The notes below the pieces were generated by a model, which was not told the origin of the DNA, made no database searches, and saw nothing but the letters and a program-made list of their open reading frames with translations. Positions 1-51,472 of a stretch of DNA of 51,472 bases are shown here, piece after piece; the first letter of the stretch is position 1, and each line of letters starts with the position of its first letter. The stretch spans positions 1 through 51,472 of the forward strand of contig JANXRP010000023.1 of NCBI GenBank assembly GCA_025352965.1. The letters are read 5' to 3'. Source of the DNA: Comamonadaceae bacterium. Lineage in GTDB: Bacteria; Pseudomonadota; Gammaproteobacteria; Burkholderiales; Burkholderiaceae_C. Made by a program: the position numbers and the translations under genes.

Positions 1-1388
1 TGGCTCTCCGTTGAACCGCTTATGGCGTTCACCGAGTAGAGCACCATCTCTGCCCCGCTTTTGGCGTGGGTTTCGATGGCCTTTAAGGATGCGTCTACGG
101 GCCCGTTGCCCTGTGATTCACCACTGACCTCTTTGCCGCCAATGGTAAAAATGACTTTCGCGTTGGGGCGCTCGCCCGTTTCGCTGGACTGCGCAAGTGA
201 CACGAAGGCGTAGTGCTCGTTCTCAGCTGCGACGTTTTCTTCGCTAACCAAAGCGAGAATGTCTTCGTCAAAAATCTCGGATTTTTTATCGGCGAGTTCT
301 TTGAACTTGAGGAACGCAGCATTGGTCTCGGCCTCACTGTCCATTTGCACGCCAAGCTCTTGCAAGCGTTGTTTGAAGGCATTGCGACCCGAAAGTTTAC
401 CGAGCACAATTTTGTTAGCCGTCCAGCCCACGTCCTCGGCCTTCATGACTTCGTAGGTCTCACGCGCTTTCAAAACGCCGTCTTGGTGGATGCCACTGGC
501 GTGCGCAAACGCATTGGCTCCCACAATTGCCTTGTTGGGCTGCACCACAAAGCCCGTGGTTTGACTCACCATACGACTTGCAGGCAGGATTTGCCTAGTG
601 TCCACACGTGTGTTTAAGTTGAAATAATCGCTACGGGTTTTGAGCGCCATAACCACTTCTTCCAAGCTGCAATTGCCCGCACGTTCACCAAGGCCGTTGA
701 TCGTGCACTCAATTTGACGTGCGCCACCAATCTTGACACCAGCCAAGCTGTTCGCCACGGCCATGCCAAGGTCGTTGTGACAGTGGACGCTCCAGACGGC
801 TTTGTCGGAATTGGGGATGCGTGTCCGCAAGTTTTTGATGAAGTTGCCATAGAGTTCTGGCACGGCATAACCAACGGTATCGGGCACATTGATGGTGGTT
901 GCGCCCTCTTTAATAACGGCTTCCAACACACGGCACAAGAAATCAGGGTCACTGCGGTAACCGTCTTCGGGCGAAAACTCAATGTCGTCCATCAAGTTAC
1001 GGGCGAAGCGGGTGGATTGCTTGGCTTGCTCGAACACTTGGTCTGGTGTCATGCGCAGCTTCATCTCCATGTGCAGCGGGCTAGTGGCAAGAAACAAGTG
1101 CAAACGGGCGCGGTTGGCAGGTTTTAAGGCTTCGGCAGCACGGGAAATGTCGCGGTCGTTAGCGCGAGCAAGTGAGCAAATGATGGAGTCTTTGATGACT
1201 TCGGCAATGGCTTTGACGCATTCGAAATCACCGTTGGACGATGCCGCAAAGCCAGCCTCGATCACGTCAACCTTGAGACGCTCTAATTGGCGGGCAATGC
1301 GGAGTTTTTCGTCACGCGTCATGGATGCGCCAGGGCTTTGTTCGCCATCGCGCAAGGTGGTGTCAAAAATGATGAGTTGGTCTGACAT
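1..1388 (-). CDS. leuA: 2-isopropylmalate synthase LeuA (3' end cut by window edge)
   Basis: Condenses acetyl-CoA with 2-oxoisovalerate, the first committed step of leucine synthesis. About 462 residues are visible from the ATG at 1388; the C-terminal end lies outside the window. The N-terminal TIM-barrel domain shows the catalytic DTTLRDGEQ motif (residues 9-17) and the metal-binding HCHND (202-206). The part that runs off the edge belongs to the C-terminal leucine-binding regulatory domain, so feedback inhibition by leucine is expected from the family. The start is supported by AGGAG six bases upstream. It lies downstream of pssA but has its own promoter and attenuator between 1425 and 1585, so control by leucine supply is expected at both the transcript and enzyme level. 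Confidence 0.97.
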
Positions 1389-1424
1389 GTGAAGCTCCTA
1401 AAAATCAATCGAAAATTCGGACAT

Positions 1425-1453
1425 AAAAAAACCCGTTGGTGTTAACAACGGGT
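1425..1453 (-). terminator. Attenuator terminator of leuA
   Basis: On the minus strand an 8-bp perfect stem (ACCCGTTG paired with CAACGGGT, positions 1453-1446 and 1438-1431) with a 7-base loop is followed directly by a run of seven T. It stands between the leader peptide stop codon and leuA, 36 bases before the leuA start, the position of an amino-acid biosynthesis attenuator. Its upstream arm can pair instead with leader positions 1498-1506: AACAACGGG there is the exact complement of CCCGTTGTT at 1452-1444. That pairing would block the terminator. Confidence 0.85.
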
Positions 1454-1474
1454 CGGTATTTGGTTTTGCTTGAC

Positions 1475-1549
1475 TTATAGATGCGCAAAAACAGCCGCCC
1501 GTTGTTGGGGTAGCAGTAGTAGCAGCGAAGAAATCAAAGTTGAATACAT
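1475..1549 (-). CDS. leuL: leu leader peptide (24 residues)
   Basis: A 24-codon reading frame begins with ATG at 1549 and ends with TAA at 1475-1477. Codons 9-13 are five consecutive leucine codons (CTG CTA CTA CTG CTA), and Leu also occurs at 5 and 24; the residues around the run read SSLLLLLPQQ. Such a run ahead of a terminator and leuA is the signature of a leucine-responsive attenuator. A ribosome stalled at the first Leu codons would leave the antiterminator arm (1498-1506) free, whereas rapid translation would favour the terminator. No Shine-Dalgarno sequence precedes the ATG, and the -10 box is only seven bases upstream, so the leader may be translated from a leaderless transcript. Confidence 0.85.
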   Translation of the reverse strand: MYSTLISSLLLLLPQQRAAVFAHL

Positions 1550-1556
1550 GAGTTGG

Positions 1557-1585
1557 AATATAGCACAGGTTTTTTGGTTGTACAA
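1557..1585 (-). promoter_or_regulatory. Sigma-70 type promoter of leuL-leuA
   Basis: On the minus strand TTGTAC (1585-1580) is separated by exactly 17 bases from TATATT (1562-1557). The -10 box matches the consensus at five of six positions, the -35 box at three. It begins four bases after the pssA stop codon, so leuA can be transcribed independently of the upstream genes. The predicted start falls at or within a few bases of the leader ATG at 1549. Confidence 0.65.
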
Positions 1586-1588
1586 AAA

Positions 1589-2368
1589 TTACTGATGCAG
1601 GCCTTTTTCTTCGGGCTCGTCAATCGATGTGCTAATGACACTAACAGTTTGCCCTTTTGCGCGCTTGTAAAACAAAATGGCATAACCGCTAACACCGTAA
1701 AGCATAAAAATAATGAAGAGCACTGAGGGTGGGTGCAGGCCAATGACACCAATCAATAACGCGATAGCAACCAACACCACAAACGGCACCGTCTTTTTGA
1801 AGTGCATGTCTTTAAAACTATAAAACGGAACATTGGTCACCATAGTGAGCCCCGCATAGAGCGATAAAACAAAGACGACCCATACGACATCTTTTCCGCT
1901 CACGCCAAGCTCAATACAAACCCACATAAAGCCTATGACCAAAGCCGCAGCAGCTGGCGATGGTAAGCCTTGAAAGTAGCGTTTGTCCACCACAGCCGTA
2001 TTGACGTTAAAGCGAGCCAAGCGTAGAGCAGCGCATGAGCAATACACAAAAGCAGCCACCCAACCCCAACGTCCAATGTCGCGCAATGCCCACTCGTAAG
2101 CAATCAATGCGGGGGCTGCACCAAAAGACACCATATCAGCCAGCGAATCCATTTGTTCTCCAAACTCGCTTTGCGTATTCGTCATGCGAGCCACGCGACC
2201 ATCTAAGCTGTCTAAAACCATGGCTGCAAATATCCCCATCGCAGACAATTCAAAACGACCATCCATCGCCATCACAATGGCATAAAACGCACCAAACAAG
2301 GCGGCAAGCGTAAACAGGTTAGGCAGTACGTAAATGCCTTTGTGACGTGGTATTGGTGTGTTTTCCAT
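1589..2368 (-). CDS. pssA: CDP-diacylglycerol--serine O-phosphatidyltransferase
   Basis: Makes phosphatidylserine from CDP-diacylglycerol and L-serine in the inner membrane, the first step to phosphatidylethanolamine. The 259-residue protein is hydrophobic with several membrane segments. It carries the complete CDP-alcohol phosphatidyltransferase signature D-G-x2-A-R-x8-G-x3-D-x3-D at residues 56-78 (D56, G57, A60, R61, G70, D74, D78). This is the membrane type II enzyme, unlike the peripheral E. coli PssA. No clear Shine-Dalgarno sequence precedes the start, and the ilvC terminator ends only about 20 bases upstream. Transcription may come from read-through or from an unrecognised promoter. 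In many Burkholderiales a psd gene lies between ilvC and pssA; it is absent here. Confidence 0.95.
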   Translation of the reverse strand: MENTPIPRHKGIYVLPNLFTLAALFGAFYAIVMAMDGRFELSAMGIFAAMVLDSLDGRVARMTNTQSEFGEQMDSLADMVSFGAAPALIAYEWALRDIGRWGWVAAFVYCSCAALRLARFNVNTAVVDKRYFQGLPSPAAAALVIGFMWVCIELGVSGKDVVWVVFVLSLYAGLTMVTNVPFYSFKDMHFKKTVPFVVLVAIALLIGVIGLHPPSVLFIIFMLYGVSGYAILFYKRAKGQTVSVISTSIDEPEEKGLHQ

Positions 2369-2386
2369 ATTGGGTCAGTTTAATTG

Positions 2387-2418
2387 AAAAAGCCGCGCCT
2401 TATTGCTAAAGCGCGGCT
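2387..2418 (-). terminator. Rho-independent terminator after ilvBHC
   Basis: On the minus strand AGCCGCGC (2418-2411) pairs perfectly with GCGCGGCT (2398-2391) across a 12-base loop. A run of T follows at 2390-2387. It lies about 20 bases after the ilvC stop codon and about 20 bases before pssA, so it should separate or attenuate transcription between them. Confidence 0.85.
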
Positions 2419-2439
2419 CCTGTACATCCGAACTAAAAA

Positions 2440-3471
<1,032 letters not shown>

Positions 3472-3514
3472 TTAAATAAAAAAGTAAAAAATAAATTAAA
3501 AATTAGAGGCCTGA

Positions 3515-4009
3515 TTAGAGTCTCAGAATTCTCTCGCCTCGTCCAATACCTGATGCGCCAGAACGTACCGTCTCTAAAATCGCGCTCTTGTCAATCGCTT
3601 GCAAAAACGCGTCGTTCTTGGTCAGATCGCCCGTGAGCTCAATCGTGTAACTCTTGTCCGTTACGTCGATGATGCGGCCACGGAAAATTTCCGCCATACG
3701 CATCATTTCTTCGCGCTCTTTGCCCACCGCGCGAACTTTCACCATCATGAGCTCTCGCTCGGTGTACGCACCTTCGGTGAGGTTAATCACTTTGACGACT
3801 TCAATCAAACGGTTCAAGTGCTTGGTGATTTGTTCAATCACTTCGTCTGAGCCCGAAGTTTGAATCGTCATGCGCGACAGCGTGGGGTCCTCTGTCGGGG
3901 CGACTGTCAGGCTTTCGATGTTGTAGGCGCGAGCGGAGAAAAGACCGACCACACGCGACAATGCGCCTGCTTCGTTTTCTAATAAAACGGCGATGATATG
4001 TTTTCTCAT
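3515..4009 (-). CDS. ilvH: Acetolactate synthase small (regulatory) subunit
   Basis: Regulatory subunit that activates the catalytic subunit IlvB and gives valine feedback inhibition. The 164 residues are typical. The N-terminal ACT domain spans about residues 4-75 (HIIAVLLENEAGALSRVVGL), followed by the ALS_ss C-terminal domain. The ATG overlaps the ilvB stop codon by one base (TAATG), and a GGAGG sequence lies inside the end of ilvB, so the two subunits are translationally coupled as expected for a stoichiometric complex. Confidence 0.97.
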   Translation of the reverse strand: MRKHIIAVLLENEAGALSRVVGLFSARAYNIESLTVAPTEDPTLSRMTIQTSGSDEVIEQITKHLNRLIEVVKVINLTEGAYTERELMMVKVRAVGKEREEMMRMAEIFRGRIIDVTDKSYTIELTGDLTKNDAFLQAIDKSAILETVRSGASGIGRGERILRL

Positions 4010-5790
4010 TACAGATCCTCCGAGCCAAGGTTGGCACTTAGCAGCATCTCGGTGATGCCCTTACCTGCTTGCACCATCGGGAACACGTTTTCGGTTTGAT
4101 CGGTTTGGATGTCCAAAAACACCGTTCGGTCTTTCAATCGGCGAGCTTCGCGCAGCGCAGGCTCTACATCTTCAGGACGCTCCACCTTGATGCCCACATG
4201 CCCGTAAGCCTCAGCCAGCTTGACGAAATCAGGCAATGCATCCATATAGCTGCTGGAGTAGCGACCCGAGTATTCAATCTCTTGCCACTGACGAACCATG
4301 CCGAGATAGCGGTTGTTCAGCGCCAAAATCTTGATCGGCGTTTTGTATTGCAAGCAAGTCGATAACTCTTGGATACACATTTGTACCGAGCCTTCGCCCG
4401 TCACGCAAAACACCTCAGAATCAGGCTTTGCCAGCTTGATACCCATGGCGTAGGGAATGCCCACGCCCATGGTACCAAGGCCACCCGAGTTAATCCAGCG
4501 GCGTGGATCTTTGAACTTGTAGTATTGCGCCGCCCACATCTGGTGCTGACCCACATCGGATGTGATGTACACATCGTCATCTTTAGTCATGTTCCACAGC
4601 GTTTCAATCACTTTTTGTGGCTTGATGACAACTGTATTTTCGCTGTCGTACTTCATGCAGTCTCTGGAACGCCAGCCTTCAATGGTTTTCCACCAATCCG
4701 CCAAAGCAGCCGCGTCGGGTTTCAGCCCAGACTCTTTGATCATTCCCATCAGCTCAATCAAAACATCTTTGACATCGCCCACAATAGGTACGTCGACCTT
4801 CACGCGCTTAGAAATACTGGAAGGATCGATGTCGATGTGAATGATCTTGCGTTCGTTTTGCGCAAAGTGCTTGGGATTGCCAATCACGCGGTCATCAAAA
4901 CGTGCGCCAATGGCAATCAACACGTCGCAGTTTTGCATCGCGTTATTGGCCTCCACCGTGCCGTGCATCCCGAGCATGCCCAAAAACTTGGGGTTGTTGG
5001 CATCAATTGCGCCCAGTCCCATGAGGGTGTTTGTGCAAGGGTAACCCAACGTCTCAACCAAATGACGCAGTTCGCCCGTAGCGTTACTCAAAATCGCACC
5101 GCCACCCGAATAAATGTACGGACGCTTGGCACCAAGCAGCAATTGCATCGCTTTTTTGATTTGCCCCGTATGTCCCTTCATCACGGGCTGATACGAGCGC
5201 ATATCAACGGCTTGTGTGTACCCGTGGTAAGTCGCTTTTTTGAACGACACGTCCTTCGGGATATCAATCACCACAGGGCCTGGACGACCTGTGCGCGCGA
5301 TATGAAAAGCTTTTTTAATCGTCAGCTCTAAATCGCGCGGATCTTTCACCAAGAAATTATGCTTGACGATAGGACGCGTAATGCCAACCGTATCGCACTC
5401 TTGGAAGGCATCTAAGCCAATCGCGTGAGTCGGTACATTACCCGTGATGATGACCATCGGGATGCTGTCCATGTAGGCGGTGGCAATGCCAGTGATGGCG
5501 TTGGTCACACCAGGACCTGATGTCACTAGCGCCACGCCGACTTCGCCAGTGGCGCGTGCATAACCGTCTGCGGCATGAACGGCAGCTTGCTCGTGGCGCA
5601 CCAATACGTGCTGGATTTTGTCTTGACGGTAAAACGCGTCGTAAATGTAGAGAACTGCACCGCCCGGGTAGCCCCAGATATGCTTGACGTTTTCTTCAAT
5701 GAGGGCTTTGACTAAGATGTCAGAACCCATAAGCTCGTCGCCTGCTTGGCCTTCGAGCGCTAAGTTTTTAGGAGGTGAGTTTGTTGCCAT
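4009..5790 (-). CDS. ilvB: Acetolactate synthase large (catalytic) subunit
   Basis: ThDP-, FAD- and Mg2+-dependent enzyme that condenses two pyruvates, or pyruvate with 2-oxobutyrate, at the entry to branched-chain amino acid synthesis. About 593 residues, with the N-terminal ThDP-binding domain (catalytic Glu in VRHEQAAVHAADGYAR), a central FAD-binding domain and the C-terminal ThDP-pyrophosphate domain. The metal-binding motif reads GEGSVQM...NN, with Glu where GDG is usual in E. coli; I believe this is a lineage variant. I chose the ATG at 5790 over a TTG two codons upstream because AAAGG lies at the right distance from it. First gene of ilvB-ilvH-ilvC, divergent from the ECF sigma gene. 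The gene could equally be named ilvI. Confidence 0.97.
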   Translation of the reverse strand: MATNSPPKNLALEGQAGDELMGSDILVKALIEENVKHIWGYPGGAVLYIYDAFYRQDKIQHVLVRHEQAAVHAADGYARATGEVGVALVTSGPGVTNAITGIATAYMDSIPMVIITGNVPTHAIGLDAFQECDTVGITRPIVKHNFLVKDPRDLELTIKKAFHIARTGRPGPVVIDIPKDVSFKKATYHGYTQAVDMRSYQPVMKGHTGQIKKAMQLLLGAKRPYIYSGGGAILSNATGELRHLVETLGYPCTNTLMGLGAIDANNPKFLGMLGMHGTVEANNAMQNCDVLIAIGARFDDRVIGNPKHFAQNERKIIHIDIDPSSISKRVKVDVPIVGDVKDVLIELMGMIKESGLKPDAAALADWWKTIEGWRSRDCMKYDSENTVVIKPQKVIETLWNMTKDDDVYITSDVGQHQMWAAQYYKFKDPRRWINSGGLGTMGVGIPYAMGIKLAKPDSEVFCVTGEGSVQMCIQELSTCLQYKTPIKILALNNRYLGMVRQWQEIEYSGRYSSSYMDALPDFVKLAEAYGHVGIKVERPEDVEPALREARRLKDRTVFLDIQTDQTENVFPMVQAGKGITEMLLSANLGSEDL

Positions 5791-5882
5791 GAACAACCTT
5801 TCGTGAATTTCAGTTGAAAAACCTTGGGTGCCGCGTCGTACACTCTTGTGAAGTAACTTGGCGACTTAGAATCCAAAACATG

Positions 5883-5903
5883 GATCATCAAGATAAGATG
5901 ATC
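5883..5903. promoter_or_regulatory. Inverted repeat in the ilvB/ECF sigma intergenic region
   Basis: GATCATC (5883-5889) and GATGATC (5897-5903) form a perfect 7-bp inverted repeat with a 7-base spacer, about 14 bp centre to centre. It lies in the 182-base region between the divergent ilvB and sigma factor genes. The symmetry and spacing suit a dimeric repressor or activator site. It is not followed by a T run on either strand, so a terminator is unlikely. The factor that would bind is unknown. Confidence 0.35.
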
Positions 5904-5972
5904 GGTTCAGGATTCGTTTGATAAGCCTTCGATTATCGCATAGACCTTTTTTACCTTTTTGAAATCTGACTT

Positions 5973-6539
5973 TTGGCAACTCCTTTAGAACTCTCTAACT
6001 TCCTCAAAGAGGCCGAAAGACGGGCTTTCAAGCGAAGCGTCTATCACGTGCGGAATGAGGAGTCGGCGCTAGACATTGTGCAAGACAGCATGATGAAGCT
6101 GTCTATTCACTATGGCGATAAGCCAATCGCAGAATTGCCGCTGTTGTTCGCTCGAATTTTGTCAAACACGACCCTAGATTGGTTTCGAGCGCAAAAGAAA
6201 GACCGAGCAGTTTTTAGCAACTTCAGCGACTTTGGTTCGGGGCTGGACGATGATGAGTCGGACATTTTGGAAACTTTAGAGGTTTTGGACACTTCTGAAC
6301 AAAATGAGAGTGCAGAGTCCACACTCGATCGCAAAGAAACGCTAAAGTTATTAGAAAAAGAAATCGAAAAGCTCCCAGCACGTCAACGAGAAGCCTTCCT
6401 TTTACGTTATTGGGAGGAGATGGACGTGGCAGAGACTGCTGCGGCTATGGGGTGCACCGAGGGCAGCGTCAAAACGCACTGCTCGCGAGCATGCCAAGCT
6501 TTAGGTAAATCGCTTAAAGAAATCGGAATCAAGCTATGA
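5973..6539 (+). CDS. ECF-type RNA polymerase sigma factor
   Basis: A 188-residue extracytoplasmic-function sigma factor. Sigma region 2 covers about residues 17-80 (AFKRSVYHVRNEESALDIVQ), and region 4 with its helix-turn-helix covers about 133-180 (LPARQREAFLLRYWEEMDVA). The linker between them (81-120) is long and very acidic. The start is taken as the TTG at 5973 because MATPxELSxFL is the family N-terminus as I recall it; no strong Shine-Dalgarno sequence is visible. A possible promoter is TTGATA (5918-5923), 17 bases, TAGACC (5941-5946). The stop overlaps the next start (ATGA), coupling it to the DUF3619 gene. The regulon cannot be read from the window. Confidence 0.9.
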   Translation: MATPLELSNFLKEAERRAFKRSVYHVRNEESALDIVQDSMMKLSIHYGDKPIAELPLLFARILSNTTLDWFRAQKKDRAVFSNFSDFGSGLDDDESDILETLEVLDTSEQNESAESTLDRKETLKLLEKEIEKLPARQREAFLLRYWEEMDVAETAAAMGCTEGSVKTHCSRACQALGKSLKEIGIKL

Positions 6540-6955
6540 CACATAAAACTATTTTCATTACACAAGACCAATTCGCTAAAAGCTTGATTCAGCGTCTGGA
6601 CACAGCTGCGCAAATCACATCCCCCGATATTGCAGAGCGGCTACGTTTTGCGCGCGAGCGTGCGATTGGCGCACAAAAAATAGCGTCAACAAGCACCGCC
6701 TGGAGCCTTGCTCCGCAAACAAGTGGTGTATTCGCTTTAGGCGGTGGTAACTTCAACTTGTTTAGCAAGCTGGGGATGATTGTTCCTTTGGTTGCGCTAG
6801 TTGTCGGCTTGATTGCGATTAATCAACTACAAAACGACTACCGTGCGAAAGAAATTGCTGATGTAGACGCTGCCCTCCTCACCGATGATTTACCTCCGGC
6901 AGCCTACGCTGACCAAGGCTTTGGACAATTCCTTAAATTGCAGACGGAGCGTTAA
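6536..6955 (+). CDS. DUF3619 family membrane protein, possible anti-sigma partner
   Basis: A 139-residue protein with a soluble N-terminal part (about 1-78), one transmembrane segment (about 79-97, LGMIVPLVALVVGLIAIN) and a short C-terminal tail. The tail contains ADVDAALLTDDLPPAAYAD, characteristic of DUF3619. Topology should place the N-terminal part in the cytoplasm and the tail in the periplasm. Its start codon overlaps the sigma factor stop by four bases. That arrangement, with the single membrane segment, suggests a membrane anti-sigma factor. This is inference; no zinc-binding anti-sigma motif is present. Confidence 0.85.
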   Translation: MTHKTIFITQDQFAKSLIQRLDTAAQITSPDIAERLRFARERAIGAQKIASTSTAWSLAPQTSGVFALGGGNFNLFSKLGMIVPLVALVVGLIAINQLQNDYRAKEIADVDAALLTDDLPPAAYADQGFGQFLKLQTER

Positions 6956-6958
6956 TCG

Positions 6959-7534
6959 ATGACGCTGTCAGTTCGACTCTTTTCTTACCTAGCCGCTTTT
7001 TTGGTGTGCGCTAGCGCCTGGGGCGCGGAAACTGCGCCCACTCCCGCCAAGACACCGCCCTCTAAGGCAGTAAAACCATCTAAAGTCACCAAACCCATGT
7101 GGGCTGACCTCAAACCTGAGCAGCACGTCGCGCTTGCGCCGTTGCAAACGGAGTGGCTCAAAATGAGCGAGCCACAAAAGCGTAAGTGGCTAGAAGTATC
7201 TAAAAACTATAGCAAGCTAAGCGTCGACGATCAAACCAAATTGCACACTCGAATGACGGACTGGGTTCACTTATCACCCGAACAGCGTGCACAAGCACGA
7301 CTTAATTTTTCCGTAGCCAAGACACTTAGCCCTGAAGAAAAACAAAAGCAATGGGAAGCCTATCAAGCCCTAAGCCCAGACGAAAAAACCAAATTACAGG
7401 CCAAGGCAAAAGCCAATACACCCAATAGCGCCGCACTTGCTGCAAAACCGCAAAACAAAGTGCTGCCTGGCAAGTCATCGTCGGTTCCTGTACCTACGCC
7501 CTCTGCGGCAACGCTAGTTCCAACCGAAAAATGA
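6959..7534 (+). CDS. DUF3106 domain protein, exported
   Basis: A 191-residue protein with a Sec signal peptide (about residues 1-23, ending ASAWGA before ETAP) and a Pro/Thr/Lys-rich spacer. The helical DUF3106 core (about 44-140) is built from repeated short units of the type LxPEQxxxWxxL (LKPEQHVALAPL, LSPEQRAQARLNF, LSPEEKQKQW, LSPDEKTKL). The C-terminus is low-complexity Ala/Pro/Ser. It probably resides in the periplasm. It starts four bases after the DUF3619 stop and overlaps the RDD gene by four bases, so the four genes form one operon. The repeats resemble those of periplasmic helical stress proteins, but no function is established. Confidence 0.85.
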   Translation: MTLSVRLFSYLAAFLVCASAWGAETAPTPAKTPPSKAVKPSKVTKPMWADLKPEQHVALAPLQTEWLKMSEPQKRKWLEVSKNYSKLSVDDQTKLHTRMTDWVHLSPEQRAQARLNFSVAKTLSPEEKQKQWEAYQALSPDEKTKLQAKAKANTPNSAALAAKPQNKVLPGKSSSVPVPTPSAATLVPTEK

Positions 7535-8001
7535 CCCCCGCCAGTTTGTTGAAACGCATGGCGGCTTGGGTCTATGAAGGACTGCTGCTCTTTGCCGTAT
7601 GTGCCATCACGGCTCTCTTATTTAGTCTTGTAACCAATAGCAAAAACGCACTTACGCATCATGTTGCCTTAAGTTGTATTTTGTTTGTGGTGATTGGCAT
7701 TTACTTCAGTTGGTTTTGGTCAAAAGGCCAAACACTCGCCATGAAAACTTGGCGCATCAAAATAACCGATACGGCTGGTAAGCCACTATCCATAAGGCTT
7801 GCAGTAGTGCGCTATTTACTATCTTGGCTCTGGTTTGCCCCCCCTCTCACTGCACTGGCGTTCACAGAACTCAATAACCAACGCCTCTATGGTGCATTAG
7901 CGGGGTGGATGGTGCTCTACGTACTGCTAGCATGGTTACACCCTTCTAAACAATTTGTCCACGACCGATTGGCTGGCACGATGTTGGTGACGGCTCTGTA
8001 A
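7531..8001 (+). CDS. RDD family inner membrane protein
   Basis: A 156-residue integral membrane protein with three to four hydrophobic segments (about residues 15-37, 46-64, 88-108 and 120-138). The RDD family is named for conserved Arg and Asp residues. Here the first helix has LLKRMAAWVYEG, in which Glu replaces the usual Asp, and the last has HDRLAGT. The family includes putative transporters and membrane stress proteins. It ends the sigma factor operon, 25 bases before map, and its ATG overlaps the DUF3106 stop. Confidence 0.85.
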   Translation: MTPASLLKRMAAWVYEGLLLFAVCAITALLFSLVTNSKNALTHHVALSCILFVVIGIYFSWFWSKGQTLAMKTWRIKITDTAGKPLSIRLAVVRYLLSWLWFAPPLTALAFTELNNQRLYGALAGWMVLYVLLAWLHPSKQFVHDRLAGTMLVTAL

Positions 8002-8011
8002 GGGCTAAATT

Positions 8012-8017
8012 TATAAT
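8012..8017 (+). promoter_or_regulatory. Candidate -10 box for map
   Basis: A perfect TATAAT ends nine bases before the map ATG at 8027. Upstream, TGACGG (7988-7993) is a weak -35 candidate at 18 bases. The predicted start would fall within a few bases of the ATG, and no Shine-Dalgarno sequence stands at a normal distance. A leaderless map transcript is therefore possible. Confidence 0.45.
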
Positions 8018-8026
8018 CACTCGCGT

Positions 8027-8842
8027 ATGACTATCACCATCAAAAACAAAGAAGAAATCGAAGGCATGCGCGCTGCGGGACGCGCCGCCTCTCAACTTTT
8101 GGATTACCTGACCCCGTTTGTCCGCGAAGGCAAGACGACCAATCAGATTGACAAACTGGCTTACGACTTCATCAAGCATGATCTCAAATCGACTCCCGCG
8201 CCACTGAACTACGACCCAATGGGCGGCAATCCTTATCCTAAATCGATTTGCACGTCGGTCAATAACATGGTGTGCCACGGCATTCCAAACGATAAACCGC
8301 TGCGTAAGGGCGATATCCTTAATATTGACGTTGGCGTGACTACCCAAGATGGCTGGATTGGCGACACGAGCCGCATGTTCGTGATTGGCGAAGCATCCAT
8401 TGCAGCCAAACGTCTATGCGCGTTGACTTACGACGCGATGTGGCACGGTATTTCTAAAATCGGGCCGAATGTTTGCATCGTAGAAATTGGCCGTGCGATT
8501 CAAAAATTTACCGAAACACAAGGTTGCTCCGTCGTGCGAGACTACTGTGGTCACGGCATTGGTCGTAACTTTCATGAAGAGCCGCAAATTTTGCATTTCG
8601 TCAGCCCCGAAGCCAAAACCATCTTGGTGCCAGGCATGACAATTACCGTAGAACCCATGATTAACGCAGGCCGCAAAGAAACCAAAGGCTTGCCCGACGG
8701 CTGGGGCGTGGTGACTAAAGACCGCTCGCTGTCGGCACAGTGGGAGCACACGGTGTTGGTGACGGAAACAGGATTCGAAGTGTTAACGCTATCCGAAGGC
8801 TACCCAGAGTTACCTGCATTTATCACGTCAACAAAAACGTAA
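8027..8842 (+). CDS. map: Methionine aminopeptidase, type I
   Basis: Removes the initiator methionine from nascent proteins in the cytoplasm. The 271 residues match type I bacterial enzymes. The five metal ligands are recognisable: Asp in NIDVGV and in DTSRMF, His in GHGIGRNFHEEP, Glu in ITVEPMI and Glu in QWEHTVLV. It precedes glnD by ten bases, a common betaproteobacterial pairing, and probably shares a transcript with it. Confidence 0.97.
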   Translation: MTITIKNKEEIEGMRAAGRAASQLLDYLTPFVREGKTTNQIDKLAYDFIKHDLKSTPAPLNYDPMGGNPYPKSICTSVNNMVCHGIPNDKPLRKGDILNIDVGVTTQDGWIGDTSRMFVIGEASIAAKRLCALTYDAMWHGISKIGPNVCIVEIGRAIQKFTETQGCSVVRDYCGHGIGRNFHEEPQILHFVSPEAKTILVPGMTITVEPMINAGRKETKGLPDGWGVVTKDRSLSAQWEHTVLVTETGFEVLTLSEGYPELPAFITSTKT

Positions 8843-8852
8843 AACTAGCGGC

Positions 8853-11417
8853 ATGACCTACCGCACAGACAAACAAGCCCTACTCGTCCAATACGAGCAA
8901 ATGACAACCCGCAAGTTGCTGCGGGAGCTGTCCAAATTAACCGATCAAACGCTGACACATATTTGGGTGAAATCAGGCTTGGCAGCGTCTGAACAATTTT
9001 GTCTTGTCGCGGTGGGTGGCTATGGGCGTGGCGAGCTATTTCCCTACTCTGATGTCGATGTTTTGGTGCTGCTACCCAATAGCGCCGACCCACAAACGGA
9101 TGCCGCGCTACAAGCAAAAATCGAATCATTTATTGGTCTTTGTTGGGATGCGGGGCTAGAGATCGGCTCGTCGGTCAGGCGTTTGGATGAGTGCATTGCC
9201 GAAGCAGGCAAAGACATCACAATTCAAACAGCCTTGCTAGAGGCTCGCTGCATCACGCTTTGCAAGCCAGGCGGCCCGCAGGCCAAGTTGTATCAGGCTT
9301 TCCAAGCCGACTTCTTTGCAGCCATGAACCCGCAAGCCTTTGCAACAGCAAAGACATTAGAGATGGCGCAGCGTTACAACAAATTTGAAAACACGCCATA
9401 CGCCTTGGAGCCCAACTGCAAAGAGTCTCCTGGTGGTCTGCGCGATCTCCACATCATTTTGTGGCTGGCAAAAGCTGCTGGGTATGGCGGCACATGGGAC
9501 GAGCTGGCGACCCATGGGCTTGCGACTGCGTTTGAAGCCAAGCAATTGCGTCGTAATGAGGTCGTGCTCTCCAACATCCGCACACGTTTGCACATCATCA
9601 CCAAGAGGCGTGAAGACAGGCTGGTTTTTGACCTGCAAACACAGGTGGCACAAAGCATGGGGTTCGAGTTAGAGTCCTCACGCAAAAACAGCGAAGCGCT
9701 GATGCACGACTATTACTGGGCAGCCAAGGCCGTCGTGCAGCTCAATCAAATTTTGCTGCTCAACATCAACGAGCGTTTAAATCCTAGCGCCGTCCAGCCC
9801 ATCCAGCTAACGGATGATTTTTTTGATAAAAATGGCTTGTTAGATATTGCCAGTGACGATTTGTATCAACGCAAACCCGAGGCCATTTTGCAGACTTTTC
9901 ATGTCTTTCAAAAGACCGCTGGAGTCAATGGTCTTTCAGCCCGCTGCTTGCGCGCGCTGTACAACGCACGTGGTCTGATGAACGCCGCATTTAGACGCGA
10001 CCCCATCAACCGTGCCACGTTTCTATCCATCATGCAAACCAATGATGGACTCACGCACACGATGCGTTTGCTCAACCAGACCTCCGTGCTAGGCCGCTAT
10101 TTGTGGGTCTTTCGGCGCATTGTGGGACAAATGCAGCACGACTTGTTCCATGTCTATACCGTCGATCAACACATTTTGATGGTGCTTAGAAACGTACGCC
10201 GCTTTTTTATTGCCGACCATGCTCACGAGTATCCGTTTTGCTCGCAGCTAGCAGGCGGCTGGGACAAGCCTTGGATTTTGTATATTGCAGCCCTCTTCCA
10301 CGACATCGCCAAGGGTCGCGGCGGCGATCACTCCGAGCTCGGCATTGCCGAAGCGCATTTGTTTTGTAAGCAGCATGGTGTGGCATTAGAGGATGCGAAC
10401 TTGATCGCGTTCTTGGTCAAAGAACATCTGACGATGAGTCAAATTGCGCAAAAACAAGATCTGTCCGATCCTGACGTGATTGCGGCGTTCGCCAAGCGAG
10501 TCGGGAGCCAGCGCTATTTGACGGCGCTGTACTTGCTGACGGTTGCCGACATCAGAGGCACATCGCCCAAAGTGTGGAATGCTTGGAAAGCCAAGCTGCT
10601 AGAGGATTTGTACCGCTACACCACGCGCGTTCTTGGTGGACGTGCCCCCGATGCAGCATCCCTCGTGGAGGGCACACAGCGTAGGGCCTGCGAGGCATTA
10701 GCCTTGTATGATTTGCAAGCTGCTTCGGCACAGCCGCTTTGGAAAACGCTGGACGTGAGCTACTTTATGCGCCAAGCAGCGTCCGATGTGGCGTGGCACA
10801 CAAGGCTCTTGATGCCGCATGTCGGTAGCGCAACTCCCATCATTCGTGCTCGGCTCTCACCCATTGGCGAAGGCTTACAGGTATTGATTTACACACCTGA
10901 CATTCCTGATCTTTTTGCCCGCATTTGCGGCTATTTTGAGCGACACAACTTCAGCATTTGGGATGCCAAAATCCACACCACAAATAGCGGGCATGCACTC
11001 GATAGCTTCCAAGTGACTGCCGTTGGACTGGATGCCGATCAAAACAATGAACTCATCCTACAAATTGAAGCTGGATTGACGTCAGATTTAACGCTACTTG
11101 CGCCGCTCGCCAATGCACCAAAAGCACGCCAGTCAAGGCGCGTCAAGAGCTTCCCCATCCAACCGCGTGTGGAATTGCATCCCGACGAAAAAGGTCAGCG
11201 CTGGATTTTGAGTCTGGCCGCCAGCGACCGAGTCGGCTTGCTGTACGCCATTGCACGCGTACTCGCGCAGCACGAAGTGAATTTACAGCTCGCAAAAATC
11301 ACAACACTGGGCGAGCGCGTTGAGGACAGCTTTGTGGTAGATGGCGCCGTCTTTCAAAAACCAAAAGACATCTTGTCACTTGAGACCGATTTGCTGGCGG
11401 CACTACAAAATGAATGA
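8853..11417 (+). CDS. glnD: Bifunctional PII uridylyltransferase / uridylyl-removing enzyme
   Basis: Senses glutamine and adds UMP to or removes it from PII proteins, so controlling nitrogen assimilation. The 854 residues are close to family length. Domains in order are the nucleotidyltransferase domain with GGYGRGELFPYSDVDV (residues 55-70, catalytic Asp 67 and 69), a helical linker, an HD hydrolase domain with HDIAKGRGGDHSELG, and two C-terminal ACT domains for glutamine sensing. Both catalytic motifs are intact, so transferase and removal activities are both expected. No PII gene is in the window. Confidence 0.97.
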   Translation: MTYRTDKQALLVQYEQMTTRKLLRELSKLTDQTLTHIWVKSGLAASEQFCLVAVGGYGRGELFPYSDVDVLVLLPNSADPQTDAALQAKIESFIGLCWDAGLEIGSSVRRLDECIAEAGKDITIQTALLEARCITLCKPGGPQAKLYQAFQADFFAAMNPQAFATAKTLEMAQRYNKFENTPYALEPNCKESPGGLRDLHIILWLAKAAGYGGTWDELATHGLATAFEAKQLRRNEVVLSNIRTRLHIITKRREDRLVFDLQTQVAQSMGFELESSRKNSEALMHDYYWAAKAVVQLNQILLLNINERLNPSAVQPIQLTDDFFDKNGLLDIASDDLYQRKPEAILQTFHVFQKTAGVNGLSARCLRALYNARGLMNAAFRRDPINRATFLSIMQTNDGLTHTMRLLNQTSVLGRYLWVFRRIVGQMQHDLFHVYTVDQHILMVLRNVRRFFIADHAHEYPFCSQLAGGWDKPWILYIAALFHDIAKGRGGDHSELGIAEAHLFCKQHGVALEDANLIAFLVKEHLTMSQIAQKQDLSDPDVIAAFAKRVGSQRYLTALYLLTVADIRGTSPKVWNAWKAKLLEDLYRYTTRVLGGRAPDAASLVEGTQRRACEALALYDLQAASAQPLWKTLDVSYFMRQAASDVAWHTRLLMPHVGSATPIIRARLSPIGEGLQVLIYTPDIPDLFARICGYFERHNFSIWDAKIHTTNSGHALDSFQVTAVGLDADQNNELILQIEAGLTSDLTLLAPLANAPKARQSRRVKSFPIQPRVELHPDEKGQRWILSLAASDRVGLLYAIARVLAQHEVNLQLAKITTLGERVEDSFVVDGAVFQKPKDILSLETDLLAALQNE

Positions 11418-11447
11418 CACAAAATTAGACTTTTATTGGAGCACTTC

Positions 11448-12086
11448 ATGATTGACGTTTATTCTTGGCCAACCCCTAACGGACACAAAATCCACATCAT
11501 GCTGGAGGAGTGCGGCTTCAAATTAGGTCGCGACTGGCAAGCGCACCCGATCAACATTGGCAAAGGTGATCAATTTGCACCTGAGTTTTTAAAGATCAGT
11601 CCGAATAACAAAATCCCAGCACTGGTTGATCCAAACGGCCCTGATGGCAAGCCCATTCACTTGATGGAGTCGGGCGCTATTTTGCTGTATTTAGCAAGCA
11701 AAACAGGTAAATTTTTACCCAAGAGCGCGCGTGCCAAGTTTGAGGTGCTGGAGTGGCTGATGTTCCAAATGGGTGGCGTGGGACCGATGCTGGGTCAAGC
11801 GCATCACTTTCGCGTCTTTGCACCCGAGCAGGTTCCGTACGCCATCAATCGCTACACCGTTGAGGCCAAACGGCTATACAGCGTGATGGACAAGCGTTTG
11901 CAAACGTCGCCATTCATGGGTGGCAAAGCATACTCTATCGCTGATATTGCCATTTTTCCGTGGGTCAACTCATGGCAAAAGCAAGGCATCAATTGGAGCG
12001 ACTACCCAGCGCTTAAAGCTTGGTTTGACAAGATCGCTGCGCGCCCCGCCGTGCAGCGTGGCTGCGCGGTTTTAGCGAAAACCTAA
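11448..12086 (+). CDS. Glutathione S-transferase family protein, YfcG/YghU-like
   Basis: A cytoplasmic thiol enzyme of about 212 residues with an N-terminal thioredoxin-fold domain (about 1-85) and a C-terminal helical domain. The start of the protein, YSWPTPNGHKIHIMLEE, resembles the TPNG motif of E. coli YfcG and YghU, which reduce disulfides with glutathione, so a disulfide reductase role is more likely than detoxification. I chose ATG at 11448 over an upstream TTG at 11436, because GGAG lies six bases before this ATG. Its 3' end overlaps the convergent MAPEG gene by 15 bases, and no terminator is visible. Confidence 0.9.
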   Translation: MIDVYSWPTPNGHKIHIMLEECGFKLGRDWQAHPINIGKGDQFAPEFLKISPNNKIPALVDPNGPDGKPIHLMESGAILLYLASKTGKFLPKSARAKFEVLEWLMFQMGGVGPMLGQAHHFRVFAPEQVPYAINRYTVEAKRLYSVMDKRLQTSPFMGGKAYSIADIAIFPWVNSWQKQGINWSDYPALKAWFDKIAARPAVQRGCAVLAKT

Positions 12087-12479
12087 AAACAAAATACCCA
12101 CATTGACGGCAAAGGCCACTGTCCAAATGAGACTGCGCAAACTACCAATACCCGCCACGTACATCATGATGTAGAGCACCCGCAGCAACACAAAAATCAG
12201 CGCCAAAATGTCTAGCCGCAGTTGAATTGCACCCAGCTGATGTGCAATGATGACCGCCGCAAAAAAGAACGGCAACGCCTCAAATGTGTTCGCTTGCGCA
12301 GCGTTCGCTCTTGCGGCAAAACCTGTTTGCTTGCCGAGCCAAATGCGCGGATCAAGGTTGTCGTAGCCACCCTCGCGACGCGGCTTGCCAAAACCCACTC
12401 TTTTAGCCAATCCTGCGCAAATGATGGGAAGCACGGCCATCACCAACACACAGCCGTAAGCAATTGTGAAATGTGTCAT
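12072..12479 (-). CDS. MAPEG family membrane protein
   Basis: A 135-residue integral membrane protein with four hydrophobic helices. The family motif ARANAAQANTFEALPFF is present at about residues 56-72. MAPEG proteins in eukaryotes are membrane glutathione transferases and eicosanoid enzymes; bacterial members are mostly uncharacterised. Adjacency to a convergent soluble glutathione transferase may be coincidence. It lies downstream of recR on the same strand with a 22-base gap. Confidence 0.88.
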   Translation of the reverse strand: MTHFTIAYGCVLVMAVLPIICAGLAKRVGFGKPRREGGYDNLDPRIWLGKQTGFAARANAAQANTFEALPFFFAAVIIAHQLGAIQLRLDILALIFVLLRVLYIMMYVAGIGSLRSLIWTVAFAVNVGILFLGFR

Positions 12480-12501
12480 TTTGATCTCCTACGTCGAAAA
12501 G

Positions 12502-13083
12502 TTATCGTCTATCGCTCAAGGCGTATGCAATCGTACCCAAGTCCACATACTCTAACTCGCTACCTGCAGGGATACCACGAGCTAAGCGCGTCACAGCAAT
12601 GCCTTTGGCTTTGAGCGTTTGTGCAATTAAATGAGCTGTCGCTTCGCCTTCGGCTGTAAAGTTGGTCGCCAAAATGACCTCGGTCACAACGCCGTCCATG
12701 GCTCGCTTTAGCAACGCCTGAACATTCAATTGCGCTGCACCTATGCCATCCAGCGGACTCAAATGCCCCATCAGCACAAAGTAGTAGCCTTTGTATGCGG
12801 CGCTGCGCTCTAGGGCGGATTGATCGGCTGGCGTTTCAATCACGCACAGCTTTGTGGCATCGCGGGATTCATCCGCGCACGTGCCGCATAGCAGCGCATC
12901 ACTAAACGTGTTGCAGCGCGTGCAGTGCATCGCCTGCGAGACCGCGCCAGATAAGGCCTGCGAGAGACGCATCGCGCCGCCTCGGTCATGCTGAAGCAAA
13001 TGAAATGCCATACGCGAAGCGGACTTTTCGCCCACGCCTGGCAAGACGCGCAGAGCCTCGATAAGAGCAGTGAGGCTTTGCAT
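12502..13083 (-). CDS. recR: Recombination mediator protein RecR
   Basis: Works with RecO, and in many bacteria RecF, to load RecA onto gapped DNA. The 193 residues are near the usual 198. An N-terminal helix-hairpin-helix ([17 protein letters not shown], about 14-30) is followed by a four-cysteine zinc finger (C54, C57, C66, C69) and a Toprim domain, which includes the ETPAD segment. It belongs to the conserved dnaX-ybaB-recR cluster, 12 bases after ybaB. Confidence 0.96.
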
Positions 13084-13095
13084 TGGCGTTCTAAT

Positions 13096-13428
13096 TTAAA
13101 ACGGTAATTTCATGCCACCTGGCAAGCTAGGCATACCAGCGGTGATCTTGCCCATCTTTTCACTGCTGGTGTCTTCGGCTTTTTTGAGTGCAGCATTAAA
13201 CGCAGCGGCCACTAAATCTTCCAGCATGTCTTTGTCGTCCGCTAAGAGAGATGGATCAATCTGCACGCGGCGCACGTCGTGCTTGCAAGTCATGGTGATC
13301 TTGACAAGGCCCGCGCCCGATTCGCCTGTCACTTCGATATTCCCCAGCTCTTCTTGCGCTTTTTTCATGTTGTCTTGCATGTTTTGCGCTTGTTTCATAA
13401 GCCCTGCGAGCTGTCCTTTGTTAAACAT
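13096..13428 (-). CDS. ybaB: YbaB/EbfC family nucleoid-associated protein
   Basis: A 110-residue DNA-binding protein of the YbaB/EbfC family. The N-terminal amphipathic helix ([18 protein letters not shown]) and the following beta sheet fit the dimeric tweezer fold. Its start overlaps the dnaX stop by eight bases, and recR follows, the standard arrangement. Family members affect nucleoid organisation and gene expression. Confidence 0.95.
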
Positions 13429-15127
13429 GTTCTTCCTTTTCCGTTGTATTGATAGGGTGAGTTAAATGGCTAAGTTTGATTGACTTAATGGAGTTCGGCA
13501 CAATTTTCGCATCGAATTCTCGCATGAGCTGCTGCACAGTTGGATCATTCATGATGAGCGCTTCGGCAGCGGCCTGAAGTTCGTTCGCCGCTTTCGCCAA
13601 GCGCTTAGCGGGTGTATCAACCACGCTGCCCGATTGCACCTGTAGCTTCGCGTTTGGCTCTATGGTTTGCAATGCAGTTTGCAATTTTTCTGCGTGCGCA
13701 GGATTTGCCAAGAGCGCGTTATCTACCTGCAAAACCCAAGCATCCGTTTCTTTTGAAATGAGCTGCGATTGCAACGCGAGCTCACGTACCAAAGCGCCGA
13801 TCGATTCGTTTGCAATCAGTTGCTGCGTCATTTCAAACCAAACATCGCCCAGCAGCGTGATCTCAAGCACGGGCACGGCAGGAGTCGGTGCTTTTGGCGG
13901 CGTAGGGATTTCAGTTTTTGAGTCTGCCAATGGCTCAGGTTGAATACGTACAGGCACCGGCGGCGGCCTCTCCTCTAGCATCTCAGGCTTTTTTGACGGC
14001 TCGGCGGCACTCCCATCAGTCATTTTTTTAGGCTTGAAGGCGAGCAAACGCAGCAAAGTCATGGTCAGCGCAGCGTATTCATCGCTTGCTAAACCTAAAT
14101 CTGCTTTGCCATGCAAGCAAATGCTGTAAAGCAATTGAATTTCATCTGCTGGCATTTGCGTGGCCAGCGAAGCAATCGTTGTGTCTTCGTCCGCTAGCTG
14201 AAGCGCGCTGGCTTTGCCGCCAATTTGCGACACCAGCATGCGGTGCAGCACATCGGTCATTTGCTCTAATGTGGATGCGGCATTCAAACCCGCATCTTGC
14301 AAACTACGCACGGTTGCAATCACAGCAGCACCCTCGCCGCGTGCCAAGCTGCCAATCAAATCAAGGATGTAGCGATCATCCACCGCGCCCAGCATTTGCC
14401 GCACTTGTGCCTCTTTGAGTGCGCCATCGCCAAAGGCAATGGCTTGATCGGTCAAGCTAAGGCCATCACGCATGGAACCATGAGCATTTTTTGCCAAAAG
14501 CCGCAAGGCAGCAGGTTCACGCTCAATATTTTCTGCGGCAAGAATCGTCTCAAGATGCGCACGCACCGTCTCAGGTGCCATGGGGCGTAGATTGAATTGC
14601 AAGCAGCGAGAGAGCACCGTCACGGGCACTTTTTGCGGATCGGTGGTTGCTAGTACGAACTTGAGGTATTCAGGTGGCTCTTCCAACGTCTTCAGCATGG
14701 CGTTAAACGCCGTGTTGGTCAGCATGTGCACCTCGTCAATCATGAAGACTTTAAAACGGCCTTGCACGGGCTTATAGACGGCTTGTTCTAGCAATTGCTG
14801 CACTTCATCCACGCCGCGGTTAGACGCGGCATCTAACTCTGTGTAATCAACAAAACGACCCGCATCAATAGCGGTGCAGGCTTCGCAAACGCCGCAAGGG
14901 CTAGCCGTAATGCCGCCCTGCCCGTCTGCGCCTAAGCAATTCAGTGATTTGGCCAGGATGCGCGAGACAGTCGTTTTCCCCACGCCGCGTGTTCCCGTAA
15001 AAAGATAAGCATGATGCAGACGCTGCGAGGTCAGAGCATTGGTCAATGCCTGCACCACATGTTCTTGGCCGACCATTTCGGTAAAGGTTTTCGGACGGTA
15101 TTTGCGAGCAAGGACGAGATATGACAT
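13421..15127 (-). CDS. dnaX: DNA polymerase III subunit tau (and probably gamma)
   Basis: Clamp loader ATPase and organiser of the replisome. The full product is 568 residues from the ATG at 15127; a GTG one codon upstream is less likely. Walker A GTRGVGKT is at residues 45-52, followed by the four-cysteine zinc module (CLGADG... CGVCEAC) and AAA+ motifs, with collar domain III to about residue 365. A Pro-rich linker and the tau-specific C-terminal domain follow. Codons 378-380 (TCA AAA AAG) contain the E. coli-type slippery heptamer, and slipping would end the protein after one extra codon. First gene of dnaX-ybaB-recR, divergent from ffs. Confidence 0.97.
13983..13994 (-). other. Putative programmed -1 frameshift site in dnaX
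   Basis: The minus strand reads A AAA AAG at 13994-13988, with the zero frame TCA AAA AAG, exactly the phase needed for tandem slippage. In the -1 frame the next codons are GCC and then TGA at 13985-13983, giving a product of about 381 residues that keeps ATPase and collar domains only. Possible stimulators are GGGAG 15 bases upstream (14014-14010) and a GC-rich hairpin at 13969-13952, 18 bases downstream. Both are farther from the slip site than in E. coli. Confidence 0.7.
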
Positions 15128-15137
15128 CACACGATTC

Positions 15138-15143
15138 TATAAT
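15138..15143 (+). promoter_or_regulatory. -10 box of ffs
   Basis: A perfect TATAAT lies seven bases before the predicted 5' end of the SRP RNA at 15151. No good -35 hexamer stands 16-18 bases upstream, so the promoter may rely on other contacts. It sits between the dnaX start and ffs. Confidence 0.6.
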
Positions 15144-15150
15144 CAGCAGT

Positions 15151-15244
15151 GATGAGCCCCCTCGCATGGGAAAGCGGCCAACCGAGTCAGGTGGGGAACC
15201 AAGCAGCTCTAACTGTGGATACAGTGCCGAGGATCAGGCTCATC
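15151..15244 (+). ncRNA. ffs: Signal recognition particle RNA (4.5S type)
   Basis: RNA partner of Ffh for co-translational targeting of membrane proteins. The conserved apical domain reads GTCAGGTGGGGAACC followed by AAGCAGC (15186-15207), with a GGAA tetraloop closed by GG/CC pairs and the asymmetric and symmetric loops that bind Ffh. The ends pair as GATGAGCC (15151-15158) with GGCTCATC (15237-15244). Length near 94 bases fits the short Alu-less bacterial form. Location next to dnaX is usual in betaproteobacteria. Exact ends are estimated from the pairing; a terminator follows 14 bases later. Confidence 0.93.
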
Positions 15245-15257
15245 AACTCATACGAAT

Positions 15258-15288
15258 AAAAAAGCCCCGAAATTTCGAGGCTTTTTTT
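15258..15288. terminator. Bidirectional rho-independent terminator
   Basis: A hairpin (15264-15272 pairing with 15273-15281, one mismatch) is flanked by six A on the left and seven T on the right, so it can act in both directions. On the plus strand it ends ffs. On the minus strand it ends the glycine-zipper gene, whose stop codon is at 15290. Confidence 0.85.
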
Positions 15289-15289
15289 A

Positions 15290-15973
15290 CTAGTGCCAAC
15301 GACGATAACCGTAGCCACCGCGCCAGCCAAATCCGATGCTAACGGCTGGATAAATCGCTGGATAGTAGGGATGTGCATAAACCACTTGCGGCTGTGCATA
15401 AATCACTTGAGGCGCAGCCACCACGGGCTGAATCACTTGCTGCTGCACCATCGGTTGAATCACAGGAGCTGGGATGCTCATAGCAGCGCCAACAGGCGTG
15501 ACTTGCAACTGTACAAATTGACCTGGATCGTTGGGCATTTGCACGTTGTATTGTTTGCCGTTGTACTCGTACACCACGTTGTAGCCTGAAGTACGATTTT
15601 CGTAAAAAGTTTGCGTGCTGCAGCTTTGCACCGTTTGCATTTGTACGGGCGGAGCACCTTCTACGCGATCACCCATCATGGCACCGCCAATCACCCCAAT
15701 GACTGTGGCGACTCCACGTCCAGAGCCTGCGCCTACGTTATTACCGATCGCGCCGCCCGCAATCGCGCCCATCATGCCTCCAGCGCCACTTTTTTGACCT
15801 TGTACGGCTACCTGTTGGTTGTTGCACACTTGGCGTGGCACCGCTACTTGGTGAATCACGGCCTGCGATGAAAGCACGCGGCCTTGCTCTTGCGCCTGTG
15901 CAGTGCCAATAGAAGCCGCTACTAATGCAGCGACGGAACCCGCTGTCGTCATGACTTTACTAAGTGTACGCAT
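15290..15973 (-). CDS. Glycine zipper 2TM domain protein, exported
   Basis: A 227-residue envelope protein. The signal peptide covers about residues 1-27, cleaved after AQA. The glycine zipper with GAGGMMGAIAGGAIGN and GVIGGAMMGDRVEG spans about 64-105 and resembles the Rickettsia 17-kDa antigen domain. A cysteine-containing segment follows (SCSTQTFYENRTSGYNVVYEYNG region, split by a turn). The C-terminus is rich in Pro, Val and Gln, then Tyr/His/Pro, ending GWRGGYGYRRWH. There is no lipobox. Strong AAGGAG stands before the ATG. Probably a periplasmic or outer membrane associated protein of unknown role, monocistronic. Confidence 0.85.
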   Translation of the reverse strand: MRTLSKVMTTAGSVAALVAASIGTAQAQEQGRVLSSQAVIHQVAVPRQVCNNQQVAVQGQKSGAGGMMGAIAGGAIGNNVGAGSGRGVATVIGVIGGAMMGDRVEGAPPVQMQTVQSCSTQTFYENRTSGYNVVYEYNGKQYNVQMPNDPGQFVQLQVTPVGAAMSIPAPVIQPMVQQQVIQPVVAAPQVIYAQPQVVYAHPYYPAIYPAVSIGFGWRGGYGYRRWH

Positions 15974-16078
15974 GGTATTTCTCCTTGTTGTCTATGCTTA
16001 GTCTAACGATTTAGGCGCTAATTTGTTGACTTCCTCAAGCGTCTTTAATGATCTTTACTTTCTGACTGGAAGCTGAAT

Positions 16079-17311
16079 TCAAAGGCTTCTGAACGCCTGT
16101 CCCAGCCTTGCCACACCCTCGCGGATCAAATCTTCATTGGCTGTGGCAAACGACAGGCGCAGTGCCGTCATATCAGCATCATGTGCAAAAAATGGGGCTC
16201 CTGGCACGAAGGCCACGTTATTTGTAATCGCCGCTTTAGCAAGCGCTGCCACATCCGTTGATTGCCTCCGTGCGTCCGTCACCGCACCCGTAAGATTTGC
16301 CCAAAAAAACATGCCTCCTTGCGGAGCGGTGAATCTAATCGCATTGCCAAACTCAACCTTCAAGCATTCCGCCATCGTTTTGGCACGCGCCGCGTACACC
16401 TTGCGTACCTTGTCCATGCTAGTGGGCATTGCACCAGAAGCCAAATAGTTAGCCGCAATCGCTTGGCTGAGGTTGGAGGTATGCGCATCGCTAAATTGCT
16501 TGCACATGGTCGCTTTGGCCAAGAGTTCAGGTGGCGCAATCAACCAGCCCACACGCAGACCGGGCGACATGACTTTAGAGAAGCTGCCCGCAAACGCAAG
16601 CCAGTCAAGGCTTCCAGGCACATCGCTTGCCATCGATAACAGAGAGCGCGGCGCACAAGCGTTTGGCGATGCGTCAAAGTACAGCTCGCCATACGGGTCG
16701 TCTTCGACGATCAAAGTTTTGTACTTCACCGCCAGCTCCAAAATCCGCTTGCGGCGATCTTGCGGTACAAGCGCACCGCTGGGGTTACCAAAACTTGGAA
16801 TGAGATAGACGAGCTTGGGCTTGTGCTTCGCGATTAATTCTTCCAGCTTATCAACCCTCACGCCGCCCTCGTCTATGGGCGCACCAATCACGTTAGCACC
16901 GTAGAGCCTAAAGCATTGAATCGTCGCCAAGAACGTGGGCGCTTCCACGATGACGTTATCTCCCTCGTCAATCATGGTCTTACCAATCAGGTCTAACGCT
17001 TGCTGGCTGCCCGTGGTAATGATTAAGCCTTCTGGTGAAACCGTCACGCCCTTGGTCGCCATGTGCTTGGATAAGTTCTCGCGCAGCGGGTTATAGCCCT
17101 CGGTCGCGCCATATTGCAAAACCGCACCAGCAGTGTCGCCCAGCGCCTTATCCGTTGCGGCTTTGATGCCATCCACATCAAACATAGATGCGTCGGGAAA
17201 ACCACCCGCAAACGAAATAATGCCTGGCTTAGCAAGCAGCTTAAACAGCTCACGAATGGCGGAAGTTTCGACGTTGCCAAGGCGCTTAGCAAAGGTTGAT
17301 TGGATGTTCAT
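16079..17311 (-). CDS. PLP-dependent aminotransferase, class I/II (LysN/MocR-domain like)
   Basis: A fold-type I aminotransferase of 410 residues from the ATG at 17311. The catalytic lysine is K246 in AGSFSKVMSPGLRVGW, and other conserved points are GGFPD (36-40), TTGSQQALD (99-107) and PSFGNPSG (172-179). The sequence resembles 2-aminoadipate or aromatic/branched-chain transaminases of the LysN group; substrate cannot be decided. AAGGA stands ten bases before the ATG. It is divergent from cobT with only 21 bases between the start codons. Nothing in it suggests a role in cobalamin synthesis. Confidence 0.9.
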   Translation of the reverse strand: MNIQSTFAKRLGNVETSAIRELFKLLAKPGIISFAGGFPDASMFDVDGIKAATDKALGDTAGAVLQYGATEGYNPLRENLSKHMATKGVTVSPEGLIITTGSQQALDLIGKTMIDEGDNVIVEAPTFLATIQCFRLYGANVIGAPIDEGGVRVDKLEELIAKHKPKLVYLIPSFGNPSGALVPQDRRKRILELAVKYKTLIVEDDPYGELYFDASPNACAPRSLLSMASDVPGSLDWLAFAGSFSKVMSPGLRVGWLIAPPELLAKATMCKQFSDAHTSNLSQAIAANYLASGAMPTSMDKVRKVYAARAKTMAECLKVEFGNAIRFTAPQGGMFFWANLTGAVTDARRQSTDVAALAKAAITNNVAFVPGAPFFAHDADMTALRLSFATANEDLIREGVARLGQAFRSL

Positions 17312-17332
17312 AGTTCGAGTATCCTTCAAATC

Positions 17333-18385
17333 ATGACGATCGCTTTCAACATACCTTCTCCCTCGCTTGCCCTGCAGCCCGCTTTGCAAAACAAAATCAA
17401 TCAAAAAACCAAACCGCTAGGCAGCCTTGGCAAATTAGAAGCCGTCGCGCTCAAATTAGGGTTGATTCAAAACACGCTTGAGCCTGTTTTGACCAAACCT
17501 GCAGTCGTCATTTTTGCTGGCGACCACGGCGTTGCACAGTCGGGTGTATCGGCATTTCCGCAAGCGGTCACCGCGCAAATGGTTTTTAATTTTTTGCGTG
17601 GTGATGCGGCGATTAATGTGTTTGCCAAAACCAGCGGGATGCAGCTCAAAATTGTAAATAGCGGTGTAGCCGAAGCCATCACCGATTTCGTAGATCATCC
17701 AGATTTCATCAACACGCCAATTGGATTGGGCACAAAAAATTTTGCAACAGAGGCTGCCATGAGCGCAGTCGAGGTGCAGCAAGCCCTAGACGCAGGTGCT
17801 GCTCTCGTGCAGCGACTCGCTGTGGGCGGTTGCAACGTCATTTCTTTTGGTGAAATGGGAATCGCCAACACATCTGCTGCCGCGTGCATCATCAGCCGAC
17901 TCGCCCAGTTGCCGTTTGAACAATGCGTGGGACGCGGTACGGGCGTGGATGACGCAGGACTAGCGCGCAAGCTGGCTGTGCTTCAAGGCGCGATGATATT
18001 GCACAGCAGCGCGCAAAGTCCGCTGGACGTGCTCGCAGCCTTCGGTGGCTTTGAAATCGCCATGATGACAGGAGCGTACCTTGAGGCGGCGCAGCAAAAA
18101 ATGCTCATCCTTGTGGATGGCTTCATCACCACCTCCGCCCTGCTCGTCGCAAGTCAGATGGCACCTACCGTGCTCGACTATTGCGTGTTTTCACACCTCT
18201 CACACGAAGCGGGTCACCGCGCTGTACTTGCGCATCTCAAAGCCGACCCGCTCTTGCAGTTGGATCTGCGATTGGGTGAAGGCACAGGAGCAGCACTGGC
18301 CTATCCACTCGTGGTGGCAGCGGCGGCATTTTTAAACGACATGGCCTCGTTTGCTAGCGCTGGCGTAAGCGAAAAATCGGCGTAA
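17333..18385 (+). CDS. cobT: Nicotinate-nucleotide--dimethylbenzimidazole phosphoribosyltransferase
   Basis: Activates DMB to alpha-ribazole phosphate, the lower ligand precursor of cobalamin. The protein is 350 residues from the ATG at 17333; an upstream ATG at 17300 would overlap the divergent gene and lacks family sequence. Conserved features are KPLGSLGKLE near the N-terminus, VVIFAGDHGVAQSGVSAFP, and the catalytic Glu in LRLGEGTGAALAYPL near the C-terminus. First gene of cobT-cobS-cobC-cobU-nth. No riboswitch can fit upstream, so its control differs from the opposing B12 operon. Confidence 0.97.
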   Translation: MTIAFNIPSPSLALQPALQNKINQKTKPLGSLGKLEAVALKLGLIQNTLEPVLTKPAVVIFAGDHGVAQSGVSAFPQAVTAQMVFNFLRGDAAINVFAKTSGMQLKIVNSGVAEAITDFVDHPDFINTPIGLGTKNFATEAAMSAVEVQQALDAGAALVQRLAVGGCNVISFGEMGIANTSAAACIISRLAQLPFEQCVGRGTGVDDAGLARKLAVLQGAMILHSSAQSPLDVLAAFGGFEIAMMTGAYLEAAQQKMLILVDGFITTSALLVASQMAPTVLDYCVFSHLSHEAGHRAVLAHLKADPLLQLDLRLGEGTGAALAYPLVVAAAAFLNDMASFASAGVSEKSA

Positions 18386-18391
18386 TCACTG

Positions 18392-19150
18392 ATGCTTCAA
18401 ACACTCAATCGTTGGCGTATCGAATTTTTAGGAGCCATCGGCTTCTTCACTCGCATCCCTGTGCCCGCCGAGGCGCTTCATGTCAATCTCAACCAATCTG
18501 CTAAATTTTTTCCGCTCGTGGGTCTGCTAGTCGGCGGGTTATCTGCCATTGTGCTGGTGCTTGCCATGGAAGTGTTCCCCGTGCGCGTGGCGATTGTGCT
18601 ATCGATGATTGCCTCTGTGCTGCTAACGGGTGCATTCCATGAAGACGGTCTTGCCGACAGTGCCGATGGGTTTGGCGGTGGCTACGATAAAGAAGCTGTG
18701 CTGCGCATCATGCAAGACTCGCGTATTGGCAGTTTTGGGGCGATTGCTTTGGTACTCGCGCTTGGCTTAAAACTGGAACTGCTCGCTAGTCTGCCCGAAG
18801 AGCTTCTGCCACTACTCGTGATTGCTGCGCATATGGCGAGTCGATTTTTTGCTGTGAGCTATTTGGCAAGCCTTGAGTACGTGCGCTTTGAGGGTAAATC
18901 TAAACCACTGGCAACAACCCTTGCGTGGCCTAGTTTGCTATTTGCAGGTGTCTGCGGCTTGATACCGCTTTTGCTCTTAGATGTGCTGCTAGGCCTGATC
19001 TGTATTGGGCTGCTGACACTTTTACGTTGGTTACTCGGCCGCTATTTTGTACGCCGCATCGGTGGCTATACAGGTGACTGTTTAGGCTTTGCACAACAAG
19101 TGTTTGAGCTCGTGATTTACGCCGTCTTTGTGGCATGGCTCTCGTTTTAA
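18392..19150 (+). CDS. cobS: Adenosylcobinamide-GDP ribazoletransferase (cobalamin synthase)
   Basis: Integral membrane enzyme joining alpha-ribazole (phosphate) to AdoCbi-GDP in the last assembly step. The 252 residues include five to seven hydrophobic segments and the acidic motif GAFHEDGLADSADGFGGG (about residues 74-91), which supplies Mg2+-binding residues. It follows cobT by six bases and precedes cobC by four. Confidence 0.96.
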   Translation: MLQTLNRWRIEFLGAIGFFTRIPVPAEALHVNLNQSAKFFPLVGLLVGGLSAIVLVLAMEVFPVRVAIVLSMIASVLLTGAFHEDGLADSADGFGGGYDKEAVLRIMQDSRIGSFGAIALVLALGLKLELLASLPEELLPLLVIAAHMASRFFAVSYLASLEYVRFEGKSKPLATTLAWPSLLFAGVCGLIPLLLLDVLLGLICIGLLTLLRWLLGRYFVRRIGGYTGDCLGFAQQVFELVIYAVFVAWLSF

Positions 19151-19154
19151 AGTC

Positions 19155-19691
19155 ATGAAACTCATTTTGATTCGGCATCCACAGCCCGAAGTGGCTGCGG
19201 GTATTTGCTACGGCAAAACGGATCTACCCCTGCGTGAGTCTGCCTTCGCCACAGAGCAAGTGGTACACAATTGGGCACTCGTGCAAGCCCCATCCCATAT
19301 GGTCTGCAGCCCACTCGTGCGCTGTACTAGGCTGGGTGCTGCACTTGCCGCATTGCATCCAAACACCGCGCTCACTTTTGATACGAGGTTGCAAGAGCTC
19401 GATTTTGGCAGCTGGGAAATGCAGCCTTGGGACAGCATCGGCAAGTCTGCAATGGACGCTTGGATTGCCTCGGGTTTTGATGCACTACATGGCGGTGAGA
19501 GCTTGCAAGCGTTAGATGCCAGAGTCGCCAGCTGGCTACAGGATGTGCAGAGCACTTATGCTGCGGATCAAACACTGTGGGTCATTACACACGCAGGTGT
19601 CATTCGCTCCATCCTTCGGCAAAAAAATATCTGCAACTTCGAGGAAAGCCTAAAGTACCCCATAGCCTATGGACATTTCATTCAAATTTAA
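19155..19691 (+). CDS. cobC: Alpha-ribazole-5'-phosphate phosphatase, histidine phosphatase family
   Basis: Removes the phosphate from alpha-ribazole phosphate or adenosylcobalamin phosphate. 178 residues from the ATG at 19155, chosen because MKLILIRHPQP puts the RHP catalytic motif at residues 7-9 as in the family; the longer frame overlaps cobS. The second catalytic His is in VITHAGVIRS. The 3' end overlaps cobU by 23 bases. The general histidine phosphatase fold makes the exact substrate depend on context, which here is strong. Confidence 0.9.
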   Translation: MKLILIRHPQPEVAAGICYGKTDLPLRESAFATEQVVHNWALVQAPSHMVCSPLVRCTRLGAALAALHPNTALTFDTRLQELDFGSWEMQPWDSIGKSAMDAWIASGFDALHGGESLQALDARVASWLQDVQSTYAADQTLWVITHAGVIRSILRQKNICNFEESLKYPIAYGHFIQI

Positions 19692-20268
19692 TCGTACCTT
19701 GGTATTGGGTGGCGCGCGCTCGGGTAAGAGTAACTATGCAGAATCGCTTGCAGAATCGCTTACCCAACTTAGTAATAAACGCGTTATCTATATCGCCACC
19801 GCCAAGCCATCTAGTGCGCAGGGTGACAGCGAAATGCAGGCGCGTATCGCGCACCACCAAGCGCGGCGTAACCCCGCATGGCAAACCTTAGAAGTTCCTA
19901 TAGATCTGGGCAAGGCCATTCAAACACACAGCAGTCCTGAATGCGTGCTCGTGGTGGATTGCCTCACCGTGTGGCTAAGTAATCTGCTGTTTGACGCAAA
20001 CACAAACTATCCAGAAATAGGCATTATTGATTTACCAACAGACTTTGTGGCACAGCGCCAAGCCTTGCTAGATGGGCTCTCCAAGGCCAAAGGTGACATC
20101 GTTTTAGTCAGCAACGAAGTCGGCATGGGCATTGTGCCAATGGGCGCGATCAACCGATTATTTGTCGATGAAGCGGGCCGTCTCAATCAAGCCGTCGCCG
20201 CGGTTTGCGACCGCGTGGTGTTTGTGGCGGCAGGTTGCCCCTTGGTTTTGAAAGGGACAGCTCTGTGA
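19669..20268 (+). CDS. cobU: Adenosylcobinamide kinase / adenosylcobinamide-phosphate guanylyltransferase
   Basis: Phosphorylates adenosylcobinamide and transfers GMP to it, giving AdoCbi-GDP for CobS. The 199-residue protein has the P-loop GGARSGKS at residues 14-21, VIYIATAKP, VDCLTVWLSNLLF and VSNEVGMGIVP, all typical of CobU/CobP. The start at 19669 lies inside the end of cobC. Its stop codon overlaps the GTG start of nth. Confidence 0.96.
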   Translation: MDISFKFNRTLVLGGARSGKSNYAESLAESLTQLSNKRVIYIATAKPSSAQGDSEMQARIAHHQARRNPAWQTLEVPIDLGKAIQTHSSPECVLVVDCLTVWLSNLLFDANTNYPEIGIIDLPTDFVAQRQALLDGLSKAKGDIVLVSNEVGMGIVPMGAINRLFVDEAGRLNQAVAAVCDRVVFVAAGCPLVLKGTAL

Positions 20269-20912
20269 CAACCAAGCCCATGTCAGCCGCACAAATCGAA
20301 TTCTTTTTTCAAACGCTACGCTCTGCTAATCCAACACCAGTGACTGAGCTGGAATACACCAGCGTGTTCGAACTACTCGCTGCCGTGCTGCTATCGGCTC
20401 AAGCGACGGATGTGGGTGTCAACAAAGCCACAAGGCGTTTGTTTCCTGTTGCAAACACGCCGCAAAAGATAGTAGATTTAGGTTTAGAAAAATTAGAGTC
20501 CTACATCCAAACCATCGGACTTTTTAGGAGCAAAGCCAAACATCTGATGCAGACGTGTCAGATCTTGCTAGACAAACACAATAGCGTTGTTCCACGCAGC
20601 CGAGAAGCGCTAGAAGCCTTGCCTGGCGTGGGTCGTAAGACTGCGAATGTAATTTTAAATTCTGCTTTTGGCGAAGCGACCATGGCCGTGGATACGCATT
20701 TGTTTCGCCTCGGCAACCGCACAGGGCTTGCCGCAGGCAAAACACCGCTCGCCGTTGAACTGGCGCTTTTAAAACGCATCCCAAAAGAGTTTTTAGTGGA
20801 TGCGCACCACTGGCTCATCTTGCATGGCCGCTATGTGTGTACAGCGCGAAGCCCTAACTGCAAGGCGTGCGCGGTATCAAGTGCTTGCAACTTTGCTGAC
20901 AAGCTTGGCTAA
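20265..20912 (+). CDS. nth: Endonuclease III
   Basis: DNA glycosylase/AP lyase that removes oxidised pyrimidines. 215 residues from the GTG at 20265. That start is supported by AAGGGA seven bases upstream and by overlap with the cobU stop (GTGA); the ATG at 20280 is too far from the Shine-Dalgarno sequence. The helix-hairpin-helix LPGVGRKTA is at 119-127 with catalytic Lys125; catalytic Asp143 is in VDTH. The [4Fe-4S] cysteines are C192, C199, C202 and C208 (C-x6-C-x2-C-x5-C). It has no role in B12 but sits as the last gene of the cobT operon; the 3' end overlaps convergent cobQ by 36 bases. Confidence 0.96.
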   Translation: MTTKPMSAAQIEFFFQTLRSANPTPVTELEYTSVFELLAAVLLSAQATDVGVNKATRRLFPVANTPQKIVDLGLEKLESYIQTIGLFRSKAKHLMQTCQILLDKHNSVVPRSREALEALPGVGRKTANVILNSAFGEATMAVDTHLFRLGNRTGLAAGKTPLAVELALLKRIPKEFLVDAHHWLILHGRYVCTARSPNCKACAVSSACNFADKLG

Positions 20913-22316
20913 AAAGCCATCCTCCATATGCGTGTCCACAAATCTTGCCAAGTCTTCAAACACCTTATCTAAGCTTGGCGCATCCGCACCCCATAGCGCT
21001 TGCAAAACCGCAAACTCTTCAAACATGCCGTGCAAATAAATCCCCAGCACATTGCCAACCGCATTCTGCCAAGCCAGCTCTGAACCCCATTCAGATGGTG
21101 TGGTCACGCCGTGATGAATTTCGTATCCTGTGGCGACCACATTTGATAGTGCTTCCCAGGCGCCATGCAAAGCCCCAAAACTTCCCGTTGTTCGTTTCAC
21201 TGTTTTATCCTGCGCAAATATGGTTTTGAGCAGCAGCAAACCCAATCCTTTTGATTCACCAACCGTTTCGCCCAGCATTTGCAATCCACCGCAAATACCC
21301 AGCACTCGTCCACCGTTTACGGCATGCGCTTTAACCGCAGCATCTAGCCCGCGCTCTTTGAGCCACGTCAAATCTGACTCTGTGTTTTTAGAGCCTGGCA
21401 AGATGATCCAATCATGAGCCCCTAGCGCCGCTAACTGTGCCGCGCTACGCACCCAGATTAAACGCGCACCTTTTATATTTTTAAGCGGCTGGAACTCATC
21501 CAAATTGCTAATCCGTGGATACGCGATCACAGCAATCGTCACGACATCATCATTGCTGTTTGCAGAGAAACCTTCGTCAAATACACCATCTTCTTCGGGC
21601 AGTCCATGTTCACGCCACATCGGTAGCGTCGCCACCGTGGGAATGCCTGTCAATGCTTCTAGCTTTTCGGGTGCGGGAGATAGCAAACTCGCATCCCCTC
21701 TAAATTTATTGAGCACAAAGCCATGAATCAAAGCACGATCTTGCTCGGGCATGAGTGCCCACGTGCCATACAAATGCGCGAAAGCACCACCTCGGTCAAT
21801 ATCGGTCACCAGCAAGCAACGAGCATTCGCGTACCGTGCCACGCGCAAGTTCACAATGTCACTGTCCATCAAGTTGATTTCCGCTGGCGAGCCCGCGCCT
21901 TCAATTACCACGATATCGTTTTCAGCCCTTAGCGCATCGAGTGCGCCCGCAATATGCGGCCAGACCAGCTCGCTACGGCCACGCCACGGCAAATCGGTGA
22001 GCGTTTGATTAACTTGTCCGAGTAACACAACTTGGCTATGCGTATCCGCTTCGGGTTTTAAGAGGAGTGGATTCATTCGTACGTCAGGGATGGCACGCGC
22101 CGCGAGCGCTTGAAAATATTGGGCGCTACCAATTTCACCCCCCTCACTCACATGGCTCTCGCCACCCACAACCCTTGCGTTGTTGCTCATGTTTTGCGCT
22201 TTAAACGGTGCGACTTTGAAGCCAAGGTTTGAGTAATAACGGCACAGCGCCGTAGCAAGCCAACTCTTACCTGCGTTGCTGGTTGTGCCTAGCACCATGA
22301 TGCAGATAGCGGTCAT
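20877..22316 (-). CDS. cobQ: Adenosylcobyric acid synthase (glutamine-hydrolysing)
   Basis: Amidates the b, d, e and g carboxylates of adenosylcobyrinate a,c-diamide. The 479 residues are typical. The N-terminal ATPase domain begins with MVLGTTSNAGKSWLATALC. The C-terminal class I glutamine amidotransferase-like domain has the catalytic Cys in GGRVLGICGGLQMLGE and His in YEIHHGVT. Last gene of the riboswitch-controlled operon. ATGA overlap with the decarboxylase gene suggests coupling. Confidence 0.96.
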   Translation of the reverse strand: MTAICIMVLGTTSNAGKSWLATALCRYYSNLGFKVAPFKAQNMSNNARVVGGESHVSEGGEIGSAQYFQALAARAIPDVRMNPLLLKPEADTHSQVVLLGQVNQTLTDLPWRGRSELVWPHIAGALDALRAENDIVVIEGAGSPAEINLMDSDIVNLRVARYANARCLLVTDIDRGGAFAHLYGTWALMPEQDRALIHGFVLNKFRGDASLLSPAPEKLEALTGIPTVATLPMWREHGLPEEDGVFDEGFSANSNDDVVTIAVIAYPRISNLDEFQPLKNIKGARLIWVRSAAQLAALGAHDWIILPGSKNTESDLTWLKERGLDAAVKAHAVNGGRVLGICGGLQMLGETVGESKGLGLLLLKTIFAQDKTVKRTTGSFGALHGAWEALSNVVATGYEIHHGVTTPSEWGSELAWQNAVGNVLGIYLHGMFEEFAVLQALWGADAPSLDKVFEDLARFVDTHMEDGFLAKLVSKVAST

Positions 22317-23299
22317 GACAACTCCTTTAATGCGGCCATTAGCGCATCTTGCGCCTCTGGTGTCTGTACGCTAATGCGTGCCGAGTCAGGCAAGCCAAAT
22401 GAAGTGGCATCGCGCAATTTAATTCCTTGCTCGCGTAAACGCAAAAATATCTCGGTCATATTCATTTGATTAAGTGGACCAGCACAAAAAAAATTGCTTT
22501 CGCTCGGGCTACACGTCCAGCCTGCGGCTTGCAGCAAATCAATCTGCCTAGCCTTCCAAGCTTTTAATGTTTGCAAGCTCGCATCTAGCCAAATTTGCAC
22601 ACTGGGCTCGGTCCATGCCGTCAATAGTGCAACGCCATGCGCACCCACAGGCCATGAAGCACATAACTGTTCTAGCGCCACCACATTTTTTCGTGCATTT
22701 ATTGGTGCAATCGCATAAGCAGCCCGTACCCCCGTGAGCCCTAGCGCTTTATTAGGTGTCCATAGCTGCCAAATGCTGTCCTTCATTGCAGCAGTCAAGC
22801 TCGATTGACCGCTCAAACGTAGCGGCTCATAGGCGCAATCCAACACCACTGTTTGAGGTGCGGACTTAACCTTAATAGGCCAATGCGTGTGAGCACCTCC
22901 CAGCGGACTGGATGGCTCGCAAGCCCATACCAGCTGGGCTTCCTTATGCTCTGACGTGATGTCAAGACCCCACGCCTGCGCGGCATGAACGTAGTCCCCA
23001 TAGCCGTGCGTGGGCACACTCACTTTGCCTTGCAGGGCGCTTTGCTTGGCCACCATGGCTGTGATGCGGAAAATAAATTCACTGGCACTGCTAGAGAGCA
23101 CCACGCGCCATGTTTCAACGCCATGAAATGCCGCCAGCTCTTCACGAAGCAAGGTGTAATTCGCATCTGGATAAACCGTCGCATCCGCTTGTTGAATCAG
23201 AGTCAAAGCGGCAGGGCACGGCCCGCAAGCGTTGCTATTACTAGAAAAATCAAAGCGAGGCACGCCAAGTGCATCGGCGCCACCGTGCATGCGAGTCAT
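22313..23299 (-). CDS. cobD: L-threonine-O-3-phosphate decarboxylase (CobD/CobC type)
   Basis: PLP enzyme that makes (R)-1-amino-2-propanol O-2-phosphate, the linker between corrin ring and nucleotide loop. 328 residues from the ATG at 23299, which overlaps the cbiB stop as ATGA. The N-terminus MTRMHGGADALG is typical (histidinol-phosphate aminotransferase-like fold). The Schiff-base Lys is in TPNKALGLTGVRAAYA. Place in the operon between cbiB and cobQ supports the call. Naming differs between Salmonella (cobD) and Pseudomonas (cobC). Confidence 0.9.
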   Translation of the reverse strand: MTRMHGGADALGVPRFDFSSNSNACGPCPAALTLIQQADATVYPDANYTLLREELAAFHGVETWRVVLSSSASEFIFRITAMVAKQSALQGKVSVPTHGYGDYVHAAQAWGLDITSEHKEAQLVWACEPSSPLGGAHTHWPIKVKSAPQTVVLDCAYEPLRLSGQSSLTAAMKDSIWQLWTPNKALGLTGVRAAYAIAPINARKNVVALEQLCASWPVGAHGVALLTAWTEPSVQIWLDASLQTLKAWKARQIDLLQAAGWTCSPSESNFFCAGPLNQMNMTEIFLRLREQGIKLRDATSFGLPDSARISVQTPEAQDALMAALKELS

Positions 23300-24252
23300 A
23301 AAAAACACCCCACAATGGCAGCACCAACAATCAAAACAAACCATACTTTTGAAGCAAGCGCTACGCTGCACAGAGTGTCGCTGGACTGCGGGGCACGTCC
23401 CGCTGCATTTAAGCAATACACCTTTGGCTTATTAAGACTTACCCCTAGCGCCAGTGCCATCGCCGCCATTGGCCAACCGCTGTTTGGCGAGGGTGTTAGG
23501 CGTGCCTCCATGCATAGCCGTTTGAGCGATAGTTCGCCGCCCCCACTAGCATCTTTACTGACAAAGAACACAAGCACGATCAGCAGCGCAGTGATACGTG
23601 CGGGTATCCAGCTCAAAACATCATCTGCACGCGCAGCCCATTTACCTGCCCATTGGAAGTATCGACCTCGGTACATACTAGGGTAGCCCCACATCGCGTC
23701 GGCAGTATTGGCGAAACGATAGAGGGCCGCTCCTGGCAGACCCAGCAGCACAAACCAAAAAAGAGGAGCAACCACGGAATCATTTAAATTCTCAGCCAAC
23801 GTCTCAATAGAGCTTTCTCGCACTTGCTCAGCCGTCAATGTCGTCACGTCACGGCTCACTAAACGACTGAGCCGCACGCGCCCTGCGTCTAGCGATTGCC
23901 CAAGCGCAGTCTCAACCGCAAGCACTTCATCCCGCAGCATCTTCCAAGCTAGTAGGGGCTTAAGTGCTAGGCCTATCAATAGCACAGATGGCGCTGCTGG
24001 TAGCTGCAAAAACAAGCTCTGCAAACCAGCAAAGATGACCCACACCAAGGCCGCACCCAGCAACCAAACCAGCGCACCTCGTGCAAAAGATAGGTAATCG
24101 GCAAGATTGCTAGCGGCTTTGTTTTCAGTCGGGAGAACCCATGATTCAAAGAAGCTTAAATAATTGCCCATCCACACCACAGGATGAAAACGAGGTGCAG
24201 GCTCGCCGAACCAAACATCAACAGCCAGCGCGACCAGCAAGGCTAGCAACAT
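23296..24252 (-). CDS. cbiB: Adenosylcobinamide-phosphate synthase CbiB
   Basis: Inner membrane enzyme that attaches the aminopropanol (phosphate) arm to adenosylcobyric acid. 318 residues with several membrane helices and the family N-terminus VDVWFGEPAPRFHPVVWMGN. I chose the ATG at 24252 over a GTG at 24276 because the ATG overlaps the bluB stop codon (TGATG). The gene ends in an ATGA overlap with the next gene. Called cobD in the Pseudomonas nomenclature. Confidence 0.95.
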   Translation of the reverse strand: MLLALLVALAVDVWFGEPAPRFHPVVWMGNYLSFFESWVLPTENKAASNLADYLSFARGALVWLLGAALVWVIFAGLQSLFLQLPAAPSVLLIGLALKPLLAWKMLRDEVLAVETALGQSLDAGRVRLSRLVSRDVTTLTAEQVRESSIETLAENLNDSVVAPLFWFVLLGLPGAALYRFANTADAMWGYPSMYRGRYFQWAGKWAARADDVLSWIPARITALLIVLVFFVSKDASGGGELSLKRLCMEARLTPSPNSGWPMAAMALALGVSLNKPKVYCLNAAGRAPQSSDTLCSVALASKVWFVLIVGAAIVGCFL

Positions 24253-24896
24253 CACTTGCACAGCGCTTGCCCCCACGCATCTTCAAACAGCAAGCTCTCC
24301 AGGGGGGCACGCTTGGCCCAGCGTTCTTGTTGCAGCATAGGCTCTTCATAAAACACGGGCACGGGCCCGATGCATAACAAAGCAATCGGTTCAGCGCCAC
24401 TTGGCATTTGCAGCAAACGCGCTACAGCACTGGGTTCGAACATCGACACCCAGCCTACACCCAAACCTTCAGCACGCGCAGCTAACCATAAATTTTGGAT
24501 AGCACACGCAGCAGACGCCAAATCCATCTGCGGTAGCGTGCGCCTGCCAAAGACATGGGCTTCGCGTCCATCGGCTAGCGCGACAGCCCAGACCTCAGCG
24601 GCCTGCAGCACCCCCTCAACCTTGAGTTTCATGAACGCATCTTCGCGTTCGCCCAATGCCCGTGCGGTCTGTACGCGCTCTTGCTCTACCAAAGCGTGAA
24701 GCTGTGCACGCAGGCTAGGTGCAGCAATTCGCACAAAACGCCACGGCTGCATAAATCCAACGCTGGGCGCGTGGTGCGCTGCCGTCAGCAAACGCTGCAT
24801 GACTTCAGGAGCAACTGTACCGCCACTGAAATGACGCATATCGCGCCGCTCAAAAATGGCTCGGTACACTGCGCGGCATTCATCGGCTGAGAACAT
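24252..24896 (-). CDS. bluB: 5,6-dimethylbenzimidazole synthase
   Basis: Oxygen-dependent, flavin-destructase type enzyme that cannibalises FMNH2 to make DMB. The 214-residue nitroreductase-fold protein has RRDMRHF, APSVGFMQPWRFV and the C-terminal GPVPVFYEEPML, as in BluB. Its presence indicates aerobic lower ligand synthesis that feeds CobT, encoded on the opposite arm of the locus. It starts six bases after cobO. Confidence 0.94.
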   Translation of the reverse strand: MFSADECRAVYRAIFERRDMRHFSGGTVAPEVMQRLLTAAHHAPSVGFMQPWRFVRIAAPSLRAQLHALVEQERVQTARALGEREDAFMKLKVEGVLQAAEVWAVALADGREAHVFGRRTLPQMDLASAACAIQNLWLAARAEGLGVGWVSMFEPSAVARLLQMPSGAEPIALLCIGPVPVFYEEPMLQQERWAKRAPLESLLFEDAWGQALCK

Positions 24897-24902
24897 ACCC
24901 GC

Positions 24903-25472
24903 TTAATCCTCAATCCCGCGCTGCGCAGGAATACCCGCCTTAAACGCATGTTTGATCATTTGCATCTCGGTCACAGTATCGGCAAGTTCAATAATCTCTG
25001 GCGGGCAGCGACGGCCCGTAAGAACCACATGAACATCTTTAGGGCGACTTTGCAGCGTGTGCAAGACATCCGTCAAATCGAGCCAACCGTAAATGAGCGG
25101 ATAGGTTATTTCGTCAAGCGTCACCATGAAATAGTCGCCGCTCAAAATAGCCGCTTTGGCTTTTTGCCAACCATCTCGTGCCAATTGCGCAGAGTGTTCT
25201 AAGTCGTGACTCTTCCAGCTAAAGCCATCACCCAAACCCTCAATCGGGATGCCAAGTTGCTCAAACATGCGGTGCTCGCCAAAACGAGCGGTGGGTACTT
25301 TCATAAATTGAAAGATCTTGACAGCTTTACCGCGTCCGTGGGCACGCAGTGCCAAGCCAAATGCAGCGGTGCTTTTACCTTTGCCGTCTCCCGTGTTGAC
25401 GATCACAATGCCACGGCGCTCGCCTTCGGGTTTTTCGTAAGGCTTATCCACTGGTGGAGTTTCAATTTGCAT
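24903..25472 (-). CDS. cobO: Cob(I)yrinic acid a,c-diamide adenosyltransferase, CobA/CobO type
   Basis: Transfers adenosyl from ATP to cobalt(I) of corrinoids. The 189 residues carry the P-loop NTGDGKGKSTA (26-36), and MVTLDEITYPLIYGWLD and VVLTGRRCPPEIIELAD, typical of the family. It overlaps the preceding ferredoxin-like gene by 11 bases, so a functional link to a reductant of cobalt is plausible but unproven. Confidence 0.96.
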   Translation of the reverse strand: MQIETPPVDKPYEKPEGERRGIVIVNTGDGKGKSTAAFGLALRAHGRGKAVKIFQFMKVPTARFGEHRMFEQLGIPIEGLGDGFSWKSHDLEHSAQLARDGWQKAKAAILSGDYFMVTLDEITYPLIYGWLDLTDVLHTLQSRPKDVHVVLTGRRCPPEIIELADTVTEMQMIKHAFKAGIPAQRGIED

Positions 25473-25827
25473 GATTGTTTGAGGAATGTTGAAATTCAGG
25501 ACCTTGGTGAAATACTAAATCCGAGACAGGTGTGCCACCCACCAAGTGCTGCTCGATGATGCGATCCATATTGCGAGGCGTCACGTTGTAATACCACGTG
25601 CCATCTGGCTGCACGCACATGAGAGGACCGCCCGTACACGTGGCAAAACACGTGACGCGACTTCGCTTCACACGCATCGTGCCCTCATCCAAGCCCGCCG
25701 CTTTAAATTTTTCAGTCAAACTGTCAAGTAACGCCTGCGCCGCACCATCTGCGGCGCAGCGGGGTCCTGTGCAAATCAGGATGTGCCGCTTGTAATCCCA
25801 CATTTTTGGCTTTTGGGTGTCATTCAT
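25462..25827 (-). CDS. Thioredoxin-like [2Fe-2S] ferredoxin
   Basis: A 121-residue small protein with the thioredoxin-like ferredoxin cysteine pattern: CTGPRC near the N-terminus and, later, TCFATCTGGPLMC. It follows btuD by four bases and overlaps cobO by 11 bases. I chose the ATG at 25827, just after the btuD stop, over the ATG at 25851 inside btuD. Expected cytoplasmic electron carrier. Position suggests supply of electrons for Co(II) to Co(I) reduction ahead of CobO; this is inference from context only. Confidence 0.85.
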   Translation of the reverse strand: MNDTQKPKMWDYKRHILICTGPRCAADGAAQALLDSLTEKFKAAGLDEGTMRVKRSRVTCFATCTGGPLMCVQPDGTWYYNVTPRNMDRIIEQHLVGGTPVSDLVFHQGPEFQHSSNNHAN

Positions 25828-25831
25828 CGCT

Positions 25832-26617
25832 TCACTCTTTCTGTTTTTCATCTAGCAAAGCTACCCATTGATCGCCAATCGCATAAATAGCAATACGCCC
25901 ATCAAACACGCTCGCTAACGCTTGATGTGTGGACACATCGTCACATTGACCTTGATGAGTGACGTGCCCTTTATCCATCACGATTAAGTTATCGGCTTGC
26001 AAGGCCATGCTGATCTCGTGCAACACACTGACCACCGTTGTACCTTGCTTGACCAGCTTACGCACAACAGACAACCAATCCGCTTGATGAGGCGGATCTA
26101 GATTGGCCAGCGGTTCGTCCATTAAAAGCACCTGCGCCTGCACCGCTAGAGCTCTCGCAAGGAGCACACGCTGACGTTCTCCGCCGCTCAGTTGTCCAAG
26201 GGTGCGATTGCGCCACTCCCAAGCCTGCGTCGCACAGAGCGCCACTTCAACCGCCGCCTTGTCGGCAGGAGTAGGCGGGGTTCGCCACGCCTGATGCGGC
26301 AAGCGACCCAGCATAGCCACATCCCACACTGTTAAATCATCAGCTGAGGTTTCGTTTTGACCCAGCCAAGCAAGCTGACGCGCGCGCTCACGACTCGGCA
26401 ATAAATGCATGGGTTTACCCAGCAATGTGACCGTGCCGCTATGCGGTAGAACACCCGCTAGACATTTGAGCAGCGTGGACTTACCCGCGCCATTGGGACC
26501 GACGATGCTTGTCCACTGAGCCGTAGCAATGCCCAGCGTAATGCCGTGCAGCACTGGCGTTTTTCCTGCGCCCATACCAAGGCTTGCACAGACATCGTGA
26601 GCCATCAGCGCATTCAT
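25832..26617 (-). CDS. btuD: Vitamin B12 ABC transporter ATP-binding protein
   Basis: ATPase of the BtuCDF importer. 261 residues from the ATG at 26617, which overlaps the permease stop as ATGA. Walker A GPNGAGKST (40-48), signature LSGGERQRVLLARAL, Walker B VLLMDEPLANLD and the switch His in SVLHEIS are present. By sequence alone it could serve iron-siderophore uptake (FecE type); the riboswitch and cob neighbours favour corrinoids. Confidence 0.92.
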   Translation of the reverse strand: MNALMAHDVCASLGMGAGKTPVLHGITLGIATAQWTSIVGPNGAGKSTLLKCLAGVLPHSGTVTLLGKPMHLLPSRERARQLAWLGQNETSADDLTVWDVAMLGRLPHQAWRTPPTPADKAAVEVALCATQAWEWRNRTLGQLSGGERQRVLLARALAVQAQVLLMDEPLANLDPPHQADWLSVVRKLVKQGTTVVSVLHEISMALQADNLIVMDKGHVTHQGQCDDVSTHQALASVFDGRIAIYAIGDQWVALLDEKQKE

Positions 26618-27693
26618 GCAGCGCCTCCCGACTGCGCTGTACCACGGTGCATGAGCCAAAGAAGATAGCCCCCGCCCAGCACGGCGGTGAGCACACCCAC
26701 GGGAAGCTCTTGCGGTGCAAGCAATCCACGCGCCAAAATATCAGCGGCCATGAGCAGCACACCGCCAACAAGGCTTGACAGCAACATCAAATGACTATGT
26801 GTCGTTTTAATGACGGAGCGCACCAGATGCGGCGCGGCTAAACCCACAAAAGCAATCAATCCAGTTTGCGCGACCGCTGTGCCCGTTGCTAAAGCTAACA
26901 CCGCTACCAGGACGGCTCGCATCGGCGCAACAGGCAAACCTAAACTGACAGCAGTGGCATCACCCAAACTCAATCCATCAAGCACCCTTGCGAACAACCA
27001 AGCCATCACTGTGCAAGCACACCACACAGAGGCCATTAGCACGCAGGAAGTCCAACCCACAAAAGCAGTAGATCCCAGCATAAATGCCTGCATCGCTTGC
27101 AATGAATCGGGAGAAAATAATAGAACAAGATGTGTCGCAGCACCTAACACCACACCAACAACCACACCAGCAAGCAAAAGACGCAAGGTGTGCCCTACGC
27201 CGCGTGACAGTATCAGTGTTAGCAACACAGCTAACACTGCACCAAAAAACGCTGCGCCTGTCAAACCTAGACGCACCCAGATGCTGCTAGAAAACACGCT
27301 CACCGCCACACCGCCATTCATCATGTTGCCAGCACCTGCCCCGCCGCCTAACATGCCAGCACCGCCGCCCATCGCAACAAGTGCCAAAGCCACGCCCAGT
27401 GAGGCTCCCGAGGCACTGCCTAGTAAATATGGATCGGCCAGTGGGTTACGAAACAGACCCTGCGCCACAGCCCCAGCTAGACCAAGCAATGCACCCGCAG
27501 CCCAAGCCCCCAAAGTACGTGGTAAGCGGATTTCCCAAACGATTTGGCGCATCATTTCCGTTTGTTCTGAATCTAGCTCAAAACCCGTACTGCCCACACA
27601 AATACCCAGCGCAGTCAAGAAGAGGGCTGCAATCACGCCGCTTAAAGATAACCAAACAATGCGTGAGTGCTTCAAAGCTTCGCTCCCAAGCAT
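26614..27693 (-). CDS. btuC: Vitamin B12 ABC transporter permease, FecCD family
   Basis: A 359-residue inner membrane permease with about ten helices, starting HSRIVWLSLSGVIAALFL and including the family segments LPRTLGAWAAGALLGLAG and GLIAFVGLAAPHLVR. A Gly/Ala/Met-rich insertion occurs at about residues 108-130 (GGGAGMLGGGAGAGNMMNGG), longer than usual for E. coli BtuC. Overlaps btuF by 22 bases and btuD by four. Confidence 0.93.
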   Translation of the reverse strand: MLGSEALKHSRIVWLSLSGVIAALFLTALGICVGSTGFELDSEQTEMMRQIVWEIRLPRTLGAWAAGALLGLAGAVAQGLFRNPLADPYLLGSASGASLGVALALVAMGGGAGMLGGGAGAGNMMNGGVAVSVFSSSIWVRLGLTGAAFFGAVLAVLLTLILSRGVGHTLRLLLAGVVVGVVLGAATHLVLLFSPDSLQAMQAFMLGSTAFVGWTSCVLMASVWCACTVMAWLFARVLDGLSLGDATAVSLGLPVAPMRAVLVAVLALATGTAVAQTGLIAFVGLAAPHLVRSVIKTTHSHLMLLSSLVGGVLLMAADILARGLLAPQELPVGVLTAVLGGGYLLWLMHRGTAQSGGAA

Positions 27694-28532
27694 TTAGCCA
27701 TCAGGCGCGCACCCTCTGCCATGCGTGGTCCTGGGCGAACCAGCGTATTGGCTTCTTCAGTAGGAAAAATACAGACGCGCTGCTCACGAATAGCCCGAAT
27801 GCTTTGCCAGCCAGGGCGAGCCATCAATCCGTCGGCGCTACGCTGTCCAATCATGATGATGTCGGGATTAGCCCGCACGATGAATTCTGGATTGAGCTTG
27901 GGAAAAGGGCCTAATTTTGCAGGCACGATGTTCTTCGCACCCAAACGAGTGAGCGTCTCACCAATAAAGGACGATTCGCCAGCTGCATACGGCCCCTGAT
28001 TGACCTCAAAATAAACCCTCACACCGCGTACCCTAGCAGGCAATGATTGCGCTGCCGCTGATACGCCTGCATCAATGGCGCGCCAAATTCTTGCAGCGTC
28101 GGGCACTTCCAACAATTGCCCTAATTTGAGCATGACGCGCTGCACATCCGCATGGCTTTTGGGCTCTAATGCCACCACTTTGATGCCCAGCGCCTCAAGC
28201 CGCTCAGCCGCGCGCGACGACTTTGACATGAGTACCACATCAGGTTTCAAAGATACGATCATTTCGATGTTTGGATCGAGTCCGCCACCCACTTGCGGCA
28301 GCTTTTGCAAACTAGCAGGGAAGTTGGAATAACGATCCACACCGACAAGGCGCTGGCAATGACCTAACTCGCATACCGTCTCTGTCAGCGAAGGTAAAAG
28401 GCTCACGATGCGCTTAGGCGAAGTAGGCCAGCTGATAGTGATGCCGCGGTCATCAATCAGCTGCAAGGCAACCGCGCTCTGCCCCATCAAAACAAATAAG
28501 AAAAATACGGCGTAGCGCCAAAATTGCATCAT
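27672..28532 (-). CDS. btuF: Vitamin B12 periplasmic binding protein
   Basis: Periplasmic corrinoid-binding protein of the BtuCDF system. About 286 residues from the ATG at 28532, which overlaps the cobB stop. A signal peptide is visible (about residues 1-24, QFWRYAVFFLFVLMGQSAVA). The helical-backbone fold typical of FecB/BtuF proteins is suggested by RIVSLLPSLTETVCELG and IEMIVSLKPDVVLMS. A longer N-terminal frame upstream lacks a signal peptide at its start and is rejected. Confidence 0.9.
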   Translation of the reverse strand: MMQFWRYAVFFLFVLMGQSAVALQLIDDRGITISWPTSPKRIVSLLPSLTETVCELGHCQRLVGVDRYSNFPASLQKLPQVGGGLDPNIEMIVSLKPDVVLMSKSSRAAERLEALGIKVVALEPKSHADVQRVMLKLGQLLEVPDAARIWRAIDAGVSAAAQSLPARVRGVRVYFEVNQGPYAAGESSFIGETLTRLGAKNIVPAKLGPFPKLNPEFIVRANPDIIMIGQRSADGLMARPGWQSIRAIREQRVCIFPTEEANTLVRPGPRMAEGARLMAKCLGAKL

Positions 28533-29842
28533 GAAAATAGCTCCACTACAGCCTCGGGACAAGAAGGAAACCAAGCGTGGAAATAGCTCGCTCGTACGGA
28601 ACCTTGCACCCACAAAGCCTCACCTGCATCAGGCATAGGGTCAGTATTGGGCGGTGTGGTGCGAGTTGCTGCTTCTAGCGAGGTGACTGTTGTCGAGTAA
28701 TGGAAAGTATGCCCACGTAGTATGCCGCTGGCTAGATGGAGTTGCTGAGGCCCCAGTGCGGCTAAGCGCTTATGCATCGTGACTTCACCCTTTAACAAGC
28801 CCCACTGTGGGCGCTTTACTCCATCAGTCGTTATGAGTGTCTCAAACAGCGCCATCATGCCGCCACACTCAGCCCAAACGGGTTTGCCTACGGCGATGTG
28901 CGCAGCCAAGCTATCGCGCAGCGACGTATTGTCTGCAATCGTCTGCGCATGCAACTCGGGGTAGCCACCTGGAATCCATAGCGCATCACATTTGGGTAAG
29001 GTCTGATCAGCCAATGGCGAAAAAAACACCAACTCAGCACCGAGCGCACGCAACGTATCTAAGTTGGCGGCGTAAATAAAGCAAAAAGCTGCGTCACGAG
29101 CAATGGCAATCGTTGTACCGTGTAGCGTAGGTGTTATGACGGTTTCAGCCACAGGAGGTGAAAAATCGACCGCCCAGTGCTGCAAATCAGCAACCGACAT
29201 CTGCCCAAGCGACGTCGTGGCTAACGCGTCAGCTGCTGCGTCCAAACGCTCCATGGCGTCCGTGACTTCGCTAGCAACAGTGAGGCCTAAGTGGCGCTCG
29301 GGCAAAGTCATAGCGGGATTGCGCATCACCGCACCCATGAAATGCTTGGGATCGCGCACGCTGCGTGCCAGCATGCCCGCATGGCGCTCGCTCGCCACGC
29401 GGTTAGCTAAAACACCCGCCCAAGGCACACCTGCTTGATAGTGCTGTAAGCCAAAGGCCAGCGCACCAAAGGTGCCCGCCATAGCAGACGCATCCACCAC
29501 CGCCAACACAGGCAGACCAAAGCGCACGGCTAGATCGGCGGCACTGGGTTCGCCATCAAACAAGCCCATCACGCCTTCTACGATGATCAAATCCGCCTCA
29601 GTCGCTGCCGCATGCAGACGCGCACGGCAATCCGCCTCGCCCGTCATCCACAAATCCAGCTGATAAACGGGTGCGTCACTGGCAAGTGCATGCCAGTAGG
29701 GGTCTAAAAAATCTGGCCCACACTTAAAGACCCGCACACGCCGCCCCTGTCTTGTGTGCAGACGCGCCAAAGCAGACGTAATCGTCGTCTTACCTTGTCC
29801 AGACGCGGGGGCAGCGATGAGTAATGCAGGGCAACGAGTCAT
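28529..29842 (-). CDS. cobB: Cobyrinate a,c-diamide synthase
   Basis: ATP- and glutamine-dependent amidation of the a and c carboxylates of cobyrinate (CbiA) or hydrogenobyrinate (CobB). 437 residues. N-terminal P-loop region LLIAAPASGQGKTTITSAL; C-terminal amidotransferase domain with catalytic Cys in VWAECGGMMALF. It follows btuB by six bases. Whether it acts on the cobalt-containing or cobalt-free substrate cannot be decided here; no cobN chelatase or cbi ring genes are in the window. Confidence 0.94.
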   Translation of the reverse strand: MTRCPALLIAAPASGQGKTTITSALARLHTRQGRRVRVFKCGPDFLDPYWHALASDAPVYQLDLWMTGEADCRARLHAAATEADLIIVEGVMGLFDGEPSAADLAVRFGLPVLAVVDASAMAGTFGALAFGLQHYQAGVPWAGVLANRVASERHAGMLARSVRDPKHFMGAVMRNPAMTLPERHLGLTVASEVTDAMERLDAAADALATTSLGQMSVADLQHWAVDFSPPVAETVITPTLHGTTIAIARDAAFCFIYAANLDTLRALGAELVFFSPLADQTLPKCDALWIPGGYPELHAQTIADNTSLRDSLAAHIAVGKPVWAECGGMMALFETLITTDGVKRPQWGLLKGEVTMHKRLAALGPQQLHLASGILRGHTFHYSTTVTSLEAATRTTPPNTDPMPDAGEALWVQGSVRASYFHAWFPSCPEAVVELFS

Positions 29843-29848
29843 AGACAG

Positions 29849-31753
29849 TTACATCGCCCAGTTAAGCGATACAAACGCATTACGTCTTGGCATGGAATAA
29901 CCATTGGCCAGCATATATTGCTTGTCGTTCAGGTTGTTGATACGTCCCATCAAGCTGGTGTTTTTTTGCACTTTCCAAGTTGCTCCTACACTTAAAACGT
30001 TATAGCCACCCAGAATATCACGACCAGTTCCAGTCACTTTGGCATCTTCACGGTTGCTAGATATTTTGTGCTCACCAAATACCGTCACATCGCCCATGTA
30101 GTAACTCATTCGTGTGTTGATGACGTTTTGCGCAACTCGCACCAAACGTAAATCGTTACTTGCAGGTGTGCTTGAGTATGAGCGCGGATCTGCGTAATCA
30201 TAAGATACTGAATAGTTCAAATTGCCCGAGCGCACATCTGCAGTCAGCGTTCCTCCGCGCAACACCGCTAACGAGCTTTGTACGTTTGTAGAAGGGACAA
30301 TAAAGCCTTGAATTTGATTTTGATATGCGATAGCACTCAAACTAACCCCCTCTTTTTGATACTTCACACCCAACTCACTGGCTCTATTTTTTTGTGGTGT
30401 GAGTGCTGTGTTACCAAATCCTGGAAAGTAGAGTTGATTAAAGCTAGGCGCTTGGAAGCTGCTACCGAAGCTGCTGACGACACGCAAAGTATCCGTCAAT
30501 CGATAACCACCAGAAGCTGCCCAGTTATTAAAGCGCCCAAACTGCGAGTTGTTATCGCTACGTAATACGATTAAAGAGTTCCACTTGGCACGATTAAACG
30601 CATACGAAGCCAATGCGCTCTCGACTGTACGCTGCGATACGGTGTAAGCGGTCGAGCTATCCACGGTTTCGTTGCGACTTTCAAGTGCGAGTGATGCTAC
30701 ATCTTTATCAAAGCGAATATCGTTTTGCCAAGCGTATTGTTCACGACGTGTATCAAATTTTCCAAGCGCTCCCAGTGCGCCATCCGATGCACGTAAATAC
30801 TGCTGTGTCGATAGCTCGGCATTCGATCCCACCGTTAACGTCGATGTCCAGCGTGGCAACCACTTAGCCTCCCATTTCAGAGCAGCGTTTTGTGTCCGTC
30901 CAATTTGATGTGTATCGAGGGTTGCTGCTGTTAAACCCAGAGGGTTAGCTGTCCCAGTCGGAATGGTCGAGTCGGTTTGATAATTCACATCACTTTGCAA
31001 CAGACTCAAAGTTACTGCATGGTCTTTGTTGGGTCTAAGAACAAATTTTGCATCAGTGCTTGATGCCTTAAAACCATCCAAATCTGAGTTGTAGCTTGTG
31101 TTTGCAGGGTTGCTTACCGTACTAATGCCGCGTGCTTTTTCTGCTGATACGCCAAGACTATAGCCAATCATGCCCGCGCTACCGCGTACCGACGCGCCCG
31201 CCATTTGCTGTCCATCGCCCCCCGCGCCAATATTGGCACGTACATCTACGGAATCGGTGGGTTCTCGCGTAAAAATTTGAATCACGCCGCCCACGGCATC
31301 AGGACCATATAACGCAGACGCAGCGCCACGCAAAATCTCGATGCGCTCAATACGATCTAAGCCAATGTTTTCTAGCGCAGCACCACCAGCTGTCGCTGAG
31401 CCAACCCGCACACCATCAATCAACACAATCGATTGAGAAGTAGAAGCCCCGCGTAAAAAGAGGCTCGTCGTCGAGCGATAGCTGCCGGTTGTAGAAATTT
31501 GAACACCTGGTTGCCGAGATAGCACATCACGCAAAGATGACTGCCCTTCTCTATCTAAGGTAGCGCGGTCAATTAAGGTCACGTCGGCAATAACATCCGT
31601 AATAGGCACAGCGACACGAGTACCTGTAATAACCATTTCTTTGAGATCGTTAACGGAAGCAGTTTGTGCCTGAGTAGTGGGCATAAATACCGCGCAGGCC
31701 AATACGGACGTGGCTTGCAGACATGCTGCGTGCACTGGGGAGAGTTTTTTCAT
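29849..31753 (-). CDS. btuB: TonB-dependent vitamin B12 outer membrane receptor
   Basis: Outer membrane transporter of cobalamin powered by TonB. 634 residues: signal peptide (about 1-30, ending TTQAQ), TonB box region KEMVITGTRV, plug domain with QPGVQISTTGSYRSTTSLFL and ILRGAASALYGPDAVGGVIQI, then a 22-strand barrel ending RRNAFVSLNWAM. First gene of the eleven-gene operon and directly downstream of the cobalamin riboswitch, so expression should fall when B12 is plentiful. Only a weak TAGG-like ribosome site precedes the ATG. Confidence 0.95.
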   Translation of the reverse strand: MKKLSPVHAACLQATSVLACAVFMPTTQAQTASVNDLKEMVITGTRVAVPITDVIADVTLIDRATLDREGQSSLRDVLSRQPGVQISTTGSYRSTTSLFLRGASTSQSIVLIDGVRVGSATAGGAALENIGLDRIERIEILRGAASALYGPDAVGGVIQIFTREPTDSVDVRANIGAGGDGQQMAGASVRGSAGMIGYSLGVSAEKARGISTVSNPANTSYNSDLDGFKASSTDAKFVLRPNKDHAVTLSLLQSDVNYQTDSTIPTGTANPLGLTAATLDTHQIGRTQNAALKWEAKWLPRWTSTLTVGSNAELSTQQYLRASDGALGALGKFDTRREQYAWQNDIRFDKDVASLALESRNETVDSSTAYTVSQRTVESALASYAFNRAKWNSLIVLRSDNNSQFGRFNNWAASGGYRLTDTLRVVSSFGSSFQAPSFNQLYFPGFGNTALTPQKNRASELGVKYQKEGVSLSAIAYQNQIQGFIVPSTNVQSSLAVLRGGTLTADVRSGNLNYSVSYDYADPRSYSSTPASNDLRLVRVAQNVINTRMSYYMGDVTVFGEHKISSNREDAKVTGTGRDILGGYNVLSVGATWKVQKNTSLMGRINNLNDKQYMLANGYSMPRRNAFVSLNWAM

Positions 31754-31779
31754 GATAAACCTACAGAAACAAACGCCCT

Positions 31780-31990
31780 AGTCAGCGTCCCCGCAGACTC
31801 ATGGGCTTATTGATAGCAGTAGGCTATGAATCTACTGCTATCGCTCTGTTGGCCGATATCCGGGCTGACAAATTCAAGGTGTGAATTTGCTTACCGTTGC
31901 GGGGGCAGCGCAGGTTAAGTGAGTGTTGAGTTCACCCTCCTGCTTCCCGTTTAACTGCGCTGATTGTGAAGTCTGCGCGAGCACCAACTC
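31780..31990 (-). promoter_or_regulatory. Cobalamin riboswitch upstream of btuB
   Basis: The minus strand carries the B12-aptamer landmarks: TTAAACGGGAAGCAGG (31954-31939), GCTGCCCCCGCAACGGTAAG (31908-31889, the B12 box with loop L5), and CAGCCCGGATATCGGCC near 31867-31851. The regulatory hairpin P13 is AGTCTGC-GGGGAC-GCTGACT (31799-31780). Its loop region can kiss L5 through TGCGGGG/CCCCGCA. The usual GCCACTG...GGGAAGG peripheral arm is missing; a short 8-bp hairpin (CAAATTCA/TGAATTTG) stands in its place. An extra 11-bp perfect hairpin (31842-31812) lies between aptamer and P13. No T-run follows P13, so control of translation initiation is more likely than termination. Confidence 0.92.
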
Positions 31991-32030
31991 ACCCATTTTA
32001 AGGGTTGCTGATTACGCAAACTGACAAGAC

Positions 32031-33377
32031 TTACTTTTTCTTTTCTTTATCCGCAAACGGGTTGTCAGAGGTCTTAATCTGCACGCGTAGTGGTGTCCCG
32101 ATGAGATCAAATTTTTGACGGAACCGCCCTTCCAAGTAACGTTTGTAAGAATCTGTCACGTGGTCAAGCGAATTGCCATGGATCACGATGATGGGCGGAT
32201 TCATGCCGCCTTGATGCGCATAACGTAATTTTGGACGGAACATGCCCGCACGCTGCGGCGGCTGAAATTGCACGGCTTCCAGCAAAATTTTGGTGAGCTG
32301 TGGCGTTGGCATTTTGCGGTTAGCGGCTTTATGCGCACCCGTAATCGAACCCCACAGCGGCCCAAGTCCTTGACGTTTTTTAGCCGAAATCAAATGTAAA
32401 TTGGCAAACTTTAAAAAGCCTAAACGTGTCTCGATGGCACGCTGGAGCATTTCGCGTTCGTACTTATCAATCGCATCCCATTTATTGACGGCAACCACCA
32501 AAGCGCGGCCACTCTCCAAAATAAAGCCCGCAATGTGCGCATCTTGGTCAGAAATGCCCTGTGATGCATCAAGCAGCAACAAAACCACATTGGCTGATTC
32601 AACCGCTTGCAGCGTTTTAACGACCGAGAATTTTTCAATCGCCTCGAAGACTTTGCCTTTGCGGCGCAGACCTGCTGTGTCAATTAGCGAAAACATTTGT
32701 CCTTCACGCTCAAACGGAACGGAGATGGCATCACGCGTTGTGCCTGGCATGTCAAATGCAATCAAACGCTCTTCGCCCAACCAAGTGTTGATGAGAGTGG
32801 ATTTACCCACGTTCGGACGTCCGCAGACGGCGAGTTTGATGACGCCGTCATCTTGAACCTCTTCTCCCTCAGGTAATGCTGGTGGCAGCATGCCTTCGGC
32901 CAAATCGATCAAGCTGCGAATACCTTGTCCGTGCGCGGCAGAAATGGGATGCACCTCGCCCAAACCCAACTCAAAGAACTCAATCAACTTTTGATCGCCC
33001 TCTTTCATACCTTCCGATTTATTGGCGGTGAGTACGACTTTTTTGCCTAAGCGGCGTAAATATTTAGCGATGTCGTGATCGTGCGCGTTTAAGCCTGCAC
33101 GCGTATCCACCATGAAGACAACAACATCGGCTTCGGCAATCGCTTGCTGCGTTTGCTTGGCCATTTCTTTGTACATATCGTCCACTGCGTCGGGCTCGAA
33201 ACCTCCCGTATCAATCACAATGTACTCAAACTTACCCTGCTTTCCAGTGCCGTAGTGCCGGTCGCGCGTCAGCCCTGCAAAGTCGGCCACGATCGCATCG
33301 CGCGATTGAGTCATTCGATTAAAGAGGGTCGATTTACCGACATTGGCGCGGCCCACTAAGGCGATGACTGGTTTCAT
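32031..33377 (-). CDS. der: Ribosome assembly GTPase Der (EngA)
   Basis: Essential GTPase for 50S subunit maturation. 448 residues, two tandem G domains (GRANVGKST at about 8-16 and GRPNVGKST in the second), each with DTAG/DTGG and NKSE/NKWD motifs, followed by a KH-like C-terminal domain. The C-terminus ends with a Lys-rich tail. It lies two bases after bamB and ends the ndk-to-der cluster. In most Burkholderiales hfq and hflX follow; here the B12 locus does. Confidence 0.97.
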
Positions 33378-33379
33378 AT

Positions 33380-34525
33380 TTATTTAGGGCTGTAGGCGTA
33401 GATTCCGCCTTTAGCTGTGACGACCACGACGATATTGCCAATTACAACTGGTGCGGCCACAATCGCGCCGCCGTCTGTTTTAAAGCGAGCAGTAAAAGCA
33501 CCTGTTTGCTTATTCATCACGTGAACATAGCCCTCCGCATCGCCCACAACGATGGAGTTACCAACTAGTAGCGGCGCAGACAATCCTCGGTATACCAGCT
33601 TGTCGCTCGTCCACAGCAAATCACCCGTAGCACGACTCCAAGCTTTCACGCGACCATCCGATTCGGTAGATACCATACTGGTAGCATCACCTGACACGCC
33701 AGTCGACCCTTGCGAGGGTTTGCTCCAGATCACCGTATTTTTAGCCAAATCAACGCAAGCCACACTGGTTTGAAAAGAGCGCAGACAGACGCTATCACCT
33801 ACGCGGTTAGGCACACCCACCAAATCAATCAACCGTTCAATATCATTAGTGGCACGGCTAGTTGCAACGGATAGTTCCCACTGCACTTGCCCAGTATCAG
33901 GATTGATACCGAGCAATCGCCCAGAATGCCCCACAAGCAAGGTGTTTTGATAGACCCCCAGCGTACCCGCTTGGCTCAAAATCAATGGTTCAGAGGCGCG
34001 CTGAAAACTCCAAAGTTTGGCGCCTGTGGTGGCATCAAAAGCTTGTACGGTGCGATCTCCTGCCAGCACAAAGACACGCCCACCCGCAACCAGTGGGGCC
34101 GTATAAACACGGGCTTGCAGCATTTTTCGCCATGGAATAACTGGCTGATTTTTACTGCCAAGCGTGAAGGCGACGAGTTCGTTATCGATCGTGGTCACGG
34201 CGACTGTCTTGCCATCAAAACCCACACCCGAAGAAAGCTCTGCATCAATCCGTGCACGCCATAGGTCTGCTCCCGTCGTCGCATTCACAACTGCCACTGT
34301 GCCCCGTGATGCAGCCGCAGCCAACGTTTGGTTAGCTGCACCCGTTTGCATGGAAAATTCAATACGATTTCCCACCGAGTTTTGCCAAGCCTGACCAAGA
34401 CCCAGCGACTCAGAAATGGGCAGTAAAGGCGCAGGATCGTGGTGTGGCGTACTACCACAGGCCATCAAACCAATCAGCACAGCCAAAACTGTTGCTGCAC
34501 GAGCAAGCGCGGTGCCAAAGCTCAT
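33380..34525 (-). CDS. bamB: Outer membrane assembly factor BamB
   Basis: Lipoprotein of the BAM complex that inserts outer membrane barrels. 381 residues with a lipoprotein signal peptide ending in GLMAC (lipid-modified Cys23) and an eight-bladed PQQ-type beta-propeller with repeats such as [33 protein letters not shown] and [11 protein letters not shown]. The ATG overlaps the yfgM stop (ATGA). Another BAM lipoprotein, BamD, is also encoded in this window. Confidence 0.95.
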
Positions 34526-35178
34526 GGAGCATCCTTGGCCGTAACGCCCATACGCGCCAACTTCACGTCAATCATCTTGCGATATTCATCACTAACTGGC
34601 AAACCAGCATAGGCTTTTAAATATTGTGCTTTGGCTTCTTCGGTTTTACTTTGTAAGCTATAGGCGTCGCCCATACGATCTGCGGCCAACGCTGCAAAGG
34701 GTTGACTGATGTTGCTACTCAGCAATTTAATCGCTTCGTCATATTGCTTAGCTTCAATGAGTACACCACCAAGACGCAAGCGTGCAACATCTTTGTATGC
34801 CGATTCCGCACTGCTATCCACCAACCACTGCAAAGCCGCTTTTGTGGCATCGACATTGCCTTTTTCGTAGTTCATACGCGCATCCAACAGCGCGGCTTGT
34901 GCGGTATAGCTAGTCGCGCCGAATTGCTCTTTCATATCGGCGAAAACGCGATCGGTTTTGGAGGTATCACCTGCGGCAACTGCGCGAGACATCTCGTCAA
35001 AACGAACGGCCGATTTTTGCTCCAAGCCCGTTTGCCAGATATTCCAAGCCGTCCAGCCCGCATAAGACAACGCAAGCACCGTCACCACAGCCGTGATGAT
35101 GCGACCATATTGATCCCAAAAATGCTTGAGTGTCGCCAGCTGCTCTTGTTCGTCCAAATCTAGATGTTGTGTCGCCAT
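34522..35178 (-). CDS. yfgM: YfgM-type TPR protein, ancillary SecYEG translocon subunit
   Basis: A 218-residue protein anchored by one transmembrane helix (about 26-46, RIITAVVTVLALSYAGWTAW), with a short cytoplasmic N-terminus and a periplasmic TPR-like helical domain. E. coli YfgM binds SecYEG and PpiD and assists periplasmic chaperones. I chose the ATG at 35178 (ATQHLDLDEQEQL) instead of an upstream frame that would overlap hisS. It lies between hisS and bamB, as in E. coli. Confidence 0.92.
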   Translation of the reverse strand: MATQHLDLDEQEQLATLKHFWDQYGRIITAVVTVLALSYAGWTAWNIWQTGLEQKSAVRFDEMSRAVAAGDTSKTDRVFADMKEQFGATSYTAQAALLDARMNYEKGNVDATKAALQWLVDSSAESAYKDVARLRLGGVLIEAKQYDEAIKLLSSNISQPFAALAADRMGDAYSLQSKTEEAKAQYLKAYAGLPVSDEYRKMIDVKLARMGVTAKDAP

Positions 35179-35194
35179 GATGTAGTTAGTTGAA

Positions 35195-36505
35195 TCAGTT
35201 TTTAAGAAAAGAAACGAGTGCGCCAAGCTCACTCAAAGAAAAAGATTGTTGTTCGCCACCTATCTCTCGCAGCGGTTTTACAGTAACACTATTGTCGGCG
35301 AGTTCATCAGCACCAAATACAAGCGCGTGCCTTGCACCACTGCTATCAGCGCGTTTAAATTGCGACTTAAAGCTGGCCATCGCAGCATGCCCGTCTGTGT
35401 TTTGCGAGCTTGCATGCATTTGCACCGAAATGCCTGCCGTGCGCAGAGCCTGCAAAATCAGCATCACGCGCGGTACATTTCCTAAATCAGGAATCACGGC
35501 GTACGCATCAGGTGTTGGCTCTGGGGCTTGCAATTTGAGCTCTTTGAGCAACTCTAGTACACGCTCAATACCCAGTCCCCAGCCCACAGCGGGTACGGCC
35601 TTTCCGCCCATTTGCGCCATCAAATCGTCGTATCGTCCACCACCGCAAATCGTACCTTGCGAACCCAAATGCGGTGTCACAAACTCAAAGACGGTGAGGT
35701 TGTAATAATCCATACCGCGCACCAAACGTGGATTGATCGCGTAAACAATGCCATGCGCTTCCAATATACCGATCACAGTTTTAAAGTGCGCCAAAGACGC
35801 TTCGCCCAAGTAATCCATCAACTTAGGAGCCTCTTCGACGAGTGTTTGCATCTCTGGATTTTTAGTATCCAAAATACGCAAAGGATTCGTGTGCAAACGG
35901 CGCACGGCTTCGGCATCCAATTGATCCAAATGCGCTTCAAAATAAGCGATGAGTGCAGCACGGTGTTCTTTGCGCTCTGCTGATTGACCAAGACTGCCAA
36001 TCTCTAGTCGATAGTCAGTGCCCTGCTTGAGCCCCAGCTCACGCCACAGGCTATCAGCTAGCAAAATCATTTCTGCATCAACTTCTGCGCCACCAAACCC
36101 AAGTGCTTCTGCACCAACTTGATGAAATTGGCGATACCGACCTCGCTGAGGACGTTCATGCCGAAACATTGGGCCCATGTAATACAAGCGACGCGGCGCA
36201 TCGTAAAGCAAATTGTGTTCAATGGCGGCTCGAACCACACCCGCCGTATTTTCAGGACGCAGCGTGAGCGCATCACCGTTCATTTTATCCTCGAACGAGT
36301 ACATTTCTTTTTCGACAATATCGGTCACGTCACCCAATCCACGCACAAACAGATGAGTTGACTCGACAATCGGTGTGCGGATGTTGCGATAGGCAAAGCT
36401 CGCCATGACCGCTCGGACTTTACTCTCCAACCATTCCCACTGATAACTTGTATCAGGAAGAATATCGTTCATACCTTTAATGGCATTAATTTTTAATTTA
36501 TCCAT
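35195..36505 (-). CDS. hisS: Histidyl-tRNA synthetase
   Basis: Charges tRNA-His. 436 residues from the ATG at 36505. Class II motifs: [11 protein letters not shown], motif 2 [15 protein letters not shown], the histidine-binding GGRYDDL, and motif 3 [13 protein letters not shown], then the anticodon-binding domain. Its start overlaps the ispG stop by eight bases. A longer frame upstream of the ATG lies inside ispG and lacks family sequence. Confidence 0.97.
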
Positions 36506-37709
36506 ATCGTTTGGCAATGTAGTTCTCCACCACCACTTGAAATTCTTCGGCAATATGCTCGCCGCGCAGCGTCATGGCTTTCTCGCCATCAATAAAAACG
36601 GGGGCTGCGGGAGCTTCACCTGTGCCAGGTAGACTAATGCCAATATCAGCGTGTTTGCTCTCGCCAGGGCCATTGACGATACAGCCCATCACAGCGACTT
36701 TCATGCTCTCCACGCCTGCGTACTTGGTTTTCCAAACGGGCATTTGCGCACGCAAAAAATGGTCGATTTGCTGCGTCAGCTCTTGAAACGTCGTGCTCGT
36801 CGTGCGTCCGCAACCAGGACACGCCGTCACGCTTGGCGAAAAATGTCTAAAGCCCAAGCTTTGCAAAATCTCCGATGCCACCACAACTTCTTGCGTACGC
36901 GCCTCACCAGGGGCTGGTGTCAACGATACACGGATTGTGTCACCAATGCCTTGCTGCAAAAGCACAGCCAGCGCTGCGCTAGACGCAACCGTACCCTTGG
37001 TGCCCATGCCCGCTTCAGTCAAACCAAGGTGCAGCGGATAGTCGCAGCGCTTGGCAAGCTCTTGGTACACGCGCACTAAATCTTGTACGCCAGAGACCTT
37101 GCATGAGAGCAAGATTTGAGCTGGAGTCATACCAAGGCGTACGGCCTCAGTAGCCGACCCTAGTGCCGAAGCAATCAGTGCCTCGGTCATCACTTTTTTA
37201 GCATCCCAAGGATCTGCTCGTCCAGCGTTCTCATCCATCATCGCGGCAAGTAGCTCTTGGTCGAGCGAGCCCCAATTCACACCAATGCGCACTGGTTTAT
37301 CCCAGCGCATCGCCGCTTCAATCATTTGTCCAAATTGCCTATCGCGTTTTTCACCCTTGCCCACATTGCCCGGATTGATACGGTATTTAGAGAGTGCTTT
37401 GGCGCACTCTGGATACCCCGTCAGCAGCGTGTGACCGTTGTAGTGAAAATCACCAATCAACGGCACATCAATGCCCATGCGGTCTAGCTGCTCGCGAATA
37501 TATGGTACAGCCGCTGCAGCCTCGGGCGTATTAACCGTGATTCGAACCATCTCAGAACCCGCCAGTGCAAGCTCTTTGACTTGAATGGCTGTACCAACCG
37601 CATCTACGGTATCGGTATTGGTCATGGATTGAATGCGAACAGGCGCATCGCCGCCCACAGTGACGATGCGCGAGCCCCAGATCACCTTGGCTTGCAGGGT
37701 ACTAGCCAC
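36498..37709 (-). CDS. ispG: 4-hydroxy-3-methylbut-2-enyl-diphosphate synthase (flavodoxin)
   Basis: [4Fe-4S] enzyme of the MEP isoprenoid pathway that reduces MEcPP to HMBPP. 403 residues from a GTG at 37709, supported by GAGGTGA at the right distance inside the end of rodZ. The TIM barrel begins with [12 protein letters not shown], and the C-terminal half has the cluster cysteines in CPGCGRTT and GCIVNGPGE. Two bases separate it from rodZ, so it is probably coupled. Confidence 0.96.
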
Positions 37710-37711
37710 GA

Positions 37712-38698
37712 TTACTTCACCTCAAATCGTGCGATATTCTCGCTTGAGACTGGTACTAAATTGAATGGCTTGCCGCGCACCACGACCGACTCAATCTCGT
37801 TCACCCGCCCAAGCACCACCGAGAGCGGCGGAATACCCGACACATTCACAATTTCTTTTGGTTGCAAATTGCGCTGAACTAAAACAATGCCCTTGCTGTC
37901 CTTCACCTGAACCCAAACCTCGCCCTTGGCGGCCAAACGCAAAATAGACACACCCGCTGGCAATACGGCGGGGGTTGATGCGACGGGTGTAGGCGCGACA
38001 GCAACAGATTTAGCTACTGGAGCTGAAACAGCTGGTTTGATGACAGCGGCAACTGGTGCGCTTGCAGCCGCTACAGGTATTGGCGCAGAGGCCATCATGT
38101 CAACCGCTACTGCAACTGGTTCTGGCGCAGTAACAGGCTCTATTTTTTCAATCACCTCGGATTTTTTGTTACTTTGCTGTTTTACAAAATCAGGTAAGAA
38201 AATTAACAGTAATGCCGCTAGCAATAACACCGCCGCACCTGCGATCATGGGCATCGACATAGCAGGTAAGTGCTTATAGGAAAACTTAGCATCGCTTGGA
38301 GAACGAAACGGCTGATTCAGTCCTGCCCTGTCCTTATCGTCCAAAATATTAGTACTCGTATTTTGCGGCAGAGCAGCCAAGATGGGCGCACTGTCTGCCT
38401 TGATTTGCCGACAAACGCTAGTTGCCAAAGCGCGCACGAACACAGCATCAGGTAAGTGCGCCCAGTCATCTGCCTCAAGCGCTTCCAATTTTTTAACCGG
38501 TACTTTTAGCGCAAGCGACAGAGTACCAATGTGCATGCCAGAGGCGACACGCGCAGCACGCAGCATTTGCCCAGCGGTCGGTTGTGGTTCAGGCTCCGGG
38601 ACTGGATCGGATGCCACGCTTACTGCCGCCGCCACCTCGACTTCAGGTGTAGGGGTGTCTTCAGGCCCATGGCCTGTCGCATCATTCGTCTCACTCAT
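37712..38698 (-). CDS. rodZ: Cell shape protein RodZ
   Basis: Links MreB filaments to the membrane and the elongasome. 328 residues: an N-terminal acidic, Pro-rich segment (1-40), helix-turn-helix domain (about 42-100, [18 protein letters not shown]), a transmembrane helix (149-169), an Ala/Pro/Val-rich periplasmic linker (about 190-250) and a C-terminal DUF4115 beta domain ([20 protein letters not shown]). Overlaps rlmN by eight bases. In many relatives a pilF gene lies between rlmN and rodZ; it is not here. Confidence 0.94.
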
Positions 38699-39818
38699 TT
38701 GATTCTTTCATCATGATGGTTCTACGGTCCTGCATTCGGGTAACGGCATCCGTGCGATCTTGCACCTCTCCCGCTAATTGACCACAAGCCGCGTCGATAT
38801 CATCGCCGCGTGTTTTGCGAATCGTGGTGATGTAACCTGCACCCGTGAGTAATTGCGCAAATTTCTTGACCACTTCAGGCGCTGATCGCTTCAGTCCTGA
38901 AGCAGGAAACGGATTAAACGGGATCAAATTAATTTTGCAAGGCAATGCATTTAACATTTGCGCCAGCGCACGTGCATGCTCAGGCTGATCGTTGACACCA
39001 TCCAGCATGCAGTATTCAATGGTTAAAAAGTCACGCGGGGCGTACGGCAAATACGCTTGGCACGCAGCAATCAATTCTTTAAGCGGATATTTTTGATTGA
39101 TCGGCACCAGACTCGTACGTAACTTGTCATTTGCAGCATGAATAGAAACTGCCAGCGACACAGGACAATCCTGCGCGAGGCGCTCAATCATGGGTACGAC
39201 GCCCGACGTGGACACCGTGACACGACGACGCGAAAGACCATACGCATGATCGGACAGCATTGTCTTGAGCGCTGGAATTAAATTAGTGTAATTTTGCAGT
39301 GGCTCGCCCATGCCCATCATCACTACGTTGGAGATCACGCGCTCGTCTGCTTTGCGGTCATCGCTTTGCAGCTCGGCGCGGAGCAAATGCTCGACGTACC
39401 AAAGTTGCCCGATGATTTCGGCCGTCGTCAAATTGCGGCTAAAGCCTTGGTGTCCTGTGGAGCAAAAACGACAGCCGACGGCACAGCCCGCTTGGCTAGA
39501 AATGCACAGTGTGGCACGGTCATCTTCGGGGATGTAGACGGCTTCGATTGCATCGCCAGCCCCCATGTCAAACAGCCACTTGATCGTGCCGTCAGCCGAG
39601 GTGTGGCGGCTTAAAACTTTGAGTCCCTTGATATGGGCACTCGTTCTTAATTTTTCGCGAAACGATTTCGCGATGTCGGTCATGTCGTCAAAATTAGACA
39701 CGCCGCGCTGGTGAATCCAGCGATACAGTTGCGTTGCTCGGAAACGCTTTTCGCCTAATTTTTCACAAAAATCGGCCAAGCCATCGAGATCAAAATCCAG
39801 CAGGTTGGCCGAAGTCAT
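38691..39818 (-). CDS. rlmN: Dual-specificity rRNA/tRNA adenine C2 methyltransferase RlmN
   Basis: Radical SAM enzyme that methylates 23S rRNA A2503 and tRNA A37. About 375 residues from the ATG at 39818; a TTG two codons upstream is possible. The radical SAM cysteines are C112, C116 and C119 (GCAVGCRFC). The catalytic C-terminal Cys is in the DIDAACGQL segment. No Shine-Dalgarno sequence is apparent. It follows ndk by 24 bases. Confidence 0.96.
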
Positions 39819-39842
39819 ATTCAAATACAGGTAGTGCTGGGA

Positions 39843-40268
39843 TTAACGCGCGAACACGTTCATGCCAGGGAAGAAGAAAGCGATTTCATTCGCTGCGGTT
39901 TCAGCTGCGTCAGAACCATGAACGGCGTTGGCATCAATGCTGTCAGCAAAGTCAGCACGAATTGTTCCTTTGTCGGCTTTCTTAGGATCGGTCGCGCCCA
40001 TCAGGTCACGGTTCTTGAGGATCGCGCCTTCGCCTTCTAAAGCTTGGATCATCACAGGACCAGAAATCATGAACGACACGAGATCATTGAAGAAAGGACG
40101 TGCTTTGTGAACGCCGTAGAAAGCTTCTGCTTCCAAGCGAGAGAGGTGTGCCATACGAGCCGCCACCACTTTGAGGCCAGCACCTTCAAAACGTGCGTAG
40201 ATTTGACCGATCACATTTTTTGCAACTGCGTCTGGTTTGATGATGGAGAGAGTACGTTCGATAGCCAT
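39843..40268 (-). CDS. ndk: Nucleoside diphosphate kinase
   Basis: Transfers the gamma phosphate between nucleoside triphosphates and diphosphates. 141 residues with the phosphorylated His117 in NAVHGSDA and the N-terminal [17 protein letters not shown] precedes the start. First gene of the ndk-to-der cluster. The 63 bases upstream hold a weak promoter-like pair only (TTGTTT, 17 bases, TATTTT on the minus strand). Confidence 0.97.
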
Positions 40269-40331
40269 TTAAAAGTCCTAGAAAAATAAAAAATATTGCC
40301 TTAAAAAACAACCTGCTGATTTTAACGTGTC

Positions 40332-41948
40332 CTAACGCGAACGACCTCTGCCACCACCATTGCCGCCACCGCTTGAGTTGTTTCCCGAACCACCGCGGTT
40401 ACCCCCGCGCCCGCCGTTACCACCACCAGGTGCGGCACGTTGGCGCTGCAAACTGTCGCCGCCAATGTAGCCAAACGATGTACGCATTGGATCTGGTTGA
40501 CCGCCATTGCCACCTCCAGAGTTGCCACCTCCACCGTTACCACGTCCACGGCCTTGTCCCGCACCGCCGCTACGTCCGCGACCTTGGCCAGCACCGCCAT
40601 TTCCAGCACCAAATGCTTGGCGCTTGAAGTCCATCATCGTGCGTTCAGGATTAATGCCGCTTGGCAAACGATCGTTGTTAATACCATCACCGTCAAAAGA
40701 ATTGCCGTCTGAGTGACCGCCGTAACTTCCGCGACCACCGCCCTCGCCTGGCGCGGTTGGGCGTGGCGTATTGCGGTTATCGGGCCTTGGTGTATTGCCT
40801 TTGTAGCCGCCGCGCCCTCTGCCGCCACCGCCCTCGCCTCCTGCATTTCCCGCACCTGGACCGCGCAAGCCACCACGGCTACGCTGGGCGCCGCGCTGGT
40901 CATTGCGACCATTGCCGCCGCGCGACCGCGGAGCAGCACCATCGCCATCCGCACGCTTGGGTGCGCCGCCCGATGCGTTTTGCAGCGCCCGAACATCGGC
41001 TTCATCGAGTTCCATCCAGAAGCCACGCTTCAATCCTTTTGGCAAGAGCATCGTGCCGTATCGAATACGAATCAAGCGGCTCACCGCATGACCGAGCGAC
41101 TCCACCATACGGCGCACTTCGCGATTACGCCCTTCAGAAATTGTGACGCGATACCAGCAGTTCGCGCCTTCACCGCCGCCGTCTTCAATCGAGCCAAATT
41201 GTGCGAGACCGTCATCCAGCATTACGCCGTCTAGTAGTTGTTGTTTTTCTTCGTTGGACAAAGCGCCTAAAACGCGCACGGCATATTCGCGCTCCAAACC
41301 AAAACGTGGATGCGTGAGACGGTTCGCCAACTCGCCCGAACTAGTAAACAGCAGCAAACCTTCGGTATTTAAGTCAAGACGACCCACCGATTGCCATTTA
41401 CCTTGGTACAGCTTCGGTAAGCGGCGAAAAACCGTCGGACGATTTTGCGGATCGTCATGCGTAACAACTTCACCCGCAGGTTTGTGATACGCCAAGATAC
41501 GTGCAGGCGGCGGATCAATGCGCACCTTGATGGGCTTGCCATTAACCGTAATTTGATCACCATACTGAATCCGCATGCCAATGTGGGCAGGCTCTTTGTT
41601 AACCGTGATGCGTCCTTCAACAATCATTTGCTCCATCTCAAGGCGTGAACCCAATCCCGCTTGCGCGAGGATTTTGTGCAGCTTGGGTGACTCGACCTCG
41701 GGTGCTAAAACACGTTTGGTGGGTGCAGCCTCTTCAGCGCTGGCTTGCTCTTCGTCAAAGCGGCCACTAACGATATCGTCTAGCTCAAAAACGGGTATTG
41801 GCGCAGCAGGTGCATCGGGCACGGCAGGGGTTTGCGCCGCTTGCTCTTGCAAGGCATTGTTCTCGGAAGCCATATCTAGTGAGGCTTCTGGAGCATCATG
41901 CTCGGGAAGAGTCATTGGAATTGGCTCGTGGGCTTGTTCGTTGTTCAT
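40332..41948 (-). CDS. rluB: 23S rRNA pseudouridine synthase RluB with long Gly/Arg-rich tail
   Basis: Makes a pseudouridine in helix 93 of 23S rRNA. 538 residues. An acidic N-terminal extension (1-80) is followed by an S4 domain (about 86-142) and the RsuA/RluB catalytic domain with Asp192 in [11 protein letters not shown]. From about residue 327 on, a 210-residue low-complexity tail rich in Gly, Arg, Asn and Ser follows, with RGG boxes. Two non-repetitive islands interrupt it: [17 protein letters not shown] and [20 protein letters not shown]. coli RluB is about 290 residues. ATGA overlap with scpB. Confidence 0.95.
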
Positions 41949-42523
41949 AGGGTCTCAGGGTTCTCTGGTAATTCGGGTTGTTCAAGTAATAAATCTAAAT
42001 TGGGCATTTCATCGCCGTCTTCGTTAATCGGTAGTTGGGCAAGTGAGGCCAAGCCCAGATCGTCCAAGAATTGTTTCGTTGTGGCAAACAGCGCGGGGCG
42101 ACCCACGGTTTCACGGTGCCCAATCACCTCAATCCAGCCGCGATCTTCTAACTGCTTAATCGTGAGCGAGTTCACCGTTACGCCGCGAATGTCTTCGATA
42201 TCACCGCGCGTCACAGGCTGACGGTACGCAATAATGGCCAGCGTCTCAAGGCTTGCGCGCGAATAGCGCGGAGGTTTTTCAGGATTTAAGCGATCGAGGT
42301 AATGCTTTAGCGCTGGTTTGCTTTGGAAACGCCAGCCGTTAGCCACGCAAACCAAATCAAGCCCTCCTTGCGCCCAGTCCAATTGCAACTCGGCAAGAAT
42401 CAATTTGATCGAGTCGGCGGTCAGGTTATCCTCAAATAGCGGCAGCAAATGCGGCACCGTCATCGGCGCTTGCGCGCATAAGAGCGCAGCTTCCAAAATT
42501 CGTTTCGCTTCAGCAGTATTCAT
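41945..42523 (-). CDS. scpB: Segregation and condensation protein B
   Basis: Kleisin-associated subunit of the SMC-ScpAB condensin. 192 residues with two winged-helix domains; the conserved part [20 protein letters not shown] and IRGV followed by GRPALFATT is present. The usual partner gene scpA is not in the window. It is translationally coupled to rluB (ATGA), a common pairing. Confidence 0.94.
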
Positions 42524-42544
42524 AAATTATTCAAAAGTCATCTT

Positions 42545-43576
42545 TTAAAAGTCACCTTTTGCAGCCTCTAAATCAGGCGGCAAAGGGGATAAAAATTCCA
42601 TGTCAGCACCCGTCATCGGATGCGTAAAAGCCAATCGCTTGGCGTGCAGTGCTTGGCGTGCCAAGCCTAGAGCGGGTTTGCCGCCGTATGTCGCGTCCGC
42701 CACCAACGGATGTCCTAAATATGCCATGTGTACGCGGATTTGATGCGTGCGTCCTGTATGGAGCTTGCACTCTACCCATGTGAAATCATCGTTTTGCTGC
42801 AAAACATAAATGTCAGTGCGAGCGGGTTTGGCGTGACCGCTAAGGGGATCAAACGCCGCCATCTTGAGCCGATTTCTTTGATCGCGCCCAATGGACTGAG
42901 TAACTATTCTATCAGGTGCGTCTTCCTCAAACTCGTGCTCGTCCGAGTTGCGCCATGCGCCATGTGCAATCGCAAAGTACTCACGCGCGACTTCCCTGCT
43001 TGAAATCAGCTTGACCAGCGCATCCATACAGAGGCGCGTTTTGGCCACCACCATCAATCCGCTAGTGTCTTTGTCTAATCGATGCACGATACCTGCGCGT
43101 GGCAAATGCTTGGCTTCTGGATACTTGTTCAGCAAACCATTCAAGAGCGTGCCACGCCAATTACCAGGTGCGGGATGTACCACCAATCCAGCAGGCTTAT
43201 TGATGACCAGCAGGTACGCATCTTCATAGACGACTTCGACAGGGACATCTTCTGGCACATAGGCTTGGCTTTGCTCGGTGGGACGTAGCTGTATGACCAA
43301 CTCATCACCACCCCGCAGATGTTTGGACGATTTGGTCGCAATTGCGCCGTTCAACGTCACGAACGATTGTTCAATCAGTTGCTGCAAATAACTGCGCGAA
43401 AACTCGGGCACAGCCAGCGCCACAATGCGGTCATAACGCATGTCGCTTTGCTCGTACGTGACGGTATGCCGCCGCGTTTCAATTGAATCAGTCAGATCGC
43501 CTGTTTCAATAGCATCTTCATGCTCGCTGTCTATAATCAAATTGACATTTTTATCTGGGACAACCTGTGCGCTCAT
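42545..43576 (-). CDS. rluD: 23S rRNA pseudouridine(1911/1915/1917) synthase RluD
   Basis: Modifies helix 69 of 23S rRNA. 343 residues with an extended N-terminal segment (1-45), an S4 domain (about 47-110, RSYLQQLIEQSFVTLNGAIA) and the catalytic domain with Asp168 in HRLDKDTSG. It is divergent from bamD with only 11 bases between the start codons, an arrangement also known from other proteobacteria. Its promoter must lie within bamD coding sequence or overlap it. Confidence 0.95.
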   Translation of the reverse strand: MSAQVVPDKNVNLIIDSEHEDAIETGDLTDSIETRRHTVTYEQSDMRYDRIVALAVPEFSRSYLQQLIEQSFVTLNGAIATKSSKHLRGGDELVIQLRPTEQSQAYVPEDVPVEVVYEDAYLLVINKPAGLVVHPAPGNWRGTLLNGLLNKYPEAKHLPRAGIVHRLDKDTSGLMVVAKTRLCMDALVKLISSREVAREYFAIAHGAWRNSDEHEFEEDAPDRIVTQSIGRDQRNRLKMAAFDPLSGHAKPARTDIYVLQQNDDFTWVECKLHTGRTHQIRVHMAYLGHPLVADATYGGKPALGLARQALHAKRLAFTHPMTGADMEFLSPLPPDLEAAKGDF

Positions 43577-43587
43577 CTTTACTTTCT

Positions 43588-44364
43588 ATGACTATTTTTT
43601 GGCGTATATGCTTGGTAAGCGTCGTGATATTGTTTCAAGGTTGCGGCAACCTCACCGACATTACCAAAGATTGGACCTTGGAGAAACTTTACCAAGAGGC
43701 TAAAGATGAAGTCAACAACGGCGGCTATGACAAGGCCGTGGGTTACTTCGAAAAATTAGAAACTCGCGCCATTGGCACACCACTTGGCCAACAAGCCCAA
43801 GTAGAAAAGGCCTATGCGCAGTATAAAGGCGGATCGCACGCCGAAGCCATGGTTACGCTAGATCGCTTTATGCGTCTGCATCCTGCCAGCCCACTCGTCG
43901 ATTACGCACTCTATCTGCGAGGTCTCGTAAATTTTAATGGCGATCTTGGATTTTTAAGCGGCTTTACAGGTCAGCAATTGGATGACCGCGATCAAAAAGC
44001 GTCCAAAGAATCTTATGCTACCTTCAAACAACTCACCACGCGATTTCCAGAATCCAAATACGCGCCTGATGCGCTCGCGCGTATGACCTACATCCTGAAT
44101 ACGCTAGCTGGATACGAGCTTCATGTGGCGCGTTATTACGCTAGCCGAGGCGCACACTTGGCCGCCGCCAATCGTGCACAAACGGCTATTGCCGACTACC
44201 CCAATACGGTCGTCATGGAGGACGCCTTATCTGTTTTGATAGAGGCCTACGATGCGCTTGGCAGTACCGAATTACGTGACGATGCCAAACGGGTGATGGC
44301 AAAGAATTTTCCAAAAAATAAATTAGCTGTTGGCGTGAGCGTGGGTGGCACGCAAAAGCCCTAA
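43588..44364 (+). CDS. bamD: Outer membrane assembly factor BamD
   Basis: Essential lipoprotein of the BAM complex. 258 residues from the ATG at 43588, which places the lipobox LFQGC with Cys19 at the expected distance; a GTG at 43567 would overlap rluD. Five TPR units follow (LYQEAKDEVNNGGYDKAVGYF and so on). The 3' end overlaps the convergent dinG gene by 42 bases, so no room remains for a terminator. Confidence 0.95.
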   Translation: MTIFWRICLVSVVILFQGCGNLTDITKDWTLEKLYQEAKDEVNNGGYDKAVGYFEKLETRAIGTPLGQQAQVEKAYAQYKGGSHAEAMVTLDRFMRLHPASPLVDYALYLRGLVNFNGDLGFLSGFTGQQLDDRDQKASKESYATFKQLTTRFPESKYAPDALARMTYILNTLAGYELHVARYYASRGAHLAAANRAQTAIADYPNTVVMEDALSVLIEAYDALGSTELRDDAKRVMAKNFPKNKLAVGVSVGGTQKP

Positions 44365-46347
44365 CCATTGCTGCCACGCATCCAGCGTACGCAAAATTGG
44401 CATAGTGGGTAAGCTAGCAATTAATCGCCGCCCGTAACCCATTTGCACCAAACGCGGGTCGCACACCACCAGCACGCCGACATCACCTTCGCTGCGAATC
44501 AATCGCCCTGTTCCCTGCTTGAGTGCAATAGCCGCCTCAGGAATCGAGTAATCGTTGAAACTGCTGCGCCCTTGCACCTCTAACCGTTTACTTCTTGCCT
44601 CCACCAGCGGATCGCCAGGCGGCGGAAATGGCAGCTTGTCAATAATGACACACTGCAGCGCATCGCCCGCAATATCGACACCCTCCCAAAACGATGCTGA
44701 AGCCACCAAAACGCTGGCCGAATCTTGAGCTCGAAAACGTTCAATCAATTCACGCTTGGATTGCTGACCTTGCACTAAAACCGAAATGTCATCTCCTGCC
44801 AAATTTTCGGCTAACGTTTCACCAATTTGTCGCAAAGCCCGCAGCGTGGTGGTCAGTACCAAAGTGCGTCCGCCCAAGCCTCGTGCGGCCTCTAAGGCAA
44901 TATCTGAAACACGCGCCGTGTGATCAGGCTCACTAGGTTTAGGAAAGTTAGAGGGCACATAGAGCGCCGACTGAACCTCATAATTAAAGGGACTACTCAC
45001 GCGAAGTACCGCCAGCTGCCGCTCATTCAAGCCCTGCAGGCCGCAGCCTTCCAAAAACCATGAGAGCCGATCGTCGCTGCCCAACGTCGCCGACGTAAAA
45101 ATCCAGCTGCGCTGGGAAACTGTTTCGCTATCACTCTCAGGAAACCACTGCTTTTTGACCACATCCGCAATGTCTAACGGAGACTCAACCAGTTTAAGCT
45201 GGGCACCCACCTCTAACCATCGCACCGAATCGACCGAAGCCTTATCCAGAAAGGCCTGTACGAGATCGCTTAGCTCTAGGCCACGCTCAGCAAGACGTGT
45301 GAATTCAGGGTTTGACTCCATAACGATCCCAAGCCCAGCATCCACTTGCGCAAGCGCGGCTGTTACATTTTGCAAACCACTCAGCCACATGTCCGCGTCA
45401 ACGCCTTCTGGTGCAGCGCTAGTCCAGGCAAGCCTCGCGGCGTAGCTTTGCTTGCCAATGGCTAAGCGTAAATCGCGCGTCGCGTACTCCAGCGCTTGCA
45501 CCACAGTTGACCAATCCACCAGCCCACGTGCATGCTGCAACCCCGCAGCCAGTAGGTCTTTGCAGAAATCCAAGATCTGCGGTGTACTGAGTTGCTTGGC
45601 TAAAAACCCAACGCCGATTTCATTAATTTGGTGCGCCTCGTCAAAAATCACCACCTCCGCAGTTGGCAAAATCTGCGCCACCCCCGACTCGCGCACCGCC
45701 ATATCTGCAAAAAACAAATGGTGGTTCACCACCACGATGTCCGCGCCCAGCGCTTCTTTACGAGCCAGATTGACGTGACACTCTTTGGCTTTTGAGCATT
45801 CCGACCCGAGACAGTTCTCACGCGTGGACGTCACAAGTGGCAACGCGGGAGAGCGTTCATCGAGTCCCACCATTTCAGCCAAATCGCCCGTTAAAGTCGT
45901 TTTTGACCAGCGATCAATGGCCGATAAAGCTTTGCCCAAAATTCGTTCTGACGAACTACCGCTATGCAAAGCCATATCCATACGATGCAAGCACAGATAG
46001 CTCGATCGCCCCTTCAGTAAAGCTGTTCGCACAGGAATACCCAGCGCCTCGGTCACTGCGGGCAAGTCACGCGAAAAAAGTTGATCTTGCAATGTTTTTG
46101 TTGCGGTGGACACCACCACGCGCGCACCGCAGAGCACGGCAGGAACAAGGTACGCAAAGGTCTTGCCCACACCCGTACCCGCCTCCACGACCACGCTAGA
46201 GCGCAGCGCGATGGCATCCGCAATCGCCTTGGCCATTTGCTGTTGGCCTTCGCGTGGTTGATAATTTTGTTGGGAATTAGTCGCCGCCAGGGCCAAAGCG
46301 CCGCTGGGCGCAAAAGCCTGCGCCGTCAGCTTTGATAGTTCAGTCAT
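44323..46347 (-). CDS. dinG: ATP-dependent DNA helicase, DinG/YoaA family
   Basis: XPD-like superfamily 2 helicase with an iron-sulfur cluster. 674 residues. Walker A EAGTGVGKT (55-63), Fe-S cysteines C119, C179, C184 and C190, DEAH box (236-239) and C-terminal motif QGTGRLIRSEGD. It may be closer to YoaA than to E. coli DinG. The start at 46347 overlaps the stop of the upstream Bug protein gene by one base (TGATG). The long frame upstream of this ATG lies inside that gene and is not coding. Confidence 0.93.
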   Translation of the reverse strand: MTELSKLTAQAFAPSGALALAATNSQQNYQPREGQQQMAKAIADAIALRSSVVVEAGTGVGKTFAYLVPAVLCGARVVVSTATKTLQDQLFSRDLPAVTEALGIPVRTALLKGRSSYLCLHRMDMALHSGSSSERILGKALSAIDRWSKTTLTGDLAEMVGLDERSPALPLVTSTRENCLGSECSKAKECHVNLARKEALGADIVVVNHHLFFADMAVRESGVAQILPTAEVVIFDEAHQINEIGVGFLAKQLSTPQILDFCKDLLAAGLQHARGLVDWSTVVQALEYATRDLRLAIGKQSYAARLAWTSAAPEGVDADMWLSGLQNVTAALAQVDAGLGIVMESNPEFTRLAERGLELSDLVQAFLDKASVDSVRWLEVGAQLKLVESPLDIADVVKKQWFPESDSETVSQRSWIFTSATLGSDDRLSWFLEGCGLQGLNERQLAVLRVSSPFNYEVQSALYVPSNFPKPSEPDHTARVSDIALEAARGLGGRTLVLTTTLRALRQIGETLAENLAGDDISVLVQGQQSKRELIERFRAQDSASVLVASASFWEGVDIAGDALQCVIIDKLPFPPPGDPLVEARSKRLEVQGRSSFNDYSIPEAAIALKQGTGRLIRSEGDVGVLVVCDPRLVQMGYGRRLIASLPTMPILRTLDAWQQWLGLLRATHAHANS

Positions 46348-47315
46348 CAGTCTATTTTCGCACCTGACTCCTTCACCACCTTCGCCCATTTGATCGTCTC
46401 GGTTTGAATGAGTGCTTGAAGCTCCTCGGGTGTACCAGGTGACATATCCAAACCTAACTGAAAAAGTTTCTCTCGTACATCGGGCAAGTTCACTGCTCGA
46501 ATGACCTCTTGATTGATTTTGGCAAGCACGTCTTTCGGCATCTTGGCAGGACCGAGCACCGCAAACCATGAGGTGGCTTCAAATGCTGGCAAACCAGCCT
46601 CAGCCATGGTTGGGATATTGGGCGCAGCAGGTGATCGTTTGGCACTTGTCACCGCTAAACCACGCAGTTCGCCCGACTTCACCAGTGGCAGACTAGACGG
46701 CATGTTGTCAAACATCATGGTAATGTGACCACCAAGTAAATCGGGAATCGCCTGCGCTCGGCCACGATACGGCACATGGCGCGTCTTCACACCCGCCTGA
46801 ATGTTGAACATCTCGCCCGACATGTGGTTCGATGTGCCATTGCCAGGAGAACCATAGCTCAACGTATCGGGTTTTGCTTTCGCTAAATCAATTAACTCTT
46901 TCACGGTTCTAGCTGGCACATTGTTATTAATCACCAGCAAATTAGGCGTGCTGCCCAAAAATGAAATCGGCGTGAAATCTGTTGCCGCGTTGTAGGGCAT
47001 CTTGCTATAGAGCGATGGATTAATCGTTTGCGAGCCCACCGTACCAACCAAAAGCGTATAGCCATCAGGTGCGCTCTTGGCCACAAAATCCGCGCCAATG
47101 TTGCCACCCGCGCCAGGCTTGTTCTCCACCGTCACGGTTTGCCCAAGTGATGCCCATTTTTCTGCCAATACCCGCGCCAAGATATCGGGCGCTCCGCCCG
47201 TGGGGAAACCAATCACAATTTTGACGGGTTTATTGGGCCATACAGCCTGAGCCTGTACCAAAGTATGCAAAAAGCAAAGCGAAACAATCGCAAGGAATGT
47301 TGTTTTTTTCATCAT
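46347..47315 (-). CDS. Bug/TctC family periplasmic solute-binding protein
   Basis: A 322-residue extracytoplasmic receptor of the tripartite tricarboxylate transporter family, greatly expanded in Burkholderiales. Signal peptide about 1-23 (ending LVQAQA), then the family start WPNKPVKIVIGFPTGGAPDILAR and segments ENKPGAGGNIGADFVAK and GTVGSQTINPSLY. The substrate is unknown; family members bind carboxylates and similar small acids. No TctA or TctB membrane genes are nearby, so it is an orphan receptor. The last codon couples to dinG. Confidence 0.92.
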   Translation of the reverse strand: MMKKTTFLAIVSLCFLHTLVQAQAVWPNKPVKIVIGFPTGGAPDILARVLAEKWASLGQTVTVENKPGAGGNIGADFVAKSAPDGYTLLVGTVGSQTINPSLYSKMPYNAATDFTPISFLGSTPNLLVINNNVPARTVKELIDLAKAKPDTLSYGSPGNGTSNHMSGEMFNIQAGVKTRHVPYRGRAQAIPDLLGGHITMMFDNMPSSLPLVKSGELRGLAVTSAKRSPAAPNIPTMAEAGLPAFEATSWFAVLGPAKMPKDVLAKINQEVIRAVNLPDVREKLFQLGLDMSPGTPEELQALIQTETIKWAKVVKESGAKID

Positions 47316-47427
47316 ATTGGCTATTTTTCAGTAATTTTTTGATTTCAGCTATGCATAGATACCCTATTGTGATAAACTAATACTACTGTGTTAATTTTTA
47401 TTACTATTAATATTAAATTTATTTCTT
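47316..47427. other. AT-rich divergent intergenic region
   Basis: A 112-base region between the divergent Bug protein gene and the CZB-like gene, with long A/T tracts at 47389-47426 that stand out from the rest of the window. It must hold both promoters. On the minus strand TTAGTT, 17 bases, TATGCA is a weak pair; on the plus strand TTGTGA (about 47369) is a possible -35, with TAATTT 19 bases on. No convincing operator. Confidence 0.4.
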
Positions 47428-47982
47428 ATGTTTAATCAAAATTTAAATGGTAGCACCGAGAGTGATGTTTACATCATTGATATGGGGTTCGCTCGTCACC
47501 CTACGATTTCGTTTGCACACACACAAAAGGCCTCTTGGATGCTTCACGCCAACGTTTTACTGCCCGCAGCACACACAATTGACCTCACGATTGCCGAACA
47601 CGAAAGCATGACCCTAGCGCTAGAGAGCGCGATCCAGCAAGCCTATGGCACGGGCATATGGTCAGAACACTTGGATGCGGATAAAGTTCGTTCAACCCAA
47701 CTGAGTGGGTTGACGAAATTGCAACAAGGGTCTGAAAAAAGATACGTGGAAGGCGATCCATCGTTTCCTATGTTGCTAAACATGCACGAGCGCTTTGTCA
47801 ATGCCGCCGCTGATGCCATTCACTTAGCACGTGCAGACAAAATCGAAGAAGCCTACGCGGTGCTCACAGGCCGATATGCACGTTCAAGCCGTCAGATTAT
47901 TTGGCTACTAAAAAATTTAAAGCAGCGGGTTCACGCACCCAAGACGACCACGTCCCGCGCCATCCGCCTAGAGAAAACTTAG
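47428..47982 (+). CDS. Small soluble protein resembling a CZB (chemoreceptor zinc-binding) domain
   Basis: A 184-residue protein without signal peptide or membrane segment. The four-helix pattern of residues 36-165 recalls the CZB domain: HANVL near 40, AYGTGIW (72-78) in place of the CxLGxW motif, MHERFVNAA (119-127) in place of HxxxH, and [20 protein letters not shown] like the last CZB helix. The cysteine ligand position is Tyr73, and the second His position is Val124, so zinc binding as in TlpD or DgcZ is doubtful. No partner domain is present. No Shine-Dalgarno sequence precedes the ATG. Convergent with rnhA (four bases overlap). Family assignment is tentative. Confidence 0.6.
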
Positions 47983-48422
47983 GCTGAAATACCTTTATTA
48001 GCCAGGCCATCCGCTCGCTCATTGCCTGCGTTACCTGCATGACCTTTGACCCATTGCCAATCAATGGTGTGACCCGAGTTTGAGACCACGGCATCCAAGC
48101 GCTGCCACAAATCAACATTCTTTACGGGCTGCTTGGCTGCAGTTTTCCAGCCGCGTGCCTTCCAGCCCGCAATCCACTCAGTGATGCCTTGCATGACATA
48201 TTTACTATCCAAATAAATCGTCACATCGCAAGGCCTTGTCAAAACCGATAAGCCCTCAATCACCGCCATCATCTCCATGCGATTGTTGGTCGTCTCACGC
48301 TCGCCACCGCACAGCTCGCGCTCCGTCAAACCCTTATCCGTCGTGGTCTGCAAGAGCGCGCCCCAGCCGCCAGGACCAGGATTTCCTTTGCACGCGCCGT
48401 CGGTGTAGAGCACTACTTTCAT
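47979..48422 (-). CDS. rnhA: Ribonuclease HI
   Basis: Degrades RNA in RNA-DNA hybrids. 147 residues with catalytic D8 ([14 protein letters not shown]), E50 (NNRMEMMAV), D72 (YLDSKYV), H128 (VKGHAGN) and D138 (NERADGLA), a complete active site. It follows the radical SAM gene by ten bases on the same strand. Confidence 0.97.
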
Positions 48423-48432
48423 TGAATCACCT

Positions 48433-49902
48433 TCATTTCAATATCGCCTCATGTCTTCGTTGTCTTTGTAATTTCGCACTTCGAGTTTTTATTTGCGCTC
48501 GCTCTTTGTCAATGATGAGAGCTGTATCGACCATAACCATGTCTTGCGTGAGAACCAAATAATTGCGCACAAACTCAAACAGCCGCTCCAGCGCAAACTG
48601 ATGCGTTTTGCCTGTTGTGGCATAGAGCCAATCGGCAAACAGCATGAAGTTATCAAATGGCGCATCCTTTAGCAGCAAGGGCAGCGTATTGGCAAAACGC
48701 CCCGAGTTCGCCACCAAATCCCAGTACCGAGCGAAGCGGCTCATGCGTTGCATATCGTTGAAGCTCAGGTCTTGATTTGCCACGATCTCGTAGGGGGCGT
48801 CTGGGCTAAACGTCATACGGTACGGTGCGGTGTGCCTGATGATAGGTGTTCCACGCAAACGTTTCAAAATGCCAAATTGGATTTCGTGCGGGCCAAGTCC
48901 AACTAAGCGATCAAAGCCCGCGCCAAAGCTTTGTATGGTCTCGCCTGGCAGTCCCGCAATCAAATCGACATGCATGTGCGCCCTACTCTGGGTATGCAGC
49001 CAGCGCAAGTTCTCTGCCGCCTTGTCGTTGTTTTGCTTGCGGCTGACCAAAGCTTGCACATCTGTATTAAAAGTTTGGATGCCAATTTCAAACTGCAAAG
49101 CGCCTGCGGGGAACTTAGCAATCGTCTCTTTCAGCACATCTGGCAAATGATCGGGGACAAGCTCGAAATGTGCGTAGATAGGATCACCCTCTATCCATCG
49201 ATCTAAAAAGAATTGCAATATCTTGAGGCTCACTTTGGCATTCAAATTGAACGTGCGATCAACAAACTTAAACTGCCGCGCACCGCGCTGGTAAAGCAGC
49301 TCCATTTCGCTCAAGAATTTTTCCGTCTCAAACGGCCAAGCTGTTTTATCAAGCGCCGAAAGACAAAACTCGCACTTGAATGGACAACCACGGCTCGCCT
49401 CCACATAAAGAGTGCGATAAGCAATATCTTCGTCCGTGTACTCACCGTATGGCATCGCAATTGCAGCAAGCGATGGCTGCTCGCCCGCATGAATTTTCAT
49501 CAGCGGCTTGGGTCCGTGCAAAACCGCCTCGGCTAATTTTCGGAAGGTCACATCGCCCCAGCCTGTGATGACGTAGTCTGCCAATTGGCAGATGCGCTGC
49601 TCATCTATTTCAAAACTCACCTCGGGACCACCCAAAACAATGATGACATCGGGAGCCACTCGTTTAAGCAGCGCCACGATTTTGGTGGTGTCATCCACAT
49701 TCCAGATATACACACCAAAACCAATGATCTTGGGGTGATGCGCCAGCAGCTTTTCCACCACCTCATTCGTTTGCTGGCCGATGATGAACTCATCAATAAC
49801 TGAGTCGTCCCGCAGCTCGCCAAGATTCGCTCGCAAACAACGCAAGCCCATACTGGCATGGGTGTAGCGAGCGTTGAGGGTGGTAAGGACGATGCTATTC
49901 AT
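48433..49902 (-). CDS. B12-binding radical SAM protein, DUF4080 type
   Basis: A 489-residue enzyme with an N-terminal cobalamin-binding Rossmann domain (about 1-125, including [10 protein letters not shown] and [11 protein letters not shown]), a radical SAM domain with C173, C177 and C180 ([10 protein letters not shown]) and a C-terminal DUF4080 region. Known relatives do methylations and rearrangements, but this subgroup has no assigned reaction. The [15 protein letters not shown] and [15 protein letters not shown] segments fit the SAM barrel. It is a plausible user of the cobalamin made by the locus at 17-32 kb. Downstream neighbours are rnhA; upstream an outer membrane protein. Confidence 0.9.
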
Positions 49903-49908
49903 GCCACA

Positions 49909-50658
49909 TCAAAACCGCGTACCTAGCGAAAATCGCCACATATTTTGCACGCCAAAATTGACGTTCGGGTCGTAGCTTAAGCGTACAAATTTTTCATGCC
50001 AATCGTAGGTAGCTGACAAACCTAGTTTATTGATTTTTTGGACACCGCCCATGCTGTCCGTCACATTACCCGCTTTCGATAGCACGTCAAAAGTCACGCG
50101 CTCATGCTCACTCAAACCTTGCCGATAAATCGCGTGAAAGTGCCGCTGGTCAGGGTTTAGACGGTTATCACGCACCCACTGAAAGCCAAGTGATTGATGC
50201 GTACTCCATCTGTAACCGCCAGAGGCCATTAGTGCATCGTTGGGATCGAAATTCAAATTGACATAAGGACGAAGGTTAGTGCGTCCAAGTCCCGCTCCCG
50301 CATACCACGTATCGCCTGTTTCTATGCCAAAACTACCACCCCAAAATCCACCAGAAGCCGCTTGCAGACTAGGCTGAAACCGAACCTGCCCCGTGCTGAA
50401 TGTGTTATCCCAGCCAGTACGCCATTGTTTTTGCCGAGTGGTTTCGTCATTGTTCACCGCGGGTTGCAAATACCAACCAAGCCAGACATCGCCAAGCTTT
50501 GAGGTGTTGCGCAAGTTCAAATCTAAACCCCTTGCCGCTGTTTGTCCTCCACCACTGAGGCCATACAAGCCAGAGGTGAATTTGAAACTAGGCTCGTCCG
50601 CCCATGCGAACAAACTAGTTGCGCAAGCCAAAGCCAATATGGCTTTGTGAGCACTCAC
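49909..50658 (-). CDS. Putative outer membrane beta-barrel protein
   Basis: A 249-residue protein with a signal peptide (about 1-20, ending SLFAWA before DEPS) and an alternating polar/aromatic pattern suggesting 10 or more amphipathic strands. It ends in SLGTRF; a terminal Phe is the sorting signal for BAM-dependent outer membrane proteins. I do not recognise the family or substrate. It overlaps the DUF1345 gene by four bases and precedes the radical SAM gene by six bases. Confidence 0.7.
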   Translation of the reverse strand: MSAHKAILALACATSLFAWADEPSFKFTSGLYGLSGGGQTAARGLDLNLRNTSKLGDVWLGWYLQPAVNNDETTRQKQWRTGWDNTFSTGQVRFQPSLQAASGGFWGGSFGIETGDTWYAGAGLGRTNLRPYVNLNFDPNDALMASGGYRWSTHQSLGFQWVRDNRLNPDQRHFHAIYRQGLSEHERVTFDVLSKAGNVTDSMGGVQKINKLGLSATYDWHEKFVRLSYDPNVNFGVQNMWRFSLGTRF

Positions 50659-51305
50659 AAAACACCTCCGAGTACATTGATCGTGATCGAAATAATGCCC
50701 ACATTAAAAAAGAATGCCATCACGCTGTGCAGCAAAGCCAGCCGACGCATCCGTCCATCCGTGATTTGCACATCTGCCGTTTGACAAGCCATGCTCAAAA
50801 TAAGTGAAAAATACATAAAGTCCCAGTAATCGGGCTCAGGCGTACTCGGAAACAGTAATCCACCATCATTGATGTGGCGATTCAGCGCGTATTGATGCGC
50901 ATACTCTTGCGCAAAATTGGTCGCCAGTAACAGCCACGATAGCACGATAGAGACACCTGCAAATGCAACACTGTGCGCAGCTTGCGCCTTGCCAGCCCTC
51001 AGCTCATCGTGCAGCGCAAGCAGCACCATGCTAATCGTGATGAGCGACAAAATGACCACGGTCCACTTGCCGTAAAGTTGCCGCTCCGCGCGGCGGCGCA
51101 TGACGACTGGCGTGGCTTTAGACATCAACTGTACGATGCTGGCCAAAAAAACGATGGCCCCAATATCAAATGCCAAAAGCACTGCTTGGGAGGCCCTCAT
51201 ATACGGCGTAAGCAGCACATAACAGATCAGTGCCATGGCAACCGCCATCAAAAGACGAGGTCTGGCGATCAATGAACGTACATACCTAATTAATTGACGT
51301 GTCAT
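50655..51305 (-). CDS. DUF1345 family inner membrane protein
   Basis: A 216-residue membrane protein with five to six helices (about 17-35, 39-60, 80-100, 113-130, 155-175 and 190-213). Residues TPEPDYWDFMYFSLILSMAC are typical of DUF1345. Function unknown. The start is two bases after the moaE stop codon; its own stop overlaps the next gene. It may belong to the same transcript as moaE. Confidence 0.85.
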   Translation of the reverse strand: MTRQLIRYVRSLIARPRLLMAVAMALICYVLLTPYMRASQAVLLAFDIGAIVFLASIVQLMSKATPVVMRRRAERQLYGKWTVVILSLITISMVLLALHDELRAGKAQAAHSVAFAGVSIVLSWLLLATNFAQEYAHQYALNRHINDGGLLFPSTPEPDYWDFMYFSLILSMACQTADVQITDGRMRRLALLHSVMAFFFNVGIISITINVLGGVL

Positions 51306-51307
51306 CG

Positions 51308-51472
51308 TTAATTACTCCAGCGCTTAATGGCCGCATCATCGCTTGCGCGTGCATCTACCCACCGCGAAGCTTGCTCGGTATTTGGCGTTTGCTCTTTCTT
51401 CCAAAACGGTGCTTCGGTCTTTAAATAATCCATCAAAAACTCGCAAGCTTGAAAGGCCTCATGCCGATGTGC
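51308..51472 (-). CDS. moaE: Molybdopterin synthase catalytic subunit MoaE (5' part cut by window edge)
   Basis: The last 54 codons plus stop are visible. The sequence AHRHEAFQACEFLMDYLKTE followed by APFWKKE is the diagnostic C-terminal segment of MoaE, which transfers sulfur from MoaD to precursor Z. The key Lys residues of DYLKTEAPFWKKE are present. The remainder lies beyond the window, so its neighbours in the molybdenum cofactor operon cannot be seen. Confidence 0.9.
   Translation of the reverse strand, partial: AHRHEAFQACEFLMDYLKTEAPFWKKEQTPNTEQASRWVDARASDDAAIKRWSN

Follow-up and report, generated by a model that had tools for sequence, protein, structure and literature searches.

The dnaX locus and its predicted products

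The window analysed here is a 51,472-nt stretch of DNA from a freshwater bacterium that carries dnaX, the gene for the tau and, as predicted below, the gamma subunit of DNA polymerase III (Table 1). The product of dnaX is matched by PF13177, PF22608, PF12169 and PF12170, and tau spans 568 aa (61.6 kDa) from an ATG at 15127; domain residue numbers are given in GTG-start ORF numbering, one higher than counting from this ATG. A -1 shift at the site described below was computed to yield a gamma of 381 aa (41.1 kDa), which would end 15 residues beyond the Pfam match to domain III and lack domain V. This agrees with the original prediction of a short product of about 381 residues stopping just after the collar domain. 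The same prediction had called the host a betaproteobacterium, and the name holds because the named DnaX relatives (best 80 loci) are overwhelmingly Comamonadaceae or Burkholderiales; the four nearest named records among these 80 are three Comamonadaceae MAGs and one titled Cytophagales.

The ORFs that follow dnaX are presumably recR-like and ybaB-like, and the ATG of the ybaB-like ORF overlaps the end of dnaX. On its other side dnaX adjoins a divergent gene for the bacterial small SRP RNA, which is also found beside dnaX at loci L009, L010, L085 and L282. Elsewhere in the window, a cobalamin riboswitch lies just upstream of an ORF of 634 aa, labelled TonB-receptor-like from sequence reading.

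Table 1 Features of the window discussed in the text.
Feature	Position	Strand	Evidence or remark
dnaX, DNA polymerase III tau (+ predicted gamma) subunit	13421..15127	(-)	TIGR02397 E 2.5e-125, Pfam, ORF
Collar domain III (PF12169) coding region	14030..14416	(-)	residues 239-367, GTG-start ORF; retained in predicted gamma
Second A run A7 (CCT AAA AAA ATG ACT GAT)	14023..14029	(-)	judged incidental
Conserved upstream element GGGAGTGCCGCCGAGCC (clade consensus GGGRGYGCCGYCGAGCC), -20 to -4 from heptamer	13998..14014	(-)	58-sequence logo
Shine-Dalgarno-like GGGAG, 15 nt before heptamer	14010..14014	(-)	anti-SD duplex -6.8 kcal/mol in window
Slippery heptamer A AAA AAG, in phase	13988..13994	(-)	codon reading; kept in 57/58 loci of two genera
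-1 frame stop UGA, one sense codon (GCC) past slip	13983..13985	(-)	codon reading
Tau domain V (PF12170) coding region	13487..13855	(-)	residues 426-548, GTG-start ORF, 41.1 bits; missing from predicted gamma
ORFs after dnaX, presumed recR-like and ybaB-like	12502-13428	(-)
Bacterial small SRP RNA	15151-15247	(+)	adjoins dnaX
Cobalamin riboswitch	31834-32003	(-)
TonB-receptor-like ORF	29849-31753		label from sequence reading

A slippery heptamer with a close -1 stop

The minus-strand codons at the site read TCA AAA AAG CCT GAG and place the heptamer A AAA AAG in phase; past the slip, the -1 frame continues with GCC (13988-13986) and then TGA (13985-13983). Our codon reading bears out the arrangement originally described, and the span given for it, 13983-13994, is exactly the heptamer plus CCTGA. 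AAAAAAG occurs only once on the dnaX coding strand, in any frame. In synonymous-codon shuffles of the window gene, an in-phase heptamer arose somewhere in the gene in 472 of 5000 cases, and in 136 of 5000 it came with a -1 stop within 4 codons. For the single window genome, chance alone is not negligible, and the heptamer could be luck. The doubt is removed by relatives, since the heptamer is kept in 5/5 species of the window genus and in 52/53 loci of a related, Polaromonas-like genus.

An A-run form of dnaX prevails in the family

In all, 292 dnaX loci were read, 271 once near-identical ones were removed. The family sample comprised 200 genomes, 6 without a match, and 127 loci were read from the 194 matched. 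The Polaromonas-like genus was sampled through 61 genomes (8 without a match, 53 loci), and an order sample of 120 genomes gave 30 loci fetched and read, 27 of them from outside the family; the window genus is represented in the genome set by five species. Sequences of the heptamer form are named A6G. The family sample held 89 loci with A8 to A10, 3 with A6G (all of the window genus) and 35 with neither. A DnaX protein search of named genomes gave, among the best 80 loci, 67 A9, 2 A10 and 11 A6G, the last comprising the window's four nearest records, five Polaromonas and two Comamonadaceae MAGs; every record named Polaromonas among these 80 loci (5/5) is A6G.

The A9 form, seen in 148 distinct sequences, reads GAA AAA AAA or CAA AAA AAA, then A, and encodes E/Q-K-K-T/S; its commonest version is GAAAAAAAAACTCTGA (64/148). 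In the N-terminal part of the A9 genes, AAA makes up 28% of lysine codons and ACT 159 of 3612 threonine codons, and A runs in the N-terminal 1.08 kb of the 148 genes never exceed A5. Stops around the run were counted in 152 sequences (148 A9 and 4 A10; 2 A8 left out). Within 10 codons, a stop lies in the -1 frame of 144/152 and in the +1 frame of 147/152, against 627 and 483 of 3022 controls, respectively, and in 130/152 the +1 stop follows only one or two sense codons. Since a shift in either direction soon meets a stop, the A9 site is best read as a putative site of transcriptional slippage.

The A9 group might instead rely on ribosomes shifting to the -1 frame at A AAA AAA, in which case the heptamer changed and the level of recoding did not. 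An A run is a ribosomal slippery sequence too, the -1 stops are close in 144/152, and frameshifting in E. coli is described for magnesium chelatase A-run cassettes (PMC3711429). A -1 shift, however, never uses the very close +1 stop, which looks selected. An anti-Shine-Dalgarno (anti-SD) pairing site between -27 and -13, the A6G distance, with an energy of -5.5 or better is present in 58/58 A6G sequences but in only 33/148 A9 genes, and the upstream block described below is absent from the A9 logo. We consider ribosomal frameshifting in the A9 group fairly unlikely and read this group as probably using transcriptional slippage.

The A10 genes L074, L093 and L171 read GAA AAA AAA AAG, combining a long A run with an in-phase A AAA AAG, and genes with both signals are a possible bridge between the recoding forms. 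Beyond the family, 4/27 order-level loci have A8, A9 or A10, and linker runs of A8 to A10 in dnaX of other families occur at L149, L152, L156 and L164. The A-run form therefore either predates the family or arose repeatedly.

Conservation of the A6G cassette in two genera

The sole heptamer miss in the Polaromonas-like genus, L328, has neither signal and is interrupted by a contig end. Synonymous changes that break the heptamer were looked for in these close relatives, and none was seen among them; their alignment also agrees with the proposal that the heptamer and the -1 UGA are maintained amid a drifting linker. All five window-genus species carry GGGAGTGCCGCCGAGCCGTCAAAAAAG (AGG replaces GGG in one), then YCTGAR, and their scorable cassette codons are identical in 8/8 cases, as compared to 117/321 for N-terminal conserved-residue codons.

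The 58 distinct A6G sequences were aligned without gaps, anchored on the heptamer. Because the heptamer defines the class and is invariant in the 58 sequences by definition, only wobble sites outside it were counted as evidence, the non-circular count of heptamers being that by genus, 57/58 loci. Conservation of the cassette spans -20 to about +18 in the two genera; the most prominent positions in the 58-sequence logo are -20 to -4 and 0 to 6, followed by CC codons and CCTGAG. The consensus is GGGRGYGCCGYCGAGCC NNN AAAAAAG CCN CAG CCT GAG, and the window genus is without the two codons that separate the heptamer from CCTGAG. The codon preceding Lys-Lys ends in A despite encoding eight kinds of residue in the 58 sequences (P 22, G 10, A 9, S 6, E 5, L 3, V 2 and T 1).

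A -1 stop lies within 6 codons in 58/58 A6G sequences versus 274/1160 control positions in the same linkers, and a +1 stop within 6 codons in 8/58 versus 232/1160, the +1 frame thus resembling controls. The +1 stop is 3 codons away in the window and 9, 40, 18 and 2 codons away in the other four members of its genus. A close -1 stop without a close +1 stop is what a -1 shift, and only that, needs.

A slipping RNA polymerase could also give rise to gamma in the window, whether on the six A of the heptamer or on the second run, A7 (14023-14029). Many family members likely rely on A9 slippage, and the A7 run has a UGA near in both shifted frames, directly after it in one and after two codons in the other. 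The A7 run is not kept in the genus, though: two species have six A and two a broken run, and A7 was rejected as a slippage site. A Thermus-type test on the window returned no run of about nine A, just A6G and the unconserved A7. Polymerase slippage is expected to enter both frames, yet the +1 frame has a close stop in just the 8/58 sequences counted above, and neither a fixed SD-like element nor the final G of the heptamer has a known role in it. Polymerase slippage in the window is very improbable as compared with a ribosomal -1 shift.

An invariant upstream block with a Shine-Dalgarno-like element

In the upstream block, wobble sites -18, -12, -9 and -6 are identical in 57, 58, 56 and 57 of 58 A6G sequences, a level (56/58) reached by 4.7% of 258 conserved-residue codons in the N-terminal part of the same genes. 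Wobble sites -15 and -3 vary freely in the 58 sequences, and those past the heptamer are unremarkable. Residues are swapped at -17 (Ser/Gly) and -10 (Ala/Val) while the adjoining third bases stay fixed; fixed wobble bases beside changing residues indicate that the block is under selection at the nucleotide level.

These same sites bear on a reading in which the block is conserved for the peptide G-(S/G)-A-(A/V)-E-P-x-K-K, through protein-level or nascent-peptide selection and with no shift at all. Much of this peptide is indeed conserved in the 58 sequences, but residues differ at -17, at -10 and before KK next to fixed wobble bases, third bases as constant as those at -18, -12, -9 and -6 are unusual among the conserved codons of the same genes, and the close -1 stop and the absence of a close +1 stop would be left unexplained. 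Selection on the peptide is highly unlikely to be the reason for the block, and selection for a -1 shift accounts for it better.

A Shine-Dalgarno-like GGRG is present in 58/58 A6G sequences. Pairing energies were calculated with a general anti-SD sequence, not one read from these genomes. The mean minimum over the 58 sequences is -8.2 kcal/mol for the 9-mer starting at -22, the one deep minimum among 100 offsets (mean -1.3, sd 1.9). As a control, the identical calculation placed the known SD of E. coli at -7.4, position -18, with the element taken from a genome record annotated as DnaX frameshifting element. A hairpin inside the upstream block was also considered and discarded, its stability being hardly above that of shuffles (mean z -0.20).

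The original prediction had placed the upstream GGGAG farther out than in E. coli; it does lie 15 nt from the heptamer as compared to 10 nt, and it is conserved. The spacer in the window cassette is YGCCGYCGAGCC. The 15 nt between the last G of GGGAG and the heptamer fall just outside the 9-14 nt quoted for -1 shifting in PMC5009743, and inside the range of 6-17 nt to the second base from another study (PMC4066793).

Downstream structure

A downstream hairpin, also part of the original prediction, found no support in the window from shuffle z-scores or a stem search. Compared with shuffles, the 66 nt from the UGA onward score z +0.33, 116 nt around the site score z +1.16, two downstream spans score z -0.93 and +0.41, and the best uninterrupted stem in the window has 5 bp with one G-C pair. 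The z-test is a weak one, with the proven E. coli stem scoring only -1.4 (40 nt) or -0.4 (60 nt).

Among the five members of the window genus, L010 has a good hairpin (z -2.54) and the others score -0.27 to -0.93. Near the site, stems with at least 6 bp are in mild excess, at 36/58 A6G sequences versus 69/232 control windows. In a 10-sequence subgroup picked by eye, a 5-bp stem is paired in 50/50 cells, where slid controls gave 10 to 40/50, and one pair of this stem varies between G-C, A-U and G-U. The mean z of the A6G clade (-0.54 and -0.43) is similar to that of control regions (-0.08 to -0.45). No uniform downstream structure was found over the 58 A6G relatives, and stem positions differ among them.

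Lysine tRNAs and a probable exchange of recoding forms

Trees were built on the N-terminal part of DnaX, the first from 73 of the 271 sequences, including 23 of the 58 A6G, and the second from 69 rows after four long rows were dropped. The free trees separate the two A6G genera, which requires two changes; with A6G held as one clade, the likelihood was 14 units higher than for the free tree, and a single clade was not rejected (p-AU 0.74). A single A6G origin can be argued from the shared 17-nt block, and the direction from A9 to A6G would follow from A9 being the widespread state. Given the A9 alternative in relatives, gamma production has probably moved to another level in the clade of the window; polymerase slippage seems to have given way there to ribosomal frameshifting, and this switch possibly happened once.

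Lysine tRNAs were searched for by exact pattern, with an ARAGORN check on eight loci. In the window genus (5/5 members, drafts 78-99% complete), tRNA-Lys(UUU) was the only one found by exact pattern; tRNA-Lys(CUU) was found in none of the 5 genomes, nor in the 3 within the family search. By the same search, tRNA-Lys(CUU) is present in 140/179 good family genomes, in 60/84 good genomes with an A8-A10 dnaX, leaving 24 A-run genomes without it, and in 12/31 good genomes of the second A6G genus, all 12 of which keep the heptamer. The difference between the A8-A10 genomes (60/84) and the two A6G genera together (12/35) has a Fisher p of 2e-4, uncorrected for kinship. Absence of CUU as a strict requirement for A6G is ruled out by the 12/31 second-genus genomes that have it.

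It has been suggested that having one or two lysine tRNAs may decide between translational and transcriptional slippage in dnaX, a suggestion that rests, in PMC5009743, on one distant pair, E. coli and Thermus. Our trend would fit the idea that two lysine tRNAs favour polymerase slippage. It stays a lead because of the 12 exceptions, the 24 A-run genomes without CUU and the kinship of the genomes.

Proposed mechanism

Combined, these data very probably identify the dnaX site of the window as a programmed -1 ribosomal frameshift cassette common to the window genus and the Polaromonas-like genus. As a ribosome translates the linker past collar domain III, its anti-Shine-Dalgarno would pair with the GGGAG 15 nt upstream. 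Tension and pausing would then allow the Lys-tRNAs on AAA AAG to slip back by one base and pair anew, with AAA AAA. The shifted ribosome would add one alanine and stop at the UGA, giving gamma of 381 residues, while unshifted ribosomes would make tau. What the sequences show is the heptamer and its phase, the stop, the SD-like element, the conservation of these at nucleotide level and the A9 alternative. From these sequence features we infer both that slippage occurs at the heptamer, with some efficiency, and that gamma is present in the cell.

Several points were counted against the frameshift reading: the window has no convincing hairpin, RF00382 does not match it, the SD spacing is borderline, tRNA-Lys(CUU), expected to reduce slippage, is present in 12/31 good genomes of the second genus, and the A6G genera lie apart in free trees. 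That gamma is made otherwise, such as through tau proteolysis, which is described for Caulobacter (PMC5009743), or is not needed, with the cassette a decaying relic, is scarcely probable: some lineages can do without recoding, given the 35/127 family-sample loci with neither A-run nor heptamer, but the heptamer persists in 57/58 loci of two genera whose linkers have diverged at most positions.

A broader hypothesis would join these observations. A9 slippage and A AAA AAG frameshifting may have replaced one another at one dnaX site within one betaproteobacterial family, with loss of CUU permissive, and the 17-nt element of the frameshifting clade may have, in place of a fixed hairpin, an invariant spacer that helps the shift, and not the SD core only. 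We judge this combined proposal plausible but somewhat short of probable.

Comparison with known systems

The mechanism is already known; what is new, within the reach of our searches, is the clade, the architecture of the cassette and the exchange of A9 and A6G at one site. No report of an A9 or A6G dnaX form in this family was found in the openly licensed full-text literature; the dnaX logo of PMC3711429 draws on nine other genera, Neisseria included. Our data suggest selection for gamma in lineages on which the literature searched contained no report. One family with either device at the same place in dnaX, and with varying sets of tRNA-Lys, also offers a natural experiment among close kin.

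The window most resembles the E. coli dnaX element (RF00382), with an in-phase A AAA AAG, a -1 UGA one codon on, an internal SD-like GGGAG and a product that terminates beyond domain III. So far as the searches show, the window genus also shares with E. coli a sole tRNA-Lys(UUU), which is reported for E. coli in PMC5009743. Unlike in E. coli dnaX, GGGAG lies 15 nt and not 10 nt from the heptamer, the A6G clade has a long invariant upstream block running through the spacer, and the window is without a demonstrable hairpin shortly downstream. Rfam RF00382, at its gathering threshold, had no match in the window or in 5 other A6G loci, while the E. coli control scored 96.8 bits, which suggests that the current Rfam model misses the A6G form as tested.

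The A9 genes of the family are like dnaX of Thermus thermophilus, whose transcriptional slippage design combines a run of nine A and a stop in each of the two shifted frames (PMC5009743 and PMC1088944). Slippage in Thermus concerns the same gene, purpose and kind of place as the site in the window; unlike Thermus, the window has A6G and, across its clade, stops in one direction, and A9 belongs to its relatives. The two-ORF dnaX genes of GeneTack (Chlorobium, Chloroherpeton and others), as described in PMC3711429, are likewise recoded at a dnaX A-run. Those genes need recoding to produce tau, whereas tau of the window is the zero-frame product.
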